Source: Bacteroidia bacterium (lineage in GTDB: Bacteria > Bacteroidota > Bacteroidia > Chitinophagales > UBA2359). From it: a stretch of 64,000 nucleotides of DNA. The notes beneath the pieces are model-generated. The model worked only from the letters and a program-made list of their open reading frames with translations. It was not told where the DNA came from and ran no database searches. The DNA lies in contig JAUHXA010000034.1 in the NCBI GenBank assembly GCA_030427245.1, positions 1 through 64,000 on the forward strand, in the 5' to 3' direction. This document shows positions 1 to 64,000 of this stretch, in pieces; position 1 is the first letter of the stretch, and every line of letters starts with the position of its first letter. Position numbers and translations under genes: made by a program.

Positions 1-123
1 ACTGAACTTCAACCGATTCACATTAAAATATTGAAACTTTTGGATATTGAGCCGAAGGTTTACCTGAATTTAGCACATCATATCCAAATGTTTTTTTCTC
101 AGAATCAAGTTACCGAAACATAA
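1..123 (+). CDS. C-terminal fragment of an unknown protein
   Basis: The first reading frame is open from base 1 to a TAA at 121-123 and encodes the last 40 residues of a protein whose start lies outside the window. The visible tail is mixed hydrophobic and polar (ILKLLDIEPKVYLNLAHHIQ is a likely helix) and has no motif I recognise. It is called real because it is open from the window edge, has ordinary composition and is followed by a clear intergenic region. Function cannot be inferred. Confidence 0.55.
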   Translation, partial: TELQPIHIKILKLLDIEPKVYLNLAHHIQMFFSQNQVTET

Positions 124-183
124 GGTACAGTAGTATGTAAAGAATCATTATCCTATGAAACTCGAATAAAATAAGTTCCCGAC

Positions 184-224
184 CTACTATTCCCACTTTG
201 AAGGGGGTAAGGGGGATGTAGTAG
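184..224. repeat. G-run inverted repeat in the 124-294 intergenic region
   Basis: CTACTA (184-189) and TAGTAG (219-224) form an inverted repeat around two GGGGG runs (203-207 and 211-215) and a CCC run. The rest of the 124-294 gap is AT-rich. It carries the 13-base word GTACAGTAGTATG at 125-137, which is the reverse complement of the left end of the palindromic repeat at 21399-21531. No promoter could be assigned with confidence. Confidence 0.35.
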
Positions 225-294
225 AAAAAACGGAAAGTTATTTTATTGGCAATCCTAGCTCAATTACCTCTTCCAAAATATAAAATTACTGAAG

Positions 295-795
295 TTGAAG
301 AATTCAAACCTCATAGAAGATTGGCGCAATCAAAAGACTGCAAATAGACAGAAACACCGCAAATTCGTAAAAAAACTCCACCGAAAAAAGGGTAAAAAAC
401 TGGATGAGTTGGGCGATGAATTGCACGAAGAAGTATTTCGAGAAGTTGATTGTTTGGATTGTGCCAACTGTTGTACGAGTATTCCGCCCATGCTATTGAG
501 GGCAGATATTAGTCGTATTTCCAAGCATTTAGGTATGAAAACCACTCAGTTTGAAGCAGAATATTTGGTGGAAGACGAAGATGGTGATATGGTGATGAAC
601 AGCACTCCCTGTCCTTTTTTGGATGCCGAAAACGACAACAAGTGTTTTATTTATGAACATCGCCCCAAAGCTTGCCGTAAATATCCGCATACCGACCAAC
701 TCGAATTTTCACAAAACCTCCGATTACATGCAGTCAATGCCCAGCATTGTCCCGCCGTTTTTCACATTTTGGAGCGAATGATGGAAAACCTTTAG
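295..795 (+). CDS. YkgJ family cysteine cluster protein
   Basis: A 166-residue protein with the cysteine pattern of the YkgJ / CxxCxxCC family (UPF0153), proposed zinc- or iron-binding proteins of unknown role. The first cluster is CLDCANCC at residues 53-60. Two further motifs follow, TPCPFLD near 106 and CFIYEHRPKACRKYP near 117-131, the usual order in the family. The first 50 residues are strongly basic and helical. There is no ATG near the N-terminus, so TTG at 295 is the best start; CTG at 289 is the alternative. The gene stands alone between intergenic regions and is followed by a hairpin and T-run at 904-947. Family assignment is firm; function is unknown. Confidence 0.85.
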   Translation: MKNSNLIEDWRNQKTANRQKHRKFVKKLHRKKGKKLDELGDELHEEVFREVDCLDCANCCTSIPPMLLRADISRISKHLGMKTTQFEAEYLVEDEDGDMVMNSTPCPFLDAENDNKCFIYEHRPKACRKYPHTDQLEFSQNLRLHAVNAQHCPAVFHILERMMENL

Positions 796-903
796 AAAAT
801 CAAATTCAATGTTCAAGTGCAAATTCAAAAAACACCTTGCATTTATGGGCTTTTTTCGTATTTTTAGCATTTCTATTTATTCCAATCAATTGTTAGAATT
901 GAT

Positions 904-947
904 AATCTTGTTTTGATATTGATATTCAGAAAACAAGATTGTTTTTT
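904..947 (+). terminator. Rho-independent terminator or leader attenuator
   Basis: AATCTTGTTTT (904-914) and AAAACAAGATT (930-940) make a perfect 11-bp stem with a 15-nt loop, followed by GTTTTTT. It may end the upstream cysteine-cluster gene. It also lies only 33 nt before the penicillin acylase start codon, so it could act in that gene's leader. Confidence 0.7.
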
Positions 948-979
948 ATTATCATACTCATTTTTCCATTTACCTCTAC

Positions 980-3463
980 ATGAAATTTATCCAATTTATC
1001 ATATCCTTGTTATTGACAATTGGGCTTGTCAATCTTCTCAACAAACCATTGACCGAATTTCCTGTTATTGGTGAAAAACTACAAAAAACTCCTGCAAGCA
1101 AATTGCCTGCATTGGGGCCTTTTATCAATCCCTTTGAAGGGTTTTGGCAAAATGGTGAAAGCCTTCAACCCAATATCACCAAAAAAATCCGTCATGAAGA
1201 TTTGCGTGCTCCTGTGGAAGTAGTGTATGATAACCGATTGGTTCCCCACATTTTTGCCCAAAACGAACACGACCTATATTTTGCACAAGGATACATAACT
1301 GCACAACTTCGATTGTGGCAAGTAGATTTTCAGGCAAGGGCAGCTATGGGGCGTTTGTCCGAAATCATTGGCAATTTCACTTTGGATTTCGACAAAGAAC
1401 AACGACGAGTGGGAATGGGGTTTGCAGCTGAGAAAGTGCGGCAAAACATTGAAGCGGATACGATTTCATTCGCTGTGGCAGAAGCCTATTTAAAAGGAGC
1501 CAATACCTATATTGAAGGATTGAATTACCGGAATTTGCCTTTGGAATTTAAGTTAATGAGCTATTTGCCCGAAAAATGGACACTTGATCACTTAGCAGGA
1601 CTCTATACCTATATGGCAAGGGACTTGGCTTTTCGGGAGCGAGATATAGAAATGACCAATGCTTTGAAATTGTTTGGAAGAGAGAACTTTCAAGTCATGT
1701 ACCCAGATTTCCCCAAAGGAATTGACCCGATTATTCCAGCCAACACAAAATGGGACTTTGAAGCATCGGCAATTGATACCACAACTTCTGATACAGAAGG
1801 CTTAGATTCTAATGATCAAGCCTCTTTGACTCCTTCTCTTTTCACGAAACCTGACCCCGACAATGGCAGTAATAACTGGGCGGTTAGTGGTGACAAGACC
1901 GAATCGGGCAATCCTATTCTTTGCAGTGACCCACATTTGGGCCTGAATTTGCCTTCCATATGGTTGGAATGTCAACTGCAAACACCCGAAATGAATGTTT
2001 ATGGAGTTACACTTCCCGGTTCTCCTGGGATTGTGATTGGCTTCAATGAGGACATCGCTTGGGGAGTAACGAATGGCGGACACGATGTTGCAGATTGGTA
2101 CAAAATCACCTTCAAAGACAATAAAACCAAAGCTGAATACAAATTTGATGGGGAATGGCGCAAAACCACTCAACGAATTGAAGAGATAAAAGTAAAAGGT
2201 GGTCGTGTGGTTTTAGACACTGTCATTTACACACATATCGGGCCAGTGAGTTATGAAGATGCTTCAAATCCTAAACACAATATGGCATTGCATTGGAAAG
2301 CACACGAAGGCTCTAATGAATTCAAGACCTTTTATTTGCTTAACAAAGCTAAAAACTACGACGACTACAATGAGGCGTTGAAGACCTACGAATGTCCTGC
2401 CCAAAACTTTGCTTTTGCTTCAAAGGAGGGGACGATTGCGATGTGGCATCAGGGCAAATTTCCGCTTAAAAAACGGGGTCAAGGTAAAAGAGTGCAAGAC
2501 GGTACAAAGTCGTCGGAACAGTGGCAAGGTTATATTCCAAGAGAACACAATCCACACGTAGTCAATCCTTCAAGAGGATTTGTGAGTTCTGCCAATCAAC
2601 ATCCTGCAAGTGCCGACTATCCTTACTACTACAATGGTCGCTTTGAGTTTTACCGCAATCGAAGGTTGAATCAACAATTGACGATGTTAAAAGATATTGA
2701 TGTGGAGGATATGAAAAACCTACAAAACGACAACTATAATTTGAAAGCAGCCGAGGTGTTGCCCTTCATTTTGAGCCACATCAACGATTCAACTTTGAGT
2801 GAAAAGGAAAAGGTATCCTACAATTTGTTGAAAGAATGGAACTACGAAAATACAGTCGAACAACTAGCTCCTTCTATTTTTGAGGAGTTATGGACACAGT
2901 TGTTTGCCTTGATTTGGGATGAAGTGGCTACTGCCGAAAAAGACGAAACGCCAATGGAGTACCCACAGGCTTATCCTACTATTCAGCTCTTCACCACTCA
3001 GCCCAAACACGAACTGCTCGACATCAAAGGGACTCCCGAAAGAGAAACGGCTGCGATTTTGTCGCAAAAGGCATTTTCTGCTGCAGTAACAGAATTGGAT
3101 GCTTGGCAGATAAAAAATGTGAAGGAAGCTACTTGGGGCAATTTCAAAGGTACGGCAGTCCGTCACTTGGCCAATATTCCTCAGTTTAGTGTGACAGGCT
3201 TGGCAACGAATGGACATCGGGGAATCTTGAATGCTACGAGTCAAAGGCATGGTCCTTCTTGGAAAATGGTCGTGGAATTGGGGGATTCTATCAAGGCTTA
3301 TGGTGTTTATCCTGGTGGTCAATCAGGTAATCCTGGCAGCCCGTATTACTCCAATTTTATCAGTACTTGGGTCGAAGGAGAATATTACCCGCTTTGGTTT
3401 ATGAAAAGCTCGGCGGATGAAGGGCGTAAAATATTATTGAAGCAGTCTTTTGTAGGAGAATGA
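980..3463 (+). CDS. Penicillin acylase family protein (Ntn hydrolase)
   Basis: An 827-residue member of the penicillin/acyl-homoserine-lactone acylase family (peptidase S45 type), which hydrolyses amide bonds of acylated substrates. A hydrophobic N-terminus (about residues 3-20) suggests export or anchoring. The motif GSNNWAVSG places the expected autocatalytic cleavage before Ser297, which would become the N-terminal nucleophile of the beta chain; residues before it form the alpha chain and an acidic spacer peptide. Further family features are the SDPHLGLNLPSIWLE segment and the GSPGIVIGFNEDIAWGVTN region downstream. Length fits the family. dapB follows after 29 bases, so the two may be cotranscribed although their roles are unrelated. 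The substrate cannot be told from sequence: beta-lactam, N-acyl homoserine lactone or N-acyl amino acid are all possible. Confidence 0.9.
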   Translation: MKFIQFIISLLLTIGLVNLLNKPLTEFPVIGEKLQKTPASKLPALGPFINPFEGFWQNGESLQPNITKKIRHEDLRAPVEVVYDNRLVPHIFAQNEHDLYFAQGYITAQLRLWQVDFQARAAMGRLSEIIGNFTLDFDKEQRRVGMGFAAEKVRQNIEADTISFAVAEAYLKGANTYIEGLNYRNLPLEFKLMSYLPEKWTLDHLAGLYTYMARDLAFRERDIEMTNALKLFGRENFQVMYPDFPKGIDPIIPANTKWDFEASAIDTTTSDTEGLDSNDQASLTPSLFTKPDPDNGSNNWAVSGDKTESGNPILCSDPHLGLNLPSIWLECQLQTPEMNVYGVTLPGSPGIVIGFNEDIAWGVTNGGHDVADWYKITFKDNKTKAEYKFDGEWRKTTQRIEEIKVKGGRVVLDTVIYTHIGPVSYEDASNPKHNMALHWKAHEGSNEFKTFYLLNKAKNYDDYNEALKTYECPAQNFAFASKEGTIAMWHQGKFPLKKRGQGKRVQDGTKSSEQWQGYIPREHNPHVVNPSRGFVSSANQHPASADYPYYYNGRFEFYRNRRLNQQLTMLKDIDVEDMKNLQNDNYNLKAAEVLPFILSHINDSTLSEKEKVSYNLLKEWNYENTVEQLAPSIFEELWTQLFALIWDEVATAEKDETPMEYPQAYPTIQLFTTQPKHELLDIKGTPERETAAILSQKAFSAAVTELDAWQIKNVKEATWGNFKGTAVRHLANIPQFSVTGLATNGHRGILNATSQRHGPSWKMVVELGDSIKAYGVYPGGQSGNPGSPYYSNFISTWVEGEYYPLWFMKSSADEGRKILLKQSFVGE

Positions 3464-3492
3464 TGATATAAGTCAACAAAAACAGTAACAAC

Positions 3493-4215
3493 ATGAAAAT
3501 CGCAATTATAGGATATGGCAAAATGGGCAGAGCTATTGAAGAACTAATAGGAGACAAGCACGATATTGTTCTTAGAATCAATAGTCAGAATACTTCTCAA
3601 ATGACCGTCGAAAACCTACAAAAAGCAGATGTAGCGATAGAATTCAGTATGCCTGATGTTGCTTTTCGCAACATTTTGCAGTGCTTTGAAGCCAATGTGC
3701 CTATCGTAGTAGGTACAACTGCCTGGATGAATAGATTGGAGGAAATTAGTGATTTGTGCAAACAACAAAATCAGGCATTATTTTATGCCTCCAATTTCAG
3801 CATTGGGGTAAACTTGTTTTTTGAACTCAATCGAAAATTGGCAAAGATGATGGCGGATTATCCAAATTACCATCTGCAAATTGACGAAATCCACCACACC
3901 CAAAAATTGGATGCGCCCAGCGGAACGGCAATTAGCATAGCAGAAGGAATCATGGAAGTGAATGTTTCAAAGAAAAAATGGGGTAATCAAGTAAGCCAAG
4001 AAGCAGGTACAATTGATATTATTTCGCATCGAAAAGAAGATGTCAAAGGCACACATATTGTCACTTATTCTTCTGACATTGATACCCTTGAAATCAAACA
4101 TACAGCGCATAGTCGTGTGGGATTTGCTTTAGGAGCGATTAAGGCTGCGGAATGGTTGGTGGGAAAAAAAGGGATTTTTACGATGAGAGACTATTTGTCG
4201 TCGTATGATGTCTAA
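3493..4215 (+). CDS. dapB: 4-hydroxy-tetrahydrodipicolinate reductase DapB
   Basis: A 240-residue DapB, the NAD(P)H-dependent reductase converting hydroxy-tetrahydrodipicolinate to tetrahydrodipicolinate in lysine and diaminopimelate synthesis. The dinucleotide-binding motif GYGKMGRAIE begins at residue 7. VVGTTAW follows near 77-83. The family signature EIHHTQKLDAPSGTA near residue 131 holds the catalytic histidines and lysine and the substrate-binding SGTA. It is slightly shorter than the roughly 265-residue proteobacterial enzymes, as is usual in Bacteroidota. It follows the penicillin acylase gene by 29 bases and is separated from the convergent dehydrogenase gene by a bidirectional terminator. 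No other lys/dap gene is nearby. Confidence 0.95.
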   Translation: MKIAIIGYGKMGRAIEELIGDKHDIVLRINSQNTSQMTVENLQKADVAIEFSMPDVAFRNILQCFEANVPIVVGTTAWMNRLEEISDLCKQQNQALFYASNFSIGVNLFFELNRKLAKMMADYPNYHLQIDEIHHTQKLDAPSGTAISIAEGIMEVNVSKKKWGNQVSQEAGTIDIISHRKEDVKGTHIVTYSSDIDTLEIKHTAHSRVGFALGAIKAAEWLVGKKGIFTMRDYLSSYDV

Positions 4216-4286
4216 ATGGGCTCCAAACTCAAGCAGGTTATTCGACAAAATCAACGTTTTTATGTCCTCATTGAGAGAATAAAAAA

Positions 4287-4318
4287 TGACCCTTTTCTCC
4301 ATTATGAGGAAAGGGTCA
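4287..4318. terminator. Bidirectional terminator between convergent genes
   Basis: TGACCCTTTTCTC (4287-4299) pairs with GAGGAAAGGGTCA (4306-4318) in a 13-bp stem with one T-G wobble and a 6-nt loop. ATTTT follows on the plus strand. AATAAAAAA precedes, giving a T-run on the minus strand. It sits between dapB and the convergent dehydrogenase gene. Confidence 0.85.
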
Positions 4319-4344
4319 ATTTTGAGTTTGTCTGATTCTATCTA

Positions 4345-5775
4345 CTATGGGAAGATACCCAATTCAATGTAAGAAGTAGCGACTTTATTGATAGCTACCA
4401 CAAAAGCAGCTGTTCGCAAGTCTCTCACACCATTGTAGGTTTTCCAAGTTGCGTGAATATCTTGATAGGCTCCCATCATTGTATCTTCAAGTCCAGAACG
4501 TACGATATCTACCTCACTACCCCCTTGAATAATCAAGTTGCGTTCTTCTGGTCTTAGTTTTTTACCAGTATTTTGCTCGATTGCATCTACAAAACGTCTT
4601 TGTACCATTTCCTCATGTCGCTTTGACATTCTACCGAATCGAACATGCGACAAGTTTTTCAGCCACTCAAAATAAGAAACCGTTACCCCACCTGCATTCA
4701 AATAGACATCTGGTAAAACCATGATTCCTCTTTCCAACAATATTTCTTCGGCTTCAGGAGTAGTAGGCCCATTTGCTGCTTCTGCAATGATTTTAGCCTT
4801 GATTCGAGGTGCGTTTTCTGCTGTGATAACTCTTTCAATTGCTGCGGGAATCAAAATATCACAGTCCAATTCCAATGCTTCTGAACTGTTTTCGATGTTT
4901 TTCGCACCAGGGAAATTCAATATACTGCCTGTGTGTGTACGGTGTTCAAACAAAGCATCAATATCAAAACCCTTTCCTGTTGGGTCATAAATCGCTCCTT
5001 CATATTCGGCTACACCAATAACATGTGCACCGTTTTCTTGGAAAATTTTTGCAGAGTGAAATCCTACATTCCCCAAACCCTGAACTACTATACGCTTGCC
5101 TTCAATGCCTGTGGTCAGTCCCAAGGCTTTCATATCTTCGGCAACACTTACTGCTTCACGTACACCAAAAAACACCCCTCTACCCGTGGCTTCTACACGT
5201 CCTCTAATACCCGATTGAGTCACAGGCTTACCTGTCACACAGCCATAAGCATCAATCATTCCAGGATTGAAGGTAACAAAAGTGTCCAAAATCCAAGACA
5301 TTTCTCGTGCGCCTGTTCCGTAGTCAGGAGCAGGAACGTCAATTGCAGGGCCAATGAAGTTTTTCTTGATCAACTCAGTTGTATAGCGTCGAGTGATGCG
5401 TTGAAGTTGTCCTGTTGTGTATTTCTTAGGATTGATTTTGATACCCCCTTTTGCACCACCAAATGGTACATCTACAATGGCACACTTATAAGTCATCAGA
5501 GAAGCCAAAGCGATTACTTCGTCCTGATCTACTCCTTCACTGTATCGGATACCACCTTTACAGGGAGTTTTGTGATGACTGTGTTGGGCACGATAAGCTT
5601 CCAAGGTATGGTATTCCCCTTTTACTTTTACGGGAAATCTCATTCTTATTACACTGTTGCAGGCTTTTATTTGGCTTAATAAGCCTTCGGAGTGCTCAGT
5701 TAAGGCAGAGGCTTTGTCAAAGTAGTATTGGACACTTTGATTGAAGGTAAATTTAGAATTGTTTGTTCCAGACAT
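4345..5775 (-). CDS. Glu/Leu/Phe/Val dehydrogenase family protein
   Basis: A 476-residue amino acid dehydrogenase, most likely an NAD(P)-dependent glutamate dehydrogenase catalysing reversible oxidative deamination to 2-oxoglutarate. The N-terminal dimerisation domain holds the substrate-binding lysines in [11 protein letters not shown] (around K73) and MTYKCAI (K97), and the catalytic lysine (K109) in PFGGAKGGI. The C-terminal Rossmann domain carries [10 protein letters not shown]. The longest frame starts at 5838, but a -7 promoter element at 5836-5843 overlaps that point. The ATG at 5775 (MSGTNNSKF) is therefore chosen, giving a leader of about 54 nt. It is divergent from the gene at 5973 and ends at a strong bidirectional terminator. 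Leucine dehydrogenase activity cannot be excluded from sequence alone. Confidence 0.92.
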
Positions 5776-5835
5776 AATTGAAAATCTTAATAAACTAACT
5801 TCAAAGTTAGAAAGGTTAAAATTGAATATTTTGTG

Positions 5836-5865
5836 CAAAAATAGACTATTCTTTCAAGCCCCAAA
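5836..5865 (-). promoter_or_regulatory. Bacteroidota-type promoter of the dehydrogenase gene
   Basis: On the minus strand TATTTTTG (5843 to 5836) matches the -7 consensus TAnnTTTG. TTTG (5865 to 5862) lies 18 bases upstream as the -33 box. It places transcription start about 54 nt before the ATG at 5775 and rules out the longer frame beginning at 5838. Confidence 0.6.
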
Positions 5866-5893
5866 ATATTATTTTCAAGGGAATATTTTTGGG
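5859..5893. promoter_or_regulatory. Inverted repeat in the divergent promoter region
   Basis: CCCCAAAATATT (5859-5870) and AATATTTTTGGG (5882-5893) form a 12-bp inverted repeat with one mismatch and an 11-nt spacer. It overlaps the -33 box of the dehydrogenase promoter in the divergent intergenic region, which makes it a candidate operator. No regulator can be named. Confidence 0.4.
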
Positions 5894-5943
5894 ATGCAAG
5901 ATTCGTATAGGCATTTTTAAAGGCTTGTTTTAAATGATTTCTT

Positions 5944-5951
5944 TAAATTTG
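5944..5951 (+). promoter_or_regulatory. -7 element TAAATTTG for the gene at 5973
   Basis: TAAATTTG fits the TAnnTTTG consensus. A TTG at 5925-5927 is 16 bases upstream, a little close for a -33 box. If used, transcription begins near 5957 and translation must start at the ATG at 5973 rather than at 5934. Confidence 0.4.
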
Positions 5952-5972
5952 CCCATCAGCAACAAACTATTC

Positions 5973-7388
5973 ATGCAGCAACGTAAGATAATACAAGTTT
6001 TAAGAAGTTTTTCTAACAAGGAATTGAAATCCTTAGAAAAATTTGTCGCTTCACCCTACTTCAATGAAAATCAGCATATCATTAGCTTATTTGATTTTCT
6101 GAAAAAGTATGCTCCAAAATTCAGCAGTACACAATTAACTACTGAAAATGCCTTCTTCTATGTATATCCCAGAGAGGTATATAAGGAACAAACCATCACC
6201 AAATTGTTGTCCAAACTCTACAAAATAATTGAGGCTTTTATTGCTCATGAAATGTATGAAAAACAGGCAGTCGTTCAAAAGATAAATATCATGGATTATC
6301 ACAACAATCGCCTGTTGTTCAAATTTTTTCCGAGCCAATTGAAGGATGCGCTCAAACTGCAATCGAAGGTCAAATATCAAGACAACACCTATTTTTACAA
6401 TCAGTATCAAATTGAAGTCCAAAATTCTTTTTTTCAAAGTACACACGATGAACGAGTAGCAGATGTTAATTTTCAAAACAACAACCATTATCTGGATATT
6501 CACTTCCTTATCAGCAAATTGATGTTGTTTGGTTTGATGCTCAATCGGCAGAGAAGTGTGAACATCGAATACGATTTCACGATGATGGAAGAATTACTGC
6601 AATTTTTGGAAACAAGTCCTTATCAGGAGATTCCCGTGATTGCGTTGTGGCATAAAGGATTGTTGCTTTTGCGAAATCCTAAGGATGAAAAGATTTACCA
6701 AGACCTAAAAGACTTATTGGAGAAATACGGCAATTTGCAGCGTTTGGAAGAAACGAGAGTGCTTTACACGATTCTCGAAAATGCGTCAAAAGAGGTCATT
6801 AAATCGCCCAAAGAATACTATGAAGAATTGTTTCAGCTGTATGTCAAACAGTTAAAAATGGGGCTGTTATATACGGATGGGTATTTGCTCCCCGCCATTT
6901 TCAAAAATATTTCGACCATTGCTCTGCGATTGGAAAAATACGATTGGACAGCGAATTTTATTGAAGAAAACTACCAAAAACTGCTGCCTGAAGCCCAAAC
7001 GGATTTGTACAATTACTGTCGAGCAGATATGTTTTTCTACCAAGAAAACTACGATGAGGTACTGGATTTATTGCAGCAGGTAGAGTACCGAGACATTTAT
7101 ACCAAGTTGGGAGTCAAGCGAATGTTGTTGAAGGCGTATTATGAGATAGACGAATTCGACTTGTTGGAATCTGCTATCAATGCCTTTCGAGTGTTTATTC
7201 ACCGCCAAAAAGACATTGCAGATAGTCACAAAAAATCCCACCAAAATTTCATCAATGTTTTGGGGCGAATACTACGATTATTGCCCAATGAAAAGGACAA
7301 AATCGAAAAGTTTTTGGAGGAAGTGCAGACAACCGCAGACTTGTCGGAAAGAGATTGGTTATTAGAAAAACTGCAACAAATGATTTAG
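5973..7388 (+). CDS. Hypothetical helical protein
   Basis: A 471-residue protein of unknown function (484 residues if the ATG at 5934 is used). The N-terminus, MQQRKIIQVLRSFSNKELKSLEKFVASPYFN, is strongly helical and basic. The rest is almost entirely predicted alpha-helix, with regularly spaced Leu, Tyr and Phe as in TPR-like solenoids, for example the stretch around residues 330-440. No signal peptide, membrane segment or enzyme motif is visible. Proteins of this style occur in Saprospiria-like genomes, but I know of no function. The start at 5973 is favoured because a -7 promoter element lies at 5944-5951. The stop codon overlaps that of the convergent gene by four bases (7385-7388). Confidence 0.75.
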   Translation: MQQRKIIQVLRSFSNKELKSLEKFVASPYFNENQHIISLFDFLKKYAPKFSSTQLTTENAFFYVYPREVYKEQTITKLLSKLYKIIEAFIAHEMYEKQAVVQKINIMDYHNNRLLFKFFPSQLKDALKLQSKVKYQDNTYFYNQYQIEVQNSFFQSTHDERVADVNFQNNNHYLDIHFLISKLMLFGLMLNRQRSVNIEYDFTMMEELLQFLETSPYQEIPVIALWHKGLLLLRNPKDEKIYQDLKDLLEKYGNLQRLEETRVLYTILENASKEVIKSPKEYYEELFQLYVKQLKMGLLYTDGYLLPAIFKNISTIALRLEKYDWTANFIEENYQKLLPEAQTDLYNYCRADMFFYQENYDEVLDLLQQVEYRDIYTKLGVKRMLLKAYYEIDEFDLLESAINAFRVFIHRQKDIADSHKKSHQNFINVLGRILRLLPNEKDKIEKFLEEVQTTADLSERDWLLEKLQQMI

Positions 7389-8623
7389 TTGTCTTGCTTC
7401 GATTGACGTTCTTTTGTCGCATTATCTGCATTGCTTTCCTTTTCTTTGCGAGAAGTACGGGTAGCCGCCTTACTGCTTTTTGAAGGTTTTTGATTGTATT
7501 CCTTTGAGGAGGAGGAAGATGAAGGGGCACGACTTGGACGAGGGGCTTCCAAAATTGGGCTTGAACTTTCTCCACCTTCGTTGAACGTATCTTTGATAAA
7601 CTCTATAAAATTGCGTTTTGGCGGTTTGGGTTCGGCTTGAACGGTGTAAGGATTCTGTCCACTTTCAGTAGGAGGATTGTAATTAGGCATTGGATAGTTT
7701 GGGCTAGCCTCTTGGCGTTTTTTGCGTTGTTTTGCCGACTCTTTTTTTACTGAAACAGGCTGAACAACAGGATTTTGATTTTGATAAGGTTGCCGAGAGT
7801 TTCCGTTGTTTGGTTTGACTTCGTGAATGTCTTCAACGGTGGCTACTGGCACAACACGAGTTGCAGGATTTTCGTCTTCTTTTGGAAAATTCAAAGTGCC
7901 ATTTCTATCTATTTTTTCTGTCCATTCTCTTCGGTCAATGCTGTTGATGTCTTCAACGGTTGCCACAGGCACAACACGAGTTGCAGGATTTTCGTCTTCT
8001 TTTGGAAAATTCAAAGTACCATTTCTGTCTATTCTTTCTGTCCATTCTCTTCGGTCAATGCTGTTGATGTCTTCAACGGTGGCTACTGGCACAACACGAG
8101 TTGCAGGATTTTCGTCTTCTTTTGGAAAATTCAAAGTACCATTTCTGTCTATTCTTTCTGTCCATTCTCTTCGGTCAATGCTGTTGATGTCTTCAACAGT
8201 TGCCACAGGTACGACTCTTTGTTGAGATGTATTTGAAGGCGGATTCATGCTCGGCAAATCCAATATTTCATCTACAAAAGAACCTGTTTCGGTGTCATTT
8301 GTACTTGTGAGATATTCTTTTGTAGGGATATTGGTATTTTCCGAATAGTTATAGCTTGATTCCCCATAAAAATATTCTGTTGAGGTATTTTGTAAGCTAA
8401 GATCAGGGGAAGGTAGAGCAGAACCGTAGAGATAGGAAGTATTGGTTTCTCCATATCTATAGCTTGTTTCCTGCACAGGGTAATTGGCAATCAATGTATG
8501 ATTGGAGGTATCTTTTTGAGTTGACGTATTGGCATACCCATTCTTTGTTTGGGCTTCCAATAGAGCGGTAAAGCCCAAGCAACAAAAAATAAAAAGCCAA
8601 TAATTGCAGGATAGATTTGACAT
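7385..8623 (-). CDS. Exported protein with three 40-residue tandem repeats
   Basis: A 412-residue protein with a signal peptide (MSNLSCNYWLFIFCCLGFTALLEAQ). A Tyr/Asn/Ser/Thr-rich segment follows, then three near-identical 40-residue repeats beginning RVVPVATVEDINSIDRREWT and a fourth partial copy. The C-terminal third is low-complexity, rich in Pro, Ser, Lys and Gln, and ends strongly charged. No enzyme domain is recognised. The longest frame starts at 8668, but a full promoter (8666-8696) overlaps it, so the ATG at 8623 is chosen. The repeats and composition suggest a surface or periplasmic structural or binding protein; this is inference only. It lies downstream of the SDR gene but has its own promoter. 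Confidence 0.7.
   Translation of the reverse strand: MSNLSCNYWLFIFCCLGFTALLEAQTKNGYANTSTQKDTSNHTLIANYPVQETSYRYGETNTSYLYGSALPSPDLSLQNTSTEYFYGESSYNYSENTNIPTKEYLTSTNDTETGSFVDEILDLPSMNPPSNTSQQRVVPVATVEDINSIDRREWTERIDRNGTLNFPKEDENPATRVVPVATVEDINSIDRREWTERIDRNGTLNFPKEDENPATRVVPVATVEDINSIDRREWTEKIDRNGTLNFPKEDENPATRVVPVATVEDIHEVKPNNGNSRQPYQNQNPVVQPVSVKKESAKQRKKRQEASPNYPMPNYNPPTESGQNPYTVQAEPKPPKRNFIEFIKDTFNEGGESSSPILEAPRPSRAPSSSSSSKEYNQKPSKSSKAATRTSRKEKESNADNATKERQSKQDN
7826..8218 (-). repeat. 120-bp in-frame tandem repeats
   Basis: Three direct repeats of exactly 120 bp (8218-8099, 8098-7979, 7978-7859 in coding order) are followed by a 33-bp partial copy (7858-7826). The first two units are identical over their first 90 or so bases as written on the plus strand. 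The differences cluster in a few positions, giving one Arg to Lys change in the third repeat. The high DNA identity points to recent expansion or gene conversion. Confidence 0.95.
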
Positions 8624-8665
8624 AGCAGAGTGTTTTGTTCTTTTGTAATAAGAAACGTTTTTTTT

Positions 8666-8696
8666 CAAAATTAAGTTTCTTTTGCCAATACTGCAA
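8666..8696 (-). promoter_or_regulatory. Promoter of the repeat-protein gene
   Basis: On the minus strand TTG (8696-8694), a 20-base spacer and TAATTTTG (8673-8666) match the Bacteroidota primary promoter consensus well. The predicted start is near 8660, giving a leader of about 37 nt to the ATG at 8623. Confidence 0.7.
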
Positions 8697-8712
8697 TTAC
8701 ATTTTTAGGCAA

Positions 8713-9489
8713 TTATCCCATAGTTCCCTTCACCAATCCTCCATCTACACTAATGGTTTGTCCTGTGATAAAACGACTCACAGGAGACAATAGCCACAAA
8801 GCCAAAGATGCCAGGTCCGTCGCTTCACCCATTTGACCTGTCTTAGTTTGGCCTGCAAAAGCGGCTCGGGCTTCTTCGATGGTAATGCCTTCGTTTTCGC
8901 TTTTTTTCTTCAAAAGGCGGTCAATAGCGGGTGTTGCATGGTAGCCTGGTGCAAGAATGTTGAGATTTACACCATGATGAGCGATTTCTTCCGAAAGTGT
9001 TTTCACAAAACCGACTACACCTAACCTCAAAGAGTTGCTCAAGACTAGGTTTTCAACAGGTTGTTTGACCGACACGCTTTCTATATATACCAAACGACCG
9101 TATTTTTGTGCAATCAGTTTGGGAGCTAATGCTTGGGTGATTTCTACTTTCCATCGCAAGATTGTTTGATAGGCCTCGTCCCAATCTTCCAAAGCGGTTT
9201 CCAAAAACGACATAGCTGGCGGTCCTCCTGCATTGACCAACATACCCGATAAGTGTCGCTCACCGACTTGTGCAACGATTCGTTGTATGGTCTCGGATTG
9301 GGTAATGTCACCTACAATGCCTTCAATTTGCTGGGGAGCACTGGCAACAAGTTCTTCGATTTTGTCTTTGCCTCTAGCGACTGCAACAATGTTTGCGCCT
9401 TCTTCGAGTAGTGCTTGGGTAATCGCTAAGCCGAATCCGCTGGTGGCTCCACCTACGATGAATAGTTGATTTTTTATGTCTAATTGCAT
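8713..9489 (-). CDS. SDR family oxidoreductase lacking the canonical YxxxK
   Basis: A 258-residue short-chain dehydrogenase/reductase fold protein. The nucleotide-binding motif GGATSGFG begins at residue 13. The acidic patch, NAGGPPAM (NNAG equivalent), and the C-terminal LAPGYHATP and ITGQTISVDGG segments are all present. The active-site stretch reads NLVLSNSLRLG where the family normally has YxASKAAL, so both the catalytic Tyr and Lys are absent. A recognised SDR subgroup shares this NLxLSNxxR pattern. The protein may be an atypical reductase or a binding protein; the substrate is unknown. It lies 94 bases downstream of the ICMT-like gene on the same strand with no clear promoter between, so cotranscription is likely. 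Confidence 0.88.
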   Translation of the reverse strand: MQLDIKNQLFIVGGATSGFGLAITQALLEEGANIVAVARGKDKIEELVASAPQQIEGIVGDITQSETIQRIVAQVGERHLSGMLVNAGGPPAMSFLETALEDWDEAYQTILRWKVEITQALAPKLIAQKYGRLVYIESVSVKQPVENLVLSNSLRLGVVGFVKTLSEEIAHHGVNLNILAPGYHATPAIDRLLKKKSENEGITIEEARAAFAGQTKTGQMGEATDLASLALWLLSPVSRFITGQTISVDGGLVKGTMG

Positions 9490-9583
9490 TTTTTTATGTT
9501 TTTAGGTTGATAGTTGTATTTTAGTTTTTGTGCTTTGTTTTTTAGGTGTTTGAATTTGTAGTTTAAGTTTGCTTTGGGACTTT

Positions 9584-10150
9584 CTACTCCTTCTCCATTT
9601 CTTCCTCTGCTTCATCTTGCCATTGCTGCAATCGTGGAAGCCATCGAGGGACATTTTGGCGATAACGTTCATAGCTGCTTCCAAATCGTTTTTGCAGTCC
9701 AGGTTCTTCTGAAAGTAGGAAGTAGATATGATTGACAAAGAAAAAGAGCAAAAACCAAATCAACAAATATTTAGAGCCAAAGAAAATCGCTTCTCCCAAA
9801 AGCACAAACAATACGCCTGTAATCATGGGATTTCTAACTCTTTTATAGAGACCTGCAACGACCAATTTTTGGGTGGGATTCCAAGGTGCTATTGTTCCTT
9901 TGCCAACTTTGACAAACAAGCTAATCGTGCTGATGATGAAATACAAACCAATGATAAAGAACAAAACAGCCAAGAAATAAAAAAAGAATGCTTGATTACC
10001 TTTGAAGCCCAAACCCCAATAGAAATCGTGGGTGAAGTAGAGAATCAATGTAGGAATGGTGACCAATACATTGAAGGGCAAGATTAAAATGGATAAAAGA
10101 TGTTGAAGTTTGGAGGCTGCCATAAGGTTTTTTTTGACGGTCATGAACAA
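9584..10150 (-). CDS. Isoprenylcysteine carboxyl methyltransferase-like membrane protein
   Basis: A 188-residue integral membrane protein of the ICMT/PEMT-like methyltransferase family. It has about four hydrophobic segments: two before residue 85, then one near 110-125 and one near 130-150. The conserved GLYKRVRNPMITGVL motif is present, as is a C-terminal EEPGLQKRFGSSYERYRQNVPRWLPR segment; both are hallmarks of the S-adenosylmethionine-binding C-terminal half. Bacterial members methylate small molecules or lipids, and the true substrate here is unknown. Translation may begin at the internal ATG at 10123 (MAASKLQHL) instead. It is divergent from the acidic membrane protein at 10214 and is probably followed in the transcript by the SDR gene. 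Confidence 0.82.
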   Translation of the reverse strand: MFMTVKKNLMAASKLQHLLSILILPFNVLVTIPTLILYFTHDFYWGLGFKGNQAFFFYFLAVLFFIIGLYFIISTISLFVKVGKGTIAPWNPTQKLVVAGLYKRVRNPMITGVLFVLLGEAIFFGSKYLLIWFLLFFFVNHIYFLLSEEPGLQKRFGSSYERYRQNVPRWLPRLQQWQDEAEEEMEKE

Positions 10151-10201
10151 AAGTGGAATGTAGCTATTTTAATTAAGCTTTCAAAAAAAAAGAACTATTT
10201 G

Positions 10202-10209
10202 TATCTTTG
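10202..10209 (+). promoter_or_regulatory. -7 element TATCTTTG directly before a start codon
   Basis: TATCTTTG fits TAnnTTTG and ends only four bases before the ATG at 10214, which would give a leaderless or nearly leaderless transcript. No TTG box is seen about 20 bases upstream. If it is a true promoter, translation might instead use the internal ATG at 10253. Confidence 0.4.
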
Positions 10210-10213
10210 AATT

Positions 10214-11530
10214 ATGCCAAAGATTTCAACAGATTACCTCATCACTATAGGGATGGCGATTGCCATGCTGATATTCTGGTTTTTATTTGCCAGTATGCGG
10301 TGGCTAATTGTTTTGGCGAGCTCGGTATTGTTGGGTTTGTTTATCAGTAATTTATTTATTGCTTATGTCAATAATCGAGTTATTAAGCAGTTCGCTTTTT
10401 TGAATAGGCAGCTGCATGTTCATTTAGACATTCCCGAAACAAGGTTGTTCAACTTTCGATGGATTTACCCCAGCTTGCAGGGACATTATCTTCAACGACG
10501 AATACAGGTCTTTACGAGTACGCAGTCTGTTTCTAACAGCAAACGAGAAGTCCCTTTCACTACCATAAGCGTAGATGCACCTTTTGGAGGGCGTTCTTTT
10601 TCTATTCGCCCAGAAGCATTGGGGAAAAAGTTTACCAAGTTTTTTTACAACAAAAAGAAAGTAACTCAGGACAAGACTTTTGATAGAAAGTTTGATGTAG
10701 GTGGAGATGATTTGAAGTATGTAGGAGGCTTGTTGGATGGAGCAATAAGGGAGATTTTGAACGAAGGCATTTTGTCGAGAGACAGTTATTTGGAGTTTAA
10801 AAATGGTCAATTCAGCTACACTGAGCAGACGGTTATGAACGCAAATTTTAAAAGGCGGCGATTTGAAAAGATTATTTTGGTCATGTATATGATTGCCAAA
10901 AAAATGGAAACGGGTGGTCGGCCTGCACCATTACCTCAACCAAAAGTGGAAGAAGTATTGTCACCAGAATTGTCAGAATTGCTTGACAATGAGGAGGAAC
11001 AGGGTTTTGAAGAAGAAATGGAAATGGATTTTGACGAGATGGATATGAACATGGATTTTGATGAGGACGACATGGAAGAATTTGAAGAGGAAGAAAAGGA
11101 AGGGCGTAAGTTGGAGAATGAAAAAGAAGGAACTCGTCAGTTGGACTTGTTTGAAGAAGAAGCGGGTTTCCCGAAAAGTAGAAAACTGGATACTAGTGAT
11201 GAGGATCTGTTCCGTGATGGTATTGAGGATGGAGGGAAACTTTCAGAAGAAGGGATTGATAAAAAGAAAGAAAAGAAAGAGGTATCTGCGAAGTCGTCTA
11301 AAGAGGACAAAGAGAAACCCAAGCCTGCTCCCGAAGCCCCAAAATTTGATGAATTGTTGCAGCGCCTAGAGGAAGACGAATTTGATTTGGACTTTGGAGC
11401 AGGAGATGACGACTTAGATATGGATGATTTTGATTTGGATGATATGGATTTAGACGATATCGATTTCGATTTGGACGATATGGATTTAGATGATATCGAT
11501 TTTGACAATTTTGATTTTGACGATAAGTAG
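10214..11530 (+). CDS. Membrane protein with an Asp-rich C-terminal tail
   Basis: A 438-residue protein of unknown function. Two hydrophobic segments (about residues 8-25 and 28-50) form a hairpin. A folded domain follows (about 60-235) that resembles no family I can name with confidence; it contains SVDAPFGGRSFSIRPEALGKKF and ends in a basic helix. From residue 250 the protein is extremely acidic with Lys/Glu stretches. The last 45 residues are almost only Asp, Leu, Met, Ile and Phe in a DLDDMDLDDIDF pattern encoded by 36-bp tandem repeats. The tail could bind divalent cations or a basic partner; this is inference. The convergent neighbour begins 25 bases beyond the stop codon. Confidence 0.72.
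   Translation: MPKISTDYLITIGMAIAMLIFWFLFASMRWLIVLASSVLLGLFISNLFIAYVNNRVIKQFAFLNRQLHVHLDIPETRLFNFRWIYPSLQGHYLQRRIQVFTSTQSVSNSKREVPFTTISVDAPFGGRSFSIRPEALGKKFTKFFYNKKKVTQDKTFDRKFDVGGDDLKYVGGLLDGAIREILNEGILSRDSYLEFKNGQFSYTEQTVMNANFKRRRFEKIILVMYMIAKKMETGGRPAPLPQPKVEEVLSPELSELLDNEEEQGFEEEMEMDFDEMDMNMDFDEDDMEEFEEEEKEGRKLENEKEGTRQLDLFEEEAGFPKSRKLDTSDEDLFRDGIEDGGKLSEEGIDKKKEKKEVSAKSSKEDKEKPKPAPEAPKFDELLQRLEEDEFDLDFGAGDDDLDMDDFDLDDMDLDDIDFDLDDMDLDDIDFDNFDFDDK
11432..11503 (+). repeat. Two 36-bp in-frame tandem repeats (Asp-rich)
   Basis: Units 11432-11467 and 11468-11503 each encode DLDDMDLDDIDF and differ only at synonymous bases. Further degenerate DFDLDD-type units flank them. Confidence 0.85.
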
Positions 11531-11555
11531 TAAACGAGAGTTGTAACTTTACAAA

Positions 11556-12113
11556 TTACTGTCTCAATATCCCTTTAACCGTAAAACTGTCTGCCATAAT
11601 CTTGTGATTCAATGCTTTGGGTAAAGTAATCATTGTGTTTGAATCGTTTTGAAGAGTTTGTTGATAAACTGCTGCATCGGGCAAAGTCGAGTTGATTGCC
11701 AAACTGTCTTGCATGGCTTCAAAATTGTTGTAATAGCTCTGTTCCATGTTTCCTCCAAACCAGAATGCAAGGGTCAACATAGCAATTGCCATTCCTGAAC
11801 GAATGGGGGAACGCACTGCAAACAAACTTGAAAAAACAACAAAAATACTCTCCAAACCATTTTTGACCACAGAAGGGGCAGGAGGTACTTTACTCCTTAC
11901 ATGGGCTTGAATCCCCGCTTTTGGGCAAAGGTTGGGTTGAATAGCCGCCGCAGTCTCACAGCATTGCAGCAATTTTTGGTATTCTTTGATTTGAGTTTCG
12001 TTACCCAACTGATCTACCAAAAAAGCCCTTTCAATTGCATTTAATTCTTCAAAAGATTTTTCCTTCAAAAGAGGTTCAATATCCAATACGGTCCATTTAT
12101 ATTTAGTGTTCAT
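11556..12113 (-). CDS. Hypothetical membrane protein downstream of ECF sigma factor
   Basis: A 185-residue protein with a soluble N-terminal part (about 1-100), one predicted membrane segment near 104-120 (GMAIAMLTLAFWFGG) and a short C-terminal domain. The N-terminus contains a short acidic helix bundle and two cysteines in LLQCCETAAAIQPNLCPKAG, but not the HxxxCxxC zinc motif of classical ZAS anti-sigma factors. It starts 12 bases after the sigma gene stop, so the two are an operon. The single-pass topology and position suggest an anti-sigma or accessory role. This is inferred from context, since no family signature was recognised. Confidence 0.65.
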   Translation of the reverse strand: MNTKYKWTVLDIEPLLKEKSFEELNAIERAFLVDQLGNETQIKEYQKLLQCCETAAAIQPNLCPKAGIQAHVRSKVPPAPSVVKNGLESIFVVFSSLFAVRSPIRSGMAIAMLTLAFWFGGNMEQSYYNNFEAMQDSLAINSTLPDAAVYQQTLQNDSNTMITLPKALNHKIMADSFTVKGILRQ

Positions 12114-12125
12114 GTCTGTGTTTTG

Positions 12126-12719
12126 TTAGTGTTGGTAACAAGGATTGTAGATTTCCAATTTTTCTGCCAAACATTTGGTGATGTAAAACAATCTTGACTT
12201 TACGGTGCCTTCCGAGCAGTTCATCGTTTCGCTGATTTCTTTGATAGAAAAATGCTCCTGATAACGCAGCAAAAAAGTGGTCCGTTTGGTTTCGTTCATC
12301 TGCTCCAATTCTTCGTAGAGCAATGACTTAAAAGCTTCACAATCCATCTGTTTGTCAATACGAGGCAATACGATGTCGTCTGCCGTTGCATTGAAGTCGC
12401 CCAAATATTGACTGCCATTTCTGCGAACCTCCAATCGGCGGTATTCGTTTTTGCACATATTGGCGGCAAGGGTGAAAATCCAAGTCGAAAATCGCCGCTT
12501 CTCGTCAAAAAGATGGGGTTTTTCGACTACCTTCAAAAAAAGGTCTTGCAGAAAGTCCTGCGCCTTTTCTTCGTTTCGTCCCAACATCCGATAAAAATAA
12601 TGCAACATTCGCTGACTATACCGTTCATAGAGCGTGTCGAATGCTTTTGTGTCGCCTAAGCGAATCCACTGCATTAATTTTTCGTCGTTGGTTTTTTTGT
12701 ACTTGTTTTTAAAAAACAT
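12126..12719 (-). CDS. ECF-type RNA polymerase sigma factor
   Basis: A 197-residue sigma-70 family factor of the extracytoplasmic function type. Region 2 spans about 20-90 (KAFDTLYERYSQRMLHYFYRML and AQDFLQDLFLKVVEKP, the core- and -10-binding helices). Region 4 spans about 130-190, with the helix-turn-helix FSIKEISETMNCSEGTVKSRL. The longest frame begins at 12860, but its first 47 codons run through a heptamer microsatellite and have poor composition. The ATG at 12719 (MFFKNKYKK) is the natural start. The gene is followed at 12 bases by a single-pass membrane protein and preceded, on the same strand, by a tandem TonB_C protein. The regulon is unknown. Confidence 0.9.
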   Translation of the reverse strand: MFFKNKYKKTNDEKLMQWIRLGDTKAFDTLYERYSQRMLHYFYRMLGRNEEKAQDFLQDLFLKVVEKPHLFDEKRRFSTWIFTLAANMCKNEYRRLEVRRNGSQYLGDFNATADDIVLPRIDKQMDCEAFKSLLYEELEQMNETKRTTFLLRYQEHFSIKEISETMNCSEGTVKSRLFYITKCLAEKLEIYNPCYQH

Positions 12720-12820
12720 CTTGAAGATTTCAGGTGTCCTATTGACAAATTCATAGGGGTTTACACGCCATTTGTAGGGAGGTTCAATTTTAGGGTAAAA
12801 AAATGAGAATTTTATTTTTT

Positions 12821-12876
12821 CCCACTTCCCACTTCCCACTTCCCACTTCCCACTCCTCACTTCCTACTTTTTACTT
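12821..12876. repeat. Heptanucleotide microsatellite (CCCACTT)n
   Basis: Eight consecutive 7-bp units: four perfect CCCACTT, then CCCACTC, CTCACTT, CCTACTT and TTTACTT, decaying from left to right. The array overlaps the last codons and stop of the TonB_C protein gene (stop at 12857-12859) and lies in the spacer before the sigma factor gene. Slippage would alter that spacer length or the protein's C-terminus. Confidence 0.9.
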
Positions 12877-13879
12877 TAAGCATTCTTCCTCTACCTCCTC
12901 CAACTATCTTGTATCGAACAGGAAGCACATAGGAAACCCGAACTGCTTCCCCTGCAATTTTACCAGGATTCCATTTCGGAAACAAACGAATCACTCTCAA
13001 AGCCTCCTCGTCACAGGCTTCTCCGCCTGCAATGCCCTGCTTGACATGTATTTGCTTCAATGTTCCATCTTCCATCACCGTAAAGCCCACATAGACCGTA
13101 CCTTGAATGCCATTCTCCCTTGCTTCAGCTGGATATTTTATGTTTGAATAGAGAAAAAGATTGGCCTCTTTATCCTCCTCCTTATAAGAAGGCATTTCGG
13201 GAACAGTCTTGTAAACGGGAACGCCATCTGCCCCAACTCTATCCAGTTCAATCCCTTCACCTTCAATAATATTAGGAGCTTTATTTGAAGGGTGTTTGGG
13301 CGTGATTTCCGTATTCATTTTTATCTTTTGTTTGCTCTTCAATTCCTCCGCCTGTTTGTTCATCGGAATCAATTGTTTGTTTTGATTTGTTGGTTTTGGG
13401 GGGGTATTTGTATTGGTAGGTCTGATAGGTTCTGGTTTTAGAGGAAGCCCCATTTTAAATCTAATCGGCAAATTGAAATAGACAGGAACGGGAACGCCTC
13501 TTTGCCTGCCAGGTGTCCATTTGGGCATAGATTGAACCAACCTTAAAGCTTCTTCGTTGAGCCCAAATCCATTAGGAGTAATTCCTCTAATAATTTTGAT
13601 ATCGTACAAGGAGCCATCCTTCAAAACTACAAACTTGACATAAACTGTACCTTGTATATTGGCAGCTTTTGCCTCTTGAGGGTATTGAAGGTTGTCTTCG
13701 AGGTATTGATACATAGCCGTTTCCCCGCCCGGAAAAGTAGGCATTTGTTCTACCACTACAAATATTTCATCTGGAGGAATCGTATCCAAAGGCATTGTTG
13801 TAGTTGTTGTTAGTGCCTTCAATGATACATTGCAAAACGCAAATACAAACAATAAAAGAGTCAAACATTTCTTTATCAT
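12857..13879 (-). CDS. TonB C-terminal domain protein with two TonB_C domains
   Basis: A 340-residue exported or inner-membrane-anchored protein. A hydrophobic N-terminal segment (MIKKCLTLLLFVFAFCNVSL) is followed by two TonB_C-like domains, about 45-140 and 235-325, joined by a Pro/Asn/Lys-rich linker. Each domain has the family pattern YPxEAxxxxIQGTVYVxFxVxxDGxL, then EEALRxVxxxPKWxPG. Such proteins may link proton motive force to outer-membrane receptors, or may be periplasmic binding proteins, since the proline-rich spanning region here is short. ATG 13879 is preferred over 13927 because of the signal sequence and a -7 element at 13915-13922. It ends 137 bases before the sigma factor start, so the two may share a transcript. 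Confidence 0.85.
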   Translation of the reverse strand: MIKKCLTLLLFVFAFCNVSLKALTTTTTMPLDTIPPDEIFVVVEQMPTFPGGETAMYQYLEDNLQYPQEAKAANIQGTVYVKFVVLKDGSLYDIKIIRGITPNGFGLNEEALRLVQSMPKWTPGRQRGVPVPVYFNLPIRFKMGLPLKPEPIRPTNTNTPPKPTNQNKQLIPMNKQAEELKSKQKIKMNTEITPKHPSNKAPNIIEGEGIELDRVGADGVPVYKTVPEMPSYKEEDKEANLFLYSNIKYPAEARENGIQGTVYVGFTVMEDGTLKQIHVKQGIAGGEACDEEALRVIRLFPKWNPGKIAGEAVRVSYVLPVRYKIVGGGRGRMLKVKSRK

Positions 13880-13894
13880 GGTCTTAACTTTTGT

Positions 13895-13930
13895 AAGTTG
13901 TCTAATTTCTACTTCAAAATTAGACAACTT
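13895..13930. promoter_or_regulatory. Perfect 14-bp palindrome overlapping the TonB_C gene promoter
   Basis: AAGTTGTCTAATTT (13895-13908) and AAATTAGACAACTT (13917-13930) are perfect inverted repeats with an 8-nt spacer. The minus-strand -7 element TAATTTTG (13922-13915) lies inside the right arm. The position suits an operator. On RNA it would also form a hairpin in the short leader, but no T-run follows on the minus strand, so a terminator for the preceding GNAT gene is unlikely. Confidence 0.6.
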
Positions 13931-13951
13931 TTTGTGAAAGTCGTTTAGAAT

Positions 13952-14422
13952 TCATCTCTCCCAATCCAACTTCAAATAAATCTCTATATCCGTTTCTTTA
14001 ATGAAAATCGTAAAGCCCAATCGTTTGTAAAACTCCAGTGTTCGGGGGTTTTCCTTGTGAACACTTGTGGCGATAAACTCTGTTTCTGGATTCATTTGAA
14101 GTCTGTGAAGGACTTCTTTCATAGCCGCTTCTCCATAACCCTGCCCTTGAAATCGTTGGTCGACCATCAATCGCATGATGAAACCCACGCCCTCCATCAA
14201 TTGATACATCACAAAACCCCGCATTTCGTCCTCTGCTTCAATGGATCTACCGATGACTTCTTCTCCATAAATCGCAAAAGGATGAAGCAAGGGATTGGTT
14301 TTAGCTTGTGCCAAAGAATACAAGTTGCTGGCAACAAACTTTTTTTGGTCGTCAGCAACTGATAATTTGATGCAAGGATGAAAGAGTTCACGTGTAATGT
14401 GTCGTAAGGTAATTTTAGTCAT
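13952..14422 (-). CDS. GNAT family N-acetyltransferase
   Basis: A 156-residue GNAT fold protein that would transfer an acetyl group from acetyl-CoA to an unknown amine. The acetyl-CoA binding motif A reads LMVDQRFQGQGYGEAAMKEVL (QGQGYG is the R/QxxGxG/A loop) near residues 88-108. Motif B, NPRTLEFYKRLGFTI, comes near 128-142. The N-terminal half has the usual beta strands. Similar short proteins resemble spermine/spermidine acetyltransferases, but the substrate cannot be assigned. It is divergent from prmC, with an inverted repeat (14493-14512) in the shared region. Confidence 0.88.
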   Translation of the reverse strand: MTKITLRHITRELFHPCIKLSVADDQKKFVASNLYSLAQAKTNPLLHPFAIYGEEVIGRSIEAEDEMRGFVMYQLMEGVGFIMRLMVDQRFQGQGYGEAAMKEVLHRLQMNPETEFIATSVHKENPRTLEFYKRLGFTIFIKETDIEIYLKLDWER

Positions 14423-14492
14423 TATTTCGTTTGTTGAATAGAAGGTGATAAGATGTATTTTCCAACCCTAATAATCTCCTGTAAGTTCAATC

Positions 14493-14512
14493 TGACACAA
14501 TAATTTGTGTCA
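14493..14512. promoter_or_regulatory. Inverted repeat in the GNAT-prmC divergent region
   Basis: TGACACAA (14493-14500), spacer TAAT, then TTGTGTCA (14505-14512): a perfect 8-bp inverted repeat in the 232-bp gap (14423-14654) between divergent genes. It is a candidate operator; nothing else distinctive is seen in the gap. Confidence 0.4.
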
Positions 14513-14654
14513 TTCTAATTGAATCTCGTTTCTCGATTTGAAGAAAAAGGAGATTTTTTTAAAAAGATACATCACGCAGTTGACTTTTTGATGTTACTTT
14601 GCAAAAGCTCTTTGGATTCCTTATCCTCCCTTTTTACAGCAAAATCAATCAGCC

Positions 14655-15533
14655 ATGTACCTCCCAACGATTCACCAATCCCAGCAACAATTGCAGAAAG
14701 CTCTTTCTGATATTTATGACCCTGAGGAAGCCAAAGCTATTGGTCAAATCGTATTGGAGTATCTCACTGAAATGAGCAGACTTTCACTTCAACTAAATAA
14801 AAATCAAAGTCTTACTGCAGAACAATTTCAGGAATTGAATCAAATCATTCCTCGATTGCTGCAAAAAGAACCCGTTCAATATGTCTTGGGAGAAGCCGAC
14901 TTTTATGGACTCAAATTGAAGGTCAATCCCTCTGTGTTGATTCCCCGACAAGAGACAGAGGAGTTGGTGCATTGGATAGTGGAATCCATTTCAACCGACT
15001 TTCCGAAACAGGTTGATACACTCCAAATCTTAGATATTGGTGTAGGAAGTGGCTGTATTTCTTTGGCATTAAAAAATGAAGTGCCTTATGCACAGATTAC
15101 AAGCATAGATGTCAGTGAAAAAGCACTGCAAATAGCCCAAGAAAATTCAGATAAGCTGCAATTGCCAATTCTCTTGCGCCAAATAGATGTTTTGAATAGG
15201 ACACTTTGGGACTTGTTGCCCAAGTTTGACATCATTGTAAGCAATCCTCCTTATATTTGTGAAAGTGAAAAAGACTTGATGGATGAAAATGTAGTGGCTC
15301 ATGAACCAGCTCTTGCACTGTTTGTGCAAGATACCGATCCACTGATTTTCTACAAAACCATTGCTGATTTAGCTCTTTTGAAATTGCCCAAAAATGGCCT
15401 GCTTTTTTTTGAAGTGAGCGCTCATTTTGGAGAAGATTGCCGAAAAATGTTGGAAAATAAAGGTTTTCAAGCAAGACTAAAAAAAGACATAAATGGCAAT
15501 GCTCGAATGATTCAAGCGACTTTTCCTAAATAA
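14655..15533 (+). CDS. prmC: Peptide chain release factor N5-glutamine methyltransferase PrmC
   Basis: A 292-residue PrmC (HemK), which methylates the GGQ glutamine of release factors RF1 and RF2. An N-terminal helical domain (1-90) precedes RLLQKEPVQYVLGEADFYG and the PRQETEELV segment, both diagnostic. The SAM-binding motif DIGVGSGCISLAL begins near residue 127, and the catalytic NPPY motif (SNPPYICESE) near residue 197. Length and order match the family. In many genomes it is adjacent to prfA; that is not the case here. The M14 peptidase gene starts 53 bases downstream and may be read through. Confidence 0.95.
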   Translation: MYLPTIHQSQQQLQKALSDIYDPEEAKAIGQIVLEYLTEMSRLSLQLNKNQSLTAEQFQELNQIIPRLLQKEPVQYVLGEADFYGLKLKVNPSVLIPRQETEELVHWIVESISTDFPKQVDTLQILDIGVGSGCISLALKNEVPYAQITSIDVSEKALQIAQENSDKLQLPILLRQIDVLNRTLWDLLPKFDIIVSNPPYICESEKDLMDENVVAHEPALALFVQDTDPLIFYKTIADLALLKLPKNGLLFFEVSAHFGEDCRKMLENKGFQARLKKDINGNARMIQATFPK

Positions 15534-15586
15534 CAACGAACTATTTATATCATTCTTCACCATACTGCAAATCAATTTTTCTATCC

Positions 15587-18064
15587 ATGATTAAAAATAC
15601 AACGTTTTTGTTAGTTGGTATTCTTACCCTACTATTGGCACAACTGTGTTTCGGACAGCAAACTCTGCACCAACACTTACCTGTCGAACAAGAGCAATAT
15701 TCACGTGTGAAAATCTATACCAACGAATTGGGCTTGACAGAATTAAGTGCTTTGGGTGTAGAAATCGATCATGGTGAATACAAAAAAGGAGTTTGGTTTG
15801 AGAGTGATTTTTCGGCAACTGATCTCAAAAAAATTGCAGCTGCAGGATTTAGTTACGATGTGGTTCACAAAGATGTTGTGGCACATTATATGAGCAAAGA
15901 CCGAGAATCTTCCCATTCACATTTACCAACCAAGAAGGCGGGTTGTGCTGCAACAACGGACAGTGGAGTAGGGGATTATCCTGTTCCTGAAGATTTTGAA
16001 TTGGGAGATATGGGAGGCTTTTTTACCTACCAAGAGATGTTGGAACACCTCGACAACATGGCTACAAAATACCCCCATTTAATCACAGTTAAAGATACGA
16101 TAGGGGACTTCAAAACCCACGATGACAATGTGTTACATTGGGTTAAAATCTCTGATTCTCCAAACATGGATGAAGACGAACCTGAAATTCTTTATACCGC
16201 ATTGCATCATGCAAGAGAACCAATGTCGCTTTCGCAGATGATATACTATATGTATTACCTACTCGAAAACTACGAAACAGACGAACATATACGATTTTTG
16301 GTAGATAATACAGAGATGTACTTTATTCCTTGTATCAATCCCGATGGTTATCAATACAACGAACTTATTCGCCCGAATGGTGGTGGAATGTGGCGAAGAA
16401 ACACAAACGACAATGATAACAATGGAAGTTTTAGCCCACAAACTGATGGAGTGGATTTAAACAGAAACTATGATTGGGAATGGGGTAGAGACAATTTTGG
16501 CTCATCAAACAATCCAACAAGCGATACTTATCGAGGTTCAAGCCCTGCTTCAGAACCCGAAACACAAGCCGTTCAGTTCTTTTGCGAACAACACGATTTT
16601 AAAATTGCACTCAACTACCATGCTTTTAGCGATTTATTGATTTATCCGTGGGGATACCTTGAAGATTTTTACACACCCGATTCAGCGCTTTATGTGAACT
16701 ATGCAGAGGTCATGACCCAAGAAAACAACTACTTAGCAGGAACGGGAAATCAAACCGTCGGGTATTTGGTCAATGGTGATTCGGATGATTGGATGTATGG
16801 TCAGCAAACGACCAAGAACAAGATTTTTGCCTTTACGCCCGAAATAGGTAACTCGGACGATGGCTTTTGGCCCTCCTCCAATCGCATTTTACCCCTTTGC
16901 CAAGAAAATATGTGGCAAAACATCGTTACGGCTTCTTTGGTACACAATTTTGCGAAAATTACAGATACGACTCCTTTATATGTCAATGAACTGCAATCCA
17001 ATTTTTCTTTTGAACTCATACGGTTGGGGCTGGAAGACGGTGCTCCTGTTACGGTATCTGTAGAAGCGACCAACGATGCGATCAGTACAGTAGGAACTCC
17101 TCAAACGTATACTTTAGATGCTCCTCTTAGCACAATTGTAGGAGAGATGGCCTATGAGCTTCGCAGCGATATTGCAGTAGGGGATTTGATAGAGTTTGAT
17201 TTCTTATTGGATAATCACCAAGGAAATGTACAGCGAATAAGCGTTTCTAAATATTATGGCGACCCCGTTGTAGATTTTGAAGACAAGGCAGATGATCTCG
17301 AAGCTTGGTCTGGCAATGATTGGGGTTTGAGTACTACTGAATTTTATTCGAGTAATGCTTCCATTACTGATTCTCCCATTGGAGATTATGCCCCTGATGC
17401 CAACAATCAATTGACCCTTAGTGAAGTGATTGACTTAAACGACTGCGATGCGGCAACACTAACTTTCTGGGCAAAATGGAACATTGAAGCTAATTTTGAT
17501 TATGTCCAACTTCACGCTATTGACTCTGAGACAGGTGTTCAAACTCCTTTATGTGGTAAATATACTTCTTTCGGAAACTCTTATTTGGATGACGACGAAC
17601 CTATTTATGATGGGGTACAAAAAGATTGGGTACAAGAGGAGGTTTCTTTGAATGATTTTCTGGGTCAAAAAATCACCCTTCGATTTTTGTTTTGGTCGGA
17701 TTCTTTTGTGGAAGAAGATGGCTTTTATTTTGACGACCTTCAAATTTCCAAGTTGGGCGGCGAAGTAGAAACAAGCATTGCAGACTATCTTCCTAATCCC
17801 AACTTATTGTTGAGTCAAAACAGTCCCAATCCTACTGATGGTCAAACTTTTTTCAATTTCCAATTGCAGCAAGGCATGACGAGTGAAGTGGATTTGGTCG
17901 TTTACAATACTTTGGGGCAGTCGGTACATCGCCAATCCATAAACAACTCAGCCAAAGGAAAAGTGGTATTGAATGTGAGTGATTTGGAAAATGGAATGTA
18001 TTACAGTCGTTTGGAAAGTAAAGAAGGGAGTTCTAATGTGGTGAGAATATCGGTAGTGAGGTAA
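15587..18064 (+). CDS. T9SS-secreted M14 zinc carboxypeptidase
   Basis: An 825-residue secreted metallopeptidase. The signal peptide is at residues 1-23 (LLVGILTLLLAQLCFGQ), followed by a propeptide-like region to about 125. The M14 catalytic domain covers about 140-460. Zinc ligands are visible as H208 and E211 in LHHAREPM and H345 in ALNYHAFSD, with the catalytic glutamate E419 in FTPEIGNSD. A linker and a MAM/immune-inhibitor-like beta domain (about 560-720) follow, then a type A T9SS C-terminal sorting domain (about 740-825) with SQNSPNPTDG and LENGMYYSRLES. It is probably exported across the outer membrane and anchored or released. It resembles carboxypeptidase T-like enzymes; exact specificity is unknown. 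Confidence 0.93.
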   Translation: MIKNTTFLLVGILTLLLAQLCFGQQTLHQHLPVEQEQYSRVKIYTNELGLTELSALGVEIDHGEYKKGVWFESDFSATDLKKIAAAGFSYDVVHKDVVAHYMSKDRESSHSHLPTKKAGCAATTDSGVGDYPVPEDFELGDMGGFFTYQEMLEHLDNMATKYPHLITVKDTIGDFKTHDDNVLHWVKISDSPNMDEDEPEILYTALHHAREPMSLSQMIYYMYYLLENYETDEHIRFLVDNTEMYFIPCINPDGYQYNELIRPNGGGMWRRNTNDNDNNGSFSPQTDGVDLNRNYDWEWGRDNFGSSNNPTSDTYRGSSPASEPETQAVQFFCEQHDFKIALNYHAFSDLLIYPWGYLEDFYTPDSALYVNYAEVMTQENNYLAGTGNQTVGYLVNGDSDDWMYGQQTTKNKIFAFTPEIGNSDDGFWPSSNRILPLCQENMWQNIVTASLVHNFAKITDTTPLYVNELQSNFSFELIRLGLEDGAPVTVSVEATNDAISTVGTPQTYTLDAPLSTIVGEMAYELRSDIAVGDLIEFDFLLDNHQGNVQRISVSKYYGDPVVDFEDKADDLEAWSGNDWGLSTTEFYSSNASITDSPIGDYAPDANNQLTLSEVIDLNDCDAATLTFWAKWNIEANFDYVQLHAIDSETGVQTPLCGKYTSFGNSYLDDDEPIYDGVQKDWVQEEVSLNDFLGQKITLRFLFWSDSFVEEDGFYFDDLQISKLGGEVETSIADYLPNPNLLLSQNSPNPTDGQTFFNFQLQQGMTSEVDLVVYNTLGQSVHRQSINNSAKGKVVLNVSDLENGMYYSRLESKEGSSNVVRISVVR

Positions 18065-18186
18065 GAGTTCTGTGGAAAAAATATTGGCCAATAGAACTAT
18101 CTCATTAAGTAAAATTCTCGATTCTCACATCCCTTGTTCAAAGCCCAGGTTTTATCTAAATAATGTAATAATTCTAATAACTCTGC

Positions 18187-18194
18187 TAAATTTG
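18187..18194 (+). promoter_or_regulatory. -7 element TAAATTTG for the gene at 18257
   Basis: TAAATTTG matches TAnnTTTG and overlaps the upstream GTG (18194) of the longest frame. It would give a leader of about 55 nt to the ATG at 18257. No TTG box was found at the expected distance. Confidence 0.4.
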
Positions 18195-18256
18195 TGATAA
18201 AACTTGATAAAAAAGTCGTAAATTGCTTGCCATGTAATGAGTTGAATTTGGCCTCT

Positions 18257-19462
18257 ATGAAAAAGTACTTATCATATATTGTGTTTATTTTTTTGAATTT
18301 GATTGTCCTTCAATGTGTTTGGGCAACAGATGTTCCTAAAAATGAAGTTACTTTTGATTTTTACTCTGAGCAGGTTACCATCAAATACGACGCAAGGATG
18401 GTGCTGCCTATTGACAACAATATTTCTGAGGAGGTATTCAAACGCTTTTATTTTGATCTAAAAAACACCAGTTATTTAATGGTTATGAGTGGACTTCTTT
18501 CCTATCGAAAGAAAATGGAACTCAATGATTGGTTGTATTATTTACTTATTCATGAATTTGTAGAAAAAGCATTTGAAGATCAATCTAAAAATTTTCAGAC
18601 GCTCTTCAGTTGGTTTTTGTTGCACAAGTCAGGCTATCAAGTACAACTCAATTATGTGAACAACAACATTATGTTGTCTGTTTTTTCACACGATAAGATA
18701 TACGATATGCCTGTTAGGGCGCATGAAAATGGCTGGTTTGTGGAACTTACGGCCTATCAACGGCAACTCATTAACCGCAAACTCATTTCTTATCGTTCTG
18801 ACTTTAACATTAATTCTAAGGGCAAACCTTTTTCTTTTCGACTCACCCAACTACCCAATCTAAGCAATCCAACGGTTATCAAGAAGTCGTTTTCGTTTAT
18901 TCATGAAAGCAAATTACAGCCTTTCACGATAGAAATCAATAAAAGTATCATCGAAATGATGTGGCGGTATCCAGAACTGTCTATTCTTGAACACGCAAAA
19001 GTTCCTGTATCTGAACAAGTCAAAGAATCCTTCTACAAAGAATTGGACAGAATGACAGCCAATATGGACAATTTTCAAGCAGTGCGTTTTTTTCTAAGCC
19101 TCACCCGAATGTCCAAAGACTACGAAACAGATAAAAAGGCTTACAATGTCCAAAATCTTGCCTTTACGCCCGAAGAAACACTTTTCTATTTGTACTCCGA
19201 CTGCGAAGACCGTTCTGCGCTTTTTTACAATATGGTAAAGGAAGTTTTGAAAATGGATGTTGTCATGGTTGATTTCCCAGGTCATGCGAGTACCGCCGTG
19301 CACTTCGAAAAATCTCCCGACAAAGACAGAGACATCAAACCAATCTACCACAACGGTAAAGCCTATTATATTTGTGATCCAACAGGTCCTGGCAATCACC
19401 TCCGTTTGGGTGAATTTCCACAGGGATTTGAAAATGTGACTCCAAGAGTTTTAACAGAGTAA
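18257..19462 (+). CDS. Exported transglutaminase-like cysteine protease-fold protein
   Basis: A 401-residue protein. A signal peptide (MKKYLSYIVFIFLNLIVLQCVWATD) is followed by a beta-rich and helical N-terminal region of no known family. A transglutaminase-like C-terminal domain comes last. The probable catalytic triad is Cys in YSDCEDRSALFYNMV, His in FPGHASTAVHF and Asp in YYICDPTGPG, with family-like spacing. Such domains in Bacteroidota act as proteases, transglutaminases or inactive binding modules. The ATG at 18257 is preferred over GTG at 18194 because the signal peptide starts there and a -7 element lies upstream. The asnB gene follows after 77 bases. Confidence 0.8.
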   Translation: MKKYLSYIVFIFLNLIVLQCVWATDVPKNEVTFDFYSEQVTIKYDARMVLPIDNNISEEVFKRFYFDLKNTSYLMVMSGLLSYRKKMELNDWLYYLLIHEFVEKAFEDQSKNFQTLFSWFLLHKSGYQVQLNYVNNNIMLSVFSHDKIYDMPVRAHENGWFVELTAYQRQLINRKLISYRSDFNINSKGKPFSFRLTQLPNLSNPTVIKKSFSFIHESKLQPFTIEINKSIIEMMWRYPELSILEHAKVPVSEQVKESFYKELDRMTANMDNFQAVRFFLSLTRMSKDYETDKKAYNVQNLAFTPEETLFYLYSDCEDRSALFYNMVKEVLKMDVVMVDFPGHASTAVHFEKSPDKDRDIKPIYHNGKAYYICDPTGPGNHLRLGEFPQGFENVTPRVLTE

Positions 19463-19539
19463 TGATACTTTGGACGAAAGAAGCAAAACCTAAATAATTA
19501 AAGTAAGTTACTAGTCACAAATTAATCAATCACCATTTT

Positions 19540-21393
19540 ATGTGTGGCATCTCGGGATTTTACTCCTCCTCCTTCAAACATCATGCAGCAGCTCTCCAAC
19601 AAATGACTGATACTTTGTCGCATAGAGGCCCTGACGCAGACAATTATTTCTTTGAAGCCAAAAAAACAGGTCACATAGGATTGGGGCATAGACGATTGAG
19701 TATTATAGACTTATCCGCAGAAGCCAACCAACCTTTTTACTCCAAAGATGGACGATATGTGATGGTCTTCAATGGTGAAATATACAACTATCAGTCCATT
19801 TCCCAACAATTGAAGTTGGAATGTCGCACTTCCTCCGATACTGAGGTTATCATAGAAGCCTTTGCCAAAATAGGTACGGCAGTCATCGAATTGCTCAATG
19901 GCATGTTTGCAATGGTGATTTATGACACAGAAACCAATCAACTTTACTTTTTTAGAGACAGATTGGGTATCAAACCCCTGTATTATTGGTGGAACGGACA
20001 CGATTTGTTTTTTGCTTCCGAAATCAAAGCGATTGCAGCAATCGCTCCAACATTGAAGGTCAATCAGTCGGCGATTGCTTCATTTCTGCATTTGGGTTAT
20101 GTGCCATGCCCACATACTTTTTATCAAAATATTTACCAACTGCCCGCCGGAAATGCAGCACTTTTTGCAAATGGAGAGCTTCAAATTCAACTTTTTTGGC
20201 AGCTAAAAAAACAAATCCAATCTAAAACACTTCAAGATGAAACGACTGCAAAAGAGGAGCTTCGTCGTTTACTTCAATCTTCGGTTGAATATCGTTTGAT
20301 TGCAGATGTGCCGATTGGCACTTTTTTGAGTGGCGGAATTGATTCGAGTATGGTGACTGCAATGGCTCAATCTGTCACCGATAAACAAGTTAAAACTTTC
20401 TCTATTGGCTTCAAAGACAGTAAGTTCAATGAAAGCGATTATGCTCGAAAAGTTGCAAAACACCTTCAAACAGACCACCACGAATTTATACTTTCGGAAC
20501 AAGAAGCGATTGACCAAGTTGAAAATTTATTGGACATCTACGACCAACCTTTTGCTGATAGTTCTGCAATTCCAACGCTTCTAGTATCGCAGATGGCGCG
20601 AAAGCATGTTACTGTTGCATTGTCGGGAGATGGTGGAGATGAATTGTTTATGGGATACGGTATGTACAACTGGGCAAAGCGTTTATCGAATCCGCTCCTC
20701 CAAACTTTCCGCAAGCCCATCGCCAAACTATTGCAGCAATCACCCAAACATCGACATCAAAGAGCTGCATTGGTTTTTAATGCTCCCAAAAAGACAAAAC
20801 AGAGAAGTCATATTTTTTCACAAGAACAATATTTTTTCAGCGAGCAAGAGATTGAAGAATTGTTGCTTGATGCTTCAAAAACCAAACCTTGTGTTCTTTT
20901 CTTCAATGAGGACAAAACACAATTGGCTCGCAAACTGTCTGCTGAAGAACAGCAGGCTTTGTTTGACCTTCAATATTACTTGCCAGATGATTTATTGACG
21001 AAAGTAGATCGGGCAAGTATGCAGCACAGTTTGGAAGTACGTGTGCCACTTTTAGACCATCGTTTGGTTGAATTTGCAATGAATTTAGATATTTCTTTGA
21101 AGATTCAAAATGGGGATTCTAAGTACTTATTAAAACAAGTCCTGTACGATTATGTACCTGCTGAACACTTCAATCGCCCAAAATGGGGTTTTTCGATTCC
21201 CTTAGCTCGTTGGCTTCAAAATGACCTTCGCTATTTGATAGATGCTTATTTAGCAGATAGTTTGGTGAAAAATTTAGGCTTGGTGAATGTTTCGATTGTG
21301 CGAAAATTGAAGGAGGATTTTTTGGGAGGAAAGGAATATTTATTCAATCGGATTTGGGTGTTGGTTTTATTGCACAGGTTTTTATCAAAATAA
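19540..21393 (+). CDS. asnB: Asparagine synthase (glutamine-hydrolysing)
   Basis: A 617-residue AsnB. It converts aspartate, glutamine and ATP to asparagine, glutamate, AMP and PPi. The mature protein would begin with the nucleophile Cys2 (MCGISGFYSS). The glutaminase domain (1 to about 190) has LSHRGPDADN, GLGHRRLSIIDLS and FNGEIYN. The synthetase domain carries the PP-loop LSGGIDSSMV near 263-272, and SGDGGDELFMGY. Length near 615 residues matches the AsnB type common in Bacteroidota and Bacillota. Some close homologues serve in exopolysaccharide or lasso-type clusters, but no such partners are nearby, so a housekeeping role is likely. Confidence 0.94.
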   Translation: MCGISGFYSSSFKHHAAALQQMTDTLSHRGPDADNYFFEAKKTGHIGLGHRRLSIIDLSAEANQPFYSKDGRYVMVFNGEIYNYQSISQQLKLECRTSSDTEVIIEAFAKIGTAVIELLNGMFAMVIYDTETNQLYFFRDRLGIKPLYYWWNGHDLFFASEIKAIAAIAPTLKVNQSAIASFLHLGYVPCPHTFYQNIYQLPAGNAALFANGELQIQLFWQLKKQIQSKTLQDETTAKEELRRLLQSSVEYRLIADVPIGTFLSGGIDSSMVTAMAQSVTDKQVKTFSIGFKDSKFNESDYARKVAKHLQTDHHEFILSEQEAIDQVENLLDIYDQPFADSSAIPTLLVSQMARKHVTVALSGDGGDELFMGYGMYNWAKRLSNPLLQTFRKPIAKLLQQSPKHRHQRAALVFNAPKKTKQRSHIFSQEQYFFSEQEIEELLLDASKTKPCVLFFNEDKTQLARKLSAEEQQALFDLQYYLPDDLLTKVDRASMQHSLEVRVPLLDHRLVEFAMNLDISLKIQNGDSKYLLKQVLYDYVPAEHFNRPKWGFSIPLARWLQNDLRYLIDAYLADSLVKNLGLVNVSIVRKLKEDFLGGKEYLFNRIWVLVLLHRFLSK

Positions 21394-21398
21394 AAAAA

Positions 21399-21531
21399 CA
21401 TACTACTGTACATTTTTAATTCAACCACAAAAGGCACAAAGAAAACAAAAGTAAAGACCTGAAATTCAATAACCTCTTTTGTGCCCTTTTGCTACTTTTG
21501 TGGTTCAAAAATCATTTTGTATAGTAGTATG
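21399..21531. repeat. Imperfect 133-bp palindromic intergenic repeat
   Basis: The ends CATACTACTGTACA (21399-21412) and TGTATAGTAGTATG (21518-21531) are inverted copies with one mismatch. Further in, AACCACAAAAG pairs with CTTTTGTGGTT, and a GCACAAAG / CTTTTGTGC pair follows. The two arms differ by indels. No coding potential is seen. The left-end word recurs at 125-137. It resembles dispersed palindromic intergenic elements. Confidence 0.6.
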
Positions 21532-21533
21532 AT

Positions 21534-21570
21534 AAAAAAAGCACCCCGATAGAATCGAAGTGCTTTTTAT
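21534..21570 (-). terminator. Terminator of the barrel-like protein gene
   Basis: On the minus strand AGCACTTCGAT (21564-21554) and ATCGGGGTGCT (21550-21540) pair over 11 bp, using two G-T wobbles. A run of seven T follows (21539-21533). A plus-strand T-run also exists, but the stem is weaker in that direction (A-C mismatches). Confidence 0.75.
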
Positions 21571-21621
21571 TATTGATGGGTCAAACAATTAGCCATCAAG
21601 CTATTTACAGTGCAATTTATA

Positions 21622-22524
21622 TTAGTTGTCTTTTGGAGGATTCTCCCAGCTTTCACCGTGGTTAGAACCGTTACCATTTTGGCTACCTTCGTTGTTGCCA
21701 CTTGGTTTAGGCGTTGGCGTAGGTTTTTGAGTTGGGGTTGTTTTCGGTTTGGTTTTGACTATCACTTTTGGCGAAGAAGGATTTGTTTGAGGAGTTGTGT
21801 TAGGTGAAGGCGTTGGACTTGTTTGGGGTTGTGTTTGAGGGTTTGGATTGATGGGAGGGGTCGTTGTTTTCACCCGACCATCTCCAGAATTACCCGTTTG
21901 TGAACCACCTTTAGAGCCTCCAGAGGTGCCATAGCCACCATTGCCAGAAGAACTGCCGCTGCTACTGCCTTTGCCACCACCAGAACCAAAGTGCCATCTT
22001 AGGGAGAAGGCTGCTCCTACCTCAAAAGGCTTTGGATGATCATTGAAGTTGTAAGCAGGCTTGATGTCAATCGAAGCATTCAACGGAACACCGGGGAATT
22101 TGTATTGAACTCCAGCAATTGCATCTACCCCTAAAAATACACTTTTGGGGTCTTCATTTCCCAAATCTATATTGAGTAAATCTATGAATGTCTGTGCAGC
22201 ACTTTTGCGAACTTTTCCAAGGTGCATTCCACCTCCAACAAACCATGTCAAACCACCACGATAAGACAAAGGCTGATGGTATTCGTACAATCCTGTCAAT
22301 CGTACATCGTATTTATTAAGTGTTCCCAAGCCTTCGAGATAGCTATTTTGATTCATTTGATGTTGAATCGTCAATCCCAAATCAGAACCCATTGTGCCTG
22401 TTCCCAAACGGACACCCATTAAGGTGCTGGGTGTAGAAGCATTTGCTTTGGATAGTGAATAAGTCTGTGCTTGAATAGAACTGACTGCAATAAATAAACT
22501 AAAGAAGAGGAGTAAATTTTTCAT
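21622..22524 (-). CDS. Outer-membrane barrel-like protein with a Pro/Thr-rich tail
   Basis: A 300-residue protein with a clear signal peptide (MKNLLLFFSLFIAVSSIQAQ). Residues about 22-180 show alternating beta-strand character with Gly/Tyr turns (LGTGTMGSDLGLTIQHQ, YRGGLTWFVGGGMHLG, SIDIKPAYNF and AFSLRWHFGSGGG), typical of small eight-stranded outer-membrane barrels. The strand ending in an aromatic at LRWHF fits a barrel C-terminus. From about 183 the chain becomes Gly/Ser-rich, then Pro/Thr/Asn-rich and unstructured to the end. The barrel assignment is inferred from pattern. The function of the tail is unknown; it could reach the cell surface. A hairpin lies just before the start codon and a good terminator downstream. 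Confidence 0.72.
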   Translation of the reverse strand: MKNLLLFFSLFIAVSSIQAQTYSLSKANASTPSTLMGVRLGTGTMGSDLGLTIQHQMNQNSYLEGLGTLNKYDVRLTGLYEYHQPLSYRGGLTWFVGGGMHLGKVRKSAAQTFIDLLNIDLGNEDPKSVFLGVDAIAGVQYKFPGVPLNASIDIKPAYNFNDHPKPFEVGAAFSLRWHFGSGGGKGSSSGSSSGNGGYGTSGGSKGGSQTGNSGDGRVKTTTPPINPNPQTQPQTSPTPSPNTTPQTNPSSPKVIVKTKPKTTPTQKPTPTPKPSGNNEGSQNGNGSNHGESWENPPKDN

Positions 22525-22526
22525 AC

Positions 22527-22559
22527 GGTAAAAGGTTTGTTAGTTGGATGCCTTTTACC
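22527..22559 (-). promoter_or_regulatory. Leader hairpin abutting the start codon
   Basis: GGTAAAAGG (22527-22535) and CCTTTTACC (22551-22559) form a perfect 9-bp stem with a 15-nt loop. Its base lies two nucleotides before the ATG at 22524, within the ribosome-contact region of the mRNA. Confidence 0.5.
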
Positions 22560-22694
22560 ATTGTTCGTTTAATCGTGGTCAGAAATAAAATCACAGATTT
22601 TTCAGATCTCCAAAGTATCACAAAAAATGAAGGGAAATATCCCTATTGCTTATTCTCTCCATTCCCAAAATAAAACGGTCTCGCTGTCAAGTAA

Positions 22695-23777
22695 CTATTC
22701 AAACTGCTGATAAACTTCCTTCAAAAACTCTATTCCTTGTTGATGGATTAAAGTCGTATCCCAATGATAAAAAGCCACATTCAAACTTTCTGAGTTTACC
22801 ACCTGCCGGCAAATAGCTGCTGCTTCTTTCAATGTACTTTCTTCAATTCCTTCCAATCGAATCACATCTCCCTTTCGCAAATAACGGTTTCCCGCAACAG
22901 TATCTTGTTGGAGCATATACACGTCCTTTTTTACTTCTTTAAAATCTCCCATTTCCTTCAATCTCGCCTCATTCAAATCATTGAAAATACCCGAAAATTT
23001 ACCTCCATGAAACCATACGCCCCATTCAAAAATCGGCAAGGCGACATCCAAAGGCAAATCATAGCGGGTTTTGGAAGAAATATATTGGCGGCCTATTTGA
23101 TTGTCTAATATAGAATTGCGAGTATTGGCCTCTTTGATTTTGCCCATATTGTAGTACATCAACATGCCTTTGTCGATAGGGGGAACACCCGTTTTTTCGG
23201 CATATTTGATTTGGTGTAAACGAATAGTTGCGGAGAGTGAAATATGGGCATCAAAGTGTTTTCGGAATTGGGCTAAAAAGTGAAAATAGGCTTGTCGAGT
23301 TGAAGCTGTCCAATCACAATCCAATTGAATTTCTTCAATGTTGGTCTTATCCGTTTTCTTCAATATAAATTGGATTTTTTTTGCTGCTTTTTCTGCCAAG
23401 TCTTCAATGTCTTTGTTTTCCTTCAATTGTTGAAAAACCTTGTTTTCGATGTAAATACAAGGAATCAAACCCAAAGAATCACCTTCAGGTTGGGAGAGGT
23501 CAGGAACTTGTGATTGAAAATCAATGATGGCGGTGGGAATCGCTCCTGTTGGAGGTTGCCATATAATGTCGAAGAAACGGACATATAGGTTTTTCAAGCC
23601 CAAATTCACTATTGCTTCTTTGTCGGATTGTTGGAGCTTGAAGGTTTGCTTCCAGTGATAAAACGAGGGGCCAATGGTGTGAGAGGTGGAAGTAGTGGGT
23701 TGTTTGGTATTGCAGGAGCTAATTATTAGCAAAAACAAAAAAGTCGCTAATTTGTTAATTTTCAAATATTTGAACAT
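22695..23777 (-). CDS. Hypothetical lipoprotein, possible TIM-barrel enzyme
   Basis: A 360-residue lipoprotein with a lipobox (FLFLLIISSC, lipidated Cys near residue 22). The body starts with SFYHWKQTFKL and has a repeated strand-helix rhythm suggesting a (beta/alpha)8 barrel. Segments resembling barrel strand ends are NLYVRFFDIIW, LIPCIYIEN, IEEIQLDCDWTAS, ISLSATIRL, GMLMYYNMG and VALPIFEWGVWF. Acidic residues at strand ends (D in DCDW, E in FEWG) would suit a glycoside hydrolase-like active site. I cannot assign a family, and the barrel is an inference. The gene stands alone, divergent from another small lipoprotein gene. Confidence 0.68.
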   Translation of the reverse strand: MFKYLKINKLATFLFLLIISSCNTKQPTTSTSHTIGPSFYHWKQTFKLQQSDKEAIVNLGLKNLYVRFFDIIWQPPTGAIPTAIIDFQSQVPDLSQPEGDSLGLIPCIYIENKVFQQLKENKDIEDLAEKAAKKIQFILKKTDKTNIEEIQLDCDWTASTRQAYFHFLAQFRKHFDAHISLSATIRLHQIKYAEKTGVPPIDKGMLMYYNMGKIKEANTRNSILDNQIGRQYISSKTRYDLPLDVALPIFEWGVWFHGGKFSGIFNDLNEARLKEMGDFKEVKKDVYMLQQDTVAGNRYLRKGDVIRLEGIEESTLKEAAAICRQVVNSESLNVAFYHWDTTLIHQQGIEFLKEVYQQFE

Positions 23778-23814
23778 AGTCGAAGCAATAGCATTTTTTT
23801 TAAAAAAATAATTA

Positions 23815-23846
23815 TTGTGTTTGGAGAGAGATGAATCCTATTTTTG
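23815..23846 (+). promoter_or_regulatory. Promoter of the lipoprotein gene at 23967
   Basis: TTG (23815-23817), a 21-base spacer and TATTTTTG (23839-23846) fit the Bacteroidota consensus. The predicted leader to the ATG at 23967 is long, about 115 nt, and starts with a small CGTC-AAA-GACG hairpin. Confidence 0.6.
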
Positions 23847-23966
23847 CAGAAAAACGTCAAAGACGAGTTTGGGTGTTTAAGATTCCTTTTTCATTGATGA
23901 TGTCGTCTGTGACCAAAATACTGTCCTTTTAGACAACCTTTTCTGTAAAAACAATCTAATTTCCTT

Positions 23967-24548
23967 ATGAAAAATATTCTGTGTATTTTGATTTGTATTT
24001 GGTTTATAACAAGTTGTGTGACGGACAACTCCGAAAATTTGGACAAAGATACAGCATCTTCCTCTAATTCAGGTATCAATAAAACAGAAAGAAAATCGAA
24101 CACTACTGAGGCTCTTTCTATTGCAGAAATCAATCAACGATTGAATTTGGATAATAAGTTCAAAAATGTAGAGGGTATAGAATTGAATGAGCGAGATGTT
24201 TTGAATACAGTGGGTGTGATAGATGCGGTTCGTTACAATTATACAACACGAGAAAATATAAATACAGGTATAAGCGCTAAGTTTTATCTGGCTCTTTATC
24301 AATATAAAACAGCGGATGATGCGGTGACAGCTCTTCAGTATTATATGGAAGTAGCAGAAACTTCAAATGGTTTTTGGCGGTTTCACGATTTTCTGATTCC
24401 AATTGGAAAAAACATCTTATGGCTTCATGGGGATTGTACGCTTCCTGAACAAAATTGGGACAAAGCAATAGAAGCGATTACCCAAACTTTGTCGGAAGTG
24501 CCGAAAAGTATAGCCTGCAAGTGTAGTGAATCTTGTGTATATGAATGA
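23967..24548 (+). CDS. Hypothetical lipoprotein
   Basis: A 193-residue lipoprotein. The signal sequence MKNILCILICIWFITSC ends in a lipobox with the lipidated Cys near residue 17. A Ser/Thr/Asn-rich linker (18-50) follows, then a compact domain of about 140 residues with LSIAEINQRLNLDNKFKNV and GDCTLPEQNWDKAIEAITQTL. The C-terminus has a CKCSESC cysteine cluster. No family was recognised. It is likely anchored in the inner or outer membrane facing the periplasm. The promoter at 23815-23846 serves it, and the yebC promoter lies downstream, so it is a single-gene unit. Confidence 0.72.
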   Translation: MKNILCILICIWFITSCVTDNSENLDKDTASSSNSGINKTERKSNTTEALSIAEINQRLNLDNKFKNVEGIELNERDVLNTVGVIDAVRYNYTTRENINTGISAKFYLALYQYKTADDAVTALQYYMEVAETSNGFWRFHDFLIPIGKNILWLHGDCTLPEQNWDKAIEAITQTLSEVPKSIACKCSESCVYE

Positions 24549-24624
24549 GTAGTGTGAACTTTAGTTTGACGCTGTTTTTTGACGCAGCAAGTTCTATCCC
24601 TCTTTATGAATAGCAAAAACGGGC

Positions 24625-24656
24625 TTTGTTTTTCATTCATTAGTTTAGTAATTTTG
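24625..24656 (+). promoter_or_regulatory. yebC promoter
   Basis: TTTG (24625-24628), a 20-base spacer and TAATTTTG (24649-24656) are an excellent match to the Bacteroidota primary promoter consensus. The predicted start is near 24662, about 26 nt before the ATG. Confidence 0.75.
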
Positions 24657-24687
24657 TGGCAAAATAACCTTACAATAGATTATCATT

Positions 24688-25419
24688 ATGGGACGAGCAT
24701 TTGAATATAGAAAACACAGGAAATTCGCACGTTGGGCGAAAATGGCAAAGGCATTTACCAAGGCAGGTAGAGAGATAGCGATGGCGGTAAAAGAAAGTGG
24801 ACCAGAAATAGACTACAATCCTAGACTTCGTTTGGCAGTACAAAATGCCAAAGCAGTCAACATGCCCAAAGACAGAATTGATGCAGCTATCAAGCGTGCT
24901 TCTGAGAAAGATTCGGGTGATTATGAGGAGGTGACATATCAAGGATATGGCCCTCATGGTGTGGCAATCATTGTGGATTGTGCGACTGACAACACGACTC
25001 GAACGGTGGCAAATGTACGCTCTTACTTCAATAAATATGGCGGTTCTTTGGGCAAAACAGGTTCTCTGGATTATATGTTTGACAAAAAGTGTGTCTTTAA
25101 AATAAGTGGAGAAGAAGTAGATGTAGAAGAATTGGAATTGGAAATGATTGACTATGGGGCAGAAGAGGTTGAAAAATATATAGACGAAGAGGACGAAAAA
25201 GAATATGTGATGATTTATGCCGATTTTACGGATTTTGGGAATATCCAAAAAGCCATAGAGGAAATGAAATTTGAACTAATAGAGGCTCAATATGAGAAGA
25301 ACCCTATGAATACGGTCAAATTGGATGAAGAACAACAGGCGGATTTGGAGAAGTTATTGGAGAAATTTGACGATGACGAAGACGTCTTGAATGTGTTTCA
25401 CAATATTGAAGGAATGTAG
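24688..25419 (+). CDS. yebC: YebC/PmpR family transcriptional/translational regulator
   Basis: A 243-residue member of the YebC/PmpR/TACO1 family. The N-terminal signature MGRAFEYRKHRKFARWAKMAKAF corresponds to the conserved GHSKWxxIKxxK start in its Bacteroidota variant. The helical domain 1 is followed by NMPKDRIDAAIKRA (residues about 68-81) and by GYGPHGVAIIVDCATDNTTRT, the family hallmark. C-terminal domains 2 and 3 complete the usual length. Members were described as transcription factors and more recently as ribosome-associated factors that aid translation of difficult sequences; the role here cannot be decided. It has its own strong promoter. Confidence 0.93.
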   Translation: MGRAFEYRKHRKFARWAKMAKAFTKAGREIAMAVKESGPEIDYNPRLRLAVQNAKAVNMPKDRIDAAIKRASEKDSGDYEEVTYQGYGPHGVAIIVDCATDNTTRTVANVRSYFNKYGGSLGKTGSLDYMFDKKCVFKISGEEVDVEELELEMIDYGAEEVEKYIDEEDEKEYVMIYADFTDFGNIQKAIEEMKFELIEAQYEKNPMNTVKLDEEQQADLEKLLEKFDDDEDVLNVFHNIEGM

Positions 25420-25460
25420 AAGGGTAAGGAAAACCCAAAACTTATCACGAAATCGTGGGA

Positions 25461-25558
25461 TGCAAAACCTGTTCTGTATTTTAATCGGGATTCAAGTAAT
25501 GCTTTGTAAGTGAATAGATTATGTTTCAGGAATGCCTATTTGCATATTTTAGTTTGCC
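25461..25558 (+). repeat. Diverged third copy (C) of the maf-flanking element
   Basis: Bases 25490-25558 align without gaps to the right 69 bp of elements A and B at about 54 of 69 identities, including the terminal TTTAGTTTGCC-like end. A TGCAAA at 25461 lies close to where the left GGCAAA terminus would be, but the left third is not recognisably conserved. It is followed by TAA. It is an older, decayed relative. Confidence 0.6.
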
Positions 25559-25590
25559 TAATTCAAACGGAAAGCAAAATCAATAAACGT

Positions 25591-25928
25591 ATGAAATACC
25601 ATTTTACATTGCTTATCATTTTTGCTGTAATGTCTTGCAATGCCCAAACATTGCCAAGTCCTTCTCTGCAAACCCCTATTTATGAATCCCTATTGAACTT
25701 ACCTCCATCCTCTGCCGAAAAATCACTAATTCTTTCTTCAATGTATTGTACTTCAAAAACCGCAATTCCTTCTACATTGTCCTCACAATCAACAACAAAC
25801 TTATTGAAGGTTACGACCATTTCACCAACACATTATGTCGATACGCACAATGCCTTTTTTTGCAGAATGGAACGAAAAATCAACAAAAAATTTGTGATGC
25901 CTGTTCGGATTCGGTTGGAAGGGTTTTA
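25591..25928 (+). pseudogene. Frameshifted small lipoprotein gene
   Basis: An ATG at 25591 opens a lipoprotein signal (MKYHFTLLIIFAVMSC) and a short continuation, NAQTLPSPSLQTPIYES. After about 25686 the protein-like reading moves to another frame, open from 25686 and reading ITNSFFNVLYFKNRNSFYIV, then NNKLIEGYDHFTNTLCRYAQ, on into the element at 25929. The original frame becomes Ser/Thr-rich nonsense and stops with a TAG (25927-25929) formed at the element junction. This fits a small lipoprotein gene broken by a frameshift and truncated by insertion of element A. An alternative is an intact 113-residue protein. No family was recognised. Confidence 0.45.
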
Positions 25929-26027
25929 GGCAAATTCAAATTAAAAACTCAAATGCAAATTCAAACAATACTTTGTAAGCGAGCAAAGTAAATTGCAGAA
26001 ATGCCTAATTTAATATTTTAGTTTGCC
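25929..26027. mobile_element. 99-bp MITE-like element, copy A
   Basis: The element starts GGCAAA and ends TTTGCC (6-bp terminal inverted repeats). It is flanked by TTA (25926-25928) and TTA (26028-26030), a 3-bp target duplication. Inside, ACTTTG (25970-25975) and CAAAGT (25984-25989) form a central hairpin. It is identical over all 99 bp to copy B at 26744-26842, which has TAA duplications. It is too short to encode a transposase and no related transposase gene is in the window. TWA duplications suggest mobilisation by an IS5-like enzyme; this is inference. Confidence 0.75.
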
Positions 26028-26111
26028 TTAAGTGTTTGCAGTTTTTCTTTCTTACTATCTCGACATCCATATCTGGTGCTATACCCCAAAAAAAAAACTA
26101 TTTTCACCCCC

Positions 26112-26146
26112 ATTATCCATTATCCATTATCCATTATCCATTATCC
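26112..26146. repeat. Heptanucleotide microsatellite (ATTATCC)5
   Basis: Five perfect tandem copies of ATTATCC end one base before the maf start codon (ATG 26148-26150). The array fills the whole leader and ribosome-binding region of maf. Slippage would change leader spacing in 7-nt steps. Confidence 0.95.
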
Positions 26147-26147
26147 A

Positions 26148-26702
26148 ATGTACATTCTTGCCTCCAAATCTCCTCGCCGCCAACAGCTTCTCAAAGAAGT
26201 CGGTCTTGATTTTCGCATTATCACCCAATCCACCGATGAAAGCTACGACCCAACTTTAAGCACCGATGAAATCGTTATCCATATTGCCCGCCAAAAAGCC
26301 AAAGCCGTTTTACCACAAATGAAAGAGAGGGAAGTTATTATTGGAGCAGATACCATTGTCTGTTTGGGAAATACGATATATGGAAAACCAGAAGACGAGC
26401 AAGATGCTTTTCGGATTATTCGAGAATTGACGGGCAAGGCGCATGAGGTGAAAACAGGAGTTTGTTTGTTGTCAAAGCACAAAGAACATACATTCGTCGA
26501 AAACACCAAAGTCTTTTTTGGAGAATTAACCGACTCGCAAATTCACCACTACATCCAAAAATACCAGCCCTATGATAAGGCAGGAGCTTATGCCATACAA
26601 GAATGGATTGGATTGGTTGGTATTGAACGAATTGAAGGAGATTACTTCAATGTGGTGGGCTTGCCAGTGTATCGGCTTTGTCAAGAATTGAAGAACCTGT
26701 AG
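26148..26702 (+). CDS. maf: Maf family nucleotide pyrophosphatase
   Basis: A 184-residue Maf/YhdE-type nucleoside triphosphate pyrophosphatase. Bacterial members hydrolyse dTTP, UTP or modified nucleotides and can act in septum control. The N-terminal ASKSPRRQQLLKEVGLDF is the family signature. STDESYD follows, then IGADTIVC with the catalytic aspartate near residues 69-76, GKPEDEQDAFRIIRELTGKAHEV, and the DKAGAYAIQEW segment near 145-156. The longer frame from 26076 reads through the heptamer repeat as IIHYPLSIIHYP, so the ATG at 26148 (MYILASKSPRR), which matches family N-termini, is chosen. It lies between two copies of a small mobile element with no obvious promoter of its own apart from AT-rich sequence. 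Confidence 0.92.
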   Translation: MYILASKSPRRQQLLKEVGLDFRIITQSTDESYDPTLSTDEIVIHIARQKAKAVLPQMKEREVIIGADTIVCLGNTIYGKPEDEQDAFRIIRELTGKAHEVKTGVCLLSKHKEHTFVENTKVFFGELTDSQIHHYIQKYQPYDKAGAYAIQEWIGLVGIERIEGDYFNVVGLPVYRLCQELKNL

Positions 26703-26743
26703 GAGTAATGTGAAAGCCAGTTGAAGATGATGGAAGCCACTAA

Positions 26744-26842
26744 GGCAAATTCAAATTAAAAACTCAAATGCAAATTCAAACAATACTTTGTAAGCGAGCA
26801 AAGTAAATTGCAGAAATGCCTAATTTAATATTTTAGTTTGCC
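26744..26842. mobile_element. 99-bp MITE-like element, copy B
   Basis: It is identical to copy A (25929-26027) over 99 bp, with GGCAAA/TTTGCC ends and TAA (26741-26743, 26843-26845) target duplications. It inserted at the 3' end of the metallophosphoesterase gene, whose TAG stop (26844-26842) uses the element's last base plus the duplication. The duplicated target preserved the stop codon. Confidence 0.75.
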
Positions 26843-28065
26843 TAATTCTTTCTCTTCAATTCCACTACCGTTATTTCGGGCAAAAAACCGACTCGACCAG
26901 GATAACCCACATATCCAAATCCAGGATTGACATACAAATACTGATTGCCTTCTTGATACAAGCCAATCCACTCTTTGTAGGCATATTTCACAGGACTCCA
27001 CTTATAAAAACGGGTATTGATACCAAATTGAAAACCATGTGTATGTCCTGAAAAAGTAGCTGCAATTTTAGGGAAGAAAGGTAGAACTTCGGCACGCCAA
27101 TGAGAAGGGTCGTGTGAAAGCAGTAATTGAAGGTCGGCATTTTCGGCTCCTGCATAGGCTTTTTTCAGATTGCCATAATTGCGGAAACGTTTGTTGGCAC
27201 TCCAATTTTCTACGCCAATAATGGCCAATTTTTTGCCGTTTATTTCAATGGTTTTGTTTTCGTTGAGCAGTAGCTTCCAGCCCATACGTTTGTGCGTGTC
27301 AATCAGCCATTCAAAGTTTTGTTGTTTGGCCTCTTTGCTTTCCCAAGCCGAATAATCGCCATAATCGTGGTTGCCCGTGATGGAATAAACACCGTACTTG
27401 GCTTCAATTTTTTTGAAAATATCCACAAAAGGTTGAGCTTCTTTGGCGAAGTTGTTGACCAGATCCCCTGTGAAAAAAACAATATCTGGCTGCAAAGCAT
27501 TGATGGTTTCGACTGCTCCTTCAACGGCGACTTTGTTGACCAAGCTACCTGTGTGAATATCCGAAATTTGTATGATTTTGAAGCCTTCAAAAGCTGATGG
27601 TAAATTTTTGATTTGAAGTACATGCTTGCGAGTGAGATAGTTGTGTGCATTGCGAATCATTCCTTTCATCAAGGCAACAAATGGAATACTTGCAGCAGCT
27701 AAAGCCAATTGACTAAGTAATTTGATACGTTCAATAGACGTACTTCCTTCGCCAGAAACAACTACCCACAGCCAACGCCCCAAACGGAATACATCGTCAA
27801 TCATCAAAAAACCAATCACAACAAATTTGGCGAGATAGACACTCAAGAAAAAACCGCCAACATAAGAGCGTATTTTTTTGTTCCATGTCCGAAAACCCGT
27901 CACAATTCCCACTGCCAAAACGAGATACGCAAGTAAGGTGATACTCCAATAGATTTGATAGACCCATTCTTGTTGGGTAGCTGTCTTGAAAGCTTGATAA
28001 GCGTAGCTATCAATTAGCAGTAAAAGTACAATTGGTAGGGTTAAAGCAAACAATCTTTGTAGCAT
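26842..28065 (-). CDS. Membrane-anchored metallophosphoesterase
   Basis: A 407-residue calcineurin-like phosphoesterase of the YkuE/YaeI-like membrane class. About four membrane segments occupy residues 1-150 (such as LFALTLPIVLLLLID and LLAYLVLAVGIVTGF). The catalytic domain follows from about 155. Metal ligands are visible in QISDIHTGSL (D, H), FTGDLVNN (D), ITGNHDYGDY (N, H), LLLSHDPSHW (H) and FSGHTHGFQFG (H, H), the complete set of five motifs. Relatives hydrolyse UDP-diacylglucosamine or other phosphoesters; the substrate here is unknown. The stop codon abuts MITE copy B. It is divergent from the M1 peptidase gene. Confidence 0.92.
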   Translation of the reverse strand: MLQRLFALTLPIVLLLLIDSYAYQAFKTATQQEWVYQIYWSITLLAYLVLAVGIVTGFRTWNKKIRSYVGGFFLSVYLAKFVVIGFLMIDDVFRLGRWLWVVVSGEGSTSIERIKLLSQLALAAASIPFVALMKGMIRNAHNYLTRKHVLQIKNLPSAFEGFKIIQISDIHTGSLVNKVAVEGAVETINALQPDIVFFTGDLVNNFAKEAQPFVDIFKKIEAKYGVYSITGNHDYGDYSAWESKEAKQQNFEWLIDTHKRMGWKLLLNENKTIEINGKKLAIIGVENWSANKRFRNYGNLKKAYAGAENADLQLLLSHDPSHWRAEVLPFFPKIAATFSGHTHGFQFGINTRFYKWSPVKYAYKEWIGLYQEGNQYLYVNPGFGYVGYPGRVGFLPEITVVELKRKN

Positions 28066-28193
28066 CGAGAGGGATTTTTTGTAAATTTGGCTTTACAGAT
28101 ATATGACTGAATGGTTAAATTATTATATGGTCAAATTCTTAACTGTTCAATAATTCAGCAAATCAATAATTTAGCAATATAACAATCAAACCT

Positions 28194-29882
28194 ATGAAAA
28201 ATTATCATTCTTCATTCATCATTAATTATTTCTTAATCCTCTTCATAACCCTTTTGCCCCTCAATATGTTTGCGCAGGGGCTTTTAAGTGGCAATAATGA
28301 CACTTTCACCCGTGCCGATTCTTTGAGAGGAAGTTTGAGGGCAGAAAGAACTTGGTATGATGTCACTTTTTACGATTTGCATATCAAAGTAAATCCAGAT
28401 GAACAAACCATTGAAGGATATAATACCATTCACTATGAGGTAAAAGAATCTTATCCCGTCATGCAATTGGATTTGTTTGACAACCTGAACATTGACAGTA
28501 TTATATACAAGGGGCAAGCCTTGAAATACAAACGAGAGTACAATGCAGTGTTTATCGAGATGGGCGAATTGGTTAAGCCTGGAGAAATACAGCAATTGAC
28601 ATTTTATTATTCAGGCACTCCAACAGTAGCCAAACGTGCGCCTTGGGACGGAGGTTTTGTGTGGGATAAGGATGACAATGGCAATCACTTTGTAGGAGTG
28701 GCCTGTCAAGGATTTGGTGCAAGCTCTTGGTGGCCAAACAAAGATCATCAAAGCGACGAACCCGACAGTATGCGGATTTCAGGAACGATACCCTCAAATT
28801 TGGTATTGGCGAGTAATGGACGTTTGAGAAATACCATTGAAGAAGGAGACTGGACAACTTATGAATGGTTTGTGAGCTATCCGATCAACAATTATGGAGT
28901 TTCGATTACGATTGGCGATTTGGTCAACTTCAATGATAGCTACGAAAGCGAAACAGAAGGAACGCTTGATTTGCGCTATTATGTGCTGTCCTACAACTTG
29001 GACAAAGCGAAAAAACAGTTTGAGCAAGTGCCGCCGATGATGGAATGTTACGAAGATTGGTTAGGCCCTTACCCTTTCTGGAACGATGGTTTTGCCTTGA
29101 TCGAGACACCTTATTTAGGCATGGAACATCAAAGCGGAATAGCTTATGGCAATGATTATTTGACGGGTTATGCAGGAACTGATTTCTCACGCATTGGATT
29201 GACTTTTGACTACATCATTATCCATGAGGCAGGTCATGAATGGTGGGGAAACAACCTAACTTCGTTCGATATTGGTGATATGTGGATTCATGAAGGTTTT
29301 TGTACTTATAGCGAAGCCTTGTATGTAGAGTGTATAAATGGCTACGATACGGCAATGGACTATGTAAATGCCAAAAAACCAACTATTAGCAATCGTGAAC
29401 CCATTCAAGGACCCTATGGTGTGAATCAAGAAGGGGCAGGAGATATGTACAATAAAGGAATGTTAATGCTCAATACGGTTCGTCATGCGGTTGGGAATGA
29501 TGATTTGTGGAAGGAGATCTTGAAAGGACTGCAAACCGATTACCGACACAGCATCGTGACTCGCAAGGATATTATTAAATACATTAACGATAAAGCCGGA
29601 AAAGACTTGACCCCTGTTTTTTCCCAATATCTTGATTATACTTCCATTCCTCAATTGCAGTTTAAAACCACCAAAAAAGGCAAAAACTTGATCGTTGATT
29701 ATCGTTGGGAAGCCGATGCAGAAGGTTTTAATCTACCTTTCAAATACAAAGACCGTAACGGAAATTGGCAAACCATTCATCCAACCTTAGAATGGCAAAG
29801 TGTGAAATTGAAGAAAATGAAGGAGAAAAATTTGGAATGGGCGATGAAGGAGTTTTATGTGGTGGTGAAGAATGTCAAGTAA
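28194..29882 (+). CDS. M1 family metallopeptidase
   Basis: A 562-residue exported zinc aminopeptidase-like protein. The signal peptide lies within residues 1-28 (FLILFITLLPLNMFAQG). The N-terminal beta domain is followed by the catalytic thermolysin-like domain. The exopeptidase motif appears as LGMEHQSGIAYG (the GxMEN variant with His), and zinc ligands as H344, H348 in IIHEAGHEWWGNN and E367 in MWIHEGFCTYSEAL, exactly the M1 HExxH-18x-E spacing. It lacks the long C-terminal HEAT-like domain of PepN and is close in layout to Bacteroidota-type short M1 enzymes. It lies 67 bases before the 1231-residue lipoprotein and may be cotranscribed. Confidence 0.93.
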   Translation: MKNYHSSFIINYFLILFITLLPLNMFAQGLLSGNNDTFTRADSLRGSLRAERTWYDVTFYDLHIKVNPDEQTIEGYNTIHYEVKESYPVMQLDLFDNLNIDSIIYKGQALKYKREYNAVFIEMGELVKPGEIQQLTFYYSGTPTVAKRAPWDGGFVWDKDDNGNHFVGVACQGFGASSWWPNKDHQSDEPDSMRISGTIPSNLVLASNGRLRNTIEEGDWTTYEWFVSYPINNYGVSITIGDLVNFNDSYESETEGTLDLRYYVLSYNLDKAKKQFEQVPPMMECYEDWLGPYPFWNDGFALIETPYLGMEHQSGIAYGNDYLTGYAGTDFSRIGLTFDYIIIHEAGHEWWGNNLTSFDIGDMWIHEGFCTYSEALYVECINGYDTAMDYVNAKKPTISNREPIQGPYGVNQEGAGDMYNKGMLMLNTVRHAVGNDDLWKEILKGLQTDYRHSIVTRKDIIKYINDKAGKDLTPVFSQYLDYTSIPQLQFKTTKKGKNLIVDYRWEADAEGFNLPFKYKDRNGNWQTIHPTLEWQSVKLKKMKEKNLEWAMKEFYVVVKNVK

Positions 29883-29949
29883 TTTTTAAAAATTGTGAAT
29901 ATTTTACTATTTTCAAGCCTTCAATTAATGGAATGGTAAAATGTAAACT

Positions 29950-32900
29950 ATGAAATCAAAAATACTTGGCTCTTTATTAATAGCTTCTTTTTTGCTATTT
30001 GTATTTTCTTGTGAAGATACACCAACTACTTCCCACTCTTCAACAAAAGGCAAAGAACGTCCTCACAGTCCGTGGGTGTTTCGCTCAGTTTTAGACACAC
30101 AAGCCCGAATGTTGACCCTTGCTTTAGACGACAAAATGTGGGTGGCTTATCATACCGACAAAGCTTCTCTGGACAAAGCTTGGAGTGGAGGCGTGATTTT
30201 TCAAGGAGCAGTTTACAATACCATGCACGGACCTCAACCTGTGAGTTATGGCGATGCTTGGATGGCTAATAAGTACGAAAATCCTTGGCTTTTGGTCAAA
30301 GACCACGATGCTACCTTGCTTACTTCAAAATACAAAGGACATCGAATAAAAGACGACCATGTACAATTGATGTATGAACTGCAATCTCCTGATGGCGACA
30401 AAATTAGTGTGACCGAACAAGTCGAACACTTCAATAGTGGCACACATCAACAGGGTTTAGAGCGCATCTTTACTGCCGAAAATGTTCCCGCAGGCTTCAA
30501 TTTAGCGCTTTTGGTGAATATTAGTTCGATCTCAAAAGCAGAAGATGTGGAAACTGATGGTACATTGGAAGTTATACAAGTGACTCCCCGAAAACTCAAT
30601 AGTGCGGTGGAAGGAGTAGACTTAGATGCCAAACTTATATTGAAGGAAAGCGGAAGTACTCGATTGGCGGTTAAGTTTCTCGGCATACCTTTTATCATCA
30701 ATGAAAACAATGCAAAAGGAGAAGACGAAGATTTGCCGAAAGGGGCGAAACTCATAGCCCAAAACGACTGCAAAACCTGCCACAACACCATCAAACAAAC
30801 GGTTGGACCTGCATACAGAGAAATCGCTCGAAAGTATGCGAACAGCGAAGACAATAGAGCGTTTCTCTTCACCAAAGTCAAAAATGGTGGTAAAGGAGTT
30901 TGGGGTGAAACACCTATGACCCCACATCCAGAAGTGCCTGACGAAGACATCAAAGAAATGATAGATTACATCATGGGAATGGATGCGGAAGAAGAAGCTG
31001 CTACTGCAAAGGAAACGGGCGGAGATTCAAATATGTCCTTGCAAGAAAGTATCGTTCTGGAAGATAACAATGCACTTCCAGGTGTATTGATGACTTTTTG
31101 GAAAGACCCCAAGGGAGTCAAAAAAATGAATGAAGTCAATTTTGATGCCGAGCCGATGTTTCAAACCATTGTTTCGAATATTCTTATCAAAAGCACAGAT
31201 TTTACTTGGATTGAAGAAAACTACATCATCCGATATGAAGGCTATATAGAAATTCCCGAAAACGACACCTATACTTTCCGAATGGCAAGTGATGATGGTT
31301 CGATGTTGTACTTGAATGGTAAATTGTTGATAGACAACGATGGTCCACATGGAACAGAAGCCGTTGAAGGAAAAGCTGGATTGGCAAAAGGAACACACGC
31401 TTTGAAAGTAGACTTTTTTCAAGGTGGAGGCGGCAAAAGTTTGTCGCTGCAATGGAAATCTTCCGAAAAAGACAAGTTTGAGCAAGTACCTATTTCTGCC
31501 TTATTACACCATCGAAGTGAGCAGATGCCTGACAGCAAATACGTAGCACCCGCTTCTCTAAATGCGCCAGAAATTCCCGGGGATGGATTCCCATTGGAGG
31601 CAGTACATCCGAGTTATGAAGTTACTCAAGCTCGTCCCGATGACTTTACCCCAAAAGTGGCGGGAATGGATTTTTTAGATGATGGGCGATTAGTAGTCAG
31701 TACTTGGGATCCAGTAGGAGGAGTCTATGTTTTAGACAATGTGGCTTCTGGTGACCCTTCCAAAATCACCGTCAAACGCATTGCAGAAGGCCTGGCTGAA
31801 CCTCTGGGATTGAAGGTGGTGGACAACGAAATTTACATCCTTCAAAAACAAGAATTGACCAAACTCATTGACAACGATGGTGACGATATTATTGACGAAT
31901 ATCAAGCCATTTCACAAGACTGGTTGACATCTGCTAATTTCCATGAATTTGCTTTTGGTTTGGCATACAAAGACGGTTATTTCTATGCGACTTTGGCAAC
32001 AGCTATCGAGCCGGGTGGCGCAAGCACAAACCCACAGATTCCAGACCGTGGAAAAGTGGCCAAAATATCGAAAGAAACGGGCGACGTGGAATTCATTGCT
32101 CATGGCCTGAGAACACCAAATGGTATTGGAGAAGGAGTGGATGGCGAACTTTTTGTGGCAGACAATCAAGGAGATTGGTTACCTTCCTGCAAGATTTTAC
32201 ATGTCAAAGAAGGGGCGTGGTATGGTTCTCGTTCAGTGGATTATAGTGGTACAGAAGGCGTTGAAGCGACTTTACCAGTAGTCTGGTTGCCTCAAAACGA
32301 AATCGGCAATTCTCCAAGCCAACCTACTTATCTCAATGATGGCCCCTACAAAGGGCAAATGATTCATGGTGAGGTGACTCATGGCGGATTGAAGAGGGTT
32401 TTTGTAGAGAAAGTGAACGACAATTACCAAGGAGTCGTTTTCCGTTTTACACAGGGCTTAGAGGCGGGTGTGAATCGAATTGTTTGGGGTCCAGATGGTG
32501 CGCTCTATATTGGAGGTGTTGGCTCGACAGGAAACTGGCAACATACAGGTGGGTTGTGGTATGGATTGCAGCGAATGAAATTTAAAGAAGATGCGACGTT
32601 TGAAATGTTGGCAGTTCGTGCTAAATCCAATGGTTTTGAAATTGAATTTACCGAACCTCTACAAGAAGGCGATGGATGGAATCCAGACGATTACCAGGTT
32701 AAACAATGGTATTACCAACCTACCGAAAATTATGGGGGGCCTAAAATGGACGAAAAACCCTTACCTATTCAATCGGTGCAAGTCTCGGAAGATCGCAAGA
32801 AGGTATTTTTAGAACTCGGAGGGATGAAGCCCGAACACGTTGTGTATATCCGCATTGCTACTCCATTTGTTAGTGAAAAAGGACGTGAACTGTGGAGTTC

Positions 32901-33645
32901 AGAAGCTTGGTACACCCTCAATGCAATTCCCGAAAACGATAAAGGTTTTGTAAGCTCTGCAACGAAACCTGCGACTGGACTCAATGCACTCAGCGAAGTT
33001 GAAAAGGCGCAGGGATGGAAGTTGTTGTTTGATGGAAAAAGCATGGAAGGATGGCACAACTACGGCAAGGAAACGGTTGGAAGCAGTTGGAGAGTGGAAG
33101 ATGGAGCGATGGTTTTGAATACAATCATGGGCGAAGATGGTAGCCACAAAGTAGAGGACGGTGGTGACATTGTGAGTGATGGAGAATTTGAGAACTTTGA
33201 ACTGACTTTGGAGTGGAAAATTCAGCCTTGCGGCAATAGTGGGATTTTCTACAATGTGGTAGAATCGGCTGAATACGATGCAGTTTGGCGAACTGCTCCT
33301 GAAATGCAGGTCTTGGACAATGTGTGTCACCCCGATGCGAAATATCCCAAACACCGAGCAGGCGATTTATACGACTTGATTTCGGTTAAATACGAAACGG
33401 TGAAACCTGCAGGTTCCTGGAATCAAGTTCGCATAGTTTCTAATAATGGCAAAGTAGAACATTGGCTGAACGGTCGAAAATTGGTGGAAACAGAAATGTT
33501 CACCCCTGAATGGGAGGAAATGATTGCAGGAAGCAAGTTCAAGGATATGCCCGCTTTTGGTAAGGCTCGCAAAGGTCACATTGCGCTGCAAGACCACAGC
33601 GACAAGGTTTGGTATCGCAATGTGAAGATTCGGGAATTGCAGTAG
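29950..33645 (+). CDS. Multidomain lipoprotein: cytochrome c, PA14, beta-propeller, DUF1080
   Basis: A 1231-residue lipoprotein (lipobox LFVFSC, lipidated Cys near 21). Five parts are visible. First is an N-terminal beta domain, about 38-250, without a recognised family. Second is a class I cytochrome c domain, about 262-345, with haem motif CKTCH near 274-278 and probable Met ligand near 322. Third is a PA14 carbohydrate-binding-like domain, about 375-510 (SDDGSMLYLNGKLLIDNDGPH). Fourth is a six-bladed sugar dehydrogenase-type beta-propeller, about 560-880 (GLRTPNGIGEGVDGELFVADNQGDW). Fifth is a C-terminal DUF1080/3-keto-disaccharide hydrolase jelly roll, about 1015-1231 (LFDGKSMEGWHNYG). 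This suggests periplasmic or surface carbohydrate oxidation coupled to electron transfer, possibly through 3-keto sugars. The domains are clear by motif; the combined function is inferred. Confidence 0.88.
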   Translation: MKSKILGSLLIASFLLFVFSCEDTPTTSHSSTKGKERPHSPWVFRSVLDTQARMLTLALDDKMWVAYHTDKASLDKAWSGGVIFQGAVYNTMHGPQPVSYGDAWMANKYENPWLLVKDHDATLLTSKYKGHRIKDDHVQLMYELQSPDGDKISVTEQVEHFNSGTHQQGLERIFTAENVPAGFNLALLVNISSISKAEDVETDGTLEVIQVTPRKLNSAVEGVDLDAKLILKESGSTRLAVKFLGIPFIINENNAKGEDEDLPKGAKLIAQNDCKTCHNTIKQTVGPAYREIARKYANSEDNRAFLFTKVKNGGKGVWGETPMTPHPEVPDEDIKEMIDYIMGMDAEEEAATAKETGGDSNMSLQESIVLEDNNALPGVLMTFWKDPKGVKKMNEVNFDAEPMFQTIVSNILIKSTDFTWIEENYIIRYEGYIEIPENDTYTFRMASDDGSMLYLNGKLLIDNDGPHGTEAVEGKAGLAKGTHALKVDFFQGGGGKSLSLQWKSSEKDKFEQVPISALLHHRSEQMPDSKYVAPASLNAPEIPGDGFPLEAVHPSYEVTQARPDDFTPKVAGMDFLDDGRLVVSTWDPVGGVYVLDNVASGDPSKITVKRIAEGLAEPLGLKVVDNEIYILQKQELTKLIDNDGDDIIDEYQAISQDWLTSANFHEFAFGLAYKDGYFYATLATAIEPGGASTNPQIPDRGKVAKISKETGDVEFIAHGLRTPNGIGEGVDGELFVADNQGDWLPSCKILHVKEGAWYGSRSVDYSGTEGVEATLPVVWLPQNEIGNSPSQPTYLNDGPYKGQMIHGEVTHGGLKRVFVEKVNDNYQGVVFRFTQGLEAGVNRIVWGPDGALYIGGVGSTGNWQHTGGLWYGLQRMKFKEDATFEMLAVRAKSNGFEIEFTEPLQEGDGWNPDDYQVKQWYYQPTENYGGPKMDEKPLPIQSVQVSEDRKKVFLELGGMKPEHVVYIRIATPFVSEKGRELWSSEAWYTLNAIPENDKGFVSSATKPATGLNALSEVEKAQGWKLLFDGKSMEGWHNYGKETVGSSWRVEDGAMVLNTIMGEDGSHKVEDGGDIVSDGEFENFELTLEWKIQPCGNSGIFYNVVESAEYDAVWRTAPEMQVLDNVCHPDAKYPKHRAGDLYDLISVKYETVKPAGSWNQVRIVSNNGKVEHWLNGRKLVETEMFTPEWEEMIAGSKFKDMPAFGKARKGHIALQDHSDKVWYRNVKIRELQ

Positions 33646-33771
33646 TTAAAATAGTCAAGCTTAGGAATAAAAGGTTGAACAAAGACGTTCTTTAAAATAA
33701 AACAACTTTTTTGTGAAAATTAACTTTTTTTCCTTACATAATTCTGACCTTTTTCCTATTTTAGCGACACT

Positions 33772-35649
33772 ATGAAAAAACAAATATTAAACATTTGCTT
33801 GATAGTAATATTCATTACTACTGTTATTTGTACACCTTCTGCTATGGGGCAGACGGATTCTTTGAAAAACCAAGAGGTGAAACCAAGTGAGAAAACCAAT
33901 AAGGTCTATACGGGCAATATTAGTTTTTCGAGTGACCCCAATGTAAATATTCAGCCACCACCTGAAACACATACACCTAGCCCTACTTATCAACAACAGA
34001 GTTATTATCCTTCTCAGTCTTACACAACTACGACGAGTAATATTGGTATCAACAATCCTTTCCAATATTATTCAGACGAACACTATCGAAGCCGAATCAA
34101 TAATCTGGCAAAACACTGCCAACTGCCGATTACTTATAACAAATACGTTCGTACTTTCATTGAGGTCTATACCCATAGAAAACGAGATGTTTCACAACGG
34201 ATACTCGGAAAGACGAATATCTATTTCCCCATTATCGAAAAAATATTTTTAGAAGAAGGTGTTCCTTTGGATTTGAAGTATTTGGCAGCTACCGAATCAG
34301 CGTTGAATCAACATGCGGTTTCGAGGGCAGGAGCCGTTGGTTTGTGGCAGTTTATGCGGGCAACAGGGAAAGAGAATGGTTTGACAATCAATTCTTATGT
34401 GGACGAACGATTGGATCCTTATAAATCAACCAAAGCAGCAGCTCGATTTTTCAAGAAATTGCATCGTAAATATGGTGATTGGTTTTTGGTCATTGCAGCT
34501 TATAACTGTGGGCCAGGAAATGTAAACAAAGCCATCCGCCGAACAGGAAAATATACTTATTGGGGAATACGCAAATACCTCCCTCGTGAAACAAGAGGTT
34601 ATGTACCTTCCTATATTGCCTGTGTCTATTTCATCAATTACTACTACGATCATTATCTTCAAGCAGAATATCCGCCTTATGGCACTGCTTATGCCAATGC
34701 TCAAACCGTACCTGTATATGGGCCTATGAATCTGGAAAGTATTTCAGCAGTAACGGGAGCAAATTTATTTGAATTGGAGCATCTCAATGCCAGCATGAAA
34801 AAACGTTATTTACCATCGGGTTATCGCTTCGACCTTCGATTACCCATTGGTTCAATAGCAGCTTTTCATGCCAATAGAGGAGGGATGAATAGCCAAATCA
34901 CCTATGCTCCAAATGCTCATGTGATGCCTGTTTCCTCGATTCCTACTACTACGAACCAGATTGTTCCAGCCAACACTTACAACTCCAATTCAGGAGCACC
35001 CATAGAGACGGCTCCTTCCGATCCTCGCATTTCTGCTACTTATACCAAAGCAGCAGACGGTACAATGATTCCCGTAAAGGCAAGCACTGCCTCTGTTTAC
35101 GGTGCAGTAAATAGTTACAATTCAACGATCAATACTACAACTTATCATCCACCTTCAACCTATTCCGCACCTGTAAAAACAGCTCCTCCCAAACCCACTA
35201 CCTCAAATATGACTAAGTTGACTTATACTGTCCAAAAGGGTGATAATGTGGGTTTTATATCAGAATGGTATGATTGTGGTGCAAGTCAGGTTCGCAGGTG
35301 GAACCGAATTAGTAACACGATTAGGGTTGGTCAGAAATTGATAATCTACAAGGATAACAAAGTGGCTCACAAATACAAAAATGTGAACAATATGACTTTT
35401 TCTGAAAAACAAAAATTTGCTTCAACAGGTGTTGCTCCTACAAGTGCTACTTCAAGAGTTGCTCGTTCTAATGATAGCACACCTTCTAGTAGCAATGTCA
35501 AAAAGTACCAAGTCAAAAAAGGGGATTCTTTGTGGTTGATAGCTCAAAACAATCCCGGCAATTCTATTGAAGCTCTGCGAAAATTGAATAAATTGGGGAG
35601 AAGTCATAAGTTGATGCCAGGGGCAACTTTGAAAATATATGCACCGTAA
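33772..35649 (+). CDS. MltD-like lytic transglycosylase with two LysM domains
   Basis: A 625-residue exported murein-cleaving enzyme. The N-terminus has a signal peptide (about 1-27) and a Pro/Ser/Thr/Gln-rich linker. The SLT catalytic domain covers about 140-290, with the catalytic glutamate E175 in AATESALNQHAVSRAGAVGLWQF and the later motifs VIAAYNCGPGNVNKAI and YVPSYIACVYF. Two LysM peptidoglycan-binding modules follow a low-complexity linker: about 483-526 (TYTVQKGDNVGFISEWY) and 577-625 (KYQVKKGDSLWLIAQNN). The first LysM is unusual in having a Cys (YDCGAS). The gene has its own intergenic regions on both sides. It probably remodels peptidoglycan in the periplasm. Confidence 0.93.
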   Translation: MKKQILNICLIVIFITTVICTPSAMGQTDSLKNQEVKPSEKTNKVYTGNISFSSDPNVNIQPPPETHTPSPTYQQQSYYPSQSYTTTTSNIGINNPFQYYSDEHYRSRINNLAKHCQLPITYNKYVRTFIEVYTHRKRDVSQRILGKTNIYFPIIEKIFLEEGVPLDLKYLAATESALNQHAVSRAGAVGLWQFMRATGKENGLTINSYVDERLDPYKSTKAAARFFKKLHRKYGDWFLVIAAYNCGPGNVNKAIRRTGKYTYWGIRKYLPRETRGYVPSYIACVYFINYYYDHYLQAEYPPYGTAYANAQTVPVYGPMNLESISAVTGANLFELEHLNASMKKRYLPSGYRFDLRLPIGSIAAFHANRGGMNSQITYAPNAHVMPVSSIPTTTNQIVPANTYNSNSGAPIETAPSDPRISATYTKAADGTMIPVKASTASVYGAVNSYNSTINTTTYHPPSTYSAPVKTAPPKPTTSNMTKLTYTVQKGDNVGFISEWYDCGASQVRRWNRISNTIRVGQKLIIYKDNKVAHKYKNVNNMTFSEKQKFASTGVAPTSATSRVARSNDSTPSSSNVKKYQVKKGDSLWLIAQNNPGNSIEALRKLNKLGRSHKLMPGATLKIYAP

Positions 35650-35798
35650 CAAAAGCAGAGTAAATATTAGAAAAAAATGACAAAAAAAATAATAGTTGCA
35701 AAAATTATTTCAATTGTTTTATAATCAATTAATTATTAAATTTGAAATTGTTTTTTGATTGCCGTTTTTCCTAAAATCGTAGTGACATAACTTTTTAA

Positions 35799-35831
35799 TT
35801 GAAAAAATATCCCATAATTGTTTTATATTTG
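35799..35831 (+). promoter_or_regulatory. Orphan promoter before a short terminated transcript
   Basis: TTG (35799-35801), a 22-base spacer and TATATTTG (35824-35831) match the Bacteroidota consensus. No coding start of a convincing gene follows closely. A strong terminator begins only 37 bases downstream. Confidence 0.6.
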
Positions 35832-35837
35832 CAACAA

Positions 35838-35905
35838 CAGAAATGGGAACAAATATTACATTTTAAAAGACTCTTTGAAATACGCAATCAAAGGGTCTTT
35901 TTTTT
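35838..35905 (+). ncRNA. Candidate small RNA of about 68 nt
   Basis: The predicted transcript runs from the promoter at 35799-35831 to the terminator hairpin at 35868-35898 and its T-run. It holds an unstructured 30-nt AT-rich 5' part followed by the hairpin. It resembles a minimal trans-acting sRNA or a terminated leader. No known RNA family was recognised and no short ORF with good features is present. Confidence 0.45.
35868..35905 (+). terminator. Strong rho-independent terminator
   Basis: AGACTCTTTGA (35868-35878) pairs with TCAAAGGGTCT (35888-35898) in an 11-bp stem with one G-T wobble and a 9-nt loop, followed by eight T (35898-35905). It lies over 200 bases beyond the transglycosylase stop. 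Confidence 0.85.
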
Positions 35906-36009
35906 GAAATATTTTAAGCACAAACACCCTCTTTATCTACCCAAATCCCGCCTTCAATCAAATAAAATTGTCTCCACCTATTCCTACAAATGTGGAGGCT
36001 CAAGTCTAA

Positions 36010-36174
36010 GTTTGTAGAGTCAATGGTGAACTTGTGGAGACTATGAATTTTGAGGAAAATCAGAATAATCAAAAAATAACGCATTGTTTCCCCAACCATA
36101 TATCTGCGGGAATCTATTTCATTGCAGTGAAAGTAGATGGACAGGTATTCAGACAAAAAGTAGTGAAAATGTAA
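36010..36174 (+). pseudogene. Remnant of a T9SS C-terminal sorting domain
   Basis: The frame between TAA (36007-36009) and TAA (36172-36174) encodes VCRVNGELVETMNFEENQ, then ISAGIYFIAVKVDGQVFRQK and VVKM, with the strand order and GIYFI...GQVFxxKVVK ending of a type A T9SS sorting domain. No start codon, signal peptide or passenger domain is attached, and upstream stops interrupt the frame. It looks like the 3' end of a lost secreted-protein gene. The 35650-36238 gap otherwise holds only the candidate small RNA unit. Confidence 0.5.
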
Positions 36175-36238
36175 GAAATGCTTCAAAATTTCTTCTAAAT
36201 TTACCCTCTTAATTTATGAAGAAAAACTCCAAGGTCAA

Positions 36239-38374
36239 ATGAACCCTCAATTAATCAATAAACTTTCCAAAGAACTCCGATTATCCGAAAATCAAGTAAA
36301 AGCTGTTTTACTGCTTTTTGAAGGTGGAGCTACTGTGCCTTTTATTGCCCGCTATCGAAAGGAAATGACCAACAGTCTCGATGAAGTACAAATAACCGCC
36401 ATTCGAGACGGAATGAACAAAATGCAAGACTTAGAAAAGCGGCGGGCAAGCATTTTGAAGTCCATTGAAGAACAGGGAAAACTGACTCCACAGTTGGAAA
36501 GGCAAATTCTGGAAGCAGAGGACATGACCCGTCTTGAAGATTTGTATTTGCCATTTAAAAGCAAACGGCGAACTCGTGCTACAATGGCAAAAGAAAAAGG
36601 CTTAGAACCACTTGCCAAAATGTTGATGAGTCAACAAAACGTAGATGTTGATAAAGCGGCTGCAAAATTTGTGGATGCCAAAAAAGAAGTAACCGATGAA
36701 GAGGAAGCATTGGCAGGGGCGAGGGACATCATTGCAGAATGGGTGAATGAAAGCCCCAAAGCACGAGCGAAAATGAGGAAATTGTTTGAACGAAAGGCTG
36801 CAATTCAAGCGAAGGTGGTTAAGGGGAAAGAAAAAGAAGCCGAAAAATTTAGGGATTACTTTGATTGGGATGAACCCTTGAAGCGAGTGCCTTCTCACCG
36901 ATTGTTGGCGATTTTGCGGGGTGTAAACGAAGGGTTTTTGCGCCTAAACATTGCGCCTCATCAAGACGATGCCCTGGAACTGTTGGACGATACTTTTTTA
37001 AAAGCCGACAATGAGGCTGCCGAGCAAGTACAAGAGGCCATCACTGATGCCTACAAACGATTGATGAAACCCTCTATCGAGACCGAAATTCGCAACGAAG
37101 CCAAAGCCAAAGCGGATGCCGATGCCATCAAAGTATTTACCACCAACCTGCGAGAACTGCTTTTGTCGCCTCCTTTGGGGCAAAAAAATGTAATGGCGAT
37201 TGACCCGGGATTCCGCACAGGCTGTAAAGTTGTTTGCTTAGACAAACAAGGACAACTCCTTCAATACACGACCATTTTTCCGCACGACCGCACGAGTTCT
37301 CGGCGATTTGAAGCCGTCAGTACGGTCGAAAAGTTGTGTAGAAAATACCAAATTGAAGCGATTGCAGTGGGCAACGGAACGGCAGGACGGGAAACGATGG
37401 AATTCGTCAAAAAAATTCACTTAGAGAATATTACTTTGGTGATGGTCAATGAAAGTGGAGCTTCGATTTATTCGGCCTCGGAAGTGGCAAGAGAAGAATT
37501 TCCCGACCACGATTTGACCGTTAGAGGTTCGGTTTCGATTGGTCGGCGATTGATGGATCCATTGGCAGAGTTGGTCAAGATTGACCCGAAATCCATTGGA
37601 GTCGGTCAATATCAACACGATGTCGACCAAAAACTCTTGCGTCAAAGTTTGGATGATACCGTAGTAAGTTGTGTGAACAGTGTGGGCGTGGAGGTGAATA
37701 CAGCAAGCAAGGAGCTTTTAACCTACCTTTCGGGTATCGGCCCAAAATTGGCACAAAACATTGTGGATTTTCGCAACGAACACGGGGCCTTCAAAAACAA
37801 AAAACAACTCAAAAAAGTATCGGGTTTGGGGCCTAAAGCCTTTGAACAATCGGCGGGTTTTATTCGCATTCGGAATGCTAAAAATCCTTTGGACGCAAGT
37901 GCAGTGCATCCCGAAAGTTATGGAATTGTGGAGCAGATGGCGAAAGATGTGGACGCAACGGTTTTGGACTTGGTGAAAAATGATGAATTGAGAAAACAAA
38001 TCAAACCCCAAAAATATGTCACCGAAACGGTTGGTTTGCCAACTCTCAATGACATTCTGCAAGAACTCGCCAAACCAGGTCGTGACCCTCGTGAACAGTT
38101 TGAACAACTTCAATTTCAAGATGGTATCAACAGTATTGAAGACTTAGAAGAGGGAATGGTTTTGCCTGGAATTATCACCAATGTTACCAACTTTGGAGCT
38201 TTTGTCGACATTGGTGTGCATCAAGATGGATTGGTACACATCAGCCAGATTACCAACCGTTTTATTCGAGACCCCAAACAGGTTGTGAAGGTAAATCAAA
38301 AAGTGAAAGTGAAGGTAATGACGGTAGATGTGGAAAGGAAAAGGATCAATCTGAGTATGAAAGAAGCAGAGTAA
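36239..38374 (+). CDS. tex: Tex family RNA-binding protein
   Basis: A 711-residue Tex-family protein, related to transcription accessory factor Tex/Spt6. Domains run in family order. The N-terminal helical region (1 to about 320) has VPFIARYRKEMTNSLDEVQI and LYLPFKSKRRTRATMAKEKGLEPLA. The YqgF/RuvX-like domain (about 320-450) has NVMAIDPGFRTGCKVVCLD. The helix-hairpin-helix DNA/RNA-binding part (about 495-560) has LLTYLSGIGPKLAQNIVDFR. The C-terminal S1 domain (about 635-708) has GIITNVTNFGAFVDIGVHQDGLVH. It is slightly shorter than E. coli YhgF (773). It acts in the cytoplasm, probably on transcribing polymerase or RNA. It is a single gene, convergent with the TPR protein gene. Confidence 0.95.
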   Translation: MNPQLINKLSKELRLSENQVKAVLLLFEGGATVPFIARYRKEMTNSLDEVQITAIRDGMNKMQDLEKRRASILKSIEEQGKLTPQLERQILEAEDMTRLEDLYLPFKSKRRTRATMAKEKGLEPLAKMLMSQQNVDVDKAAAKFVDAKKEVTDEEEALAGARDIIAEWVNESPKARAKMRKLFERKAAIQAKVVKGKEKEAEKFRDYFDWDEPLKRVPSHRLLAILRGVNEGFLRLNIAPHQDDALELLDDTFLKADNEAAEQVQEAITDAYKRLMKPSIETEIRNEAKAKADADAIKVFTTNLRELLLSPPLGQKNVMAIDPGFRTGCKVVCLDKQGQLLQYTTIFPHDRTSSRRFEAVSTVEKLCRKYQIEAIAVGNGTAGRETMEFVKKIHLENITLVMVNESGASIYSASEVAREEFPDHDLTVRGSVSIGRRLMDPLAELVKIDPKSIGVGQYQHDVDQKLLRQSLDDTVVSCVNSVGVEVNTASKELLTYLSGIGPKLAQNIVDFRNEHGAFKNKKQLKKVSGLGPKAFEQSAGFIRIRNAKNPLDASAVHPESYGIVEQMAKDVDATVLDLVKNDELRKQIKPQKYVTETVGLPTLNDILQELAKPGRDPREQFEQLQFQDGINSIEDLEEGMVLPGIITNVTNFGAFVDIGVHQDGLVHISQITNRFIRDPKQVVKVNQKVKVKVMTVDVERKRINLSMKEAE

Positions 38375-38434
38375 TTGCACTTTTTGTGGATGTTATCGCC
38401 CAGATATTTCTAATAGCATGTCTTCTTTTTACCA

Positions 38435-39292
38435 TTACCAATCTTTTTCAATCTTGATTCTATCCGCTTTTCCTTTTTGCCGATTCAACTTTTGCTGTAC
38501 CTTCAATTCCTCATTTTTAAGAGCCTCTAATAGGCGAGCGGCTTCTTCTTTGGTCAACTCGCGGGTTTCTTGAGGTTCAGCAGCTTGTTGTTGATTTTGC
38601 TCTTCACCACCTTCTTCTTTGTCTTTTTGTTGTTGCTGTTGTTCTTCGCTCTGTTCCTCCTTGTTTTGTTCTTGCTCTTGTTGGTTTTGTTCCTGTTCCT
38701 CCTGCTCTTCTTTTTCACCTTCCTTTTGTTCCTGCTCGTCTTGTTTTTCGCTGTCGTTTTCTTGCTTGTCTTCGTTTTGTTCCTGTTCGTTTTGGTCTTG
38801 ATTTTCGTTTTGTTGTTGTTCTTGCTGCTGTTGTTGCTCTTGTTGTTGTTTGAGCAATTGTTGAGCATACGCCAAATTGTAGCGAGTATCGGGGTCTTGG
38901 GAATTGTTGCGGAGGGCATTTTTATAAGCTTCAATGCTTTCCTTCAATTTGCTGTTTTTCAACAAGGCATTGCCTAAATTGTGATAGGCTTGTGCTTTTT
39001 CAGCAGACGTTTGCGCCATCTCTGCCGCTCGCTCAAAACGGGTAGCAGCCTCCTCAAAACGCTCTTGCTTGTACAAGGCATTGCCGAGGTTGAACACACT
39101 CGCCTCCAAATCGTTTTCGGGATTTTTGTTGATGCTCTTGCGGTAGTCAACTTCGGCTTCGCTAAAGTTTCCTTCTATATATTGTTGGTTGCCTTTTCGG
39201 ACTAAGGCACGCTCGTTTTGGGCAAAAATTGAAGCGAAATTGAAAAGAAGTAAACCTATAAAAGTGGATAAAAGTAATAATCGAATTTTCAT
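38435..39292 (-). CDS. BatC-like TPR protein with a Gln/Glu-rich tail
   Basis: A 285-residue exported protein. A signal peptide (MKIRLLLLSTFIGLLLFNFASIFAQ) is followed by three TPR motifs from about residue 27 to 130 (ALVRKGNQQYIEGNFSEAEVDYRKS, ASVFNLGNALYKQERFEEAATRFER, AQAYHNLGNALLKNSKLKESIEAYK). The C-terminal half is an extreme Gln/Glu/Asn/Lys low-complexity tract ending in ELKVQQKLNRQKGKADRIKIEKDW. That TPR-plus-tail layout matches BatC/BatE-type proteins of Bacteroidota aerotolerance operons, but no batA, batB or MoxR gene is adjacent here. The ATG at 39292 is chosen over 39394 because the signal peptide starts there. Function is inferred from layout only. Confidence 0.8.
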   Translation of the reverse strand: MKIRLLLLSTFIGLLLFNFASIFAQNERALVRKGNQQYIEGNFSEAEVDYRKSINKNPENDLEASVFNLGNALYKQERFEEAATRFERAAEMAQTSAEKAQAYHNLGNALLKNSKLKESIEAYKNALRNNSQDPDTRYNLAYAQQLLKQQQEQQQQQEQQQNENQDQNEQEQNEDKQENDSEKQDEQEQKEGEKEEQEEQEQNQQEQEQNKEEQSEEQQQQQKDKEEGGEEQNQQQAAEPQETRELTKEEAARLLEALKNEELKVQQKLNRQKGKADRIKIEKDW

Positions 39293-39429
39293 TTTCTTTC
39301 TGTATCTAAAATTGGAGTAAAAAGAACGATTGCTTAACGAAACGAAATGTAGGAAAGTTTTGTAAATCTGTTGATAAAAGAGTGGTAATTTCACTCCTTC
39401 AATTTTACTTCAAATAAATCTCAAAAATC

Positions 39430-40380
39430 ATGCTTCAAAAAAAAGTCCTTTTTATAGACCAAATGCACCCTTTCCTTCAAGAACAACTCACCGATTGGGG
39501 ATTCCACTGCGACCTTAAACATACAGCTTCAAAAGAAGAAATTGCCGCCATTCTCCATGAATACGAAGGCATTGCAGTGCGGAGCCGTTTGAAAATTACC
39601 GCCGATTTGATAGACAAAGCCACTCAATTGAAGTTCATCGCAAGAGCAGGCGCAGGTTTGGAATCCATAGATGTGGACTATGCCGAACAGAAAGGAATTG
39701 CTTGCTTGAGTTCACCCGAAGGTAATCGGGATTCGGTGGCAGAACACGCTATGGGAATGTTGCTGTCAATGTTAAACAATTTGAATCGCTCGAATCGAGA
39801 AGTGAAGCAAGGACTTTGGCGTAGAGAAGCGAACCGTGGAACGGAATTGATGGGCAAAACAGTGGGTATTGTAGGCTATGGTTATATGGGCAATGCCTTT
39901 GCCAAACGGCTGCAAGGTTTTGGTGTAGAGGTGATTGTCTACGACAAATTCAAAACCGATTATGGCAATGAGTATGCTCGTGCGGTCAGTTTGAAGGAAT
40001 TGCAGGAAAGGGCAGATGTGGTGAGTTTTCACATTTATTGGATTCCCGAAAACGACAAAATGGTGAACGATGCCTATTTAACCGCCTTCAAAAAGCCCAT
40101 TTACCTCATCAATACCGCAAGGGGCAAAATTTTGGAAACGACAGACTTGGTGAAGCACCTCAAAAGCGGCAAAGTTTTGGGCGCAGCTTTGGATGTGTTG
40201 GAGTACGAAGGTCATTCTTTTCACGAGTTCAATGTGGCGACTTTGCCCGAAGCTTTTCAGTATTTGACGGAGGCGGACAATGTGATTTTGTCGCCACACA
40301 TTGCAGGATGGACACATGAATCGGAATTGAAGCATGTACAGACTTTGGCGAAGAGAATAGGAGAGTTGTATGATTTTTAG
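39430..40380 (+). CDS. D-isomer-specific 2-hydroxyacid dehydrogenase
   Basis: A 316-residue NAD-dependent D-2-hydroxyacid dehydrogenase resembling phosphoglycerate dehydrogenases without the ACT domain. The substrate domain shows AVRSRLKITADLID and RAGAGLESIDVDYAEQKGIACLSSPEGNRDSVAEHAMGM, which carries the catalytic-site loop. The NAD-binding motif GIVGYGYMGNAFAKRL lies near residue 146, and the catalytic Arg is in NTARGKI near 234. The Glu is in LDVLEYEG and the catalytic His in SPHIAGWTHES near 291. The last is the usual HxxG/A pattern. It could be SerA-like or act on glyoxylate/hydroxypyruvate; no serine-pathway genes are adjacent. Confidence 0.9.
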   Translation: MLQKKVLFIDQMHPFLQEQLTDWGFHCDLKHTASKEEIAAILHEYEGIAVRSRLKITADLIDKATQLKFIARAGAGLESIDVDYAEQKGIACLSSPEGNRDSVAEHAMGMLLSMLNNLNRSNREVKQGLWRREANRGTELMGKTVGIVGYGYMGNAFAKRLQGFGVEVIVYDKFKTDYGNEYARAVSLKELQERADVVSFHIYWIPENDKMVNDAYLTAFKKPIYLINTARGKILETTDLVKHLKSGKVLGAALDVLEYEGHSFHEFNVATLPEAFQYLTEADNVILSPHIAGWTHESELKHVQTLAKRIGELYDF

Positions 40381-40404
40381 GTGATTTGTTTTTGTTCAAG
40401 TGTT

Positions 40405-40452
40405 GTCGCTCAACTGTTGACAAGGTTTTCAACCGTTGTCAAAGTTTCACTC
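40405..40452. repeat. Intergenic copy of a 48-bp repeat
   Basis: This sequence matches 40602-40649 at 44 of 48 positions. Internally it contains two direct near-copies of TCAACNGTTGNCAANGTTT about 20 bp apart. A third, inverted copy of the core lies at 40484-40500 (TTTGTCAACGGTTGAAA). The repeats fill most of the 126-bp gap between the convergent genes at 40380 and 40507. Confidence 0.8.
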
Positions 40453-40506
40453 AATAGTGAATACCTTGACAACACCCAACGGGTTTGTCAACGGTTGAAA
40501 CGGGAA

Positions 40507-43500
40507 TTATTCCACCACCATCTTCTCTGTCCAAGTCCAATCTTTGCCGCTTACTCGGATGAAGTATAAGCCGCTTGGTACATCTAAATTGAAGTCCTCT
40601 TGTCGTTCAACTGTTGGCAAGGTTTCCAACCGTTGCCAAAGTTTCACTCTTCCGATGATATCAAATACTTCAATATTGATTTCCTCTGCTTGTTTTGATT
40701 CGAGTGAAAGGGTGAAGTTGCCTTTGTTGGGATTGGGGAAAAGGTGGATTTTGGGGGTTGAAGAATGGATATCTGGGTTTTCTATTGAAGTGAAAAAACA
40801 ATTTACGGTGTCGATAATACTTGCGGTACAGCCATTTCCGTCGGTGACTTCAATTTGGTAGATGTCACCATTTTGAAGGGTGTCGTTTTGGGGGTTGCCA
40901 TTGAAGGTGTAGGTTCCGTCTCCTCCTGTGGCTTGGTAGGTGAGCAGGGCGATGGAGTCTTGGGTTTGGGTGATGAGGCAGTCAAAGGAAGGGGTGATTT
41001 CTAATGTTCCTCCAATACAACAATCTGTTTCGTCCACTGAACCACTGATAACCACAGGCTCACAATTCGGAATCAAAGGGCTATCGTCTATCGTGAAAAA
41101 ATAATCTTCTTCAATGGGTTGCCAAGGTCTTGTAACGATATGAAAGGCGACTTGTCCGTTGACGGTATAGCTTTCATTACCTCCCGTAATTACAAAGGTG
41201 ACTTGGTAGTTTTCGCACAATTCGTCTATTTCAATTTCAAAGTTAATCACCTCCAGTTCGTGGTAGTGAAAGGTAGAAATGGCAAGTGGTTCGGATTGAC
41301 AGCCATTTTCGCCTGTTGCAATTACATACACAGTTCTCGCTCCCACTATTTCATCGTTTTCCCAAATCTGACCCGTTGAAGGATTGGCTGGAACAGTGCC
41401 TTCTGCATCCAAATACCAATGGTAAGTCGTTCCTTCACCTCCTCCTTCAAGGCTTAAAACGATGCTGCCTGTTCCGCAAAGGGTGGTTTGGGATTCGGAT
41501 TCGTTAAGAGCCAAGCCCAAAAATCCCAATTGACAACAACTTACTTCTCCGCCAAGCTCATAAAATTCAGCTCCATCAGCATCTATTATTGATAATTCGT
41601 AAGGTGTTCCGTCTTCAATTTGAACGCTTATGTTGGAACTGGATTCATATAGGATGGTGTCAATTGTACCTGTAATTGTATAAGGAGGTGTGCCATCATA
41701 TAAGGATATATTGAGGGCGTAAAAACCTGTTTCTTCTACGTCATTACAGTCTCTTTCGACATACGCAATAAAGTAATTATGGTCTGGAGTAATAAAAATC
41801 GTGACCGTTGCCTCTGTCAAATTCCCACATTCATCTATCACCTCATATACAAAAGTATCAACCGAACAATTTGTATCGGAATCTGCAACATACAGAATTA
41901 CTCCTGTTTCGGGATTGATGTCCACAATTTCACCACAACTAGGCGCAAGGATTATGCTACTGACTTGAAGGTTCGTGCCTATATCGTTTTGAAGTACAAT
42001 GATGTTGACAGAGTCGCCAGGGTGAGAATTTGCAAAATCGTCTATGGCTTCAAGGGTGTAGGTTTCGGGAGAGCAGAAGTCGGAGACAAAACCTTCAAGA
42101 GGTTCAAAGTTATCTCCAACAACGATTCCATAAGCTACTGACTCGGTCAATATTCCTTCAATTACAAAGAAAGCATTGGCAGGAATTGTATCTATTATTC
42201 CAAAAGTATAATTATTCCCATCATCAATATCCCACGACCCCATGACAGAGAGTGTTTCTTTTCCTTCTACTATTCCTTCAAAATTAAATACCATGTTTCC
42301 TCCACAAATACAGGTAGTTATTTCGTCAATACTATCTAAAAGAATAACAGGATTACCAACACAAGGACTATAGCCACCTTTTTCGTAAAACTCTTCTCCT
42401 GTTGCATCCACAACAGTCACCTCATAATGATTGCCGTCTGTAACAACGTTGAAAGCCGAGCCCAAACCCTCTAAAGTTTCATTTATACTACCTGAAATTG
42501 TGAAAGGAGGTGTACCTCCAGTTATGTACACATTGAGGACATATACACCTGTTGCTTCGGCATTCATACAATCTCGCTCGACTTGAACTTGCAATTCACT
42601 TCCGTCACAACCTCCAGTATCAGATATTTTGCAGCCCTGTTCATCTATAATTTCTACAAAGTAGCCCTCTCCATAAGCCAAAGTATCTCCATCATAATTC
42701 CCATTCACCACAAAATTCCCATTTGCTCCTATTACTCCAAAATTCAATACCCCTGTTCCATCTATCGACGAACAAGTTAAATTTACGCCTAAAGACAAAT
42801 TATCACACAAGCTACTGCATGGCAAAACCTCCGACTCCTCCACCATTGCCGTATGCGTCACTGCCCCATTGTCCTCCGCATAAATTTGAAAACCCTCGCC
42901 ATTCGGTACTTCAAAGCTAAAATCTCCACCATTTTCGGTTACTTCAAAAAACGCATCTTCGTTGACTTGCACCTGATAAGGAGGCACACCACCCGACACA
43001 AAAGCATTGACGGTGTAGTTTTCTGCTCCATTGTTGTTTACTTCAAAGCAATCTCGCTCGTAGGTGATTTTTAGTTTGGTGGGATGGGCAAAAATGAGGG
43101 TGATGGTTGCGGAGGTGCGATTGCCGCCAATGTCTTCGAGGGTATAATCAAAGGTTTCGACTCCTTGAAAGTCGGTGTTTGGGCGGTAGTTTATCGTTCC
43201 ATCTGCTTGCCACCATTCGACATTGCCGTAGTTCGGAGATTCCACTTTCACCAACTTCAAACCATGTCCACTGTCGTTGAGTAGGGGATTGAAGGTGAGG
43301 GGTAAATGAAGGTAACTCGGATGGCTGTGGTACAAATCGTCTTCTGCTATTGGAGGGCAAAAAACGATTTCTTCAAAAGGGATTTCTAAAAATTCAGAAA
43401 AATGAGCCGAATAAATACTGCTATTGGGAATAGTATCGCCATGACTGTTTCCTTCAAAGTCATTTTGTAAGGGTTCGCCGAAAGGGTCAAGAGCAGTCAA

Positions 43501-44949
43501 AATGCCATAATCTTGCCCTTCTACGCACGAAATGAAAACCGTAAAATCGCTCGTTGGGTGAGGTAAGAAAGTACAGGGTGTCAATTCATTAGTTTGTACT
43601 GTTATGGATTCACCATCCTTGTCTATTGCAGTAATCGAAAAATCATCTCCATCTGCCTTGGTAAAACTTAAGATTTCATCTCCTCGATATTCCGATGTAA
43701 GAAAATCACCATCAAGGACGTAAGGCGGTTTTCCTCCTGCAACGGTGAAATTGATTTCATAAACACCTTCATCTGCTGCCCTTGTACAATCTCGCTCCCA
43801 AAAAATCGTCACTTCATCATTTTCAGGCACAACTGCCAAAATCTTTGCCCTTGCAGAATTGCCCATTGGGTCGGTGATTTCGTATTCCAAAGTGTCAATT
43901 CCTGCAAAACCTTCGTTGGGGTAATAAGCCAAAAATTGGTCAGGCTTCCACTGAATCGTGCCGTGTTTCAGTCCACTGATGTCGGAAATAGTTAGGTCGT
44001 CACCGATGTCGTTGAGTAAGGGCTTGAGGTGAAAAGGTGCATTGTAGGCACCATTGACCACATCGTCGATGGCAATAGGACAAGTATAGGCGGGTACTTC
44101 ATCATAAAATAAAATGTTTTGGCAACCCTCGCTGTCTTCTACAATAACAGCATCTCCACTATATTCTAAAAAATGCCCCGAATAGCTGTATTCCCCACTT
44201 CCTCCTGTAGCGATTACTTCAATGGTTTTTTCGCCCTCATTGCAGGTGATGATGGGAGTCAGCTCTAAATGTGTTTCGGCTATACAAGCATTGATTACAT
44301 CTTCGTGACATATGATTTCAAAAAGATGATTTTCTAAAACGGTATTATTCTCGGCATCTCTCACAAAAACGAAAAAGCCCATTGAAGTAGGTATTTCGTT
44401 TAAGAATAATTCATCAAAAAAGAAATAATCTTGGTAGGTAGGATTTGTTAAATCGTCACCATATTGAATAAAAGATTCATAGGGAGGAGTTCCGCCAGAA
44501 ACATACACCCATAATCTATAGAAACCTGGTTCGTAACATTCATGGAAGACATTGACTTGAAGTGGTAAATCCGTTGCCCCTTCAACAGTGATAAAGACAT
44601 TGGCACTTTCCGTATTGCCTTCATTGTCTTTGATTTGATAAACCAATACATCAGGACCGACATGGTTTTCATTGGGTGTATAGGTAAAGTCTCCATTTAC
44701 GCTCCAAGCCAGCGAACCATAAGATGGCTGCAAGGCAAGGTTGACATAGATTTCTTCTCCTGTGTCGTTTTGAAGGACATTGAAGCTGATGGGTTCGTTT
44801 ATCAAAGTTGTGACGGTATCGGATACCGCTTCAATGATTGCCGTTTGTGGCTGAGACTGTGAGTTTGGTATGGAAGTACTGGCAAATGTGAAAATATGGA
44901 AGGCGATGAATCCAATTGCAGTAAAGAAAAACTTGGTGAAAGTTTGCAT
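40507..44949 (-). CDS. Large modular T9SS-exported protein
   Basis: A 1480-residue secreted protein. A signal peptide (about 1-24) precedes alternating modules. At least four cadherin-like/Ig-like domains start with V/LLQNDxG-type sequences (NVLQNDTGEEI, PLLNDIGDDLT, PLLNDSGHGLK, VLQNDIGTNLQ) and contain YxPNxxFxGxDTLxYxIxDxxGN patterns. They alternate with about five repeats of the form ERDCxxxxxxGxYxLxVxxxGGTPPYxxxG. Several Cys-containing SprB-like repeat segments occur later. The end is a type A T9SS sorting domain (about 1395-1480; HLFPNPNKGNFTLSLES, FDIIGRVKLW, SGLYFIRVS). It is probably a surface adhesin-like protein; calcium-dependent rigidity is possible from the Asp-rich motifs. Function is inferred. 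The sorting domain carries a repeat also found in the adjacent intergenic DNA. Confidence 0.88.
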   Translation of the reverse strand: MQTFTKFFFTAIGFIAFHIFTFASTSIPNSQSQPQTAIIEAVSDTVTTLINEPISFNVLQNDTGEEIYVNLALQPSYGSLAWSVNGDFTYTPNENHVGPDVLVYQIKDNEGNTESANVFITVEGATDLPLQVNVFHECYEPGFYRLWVYVSGGTPPYESFIQYGDDLTNPTYQDYFFFDELFLNEIPTSMGFFVFVRDAENNTVLENHLFEIICHEDVINACIAETHLELTPIITCNEGEKTIEVIATGGSGEYSYSGHFLEYSGDAVIVEDSEGCQNILFYDEVPAYTCPIAIDDVVNGAYNAPFHLKPLLNDIGDDLTISDISGLKHGTIQWKPDQFLAYYPNEGFAGIDTLEYEITDPMGNSARAKILAVVPENDEVTIFWERDCTRAADEGVYEINFTVAGGKPPYVLDGDFLTSEYRGDEILSFTKADGDDFSITAIDKDGESITVQTNELTPCTFLPHPTSDFTVFISCVEGQDYGILTALDPFGEPLQNDFEGNSHGDTIPNSSIYSAHFSEFLEIPFEEIVFCPPIAEDDLYHSHPSYLHLPLTFNPLLNDSGHGLKLVKVESPNYGNVEWWQADGTINYRPNTDFQGVETFDYTLEDIGGNRTSATITLIFAHPTKLKITYERDCFEVNNNGAENYTVNAFVSGGVPPYQVQVNEDAFFEVTENGGDFSFEVPNGEGFQIYAEDNGAVTHTAMVEESEVLPCSSLCDNLSLGVNLTCSSIDGTGVLNFGVIGANGNFVVNGNYDGDTLAYGEGYFVEIIDEQGCKISDTGGCDGSELQVQVERDCMNAEATGVYVLNVYITGGTPPFTISGSINETLEGLGSAFNVVTDGNHYEVTVVDATGEEFYEKGGYSPCVGNPVILLDSIDEITTCICGGNMVFNFEGIVEGKETLSVMGSWDIDDGNNYTFGIIDTIPANAFFVIEGILTESVAYGIVVGDNFEPLEGFVSDFCSPETYTLEAIDDFANSHPGDSVNIIVLQNDIGTNLQVSSIILAPSCGEIVDINPETGVILYVADSDTNCSVDTFVYEVIDECGNLTEATVTIFITPDHNYFIAYVERDCNDVEETGFYALNISLYDGTPPYTITGTIDTILYESSSNISVQIEDGTPYELSIIDADGAEFYELGGEVSCCQLGFLGLALNESESQTTLCGTGSIVLSLEGGGEGTTYHWYLDAEGTVPANPSTGQIWENDEIVGARTVYVIATGENGCQSEPLAISTFHYHELEVINFEIEIDELCENYQVTFVITGGNESYTVNGQVAFHIVTRPWQPIEEDYFFTIDDSPLIPNCEPVVISGSVDETDCCIGGTLEITPSFDCLITQTQDSIALLTYQATGGDGTYTFNGNPQNDTLQNGDIYQIEVTDGNGCTASIIDTVNCFFTSIENPDIHSSTPKIHLFPNPNKGNFTLSLESKQAEEINIEVFDIIGRVKLWQRLETLPTVERQEDFNLDVPSGLYFIRVSGKDWTWTEKMVVE
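40602..40649. repeat. Coding copy of the 48-bp repeat in a sorting domain
   Basis: It is 44/48 identical to 40405-40452. On the minus strand it encodes VKLWQRLETLPTVERQ, inside the T9SS sorting domain of the 1480-residue protein between the conserved FDIIGR and the GLYFIRV strand. The intergenic copy read in the same frame has a stop at the Trp position. Confidence 0.8.
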
Positions 44950-45008
44950 AGTGCGGTGTTTTTGCTGTTTTTTTTAAAAAGGCATGAACCGCAAGCAAAA
45001 AGAACACA

Positions 45009-45028
45009 TATGAATTGGTCAATTCATA
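45009..45028. promoter_or_regulatory. Palindrome upstream of the 1480-residue protein gene
   Basis: TATGAATT-GGTC-AATTCATA is a perfect 8-bp inverted repeat. It lies 60 bases upstream of the start codon in the 261-bp gap 44950-45210, where no good promoter match was found. It is a candidate operator. Confidence 0.35.
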
Positions 45029-45210
45029 GCTTAAATAGAACTACTGGTTTTTGTATAAAACTTATCAACAGGCTTTTAGCCCATGCCTATTAATATAAAC
45101 GGAAGGACAAAAAAAGGTAAATCGAAAAACCGCAGAATTAACATCAAAATAGCATTTTTTGAGAATTCGGACAGAATAAAAACTAAAAAACTATCAAGTA
45201 ACACCTCATC

Positions 45211-45696
45211 CTATATCGGGACCTGTACATAGGCTTCAATGTGATGGCTTTGGAGCAAAGTATGTACAAGGTTGTTGGCTTGACTGGATTTGTTAAATTT
45301 TCCTGCACAAACGACGTGGAGGCGAGAGTTTTTGAAGCGAACGATTTCGGCATCGTAGCCGAGTCGCTTCAATTGCATTTGGTGATTTTGAGCATTGGCT
45401 ACATCTTGAAAACCGCCTGCAATGACCAAATACAGCTTTTGTTGGTCAATTCTGGCTTGGGTATTGATAGCTGGCTTTGTGATGACAGTTGTTTCTTGGT
45501 TGGAAACAGTGATTGGGGTTGGAGCTGTTTTAGGGGTAGCAACTATGATTGTGGGGGTCGTTTTTTCTATAATATCTGTGTTGGTAGGTGTTTGGATAGT
45601 TTCCAGATCGTGGTAAGCTTTGAAGCCAATCAAGACGGAAACTCCTAAAATCACACAAGACATGAATAAAACGAACAGATTGATTTCCCTGTTCAT
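45211..45696 (-). CDS. SPOR domain-containing membrane protein
   Basis: A 161-residue bitopic protein. A short cytoplasmic start (MNREI) is followed by a membrane segment (about 6-25, LFVLFMSCVILGVSVLIGF) and a Thr/Pro/Val-rich periplasmic linker (about 35-75). A C-terminal SPOR domain covers about 84-161 (YLVIAGGFQDVANAQNHQMQLKRLGYDAEIVRFKNSRLHVVCAGKF). SPOR domains bind denuded septal peptidoglycan glycans, so a role in division or envelope processes is likely. It lies downstream of the large adhesin gene but on its own; a possible -7 element TAAATTTG (45867-45860, minus strand) is about 160 bases upstream. Confidence 0.85.
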   Translation of the reverse strand: MNREINLFVLFMSCVILGVSVLIGFKAYHDLETIQTPTNTDIIEKTTPTIIVATPKTAPTPITVSNQETTVITKPAINTQARIDQQKLYLVIAGGFQDVANAQNHQMQLKRLGYDAEIVRFKNSRLHVVCAGKFNKSSQANNLVHTLLQSHHIEAYVQVPI

Positions 45697-45864
45697 GGCA
45701 TGATGGTTTTTTCGTGGTTTGGTAATAGCGATTCAACACCCTAAAGGATGCTGTAAGGTATAGGTGGTTTGTTGGGTCAATGTTTAGACGGTGGGTTATT
45801 CAAAAAGTGACAGGTGGATAGAAATTATCTGGTAAAATAATGGAAAAAATCGAAATATGCAAAT

Positions 45865-46653
45865 TTAAATATGTACTTCAAATTTATCTGCATCCATCCA
45901 TGCAGGAAAATTTGTGCGGTAATTTTGTAAAGCCTCTTTTGAAAGGGAGTGAGAGTAAACGGCTTGCTCGTTTGAAGAAGTCCATATAGTTTTACCCGTG
46001 AAGTCTATTAAGCTGCTGTTGCCTGAATGTGGGATGTTGTTTTTGTCAGCACCAATTCGATTGACCCCTGCTACGTAAGCCAAGTTTTCCATCGCTCTTG
46101 AGTGCAATAAACCCCACCAAACATAGCCTCTAATACGAGGCCAATTGGCTACATAAATCAACAGATCGTATTCGTTTTCCACATTTCGACTCCATACAGG
46201 AAACCGCAAGTCATAGCAAACCATCGGACATATTTTCCAGCCCTTGTAGGTAACTATCAAGCGTTTTTGACCTGCTGTATAGGTTTCGTGTTCTTTGCCC
46301 ATTCTGAAAAGATGGCGCTTATCGTAGGTGTGATAAGTACCATCGGGAAATACCCACAGCAAACGATTGAAGTAGTGGCCGTTTTCTTCAATAACCAAGC
46401 TGCCCATTATTGAAGATTGAAGTCTTTGTGCTTTTTTTTGCAGCCATTGATGCGTTTTTCCACCCATTTTTTCCGCTACCTTTTCAGCGTTCATGGTGAA
46501 TCCTGTATTGAACATTTCGGGGAGTACAATTAAATCGGTAGCTACTCGGAGTTGACCTAAGAGCAAGTCAAAATTTTGAAGGTTGGCATCTACCTCTTCC
46601 CATTGAAGCGAACTTTGGATCAATGTAATATTTAGTTTACTCTTTTTAGTCAT
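45865..46653 (-). CDS. Nitrilase family amidohydrolase (omega-amidase-like)
   Basis: A 262-residue carbon-nitrogen hydrolase. The catalytic triad Glu-Lys-Cys is visible: E in VLPEMFNTGF (near 43), K in HTYDKRHLFRMG (near 114) and C in MVCYDLRFPVW (near 149). Closest resemblance is to YafV/NIT2-type omega-amidases, which hydrolyse alpha-ketoglutaramate and alpha-ketosuccinamate arising from glutamine or methionine transaminases. A methionine/glutamine-type aminotransferase is encoded at 51427-52584 in the same window, though not adjacent. It starts 85 bases after the pgpA stop on the same strand, so they may be cotranscribed. Confidence 0.9.
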   Translation of the reverse strand: MTKKSKLNITLIQSSLQWEEVDANLQNFDLLLGQLRVATDLIVLPEMFNTGFTMNAEKVAEKMGGKTHQWLQKKAQRLQSSIMGSLVIEENGHYFNRLLWVFPDGTYHTYDKRHLFRMGKEHETYTAGQKRLIVTYKGWKICPMVCYDLRFPVWSRNVENEYDLLIYVANWPRIRGYVWWGLLHSRAMENLAYVAGVNRIGADKNNIPHSGNSSLIDFTGKTIWTSSNEQAVYSHSLSKEALQNYRTNFPAWMDADKFEVHI

Positions 46654-46738
46654 GGTATAATATAGTTTGGTAAAACGTATAGCTTTTTGATGTATTCAAA
46701 TTCAAAAAAAGTGAAAATTAAGGAAACTATTCTAAGTT

Positions 46739-47209
46739 TTAAGTTAAACTAAAAGCCCAAATAATCAACTGCAGACAGATATTGGTATAAATACCTGCCA
46801 ATACATCATCCAACATGACACCTAAGCTTCCCTTTACTTTTTGGTCAATAGTGCTGATGAAAAGTGGTTTTAGAATGTCGAAAAAACGAAATAGGGCAAA
46901 GCCCAAAACGACTACCCACCAATGAAGCGGAAGAAATAAGACGCTTATCCACATGCCTACAAACTCATCAATGACAATGCAAGCAGGGTCTTTGCCCAGT
47001 TCGGCTTCAAGTTGGTGCGTGACAAAAATGCCTATCCCAAAAAAGACAAAAATGACCGAAAGTAAAGTGTAAGTATTGACCCAATCGGGAGTGAAATAAG
47101 CAACTCCCATCAGTAATAAGGCTGCCAAAAGGCTACCCACAGTGCCAGGCGCTTTGGGCGCAAAACCCGAATAGAAACCTGTGGCAAAAAAAATATATAC
47201 TTTATTCAT
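46739..47209 (-). CDS. pgpA: Phosphatidylglycerophosphatase A
   Basis: A 156-residue PgpA, which dephosphorylates phosphatidylglycerol phosphate in phospholipid synthesis at the inner membrane. The signature APKAPGTVGSLLAALL lies near residues 17-32, and IVIDEFVGMWIS near 81-92 with the catalytic acidic residues. The C-terminal FFDILKPLFISTIDQKVKGSLGVMLDDVLAGIYTN is strongly conserved. Four hydrophobic segments give a multi-pass topology. It is followed on the strand by the nitrilase gene. The 470-bp gap upstream (47210-47679) holds no gene and is described with the leader hairpin. Confidence 0.92.
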   Translation of the reverse strand: MNKVYIFFATGFYSGFAPKAPGTVGSLLAALLLMGVAYFTPDWVNTYTLLSVIFVFFGIGIFVTHQLEAELGKDPACIVIDEFVGMWISVLFLPLHWWVVVLGFALFRFFDILKPLFISTIDQKVKGSLGVMLDDVLAGIYTNICLQLIIWAFSLT

Positions 47210-47605
47210 AAAATTTACTGTTCTTTAGTATTGACTTAGGCATAATGCTTGTTATAAGCTATCATGAAAAATTACTACTCTTTCTTTTCCATACCAATCG
47301 CTGTAAAACTTCCTGACTCAATGGTTTGGAATCTTCCAATGTTGTAGCTTCTTACTCACATAAAACAACCTATTTGTTCACCCAAAAGATTTATCTTTTT
47401 TTGTCAAAAAATACTTTCAGTCCATAAATAGGCTATTTTCAGTAAAATAAAAGGTATAAGATGTAAGGTTTTTTAAAGTTCTATGACTTAAATGATTGTT
47501 AATAAAACAGAATTACACAGAAAATTGTTATTTTAGTGTTACAATCGCTTCACTACATAGAAAAGTAAAATTTCCCAACCTTGCCTAAAGCTGTGTCCTT
47601 TATTT

Positions 47606-47637
47606 AATGCAAAGATTGTATCTTGCATTGGTTTTTT
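47606..47637 (+). terminator. Leader hairpin with T-run upstream of the gene at 47680
   Basis: AATGCAAAGAT (47606-47616) and ATCTTGCATT (47620-47629) form a 10-bp stem with one bulged A and a 3-nt loop, followed by GGTTTTTT. No plus-strand gene lies upstream (pgpA runs the other way), so it would terminate transcripts starting within 47210-47605. A weak -7-like TATTTTAG is at 47529-47536. The rest of the gap is AT-rich and shows nothing else distinctive. Confidence 0.6.
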
Positions 47638-47679
47638 ACAATTTTTTTGACTAAGCTATCTTCTAAAAGCTGCGAAAAC

Positions 47680-48921
47680 ATGAATAAAATTATTTATTTA
47701 TTTGGCATACTATGTATTACAACCTTTATGCAACAGCCCACAAATGCCCAAAATGATTATGTGGGGAGTTCCCAATTCTTTGATATTGTGGGGGAGTGGG
47801 TAAACAACGATACGACAGAAAAGCGTATTGCGAGAATGGAAATCAGCAAAACCATCGTCAATTCCTACCGAATGTTGCCTTATTTTGATTTGAATGGAAG
47901 CGAATTTCCTTCAAATGAAGTAAAATTAACGATTTCGGAAGAGTTAATGTGTTATGAAACTAAGCTAATGCAAGCCCAGTGTATGATTATGCCAATGAAA
48001 ACGCCTGCTGGAGAACAGCTTAGGGTGTATTCTATTATCATTGATCCCAATGGATCTTGGACAGGGGTGGCAGTAGATGTACTTCATAAAAGTAAGAAAA
48101 GCAAGGCAATTGCGGAAGAGGATAACCTTCTTATTGGTCCGAGTTTTGATCCTTGGACATTGGAAGGTTCATGGATGAATGAGTGGGAAGAAGATATGAA
48201 GATTCCTCGTTTCAATATTTATACCAAGGAAGGCGAACTGTATTGTCAGCCTTATAAATTGTTTCAAAAAAACAATAAAGTAAAGGCATTGGGAGAGTAC
48301 AAAATGGAAAACCTAAAATTGGATGATGGTACGCAGATGGTGAAATGGGTAGAAAATGGACTGGAAACTCAAATGAGGCTTCGCCCTATTATGGAAGAAT
48401 GGCAAGTGGTAGGGGTAGACATGATTGTAGAAGAGGTGTATGAAGATGGTACACCCAAAAGGATTTACCGCCAGTTTTTTGTGAAAGACCCAGATGCAGA
48501 AATCAAAGCTTTGGCCGAAAAGTTAATTGCAACGCTTGAAGGAGGTTGGGAAAACATAGATCCAAATGCTGCGACTCTTCGACTCAACATTTTTGACAGC
48601 GAAATTAGGGTATGGGTCAATTGTCAGGACGAGAAAGATGGCTGTAGTCTGGGTACCCAAAAAGTACTTGAACCTATCTACGAAGGACTGATAGGGACAG
48701 AATTTACCACTTTTTCGACCAATCGAACGCTCGAAATAGATACGGAATTGGAGGTAAACACTTCTGATGAACTTCCCAATTTCATGGTCTTGACAACGGT
48801 TATTGAAGACATAGAAGGGATGCGTCCGATTCAAGTTCGCTCAGAAGTCTTCAAACGACAGGGACATATCATTTCTGGTGAGGTGAGTGAGTTGATAGAA
48901 CTACAGGACGGGCGAAAGTAA
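47680..48921 (+). CDS. Exported protein with three lipocalin-like repeats
   Basis: A 413-residue protein. A signal peptide (MNKIIYLFGILCITTFMQQPTNAQ) precedes three tandem homologous units of about 130 residues, beginning IVGEWVNNDTTEKR, LEGSWMNEWEEDM and LEGGWENIDPNAA. Each starts with GxWxN, continues through a beta-rich region and the first two end in LRVYSIIID or LRPIMEEWQVVGVDMI. The pattern is lipocalin-like or beta-barrel-like and recurs in hypothetical proteins of the phylum. No catalytic motif is seen. The ATG at 47680 is chosen over 47623 because of the signal peptide. A terminator-like hairpin lies in its leader. The 3' neighbour is convergent at 39 bases. Function unknown. Confidence 0.75.
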   Translation: MNKIIYLFGILCITTFMQQPTNAQNDYVGSSQFFDIVGEWVNNDTTEKRIARMEISKTIVNSYRMLPYFDLNGSEFPSNEVKLTISEELMCYETKLMQAQCMIMPMKTPAGEQLRVYSIIIDPNGSWTGVAVDVLHKSKKSKAIAEEDNLLIGPSFDPWTLEGSWMNEWEEDMKIPRFNIYTKEGELYCQPYKLFQKNNKVKALGEYKMENLKLDDGTQMVKWVENGLETQMRLRPIMEEWQVVGVDMIVEEVYEDGTPKRIYRQFFVKDPDAEIKALAEKLIATLEGGWENIDPNAATLRLNIFDSEIRVWVNCQDEKDGCSLGTQKVLEPIYEGLIGTEFTTFSTNRTLEIDTELEVNTSDELPNFMVLTTVIEDIEGMRPIQVRSEVFKRQGHIISGEVSELIELQDGRK

Positions 48922-48960
48922 TTAAATGATTGTTTATCTGAAATATCTGCGAAATCTGTG

Positions 48961-49611
48961 TTACACTTTCAGCGCAGCCAATTTCACCATCTCCGAAATC
49001 ATTCTGGCTGTTCCTCCCCAAATAACAGTATTATTGGCCTTATAGGCAGGCATCTCTATGGATTCACCATTGGTTAGAGTCACTTTTTTGAAGCTAATAT
49101 TGTTTGGGTTCATGAGGTCTTCAAAGCGGACATCTAAAACTTCTGCTACTTCTGATTCGTCTGGAATATACTGTGGTTTTGAATCTAAAAATCCCACAAT
49201 TGGCGTAACGAGGGCATTACTTGGAGGAATGTAAACGGGCGAAAGTTGGCCTATCACATTTTGTCTAGATACTCGTACCCCAATTTCTTCTTCCATCTCT
49301 CGAATAGCTGTTTCTATTAGATCCACGTCTTGTTCCTCTTTTTTTCCACCAGGAAATGCGATTTGGTTTGGGTGTGCTCGGCTGTAAGCAGGTCTAAGCA
49401 TCATAGGTAGGTAGGTGTCGCCCTCATGTTCATAAAAAGCCATCATGACAGCACACATACGAGGCGGTTTTTTAGCAAATTGAACTTTGGTAGCTTGCTC
49501 AGCTTTCAGAATAAATTTTTCGAGCGATTGAGGTAAGTTTTCATTGCGAATATCGCTGTGTGGAAGCTCTTTTTGAAGTTGTACTCTTAGAAAATTAATT
49601 AGTCGCTGCAT
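48961..49611 (-). CDS. Nudix hydrolase, CoA pyrophosphatase-like
   Basis: A 216-residue Nudix hydrolase of the NudL/coenzyme A pyrophosphatase group, which would cleave CoA or similar dinucleotides. The Nudix box GGKKEEQDVDLIETAIREME continues EEIGV and satisfies Gx5Ex7REUxEExGU. It is preceded by LRPAYSRAHPNQIAFPGG, where the upstream NQIAFPGG corresponds to the CoA-group signature LLTKRS...H.GQVAFPGG. The N-terminus is helical. The ATG at 49611 (MQRLINF) is preferred to 49644 because the -7 element TAAGTTTG at 49649-49642 covers the latter. It stands alone with terminator hairpins of the next gene upstream. Confidence 0.9.
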   Translation of the reverse strand: MQRLINFLRVQLQKELPHSDIRNENLPQSLEKFILKAEQATKVQFAKKPPRMCAVMMAFYEHEGDTYLPMMLRPAYSRAHPNQIAFPGGKKEEQDVDLIETAIREMEEEIGVRVSRQNVIGQLSPVYIPPSNALVTPIVGFLDSKPQYIPDESEVAEVLDVRFEDLMNPNNISFKKVTLTNGESIEMPAYKANNTVIWGGTARMISEMVKLAALKV

Positions 49612-49641
49612 AAATAAAAAAGAATATTTGATACAAAACAG

Positions 49642-49649
49642 CAAACTTA
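49642..49649 (-). promoter_or_regulatory. -7 element TAAGTTTG of the Nudix gene
   Basis: It matches TAnnTTTG on the minus strand. It predicts a start near 49636 and a 25-nt leader to the ATG at 49611, ruling out the upstream in-frame ATG at 49644. No -33 box is evident. Confidence 0.45.
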
Positions 49650-49684
49650 CAATTAAAGTTTTTAGAAAAGCCCCTAAATAAAAA

Positions 49685-49722
49685 AGAGTAGGATGGTGTT
49701 TTGAAACAACCCATCCTACTCT
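49685..49722 (-). terminator. Strong terminator of the coiled-coil protein gene
   Basis: AGAGTAGGATGG and CCATCCTACTCT form a perfect 12-bp stem (49685-49696 with 49711-49722) with a 14-nt loop that can pair internally (GTTT/AAAC). On the minus strand it is followed by TTTTTTATTT. It is the second of two hairpins after the stop at 49829. Confidence 0.9.
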
Positions 49723-49774
49723 ATATTCACCCTAAAAATATTACTATGACCTGTATAGTTTTCGTAAATAAAGC

Positions 49775-49809
49775 GGATAAAGTAAAGTAGGGGTTGCTTT
49801 ACTTTATCC
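49775..49809 (-). terminator. First of two hairpins after the coiled-coil gene
   Basis: GGATAAAGTAAAG (49775-49787) and CTTTACTTTATCC (49797-49809) form a perfect 13-bp stem with a 9-nt loop, 19 bases beyond the stop codon. The T-run after it on the minus strand is weak (GCTTTATTTACG), so it may protect the 3' end rather than terminate. Confidence 0.6.
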
Positions 49810-49828
49810 ATAGTTTATACAATGTTTA

Positions 49829-50824
49829 TTATTTGAGTTCAAAATTGGTGCTACCTACATGATATCCTTGATGATAAACAGCAGTGGTGTAAGTGCCAGG
49901 TGAAAAAGCCGAATTTTGATCCCAATACATACAGTAAGTTTCTTCTTGGTTTTGGAAATCAATAACCGACTTAGCTGTATATTTCATCTGCTCATTGGTT
50001 TCTGCATGAGTGAACACGCCAGAACCCATATCATCTACTGCCAATACTGTACCTTCAGGGGACATTACTTGTACGTAGATTTCTTTCTCGCCCAAATCTG
50101 CAATCGGATTGGGTTGTACATCAAAACAAATTTTGATTTTTTCAGCTTTCTTTTCGTTTTTGGTAGTCAATTCTTTACCATTGTTTTTGAAGCGAACGCC
50201 AACAGCATCAATTTCATCTACTTCAATGACAGAAGCTCTCGTTACCTTACTTTGAAGCACGTCCCGCTCTTCGGACAAATTGGCTTTTTCATCGGCAAGC
50301 ATTGTAGCAGTTTGGTTCAATTCTTCGTTGGCTATGGTCAATTCATCAATCGCTACTGTTTTTTCGGTGATATCAGTTTTTAATTCACCATTTTCTTGAT
50401 TGAGAACTGCGTTGGTAGCCATCAAACCTTCTACTTTGCCTTTGTAGTCGTGCGCTATGACTCTAAGTGATTCAATCAACAACTTGGCTTCAGATAATTT
50501 CTTGCGGTTGTACTGATTGTTTCCAAGTAGTTTTTCAATCTCGGCCTTTTGTTCTTCAATTTGGCCTTCTAAAGCCAATAAACTCTCAGTTTTTTCACTG
50601 TTTTCAATCTTGTAATCTTCCAAATCTTCAAGTGTTGCTTGATAACTGTCTTGTAAATCTTGATGTTCGACTTCCATAAACTCGCTGTAACTCTCGATTT
50701 CAGCACTTTTGTTTTGGTTGGAAAAGAAAAGAATACCATTCACAATCAATGAACCTACTAATAGGGCTGCTAATAAAATTTTGCTTGAATCAAAATTACG
50801 GTTGGCTGATGTTGTGTCAGTCAT
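49829..50824 (-). CDS. Membrane-anchored coiled-coil protein
   Basis: A 331-residue protein of unknown function. The N-terminal 16 residues are polar, then one membrane segment spans about 17-36 (ILLAALLVGSLIVNGILFF). A long coiled coil (about 40-195) has heptad Leu/Ile spacing and Glu/Lys/Gln (LEDYKIENSEKTESLLALEG). The C-terminal domain (about 200-331) is beta-rich and looks globular: CFDVQPNPIADLGEKEIYVQ and MYWDQNSAFSPGTYTTAVYH suggest an Ig-like sandwich. Topology predicts the coiled coil and C-domain in the periplasm. Similar membrane/coiled-coil/beta proteins occur across Bacteroidota without assigned function. It has no same-strand neighbour close by and ends at two hairpins. Confidence 0.75.
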   Translation of the reverse strand: MTDTTSANRNFDSSKILLAALLVGSLIVNGILFFSNQNKSAEIESYSEFMEVEHQDLQDSYQATLEDLEDYKIENSEKTESLLALEGQIEEQKAEIEKLLGNNQYNRKKLSEAKLLIESLRVIAHDYKGKVEGLMATNAVLNQENGELKTDITEKTVAIDELTIANEELNQTATMLADEKANLSEERDVLQSKVTRASVIEVDEIDAVGVRFKNNGKELTTKNEKKAEKIKICFDVQPNPIADLGEKEIYVQVMSPEGTVLAVDDMGSGVFTHAETNEQMKYTAKSVIDFQNQEETYCMYWDQNSAFSPGTYTTAVYHQGYHVGSTNFELK

Positions 50825-51426
50825 ACTAATAAATATTTGGTTAAAAAAAATAAGGAATTAAAAAATAAAGAGTGTATTAGTTTGATGCCAAATGAAGGTA
50901 TTTTAGAATGATTGAAATAATATGTTATGTATTTATATAGAATAAAACTTGTATTTGCATGAAAATACAATCAAATTACATGTTGATTAAATGTTGTGAG
51001 ATAAAAAAGTTAACATTTATGCCATTAACATGAATCATATCATTGCTTCAATGATATAAGAAGTCTAGCAAAGTTCAGTTCAGAAAATGAAAGGGGGTGT
51101 GAGTTTATTTCAGAAAGAAGAATATTTGTCCTGAAAAAAAAAGTTTTTTAGATGTTAATAAAAGGACAAAAATGAATACAAAAATTGAGGTTGTGTGAGT
51201 CTAATATTGCCTTAATTTTTTGAACAATCATATATTGGATGTTTGTTTCGAAATTACAAGATTAGAAACGCCACTAGTTGAAATAATGTTGTAAGAATTG
51301 TTAATTTTTTTTAACAAACACCCGCATTTTTAGCACGATTTTGCTGAAAGTGTTCCTTAGTTGCTGATTGTCAGGAGTGTGTTTTTAGGTGATTTTTTTA
51401 GGTTTTTTCAATGTTTTTTTATCACG
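50825..51426. other. 602-bp intergenic region without a gene
   Basis: AT-rich spacer between two minus-strand genes. It holds a perfect palindrome at 51037-51057 (ATATCATTG-CTT-CAATGATAT), a GAAAGGGGGTG run near 51089, and several T-runs downstream of 51300. No reading frame with convincing composition and no tRNA-like structure were seen. A TAnnTTTG promoter for the coiled-coil gene could not be identified. Confidence 0.6.
51037..51057. promoter_or_regulatory. Perfect 9-bp palindrome in the long gap
   Basis: ATATCATTG and CAATGATAT with a CTT centre. It lies about 210 bases upstream of the coiled-coil gene start (50824). Candidate operator or remnant terminator; no T-run follows. Confidence 0.35.
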
Positions 51427-52584
51427 TCACACTTTGCAGAGTAGTTTTGCAGCCTGTTCTAGCGTTTCATTGGTTTTTGCAAAACAGAATCTAATGATTT
51501 TTTCATCCAAATTAGTGTTGTAAAAAACAGAAACGGGAATAGCGGCTACTCCAATTTCTGTGGTCAATCGCTGTACAAAATCCACATCTTTTTCATCGGA
51601 AATTTCCGAAAAATCTGCCAATTGGAAATAAGAACCTTTTGCAGGCTTCAATTTGAAACGACTATTTTGCATCAATTCCAAAAAATAATCTCTCTTTTGT
51701 TGGTAGAAATTGGATAAACTCAAATAATTTTCTGGATTTTGAAGGTATTCCGCCACTGCATATTGGGCAGGAGTATTGACCGAAAAGACCATAAATTGAT
51801 GGACTTTCTGAAATTCTTTCATCAAATAAGAAGGGGCAATACAAAAACCCATTTTCCAACCTGTGTTGTGAAATGTTTTTCCAAATGAGCCGCAAACCAA
51901 TGTTCGGGTCATGAGTTCGGGATAATTGAGCAAACTTTGGTGCTTTTCTCCATCAAACGTAATGTGTTCGTACACTTCATCACTCAAAATAAGAATATCC
52001 GAACCGCCAATGAATTTCTTCAATTCCTGAATATCCTCTTCTTGCAGCATAGTCCCTGTTGGGTTGTGTGGCGAATTGAGGATGATCATACGAGTACGAG
52101 TTGTGATGACCTTCTTCACCATGTCCCATGGTATTCGATAATCTGGCGCATTGAGAGGAATATAAATTGGTTTGCCTCCTGCGACTTGTATGGCGGGTGT
52201 GTAGGAATCGTAAGCAGGTTCAAAAATGATAACTTCCTCATTCTCTTGAATGAAAGTAGTAATTGCAGTATAGATGGCTTGGGTTGCGCCTGTCGTAATG
52301 GTGATATTGTTGTCAGGCGAAATATCAGCATTGTAAAGTGATTTGGCTTTTTTCGCAATCGCTTCTCGCAAATCATAGACTCCTTCCATTGGAGCATATT
52401 GATTCAATCCCTTTTTCATGGCCTTATAGGTCAGTTCTATCAATTCAGGAGGCATATCAAAATTGGGAAACCCTTGTGACAGGTTGATGGCGTTGTGCTT
52501 GTTAGCCAATGCCGACATCACACTAAAAATAGAAGAGCCTGTTCGTGGGAGTTTGGAGCGTATAGGAATGGTTATATTTTGCAT
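51427..52584 (-). CDS. PLP-dependent methionine/kynurenine-type aminotransferase
   Basis: A 385-residue class I/II aminotransferase of the YbdL/KAT group, which uses methionine, glutamine or aromatic amino acids as amino donors. ITTGATQAIYTAI binds PLP phosphate. Other motifs are NSPHNPTGTM near 170-179, SDEVYEHITFDGEKH (PLP-binding Asp/Tyr) near 201-215, and the Schiff-base lysine in GSFGKTFHNTGWKMGF near 236. The conserved C-terminal Arg is in KIIRFCFAKT near 366. Length fits the family. It starts 37 bases after the purF stop on the same strand and is probably cotranscribed. Combined with the omega-amidase at 45865 it could form a glutamine transaminase/omega-amidase salvage route; this link is inference. 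Confidence 0.92.
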   Translation of the reverse strand: MQNITIPIRSKLPRTGSSIFSVMSALANKHNAINLSQGFPNFDMPPELIELTYKAMKKGLNQYAPMEGVYDLREAIAKKAKSLYNADISPDNNITITTGATQAIYTAITTFIQENEEVIIFEPAYDSYTPAIQVAGGKPIYIPLNAPDYRIPWDMVKKVITTRTRMIILNSPHNPTGTMLQEEDIQELKKFIGGSDILILSDEVYEHITFDGEKHQSLLNYPELMTRTLVCGSFGKTFHNTGWKMGFCIAPSYLMKEFQKVHQFMVFSVNTPAQYAVAEYLQNPENYLSLSNFYQQKRDYFLELMQNSRFKLKPAKGSYFQLADFSEISDEKDVDFVQRLTTEIGVAAIPVSVFYNTNLDEKIIRFCFAKTNETLEQAAKLLCKV

Positions 52585-52621
52585 GAGTATTTACTTTATG
52601 TATTTGAGTTTTTAATTAGCC

Positions 52622-54049
52622 TTATCTCGACTCATTTCTTTCAAGGGCGATTTGCTTCAAATATTTCTTAGAACCGCCCACAGGGTATTTGCCAGAAAAA
52701 CAAGCATTGCAGAAATTCAAATCTTTGTACATATCTTTGAGGTCGTCTAAAGATTGATAAATAACAGCATCTGCTTCAATAGCTTCGGTGATTTCCTCTA
52801 ATGTTTTGGTACTTGCAATCAAATCTGTACTCACCGCCATGTCAATCCCATAAATGCAAGGATGTTTGATAGGAGGAGCAGCAGAAATAAAATAGACTTC
52901 CTTAGCACCTGCTTCACGCAATATTTGAACAATACGTTTTGAAGTAGTTCCACGTACAATCGAATCATCAACAACTGCCACCTTTTTACCTTCAACAACT
53001 TCTTTGATGGGATTCAACTTTCGCTTCACCATTTTTTCTCGTTCTTTTTGCGAAGGCGAAATAAAGCTGCGTCCGATGTGGCTGTTTTTAGAAAAACCTC
53101 TACGATAAGGAACTTCTAAGGCTTCTGCCAAGCCCGATGCTGCAAAATAACCTGATGAAGGCACATCAATCACAATATCGGGATTCAACCCTGCTTCCTT
53201 TACTTTCTTGCCCAGAAGTCGCCCCATTCTAACTCTTTCAGAAGCCACCAATCGGTTCAGAATCACCGAAGATTCGTCTGCAAAATAGATGTACTCAAAA
53301 ATGCAAAACTTTTCGCCTCTTTTGTGACCATTTCGGTGGTGAACATTTCCTTCCATGTCAATGAAAACGGCTTCACCTGCTCCCAAATCTTCAATCATAT
53401 CATACCCCAAATAATCAAAACAAGCAGATTCAGAAGCAAAAGCATAAGTCGTGCCTTTCTCTGTTTCTTTTTTGCCCATTACCACAGGTCGAATTCCAAA
53501 AGCATCTGTGAAGACCAACAAACCTCGATTTGCGATGATGGTGATGGTAGAATAAGCCCCTTTTACCTTGATTTGTAGACGCTCGACGGCATCGAAAATA
53601 TCTTCAACACTTAGATGTTTTAAGTCGTTCTTTGCCAATTCGGTTGCAAATGTGTAAAGAATCAATTCAAGGTCATTGGAGGTTTCCAATAGGATCTGCC
53701 TTTCTTCGTATAGTTCGTCTCTCAATTCTTGAAAATTGACCACATTGCCGTTGTGAACCATAGACAAGCCAAAGGGGTAGTTGATGGTAAAAGGTTGTGC
53801 ATTAGACAAGTCATTCGTTCCTTGTGTTGTATATCGAGTATGTCCAATGCCAATCTTTCCCTTCAATCTTTTGAAGTGTTTTTTTTCAAAAACATTATTG
53901 ACCAAACCCAACCCCTTTTTCATTCGGAAGGTTTTTTTGAAAGTAACAATACCCGCAGCATCCTGTCCTCGATGCTGCAAAGCCAGTAAGCCACTCAATA
54001 AATCGTAAACCACATCATCTTTGCCAAAAAAACCAACAATTGCACACAT
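52622..54049 (-). CDS. purF: Amidophosphoribosyltransferase PurF
   Basis: A 475-residue PurF, the first committed enzyme of purine synthesis (PRPP + glutamine to phosphoribosylamine). The nucleophile is Cys2 directly after Met (MCAIVGFFG), so no propeptide is present. The Ntn glutaminase domain has LLALQHRGQDAAGI and IGHTRYTTQG. The PRTase domain shows the PRPP loop VAVVDDSIVRGTTS near 350. It resembles the B. subtilis type: cysteines that would ligate a [4Fe-4S] cluster are in KFCIFEYIYFA, HPCIYGIDM and NFCNACFSGKY. A -7 element lies about 48 bases upstream of the start, and the aminotransferase gene follows closely. Confidence 0.95.
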   Translation of the reverse strand: MCAIVGFFGKDDVVYDLLSGLLALQHRGQDAAGIVTFKKTFRMKKGLGLVNNVFEKKHFKRLKGKIGIGHTRYTTQGTNDLSNAQPFTINYPFGLSMVHNGNVVNFQELRDELYEERQILLETSNDLELILYTFATELAKNDLKHLSVEDIFDAVERLQIKVKGAYSTITIIANRGLLVFTDAFGIRPVVMGKKETEKGTTYAFASESACFDYLGYDMIEDLGAGEAVFIDMEGNVHHRNGHKRGEKFCIFEYIYFADESSVILNRLVASERVRMGRLLGKKVKEAGLNPDIVIDVPSSGYFAASGLAEALEVPYRRGFSKNSHIGRSFISPSQKEREKMVKRKLNPIKEVVEGKKVAVVDDSIVRGTTSKRIVQILREAGAKEVYFISAAPPIKHPCIYGIDMAVSTDLIASTKTLEEITEAIEADAVIYQSLDDLKDMYKDLNFCNACFSGKYPVGGSKKYLKQIALERNESR

Positions 54050-54096
54050 AAAGCGTTTATATTTCAGAAATTAATGATAGTTTTCTCAAAAAACTG

Positions 54097-54104
54097 CAAA
54101 GTTA
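54097..54104 (-). promoter_or_regulatory. -7 element TAACTTTG of purF
   Basis: It matches TAnnTTTG on the minus strand and predicts a leader of about 42 nt to the ATG at 54049. No well-spaced -33 TTG was found and no purine riboswitch fold was recognised. Confidence 0.45.
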
Positions 54105-54249
54105 GCAGCTTAAATCAATATCTTGGGAAAAGCAATTTTATTTTTTGATGATTCAAAGAACTAATTGAACAAAACATTCCAAGTCGCATTGAAATAGAAA
54201 AGTTTTTTGAAGCGAAAAAACATACATACAAGCGAAAAACTCCTAAACC

Positions 54250-57200
54250 TTGAAGATAAAACCCATTTTAAAAAAGACATTACGTTATATTCTTTACCTA
54301 ATTCTTGCCTTTTTGGTGATTTTTGGAATATTGGTGGTATTACTTCAACAGCCCAGTTTTCAGACATGGACTACAAAAAAAGTGACCAACTATCTTTCTG
54401 AAAAATTAAATACCAGAGTTGAAATAGGACGTGTGGACATTGATTTTTTCAAAAAAATCGTGTTGGAAGATATTTATATCGAAGATTTACAAAAGGATAC
54501 CTTATTATATGCTCAAAAATTGAAAGCAGATATCGGACTGTTTAGTTTTACTGGGCGAGAAATAGATATTACAGGCATAGACCTACAGAACAGCAAAGTC
54601 AATATCAAACGCACTTCTTCGGATAGCATCTTCAATTTTCAATTTTTGATAGATGCTTTTACTCCAACTACGCCCACAGATACGAGCAGTATCCCTTGGA
54701 GTTTGCATTTGTCCAATATTGGTTTGGCAAATGCAAAAGTGAAAGTATTGGATGAAATAGGTGGTTTTGAACTTCAAACAGATGCAGGAAGCTTAAACCT
54801 GAATATCAATCATATTGATATCAACAATCAACAGGCCGAGCTTAGTTGGTTGAATTTGAGTGATACCCAAATTGCCTACTCTCTACTGCAGACCCCTCAA
54901 GACAGTCTTTCTCAAAACCCGACTACAAATATTCCTACCGAACTTTCTTTCAGGATGCCTTATACGGGTTGGGATATTGAAGTGGGAGAACTGTCCCTCC
55001 AAAACGATAGATTTATTTATAGAGATAGAAACACACCAATCGACAGCAGTAACAACAATTATTTAGAATACACCAATCTGGATTTGCAAAACATTGCAGC
55101 CAATTTAGAACATTTGGTATGGACAGAAGAAGTCATTGCGGTAGAATTAAACAATTTGGCTGCAAAAGAGCAAAACAGTGGTTTCTTATTGGAAAATTTG
55201 GCAGGAGACATTGCCTTCGATTCAACACAAGTGGCTTTGAACAATTTTGAATTCAAGACTCCAAAATCTTTTATTCAAACTGATGTTGAATTGAAATATG
55301 GCAGCTTTGATGAATTGCTAAACTTCAATGAAAACGTCGAAATTTCGGCAGACTTCTCTGCCTCTACTTTGGATCTGCAAGAGGTGGTTCAACTGCTTCC
55401 GTTACTAACCGAGGTAGAAGGCTTCAACAGCCAAGTAAATGAAACGATTACTTTTGAGGGAAATTTTGAAGGGACAGTCGATAATCTCCAAGCCAGCAAT
55501 GTAAGCATCACAACGGGAAACAATACGACTCTGAAAGGGGATGGCAGAATTACAGGCCTTCCCAACATTTACGATGCAGGTTTTGACTTGAATGTGAATC
55601 AGTTGTCGAGTAGTTATGCGGATGTCCAAAAGTTTTTGAAGGGAATTCCACTTCCCAAAGGATTGCAAAAGTTGGGACAAATGTCAATTAGTGGAAAGGT
55701 TAATGGGAAAACCTCCAATTTTACAGCGAAAAATGTGACATTTCGGACAAGCAGTGCTACCTCTTTTGAGGGTAGTATGACATTTGAAGGCTTGCCAGAT
55801 TATGAAAACATGGTCTTTGACATTCAAGCAGATAAACTGACCACTGATTACAACGATATCTTGGCTTTATTGGAGGATACGGAGTTGATTCCAAGCGTGA
55901 TTGGAGAATGGGGTGTGTTGGATTTGTCGGGGCATTTTGCAGGAAATATGGATGATTTTGAAGGGACAGAAGTGCGATTCTATACCGAATCAAACAGCCC
56001 AACTTTTGAAGGAAAGATTGGGATTCAAAACATTATGGACATTGACAATGCCTATTTTGACATCAAAGCTGACAAACTTCAATTGTCTTATGCGGATGTA
56101 AATGGATTGGCAAATGGAGCATTGCCACCAGAAATGAGCAATTTAGGAAATCTATCTTATAATGGGAGTTTTGAAGGAAGCATTTATGAATTTTACATCA
56201 AAGGGCGACTGCTGACCAGTATTGGCAACCTGCAAACCGATTCTTATGTTAAATTTAACCAAGACTATAGCTTTGCCAACTATCGAAGTCAATCAGGTTT
56301 GGAACAGTTTGATATCGGCAAACTGATTGGAAATGAACAGATTGGTGAAGTATCTTTAGACGGGTATATAGAAGGCAGTGGATTGACAATTGAAAGTTTG
56401 GTTGCAGATATTGAAGCTCAGGTAGAGAAGGCTACTTTTCAAGGCTATGCTTATCAGAATGTGAATATTGATGGTAAATTTCAAGAGTTGCAGTTTATAG
56501 GTAATTTGCAAAGTGCGGATCCCAATGCTCGATTGACTTTCGATGGTGTACTCAATTTCAATCGTCCCAATTTGGTGTATCAGTTTGAAGCAACGGTAGA
56601 TACCTTGAATTTACAAACTTTGGGATTGCTCGAACAAGATTTGCGGATCCACAACCTTCAAATTCAATCCGACTTGAAAGGTTCAGATTTGGATCACTTG
56701 GAGGGAATATTGATGGCACAAAACATCCATTTACAGTCGGATACCTTGTTTTTTGAAATGGACAGTCTTTTATTTCGGTTGCGTCAGTATGAAAACGATA
56801 AAAAGAGATTGACTCTGACATCCGACCTTGCAGTTGCAAGTATTGACGGAAACTTCAATCCTACAGAAATACCTGCAATGATGCTTCGCTACATAAATGA
56901 CCATTTTGACATCAAGGAATTTTTGGACAATACTCAGCCAGTGACTCCTCTCGAACGCCCTTTTACTTTATCGGGCATACCTGCGGTAGATCCCATTCAG
57001 CCAAATTACGATTTCACCATTGAATTGGGGGATATTGTACCGCTTGCTCGATTGTTTGTGCCAGAGTTGAAACAATTGGATACATTGTATTTGGAGGGAA
57101 CTTTTGATAAAAAAGACGAGTTTTTGCATTTTGATAGTTATGTTCCCAAGTTGGTCTATGGAAATGTAGAGTTGAAGAATATAGAGTTGAATACTTCAGG

Positions 57201-59562
57201 GGATATTGATGAAATCAATTTGACTTTTCGGATAGATGAAATTAATTATGGCAATAGTGTTTCGCTTCCGCAAAGCATTTTTACGGCAGCCTTATTTGAC
57301 GATAGATTGCTGGTAGGTGCAGATATTGAAGGAGATACAGAACTTTCTAAACTGCAATTGGAGGGAGAAGTATTAAAGCTCATGCCGAATCGTTACCAGT
57401 TTTCTTTGATCAATGACATTGTACTAAACGATAAAACATGGGAAGTGAAGCCACAAAATGGGATTGTTTTTGGCCCCGATTTTTTGGTAATTCGTGAATT
57501 GATTTTACAGTCGGGCAATGAAAAATTGAGCATCAACAGCAAGGATTATCAAGATGCTACTTCTCCCATCCGAATAGATTTTAACAAATTCCAATTGGGT
57601 GAAATTTCCAACTTGCTCAATATCAAACAAGCGCAATTTGGAGGTGCTATGAATGGACATATTACTCTTTCAGATCCTCTTCAAAATCTTCAATTCACTT
57701 CAGACTTACGGATTGATTCTTTGAAATTGAATGATTTGCGGTTAGGAAATGCTTTAATGTTGGTCAATCAGGAAAATGCTGATAAGGTTTCGGTGAATAT
57801 CAATATTGTAGGAGGAGGCATGAATGGAAGTATTTTGGGAGACTACCGAATTTCGAGCAAAAATATCAATTTAGATGTCAATATGCGAGAATGGGAGTTG
57901 AAGCTTTTAGATCCTTTTGCAACTACCTTGATAGAAAATAGCACAGGTACTTTTTCGGGTAAATTGGCATTGACAGGGAATTTGGATGCCCCAAATTTGA
58001 CGGGGCGACTCAAATTTAATGATGCAAGTACCGTGGTTGTTTTCTCCAAAACACGTTATTCGCTTGAAAATCAAGAGTTGACTTTTACGAACAGTGCCAT
58101 ACAACTCGATAATTTGATTGTCAAAGACCAATTAAATCAGACGGCGACCGTCACAGGACGTATTTGGCACAAAAATTTGGACGATTTGCGCTTAGATCTT
58201 CAATTGCAGACGGACAACTTGCATCTTCTCAATACTACTTTTGAAGACAATGATTTCTACTTTGGTACTATCTTCATGGGGGCAAATATAAAGGTAACAG
58301 GACCCGTGGAATTGATAAAAATTCGTGGCAATGCTGTCACTAAAACGGGTTCTACGCTCTATGTTAACTCTGCAAGTGAAAGTATTGGAGGAGGAGAAGA
58401 AGATTTTGTGGTATTTGTGGATTTTTCGGCACTGGACAGCTTGCCTGATACCGTAAATGTGGCAGAGGTTGTTCGTCCTGAAATCAATACAAATGTTTCG
58501 GGTTTTGATATATTGGTAAATTTGGATGCCCGAACCAATGCTGAAATGCAGTTGATTATTGACCCGCTTTCAGATGATAGAATTATTTGTCGTGGCGAAG
58601 GAAATCTAACTGTACAAATGACTCCTTTAGGGGATTTTTACTTGACAGGTAGATACATCATTGACGAAGGGAGTTATACCTTTACGTATGAAGGTATTTT
58701 TCAGCGCAACTTTTCAGTGCGGCGTGGTGGATATATAGATTTTGTGGGGGATATATTTGATGCTCGAATGAATCTGAGTGCAGTTTACAGCCTCAAAACG
58801 GGTACTTATGATTTGATCGCCAACGAGATAAACGATGCTAATTCGTCAGATGCAAGTGCCGCTCGAAGACCGACAGAAGTAGAGGTGCTCATGAATCTGA
58901 ATGGAGATTTGCTCAGTCCTGAATTGACTTTTGATATTGAACTGCCTAATATTCAAGGTTCTGTGGTGAACAGTGCCGTCTTGCGAAAATTGCAGGATAT
59001 CAGGGAGGAAGAAGCTGAACTCAACAAACAGGTTTTTGGTTTGCTATTGTTCCAAAATTTCATTTCTTCACAGACCAATACAACGCTCGAAAATACTGGC
59101 GAAAATATTGCACTACGAAGTGTGAGTAATTTGATTACCAATCAGCTGAATAATCTTGCAGGCAAGTACCTCAAGGGTTTTGAAATTGGAGTGAGTGTGG
59201 ACAGTTATGATTCTGGTTACAGTGATGTAGGAAAAACAACAGAATTGGAGTTGGAACTACGCCAACGTTTGTTTAACGACCGATTGACAATAGAAGTGGG
59301 TAGTAATGTAGATTTATCAGGCGAACAAAACAGTGCAGCAGCAAGTGGCGGTTTTCCTGTGGCGGGTGATTTCGTGATAACGTATAAGCTTACCAAGGAT
59401 GGACGTTATTTGATTCGAGTATTCAGTAAGAACGACTTTGATGTATTTAGTAATAGCAATGTGAATGAAAATGGGGGAGGGATTTCTTTTAGAAATTCGT
59501 TGAAGAACAATCAGAATGATCGGGTTTCTAAGAAAAAAGATAAGAACGAAGAAACGGAGTAG
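54250..59562 (+). CDS. TamB-like translocation and assembly module protein
   Basis: A 1770-residue inner-membrane-anchored AsmA/TamB-superfamily protein. A TTG start (54250) begins MKIKPILKKTLRYILYLILA, where a single membrane helix spans about 12-33. The following 1400 residues are repetitive beta-strands (NxxVxxxxFxLxT... and L-x-G pattern), typical of the long hydrophobic-groove bridge of TamB and other lipid-transport proteins. The C-terminal 300 or so residues match the DUF490/TamB domain (INTNVSGFDILVNLDARTN, GEGNLTVQMTPLGDFYLTGRY, GSYTFTYEGIFQRNFSVRRGGYIDF, then LGLEIG-like ending). It is longer than E. coli TamB (1259), as in other Bacteroidota. It likely moves phospholipids to, or assembles proteins in, the outer membrane. 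No tamA/bamA neighbour is visible. Confidence 0.92.
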   Translation: MKIKPILKKTLRYILYLILAFLVIFGILVVLLQQPSFQTWTTKKVTNYLSEKLNTRVEIGRVDIDFFKKIVLEDIYIEDLQKDTLLYAQKLKADIGLFSFTGREIDITGIDLQNSKVNIKRTSSDSIFNFQFLIDAFTPTTPTDTSSIPWSLHLSNIGLANAKVKVLDEIGGFELQTDAGSLNLNINHIDINNQQAELSWLNLSDTQIAYSLLQTPQDSLSQNPTTNIPTELSFRMPYTGWDIEVGELSLQNDRFIYRDRNTPIDSSNNNYLEYTNLDLQNIAANLEHLVWTEEVIAVELNNLAAKEQNSGFLLENLAGDIAFDSTQVALNNFEFKTPKSFIQTDVELKYGSFDELLNFNENVEISADFSASTLDLQEVVQLLPLLTEVEGFNSQVNETITFEGNFEGTVDNLQASNVSITTGNNTTLKGDGRITGLPNIYDAGFDLNVNQLSSSYADVQKFLKGIPLPKGLQKLGQMSISGKVNGKTSNFTAKNVTFRTSSATSFEGSMTFEGLPDYENMVFDIQADKLTTDYNDILALLEDTELIPSVIGEWGVLDLSGHFAGNMDDFEGTEVRFYTESNSPTFEGKIGIQNIMDIDNAYFDIKADKLQLSYADVNGLANGALPPEMSNLGNLSYNGSFEGSIYEFYIKGRLLTSIGNLQTDSYVKFNQDYSFANYRSQSGLEQFDIGKLIGNEQIGEVSLDGYIEGSGLTIESLVADIEAQVEKATFQGYAYQNVNIDGKFQELQFIGNLQSADPNARLTFDGVLNFNRPNLVYQFEATVDTLNLQTLGLLEQDLRIHNLQIQSDLKGSDLDHLEGILMAQNIHLQSDTLFFEMDSLLFRLRQYENDKKRLTLTSDLAVASIDGNFNPTEIPAMMLRYINDHFDIKEFLDNTQPVTPLERPFTLSGIPAVDPIQPNYDFTIELGDIVPLARLFVPELKQLDTLYLEGTFDKKDEFLHFDSYVPKLVYGNVELKNIELNTSGDIDEINLTFRIDEINYGNSVSLPQSIFTAALFDDRLLVGADIEGDTELSKLQLEGEVLKLMPNRYQFSLINDIVLNDKTWEVKPQNGIVFGPDFLVIRELILQSGNEKLSINSKDYQDATSPIRIDFNKFQLGEISNLLNIKQAQFGGAMNGHITLSDPLQNLQFTSDLRIDSLKLNDLRLGNALMLVNQENADKVSVNINIVGGGMNGSILGDYRISSKNINLDVNMREWELKLLDPFATTLIENSTGTFSGKLALTGNLDAPNLTGRLKFNDASTVVVFSKTRYSLENQELTFTNSAIQLDNLIVKDQLNQTATVTGRIWHKNLDDLRLDLQLQTDNLHLLNTTFEDNDFYFGTIFMGANIKVTGPVELIKIRGNAVTKTGSTLYVNSASESIGGGEEDFVVFVDFSALDSLPDTVNVAEVVRPEINTNVSGFDILVNLDARTNAEMQLIIDPLSDDRIICRGEGNLTVQMTPLGDFYLTGRYIIDEGSYTFTYEGIFQRNFSVRRGGYIDFVGDIFDARMNLSAVYSLKTGTYDLIANEINDANSSDASAARRPTEVEVLMNLNGDLLSPELTFDIELPNIQGSVVNSAVLRKLQDIREEEAELNKQVFGLLLFQNFISSQTNTTLENTGENIALRSVSNLITNQLNNLAGKYLKGFEIGVSVDSYDSGYSDVGKTTELELELRQRLFNDRLTIEVGSNVDLSGEQNSAAASGGFPVAGDFVITYKLTKDGRYLIRVFSKNDFDVFSNSNVNENGGGISFRNSLKNNQNDRVSKKKDKNEETE

Positions 59563-59626
59563 AAAGCAATGGTTCTTAAGCTCCTTTTTTTACTTCAATA
59601 CCTCTAAATTTCGTTCTCAATGACTA

Positions 59627-61057
59627 TTACCGACTCATATTAATCTGCTTCTGCAATTCCGTCACATCCTCCTGAAACATCTTGTCCGTTTCCATCAAGT
59701 TGAGGACGGCACGACAGGCGTGAATGACGGTACTGTGATCTCTACCTCCAAAATATTTTCCGATGGCTTTCAGTGAATTATCCGTAAAACTTTTGGCGAG
59801 GTACATGGAGATTTGGCGAGCTTGAACGACCTGACGTTTACGGGTCTTACCAGTAAGTTGGTCGATTGGTACCTTGAAGTAGTCACTCACGATTTTTTGG
59901 ATGTACTCGACTGAAATCTCTTTGGATAGGTTGTTCACAAAACTACGCACAATAGACTTTGCCAAGTTGATGTCTATTTCCTTTCGGCTCAAAGAAGATT
60001 GAGCTAAAAGCGAAATCAAAGCGCCTTCCAATTCTCTTACATTTGTGTTGATGTGATAGGCCATGTATTCCGTCACCGAACGAGGCACTTCAATGCCATC
60101 CATATAGAGTTTTTTCTCCAAAATAGCAATACGAGTTTCCAAGTCAGGCACTTGCAAATCTGCCGTCAGCCCCCATTTGAAGCGAGAAATCAAGCGTTCT
60201 TCCATGCCTTCCAAATCTTTTGGCGGACGGTCAGAAGTCAGAATGATTTGTTTGCCCGATTGATGCAAGTGATTGAAGGTGTGAAAGAAAATATCCTGTG
60301 TACGATCTTTGTTGGCGAAAAACTGGATATCATCCACAATCAAGACATCAATAATTTGGTAAAAATTCATGAAGTCATTGATAGACCCGTTTTTTACTGC
60401 ATCAATAAATTGGTTGGTGAATTTTTCGGAAGAAACGTAAAGAACCGTTTTGTCCTTAAAAGTTGCCTTTACATAATTGCCGATAGCCTGCGCCAAGTGA
60501 GTTTTTCCCAATCCCACACCGCCATACAGCACCAAGGGATTGAAGGAAGTACCGCCTGGGTTGTTGGCTACTGCAATGCCTGCCGAGCGGGCCAATTGAT
60601 TACATTCTCCCTCGATGTAATGTTCGAAGGTATAGTTGGGATTGAGCTGCGACTCGATGTTTTTCATGTCTCGAATCCCTGGAATCACAAAAGGATTTTT
60701 GATGGCAGGAGGAGGTTTACTTCTGTAGTCGTTTCTAGAAGAGGAGTTATCCGTACCACTAGTTGGCATATTGATGGTGAGAGGATTGGCATTGTCATAG
60801 TTTCGATCCACCACGATTCTGTATTCCAGCCGAGCGTCTTCACCTATCTCCTGTCGGATGGTCTTCCGTAGCAGTGCCACATAATGTTCTTCAAGCCATT
60901 CATAAAAAAATTGACTTGGCACTTGTATGGTCAATACATGACTCTCCAATTTTATGGGTCGAATAGGCTCAAACCACGTACGGAAGCTCTGTTCACTCAC
61001 ATGACTTCGTATTGTTTCCAAACAATTAGACCATACAGTTTCAAGCGTTTTCATCAT
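59627..61057 (-). CDS. dnaA: Chromosomal replication initiator protein DnaA
   Basis: A 476-residue DnaA. Domain I (1 to about 85; WFEPIRPIKLESHVLTIQVPSQFFYEWLEEHY) mediates DnaB/DnaA contacts. A Ser/Asn/Asp-rich linker (domain II, about 95-125) follows. The AAA+ domain III carries Walker A GGVGLGKTHLAQAIGN near 180, Walker B VLIVDDIQFF near 240 and the sensor motif RFKWGLTADLQ. Domain IV (about 380-476) ends with the DNA-binding signature GGRDHSTVIHACRAV. Start may be either of the adjacent ATGs at 61057/61054. It converges on the tamB-like gene 64 bases away. No dnaN or recF follows, as is usual in Bacteroidota, and the 310-bp upstream region shows no cluster of TTATCCACA boxes. Confidence 0.97.
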   Translation of the reverse strand: MMKTLETVWSNCLETIRSHVSEQSFRTWFEPIRPIKLESHVLTIQVPSQFFYEWLEEHYVALLRKTIRQEIGEDARLEYRIVVDRNYDNANPLTINMPTSGTDNSSSRNDYRSKPPPAIKNPFVIPGIRDMKNIESQLNPNYTFEHYIEGECNQLARSAGIAVANNPGGTSFNPLVLYGGVGLGKTHLAQAIGNYVKATFKDKTVLYVSSEKFTNQFIDAVKNGSINDFMNFYQIIDVLIVDDIQFFANKDRTQDIFFHTFNHLHQSGKQIILTSDRPPKDLEGMEERLISRFKWGLTADLQVPDLETRIAILEKKLYMDGIEVPRSVTEYMAYHINTNVRELEGALISLLAQSSLSRKEIDINLAKSIVRSFVNNLSKEISVEYIQKIVSDYFKVPIDQLTGKTRKRQVVQARQISMYLAKSFTDNSLKAIGKYFGGRDHSTVIHACRAVLNLMETDKMFQEDVTELQKQINMSR

Positions 61058-61367
61058 AGTTGGCTTGGCTCAAGGAGTTTATAAATATTATTTTATGTTT
61101 TCGCATCAAATTTCTATCTACAATTGACCCTTCACAAATAGAGAAAATTTGAAGCAAAGTTGTGTAGTTGGAATTAAATGGGATATCAATTAGCGAAATA
61201 GCCTACGAAATTCCAAAAAAAAAATGAATTAACGAAAGAATCAACCGCTTGTTTTTCAATAAGTATGTAGTATTATGAAAAAGCTTGATACACTCCATTT
61301 ATTGAGAAGAAAACTGTAATTTTGCTTTGAAAATTACTTTTTATTCTTTAATAGCAATACATACTAT
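61058..61367. promoter_or_regulatory. dnaA-DUF4301 divergent region with a -7 element
   Basis: The region is AT-rich and divergent. TAATTTTG (61317-61324) matches the -7 consensus for the DUF4301 gene, giving a leader of about 38 nt, but no TTG sits at 20-base spacing. No TAnnTTTG on the minus strand was found for dnaA, and no DnaA-box cluster marks an origin. Confidence 0.45.
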
Positions 61368-62906
61368 ATGTTTTCTCAGCAAGACCTCCATTATATCTCG
61401 CAAAAAGGCATTTCTTTAGATACTCTCAATACACAAATCCAAAATTTCCGAGAAGGCTTTCCCTTTATGGATATTGTGAAACCCGCTACCATCAACGATG
61501 GAGTTTTACGTCTCAATGACCAGCAAATAAGTAGGTTTATTGCCAGTTTTGAAGAAAAAAGTAATCATCACCAAATATGTAAGTTTGTACCTGCATCGGG
61601 TGCAGCAAGTCGAATGTTCAAGGATTTGTTTGCAGCTTATGAAGATGACAATTCAAATATTCAGAATCATCCAGCAGCAGTACATTTCCTAAACCATATT
61701 GAAGATTTCGCTTTTTACGAAGCCCTCAATAAAGAATTGGAAAAAGATGGGTACGATGTACAAGATTTGAAGAAAACAAAAAACTACAAACCGATTTTTG
61801 AATATTTGCTAACCGAAAAAGGCTTAGATTATGGCAATCTACCCAAAGGACTGCTTGAATTTCACCTTTATTCACCCGAGAATATTCGCACACCTTTTGA
61901 AGAACATTTGGTAGAGGGAGCAGCTTACAGTTGCAATACAGATGGGACGGTTTACTTACATTTCACGGTTTCGCCCGAGCATCGTTCTCGATTTGAAGCT
62001 TTACTACAAAAAGTTCGTGCAAAATATGAGGAACATTTTGGAGTTCATTTTAAAGTGGAGTTTTCAGAACAACATCCTCATACCGATACCATTGCAGTGG
62101 ATATGGACAATGCTCCTTTTCGAGAAAAAAATGGTCAGATTTTGTTTCGTCCAGGAGGGCATGGCGCTTTGATAGAAAACTTGAATGAATTAGATGCTGC
62201 AATTGACATTGTATTCATCAAAAATATAGATAATGTCGTACCCGATAATTTAAAGGAAGCCACTTTTACATACAAGAAAGCCATCGGAGGAGTGTTGATG
62301 GCGTACCAAGAGAAAATATTTGATTTCTTGAAGCAGTTGGAAACCGACAAAACCAACGAATCGCTTTTGGAAGAAGCTACTCAGTTTCTGCAAAATGAAC
62401 TTTGCACAGTCTTACCCCATCATTTTTCTCAACTCAATGCCTCTGACAAAACAGAATTTATCTTCAATAAATTGAATCGTCCTACCAAAGTTTGTGGAAT
62501 GGTCAAAAATGTAGGGGAACCTGGTGGAGGGCCTTTTTGGGCAACCAATTCGGATGATAGCATCTCGCTGCAAATCGTAGAAAGCTCACAAATTGATTCA
62601 ACCAACCCTAAAAAACAGGCTATTCTCCGTGATGCTTCTCACTTCAATCCTGTTGATTTGGTCTGTGCCATCAAGAACTTCAAAGGTGAACCCTTCAATT
62701 TACTAGAGTTTCGAGATCCTCAAACGGGCTTTATCACCTACAAATCCAAAGATGGTCGAGAACTAAAAGCGCAAGAATTGCCCGGACTTTGGAATGGTGC
62801 CATGTCGGATTGGAATACCGTTTTTGTAGAAGTGCCCATTGTGACTTTTAATCCAGTTAAAACGGTGAATGATTTGTTGAGAAAAGAGCATAAGTCGCAA
62901 AACTAG
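61368..62906 (+). CDS. DUF4301 family protein
   Basis: A 512-residue protein of the Bacteroidota-specific DUF4301 family. The conserved regions are present in order: an N-terminal segment, then CKFVPASGAASRMFKDLF near 80-97 (a nucleotide-sugar-transferase-like xPxxGxxSRMF loop), VEFSEQHPHTDTIAVDM near 226-242, and ILFRPGGHGALIENLNEL near 253-270. Later conserved parts are VCGMVKNVGEPGGGPFWA near 382-399 and FRDPQTGFITYKSKDGR near 452. The pattern, especially SGxGSRMF and GHGALIEN, resembles nucleotidyltransferase folds acting on sugar phosphates, but the activity is not established to my knowledge. Its 3' end overlaps the convergent DUF2891 gene by 50 bases. Confidence 0.9.
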   Translation: MFSQQDLHYISQKGISLDTLNTQIQNFREGFPFMDIVKPATINDGVLRLNDQQISRFIASFEEKSNHHQICKFVPASGAASRMFKDLFAAYEDDNSNIQNHPAAVHFLNHIEDFAFYEALNKELEKDGYDVQDLKKTKNYKPIFEYLLTEKGLDYGNLPKGLLEFHLYSPENIRTPFEEHLVEGAAYSCNTDGTVYLHFTVSPEHRSRFEALLQKVRAKYEEHFGVHFKVEFSEQHPHTDTIAVDMDNAPFREKNGQILFRPGGHGALIENLNELDAAIDIVFIKNIDNVVPDNLKEATFTYKKAIGGVLMAYQEKIFDFLKQLETDKTNESLLEEATQFLQNELCTVLPHHFSQLNASDKTEFIFNKLNRPTKVCGMVKNVGEPGGGPFWATNSDDSISLQIVESSQIDSTNPKKQAILRDASHFNPVDLVCAIKNFKGEPFNLLEFRDPQTGFITYKSKDGRELKAQELPGLWNGAMSDWNTVFVEVPIVTFNPVKTVNDLLRKEHKSQN

Positions 62907-63879
62907 CCAACCAATGTTCGCCCGCATAATCGCCACTTGTTACATTTGGAATGGCAGCCTCAAAATGTTGGTTTGCAGCTTTCAGTAAGTAATCTTGTGT
63001 AGAAACTGTGAAAGCTTTTGCAATTTCTCGGAAACACCACGCTCTCGACAAATTCAGCCCATCTAAATGCACCAACTTTCCATCGCTTCTATCCGTCACC
63101 GAAACGGGTATAAACAGGTTTTTGGGCTGTCCTTCGGTCAGATTGGGCAAAAAACCTTGTAGCCAAGTTGCAAAGTCTTTGGGCTGCAAAATGCGACTCA
63201 TCAATGCTGCTTCTTGTAAGCTGGGTGAAAAAAAGTCAAAACCATTGGGTTCCCAATTGGCAGGCGCATTTTTATCCTTCAAAAAGAATATTCTCGCTTT
63301 TTCTTCAATCAGTTCCTTCAACTGAGCATTTTCAATAACTGTCGCATAGTCCCACGCAAAACTCAACCCAAAAGCCGTATTGGGATGTTGACCTGTACGA
63401 ATTGGATATTGCAGTTTGGGTAGAAAATCAAAGTACTTTTGTACCATAAAATTGGTCAAAGGCTGCAAATTCTTTTTCCAAATTTGGGCATCTTCATCCT
63501 CCCACTTCAATAGAACTTCGGACAACTTCAATAGCCATGCCCAACCATAAGTGCGTTCAAAGGATTGGTTGTGAGGGGTATGGAAAAAAGCGATTTCTTG
63601 GGCAATGTTTTCCGTAGTAAGATGTTGGTGAATAACTTGGCGAATAGTATTGGCTTGTGGGAGTTTGGGAAAACGTTGGAGAAGCGTCACCAACATCCAA
63701 TGACTGTGCACTGCTGAATGCCAATCGAAGCAGCCGTAGAAAGCAGGATGAAGTTGTCGAGGCGTTTTTAAATCATGATCGCTTCCCAATACCTGTCCCA
63801 ATTTGTTGGGATATTCTCGCTGAATCCCTTGCAGTGCAAGCGCTGCGAAAGATGTAACCGTTTCAAAAGTCAGTTGCAT
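62857..63879 (-). CDS. DUF2891 domain-containing protein
   Basis: A 340-residue cytoplasmic protein of the DUF2891 family. Visible conserved motifs are the early HPAFYGCFDWHSAVHSHWML near residues 45-64 (family hallmark DWHSSVHGHWxL), ERTYGWAWLLKL near 109-120, GQHPNTAFGLSFAWDYA near 162-178, and the ending GDYAGEHWLASFATYAL near 317-333. The all-helical (alpha/alpha) barrel-like repeat is reminiscent of sugar epimerases and glycosidases, so an activity on a carbohydrate is possible but unproven. The last 50 bases overlap the convergent DUF4301 gene. A -7 element TACTTTTG at 63919-63912 (minus) fits a 27-nt leader. Confidence 0.9.
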   Translation of the reverse strand: MQLTFETVTSFAALALQGIQREYPNKLGQVLGSDHDLKTPRQLHPAFYGCFDWHSAVHSHWMLVTLLQRFPKLPQANTIRQVIHQHLTTENIAQEIAFFHTPHNQSFERTYGWAWLLKLSEVLLKWEDEDAQIWKKNLQPLTNFMVQKYFDFLPKLQYPIRTGQHPNTAFGLSFAWDYATVIENAQLKELIEEKARIFFLKDKNAPANWEPNGFDFFSPSLQEAALMSRILQPKDFATWLQGFLPNLTEGQPKNLFIPVSVTDRSDGKLVHLDGLNLSRAWCFREIAKAFTVSTQDYLLKAANQHFEAAIPNVTSGDYAGEHWLASFATYALFSTNHSPF

Positions 63880-63911
63880 GGCAGAAATTTTAATTACAGT
63901 GATGAATTCTG

Positions 63912-63919
63912 CAAAAGTA
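63912..63919 (-). promoter_or_regulatory. -7 element TACTTTTG of the DUF2891 gene
   Basis: It matches TAnnTTTG on the minus strand, 33 bases upstream of the ATG at 63879, giving a leader of about 27 nt. No -33 TTG at the expected spacing. Confidence 0.45.
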
Positions 63920-63952
63920 GCATACGTGTTGCATTATTGAAGGAAAAAGTGG

Positions 63953-64000
63953 ATGAACCTCAAAATATATACCCAACGATTTGCAGTTATTGTAGCATAT
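63953..64000 (+). CDS. Possible N-terminus of a truncated gene at the window edge
   Basis: An ATG at 63953, preceded by GAAGGAAAAAGTGG, opens a frame that reaches the window end without a stop (MNLKIYTQRFAVIVAY, 16 codons). The basic start followed by hydrophobic residues could be a signal or membrane segment. It is too short to identify, and it is supported mainly by the divergent position relative to the DUF2891 gene. Confidence 0.35.
   Translation, partial: MNLKIYTQRFAVIVAY

Follow-up and report, generated by a model that had tools for sequence, protein, structure and literature searches.

In the stretch of DNA analysed here (the window; positions 1 to 64,000 of contig JAUHXA010000034.1, 64,000 nucleotides), an intact maf gene (26148-26702, + strand; Pfam Maf PF02545, 1e-63, residues 3-183 of 184) lies between two identical 99-bp elements. 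The locus raises the question of whether such a pair reflects the duplication of a segment or two transposition events and, if the latter, what moved the elements and how their target sites were chosen. We favour a model in which the pair belongs to a MITE family mobilised in trans, the DDE transposase responsible being encoded at another site and having a preference for stop codons. Taken as a whole, we put the probability of this explanation at roughly 0.85.

The identical pair and its neighbours

Copy 1 (25929-26027) and copy 2 (26744-26842), both on the + strand, are identical over 99 bp by alignment, start with GGCAAA and end with TTTGCC, as a sequence-only reading of this DNA had described. 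They are in direct orientation with a spacing of 815 bp and maf between them. Copy 1, which has the right end TTTTAGTTTGCC and shares 100% identity with 11 or more further genomic copies, is flanked by TTA at 25926-25928 and 26028-26030, and copy 2 by TAA at 26741-26743 and 26843-26845. The 100-bp outer flanks of the two copies are unrelated (identity 30% and 27%), which argues against a segmental duplication and for two separate insertions. Identical copies with unrelated flanks and their own duplications thus agree with the proposal that these insertions were recent and independent. The central hairpin reported for the 99-bp element is also present (25969-25990 in copy 1, + strand; TACTTTG-TAAGCGAG-CAAAGTA), both in the sequence and in folds. 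Taken over the entire strand, the element folds just slightly better than shuffled sequences do (z -1.9 as RNA and -1.5 as DNA).

A third, decayed copy had been placed at 25461-25558. An older copy does exist here, but its correct limits are 25428-25558 (131 bp, + strand), with TAA at 25425-25427 and 25559-25561. It is a diverged long form, scoring 66 bits with the family sequence model described below, in which the extra left hairpin module remains. Just upstream of it ends a YebC/TACO1-family gene (24688-25419, + strand; PF01709 and PF20772). Copy 1 sits at the end of a short gene remnant (25591-25929) that has a putative lipoprotein start, MKYHFTLLIIFAVMSCNAQ, an apparent frameshift and no Pfam match. 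Copy 2 was inserted at the stop codon of a minus-strand ORF encoding a calcineurin-like phosphoesterase (26842-28065; PF00149). The geometry of the direct copies would allow maf to be lost by recombination between them, as had been suggested, but maf is intact and we saw no sign of deletion.

Other repeats are found near maf and elsewhere. A perfect heptamer array (CCATTAT x 5.4; 26110-26147) abuts the maf start codon, and a change in its copy number could alter maf translation. Further heptamer arrays occur at 12819-12869 of the window (TTCCCAC) and on contig C94 (TACATCC), and a tandem repeat with a 120-bp unit (3.2 copies, 95% match) occupies 7827-8209 of the window.

A modular family of short elements

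A search for further copies of the 99-bp sequence had been set beforehand as a check, and many were found. In the 7.58-Mb draft assembly (187 contigs), blastn returned 43 matches, 20 of them with at least 98% identity over 98-99 bp. With a family sequence model built from 27 diverse copies, 82 matches were found at E values up to 0.01, about 70 of them below 1e-5, giving a family of about 70-80 dispersed, non-coding copies that are typically 24-145 bp long. Perfect 3-bp duplications (TAA, TTA and once CTA) flank 18 of the 20 young copies (those at least 98% identical; binomial p of about 4e-20 against 1/16), and nearly all copies have TAA or TTA as the target triplet, the exceptions being CTA once and TAG once. 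The combined pattern of terminal inverted repeat and target, TNAGGCAAANTNAAA, occurs 97 times in the genome compared with 2 occurrences of the reversed pattern, and the abundance of the repeat is well beyond chance. The terminal inverted repeats, GGCAAATTCAAAT and GGCAAACTAAAAT, are imperfect past 6 bp, and the flanks of the copies are unrelated, other dispersed repeats excepted. At one locus (L003), a young copy has inserted into the TTA next to an older copy, which means that this target has served for two insertions. Identity among copies spans a wide gradient from young to decayed, and with the genome-wide copies it bears out the proposed MITE family with TWA duplications and older decayed members. 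The family is a genuine, recently active MITE family.

Modules have been gained and lost within the family. The longest common form, of 145 bp, carries two hairpins, AC(C/T)TGTCCCG..CGGGA, placed after CAAA and before TT. One or the other has been lost from the 123- and 120-bp forms and both from the 99-bp form, and shorter forms of 74, 52 and 24 bp also occur. In an alignment, variation is lowest at the right-hand end TTTAATATTTTAGTTTGCC, and the central hairpin is different between subfamilies. The hairpin module TGTCCCG..CGGGATT has 24 occurrences in the genome (loci L100-L123), about half of them outside MITEs; possibly it is a small palindromic repeat in its own right, picked up by the MITE on two occasions. 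Two MITE copies are themselves interrupted, one (L055, 1185-1513) by an element bounded by TGCTTGAACGGAAAC..GTTTCCGTTCAGGCA, with TATTTTAG as its apparent duplication, and the other (L024, 1501-1701) by a hairpin element with AAAAAATAACTC..GAGTTATTTTTT.

Could the elements instead be structural or regulatory repeats, such as an RNA hairpin or a terminator, that spread by some other route? They do form hairpins, are located in 3' regions and contain the extra TGTCCCG..CGGGATT hairpins. However, transposition is indicated by the terminal inverted repeats, by the lack of similarity between flanks and by the perfect duplications of 3 bp, no Rfam match reached the gathering score in the window between 24000 and 29000, and no RNA fold with compensated pairs is conserved across the family. 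We regard this alternative as highly improbable.

To assess how widely the family occurs, we searched related genomes. There were no real homologues in 60 relatives by blastn, and none in 19 same-family genomes with the family model, which gave a single match at E 0.008. An exact 20-mer gave two chance matches among genome contigs, both without element context, and plasmids and viral contigs yielded nothing relevant. Within the sample searched, the family is confined to this species. The pattern of terminal inverted repeats TWAGGCAAANTNAAAT was enriched in both members of the sister genus g11 (G010 and G015; 11 matches each compared with 0 in controls). These matches are a different MITE family, of 44-171 bp with ends GGCAAA(C/T)TAAAAT and exact TWA duplications in 9 of 12 elements, and the ends GGCAAAYTAAAAT are common to both families. 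Two related genera therefore harbour separate MITE families, and enzymes of one kind would seem to have mobilised both.

Insertions on stop codons

For 44 copies with a duplication, the flanks were joined to reconstruct the site before insertion, and ORFs were then called with a simple longest-ORF rule in short flanks from one genome. About a third of the rebuilt sites (15 of 44) coincided with the stop codon of an adjacent ORF, compared with 44-55 of about 910-1035 control sites (non-coding TAA/TTA in the same loci; Fisher p 3e-9 to 5e-11 for ORF cut-offs of 60-130 aa). When calculated by locus for TAA/TTA targets only, 14 insertions on stop codons were observed and 4.06 expected (p 4.8e-7). 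In the sister genus, 2 of 12 rebuilt sites were on a stop codon, a small sample.

Every one of these insertions keeps a stop codon, formed either by the TAA (once TAG) of the duplication or by TA plus the first G of the element. Because both element ends begin with G, the duplicated TAA, or TA with that G, restores the stop and leaves the protein unaltered. In copy 2, for example, the phosphoesterase stop codon TAG (26844-26842) consists of TA from the duplication and the first G of the element, and at another locus (L105) a copy is found where the stop codons of two convergent genes overlap. Alignment to solved relatives extends to residue 209 of 212 for a uridine kinase and to 350 of 360 for a GDPD, that is, almost to the last residue, indicating natural C-termini. 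Insertions of this kind add 99 bp, hairpin included, to the 3' untranslated regions of genes.

What accounts for the excess is less certain. Selection by itself, with coding and regulatory insertions purged and silent ones at gene ends left behind, would be one cause. Just 8 of the 44 insertion sites are inside ORFs compared with about 70% of control TWA sites, so purging does occur, and in absolute numbers older copies contribute more to the excess (10 of 21 on stop codons, compared with 4 of 13 young copies). Yet the equally harmless sites 3-60 nt past the stop received only 5 insertions, compared with 15 on the stop codon itself, despite containing about four times more target triplets (p 9e-7), and the young copies alone already depart from expectation (4 compared with 0.75; p 0.004). 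Selection as the sole cause is, in our view, unlikely. The excess could also follow from local sequence only, if purine- or G-rich DNA followed by (C)TWA were all that mattered and gene ends supplied it by coincidence. The target context is indeed oriented: it is G- or purine-rich to the left of the element, where G makes up 22-43% at most positions compared with about 15% in controls, with C enriched at -1 and T at +2; many insertion sites read '...CAG TAA' followed by GGCAA, and context alone strongly improves a model of site choice. Against this, with a context matrix derived from sites other than stop codons, about 8% of insertions would be expected on stop codons, compared with the 42% seen (15 of 36 non-coding sites), and a stop coefficient of 1.85 +/- 0.44 remains in a conditional logit that includes the +/-8-bp context. 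An origin in local sequence only thus appears doubtful.

Because the equally harmless sites nearby downstream are not favoured, we lean towards a target preference of the missing transposase as the source of the excess, rather than survival or a sequence context wider than the +/-8 bp modelled; the statistics come from one genome, and survival selection is only partly separable from targeting. In its most specific form, the transposase would recognise gene ends and insert precisely, in one orientation and preferentially on stop codons, the G-first ends rebuilding the stop and proteins staying unaltered; we put this forward tentatively, as possible but short of an even chance. If true, it would mean that a simple DDE transposon has a safe-site strategy built in, different from Tn7-like targeting, which is directed next to one particular gene. 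More generally, the excess suggests a simple way for a transposon to spare its host harm and makes a concrete, testable prediction on how targets are chosen. No report of MITE insertion at stop codons was found among the open-access papers searched, which is weak evidence of novelty.

A proposed mobilising transposase

The sequence-only reading had assigned the elements to IS5/Harbinger-type transposition and proposed looking for a transposase gene with terminal inverted repeats that begin with GGCAAA. We searched the whole draft genome with four Pfam models (PF13359, PF01609, PF13586 and PF05598). DDE_Tnp_4 (PF13359) and DDE_Tnp_1_2 (PF13586) had 0 matches each, and DUF772 (PF05598) had none over the cut-off. 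DDE_Tnp_1 (PF01609) identified three genes, all of them lacking flanking GGCAAA ends: one in an IS1634-like element, one that is decayed and one that is an IS4-like fragment. Scans for pairs of terminal inverted repeats in the fetched loci revealed no transposase enclosed by paired family ends. With these four models, the draft of 187 contigs therefore yielded neither the expected gene nor any autonomous element sharing the ends; draft assemblies can miss a multi-copy IS. A 480-bp head-to-head pair of terminal inverted repeats on C94 was rejected as the ancestor, as it has no ORF and contains a heptamer array.

The ends and the TWA target agree with the IS5/Harbinger assignment, but the four Pfam models revealed no partner transposase with these ends in the assembly, and the attribution, drawn from ends and target, is plausible. 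Ends that start with GG together with a TWA duplication fit the pattern of IS5 (ISL2/IS1031) and PIF/Harbinger elements. This match argues against mobilisation by a DDE enzyme of another kind, outside the models searched (ISAzo13, IS982, IS1595 or others), an option that we rate as improbable, even though no partner emerged from four IS5-related or general DDE models. Canonical Harbinger elements produce 3-bp target site duplications (PMC12730594).

In the model that we favour, non-coding elements of 24-145 bp with GGCAAA...TTTGCC ends would depend for their movement on a DDE transposase acting in trans, with cleavage at a TAA/TTA triplet that becomes duplicated on insertion. We infer that this enzyme was IS5-related (ISL2/IS1031-like) and is now either lost from the genome or missed by the draft assembly. 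It would prefer, in an oriented manner, (C)TWA(N)T preceded by G- or purine-rich DNA, and would have an independent preference for stop codons, at which insertions would leave the protein unaltered through the restored stop.

Like the MITEs of the IS5 family (ISL2/IS1031-like) and of PIF/Harbinger, the elements are short and non-coding, with GG-starting terminal inverted repeats and 3-bp TWA duplications. They differ in that no parental transposase was found, in that the ends GGCAAAYTAAAAT are unmatched to a named IS, and in their oriented G-rich target context and stop-codon excess. Judged as a MITE family, it is clean but ordinary, comprising copies both young and old and showing modular growth or loss, and the stop-codon excess is its unusual part. 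The RUP and BOX repeats of Streptococcus pneumoniae are similar in being intergenic, about 100 bp long and moved in trans, and BOX is modular too; unlike the present family, RUP is moved via a known parental IS, IS630-Spn1, duplicates TA and has different ends. A further lineage-restricted bacterial MITE is MITECca01 of Cardinium, which is present in one strain only; it is about 240 bp long and has an IS982-family parent in the same genome (PMC9769881), whereas this family is 24-145 bp long and no parent was found.

Two other mobile or repeated elements came to light in the fetched loci. The IS1634-like element (L159, 1355-4145; G000, contig C146) has the terminal inverted repeat TCTTGACTTTGACAGTTG, a transposase ORF of 577 aa and, on its flanks, a direct duplication of about 390 bp, of which 300 bp were shown to be identical. 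This agrees with what is known of IS1634, whose target duplications are long. A second palindromic repeat of about 140 bp, ATACTACTGTACAAAAT...TGTACAGTAGTAT, has about 10 copies in the fetched loci. Its derivation (ATACTACTGTACA...) from the IS1634-like element was rejected, as the matches represent a half copy inside the duplicated target of that element. This repeat is probably another MITE family, with copies at 21395-21533 of the window (- strand), at 1626-1760 of L010 and at other sites.
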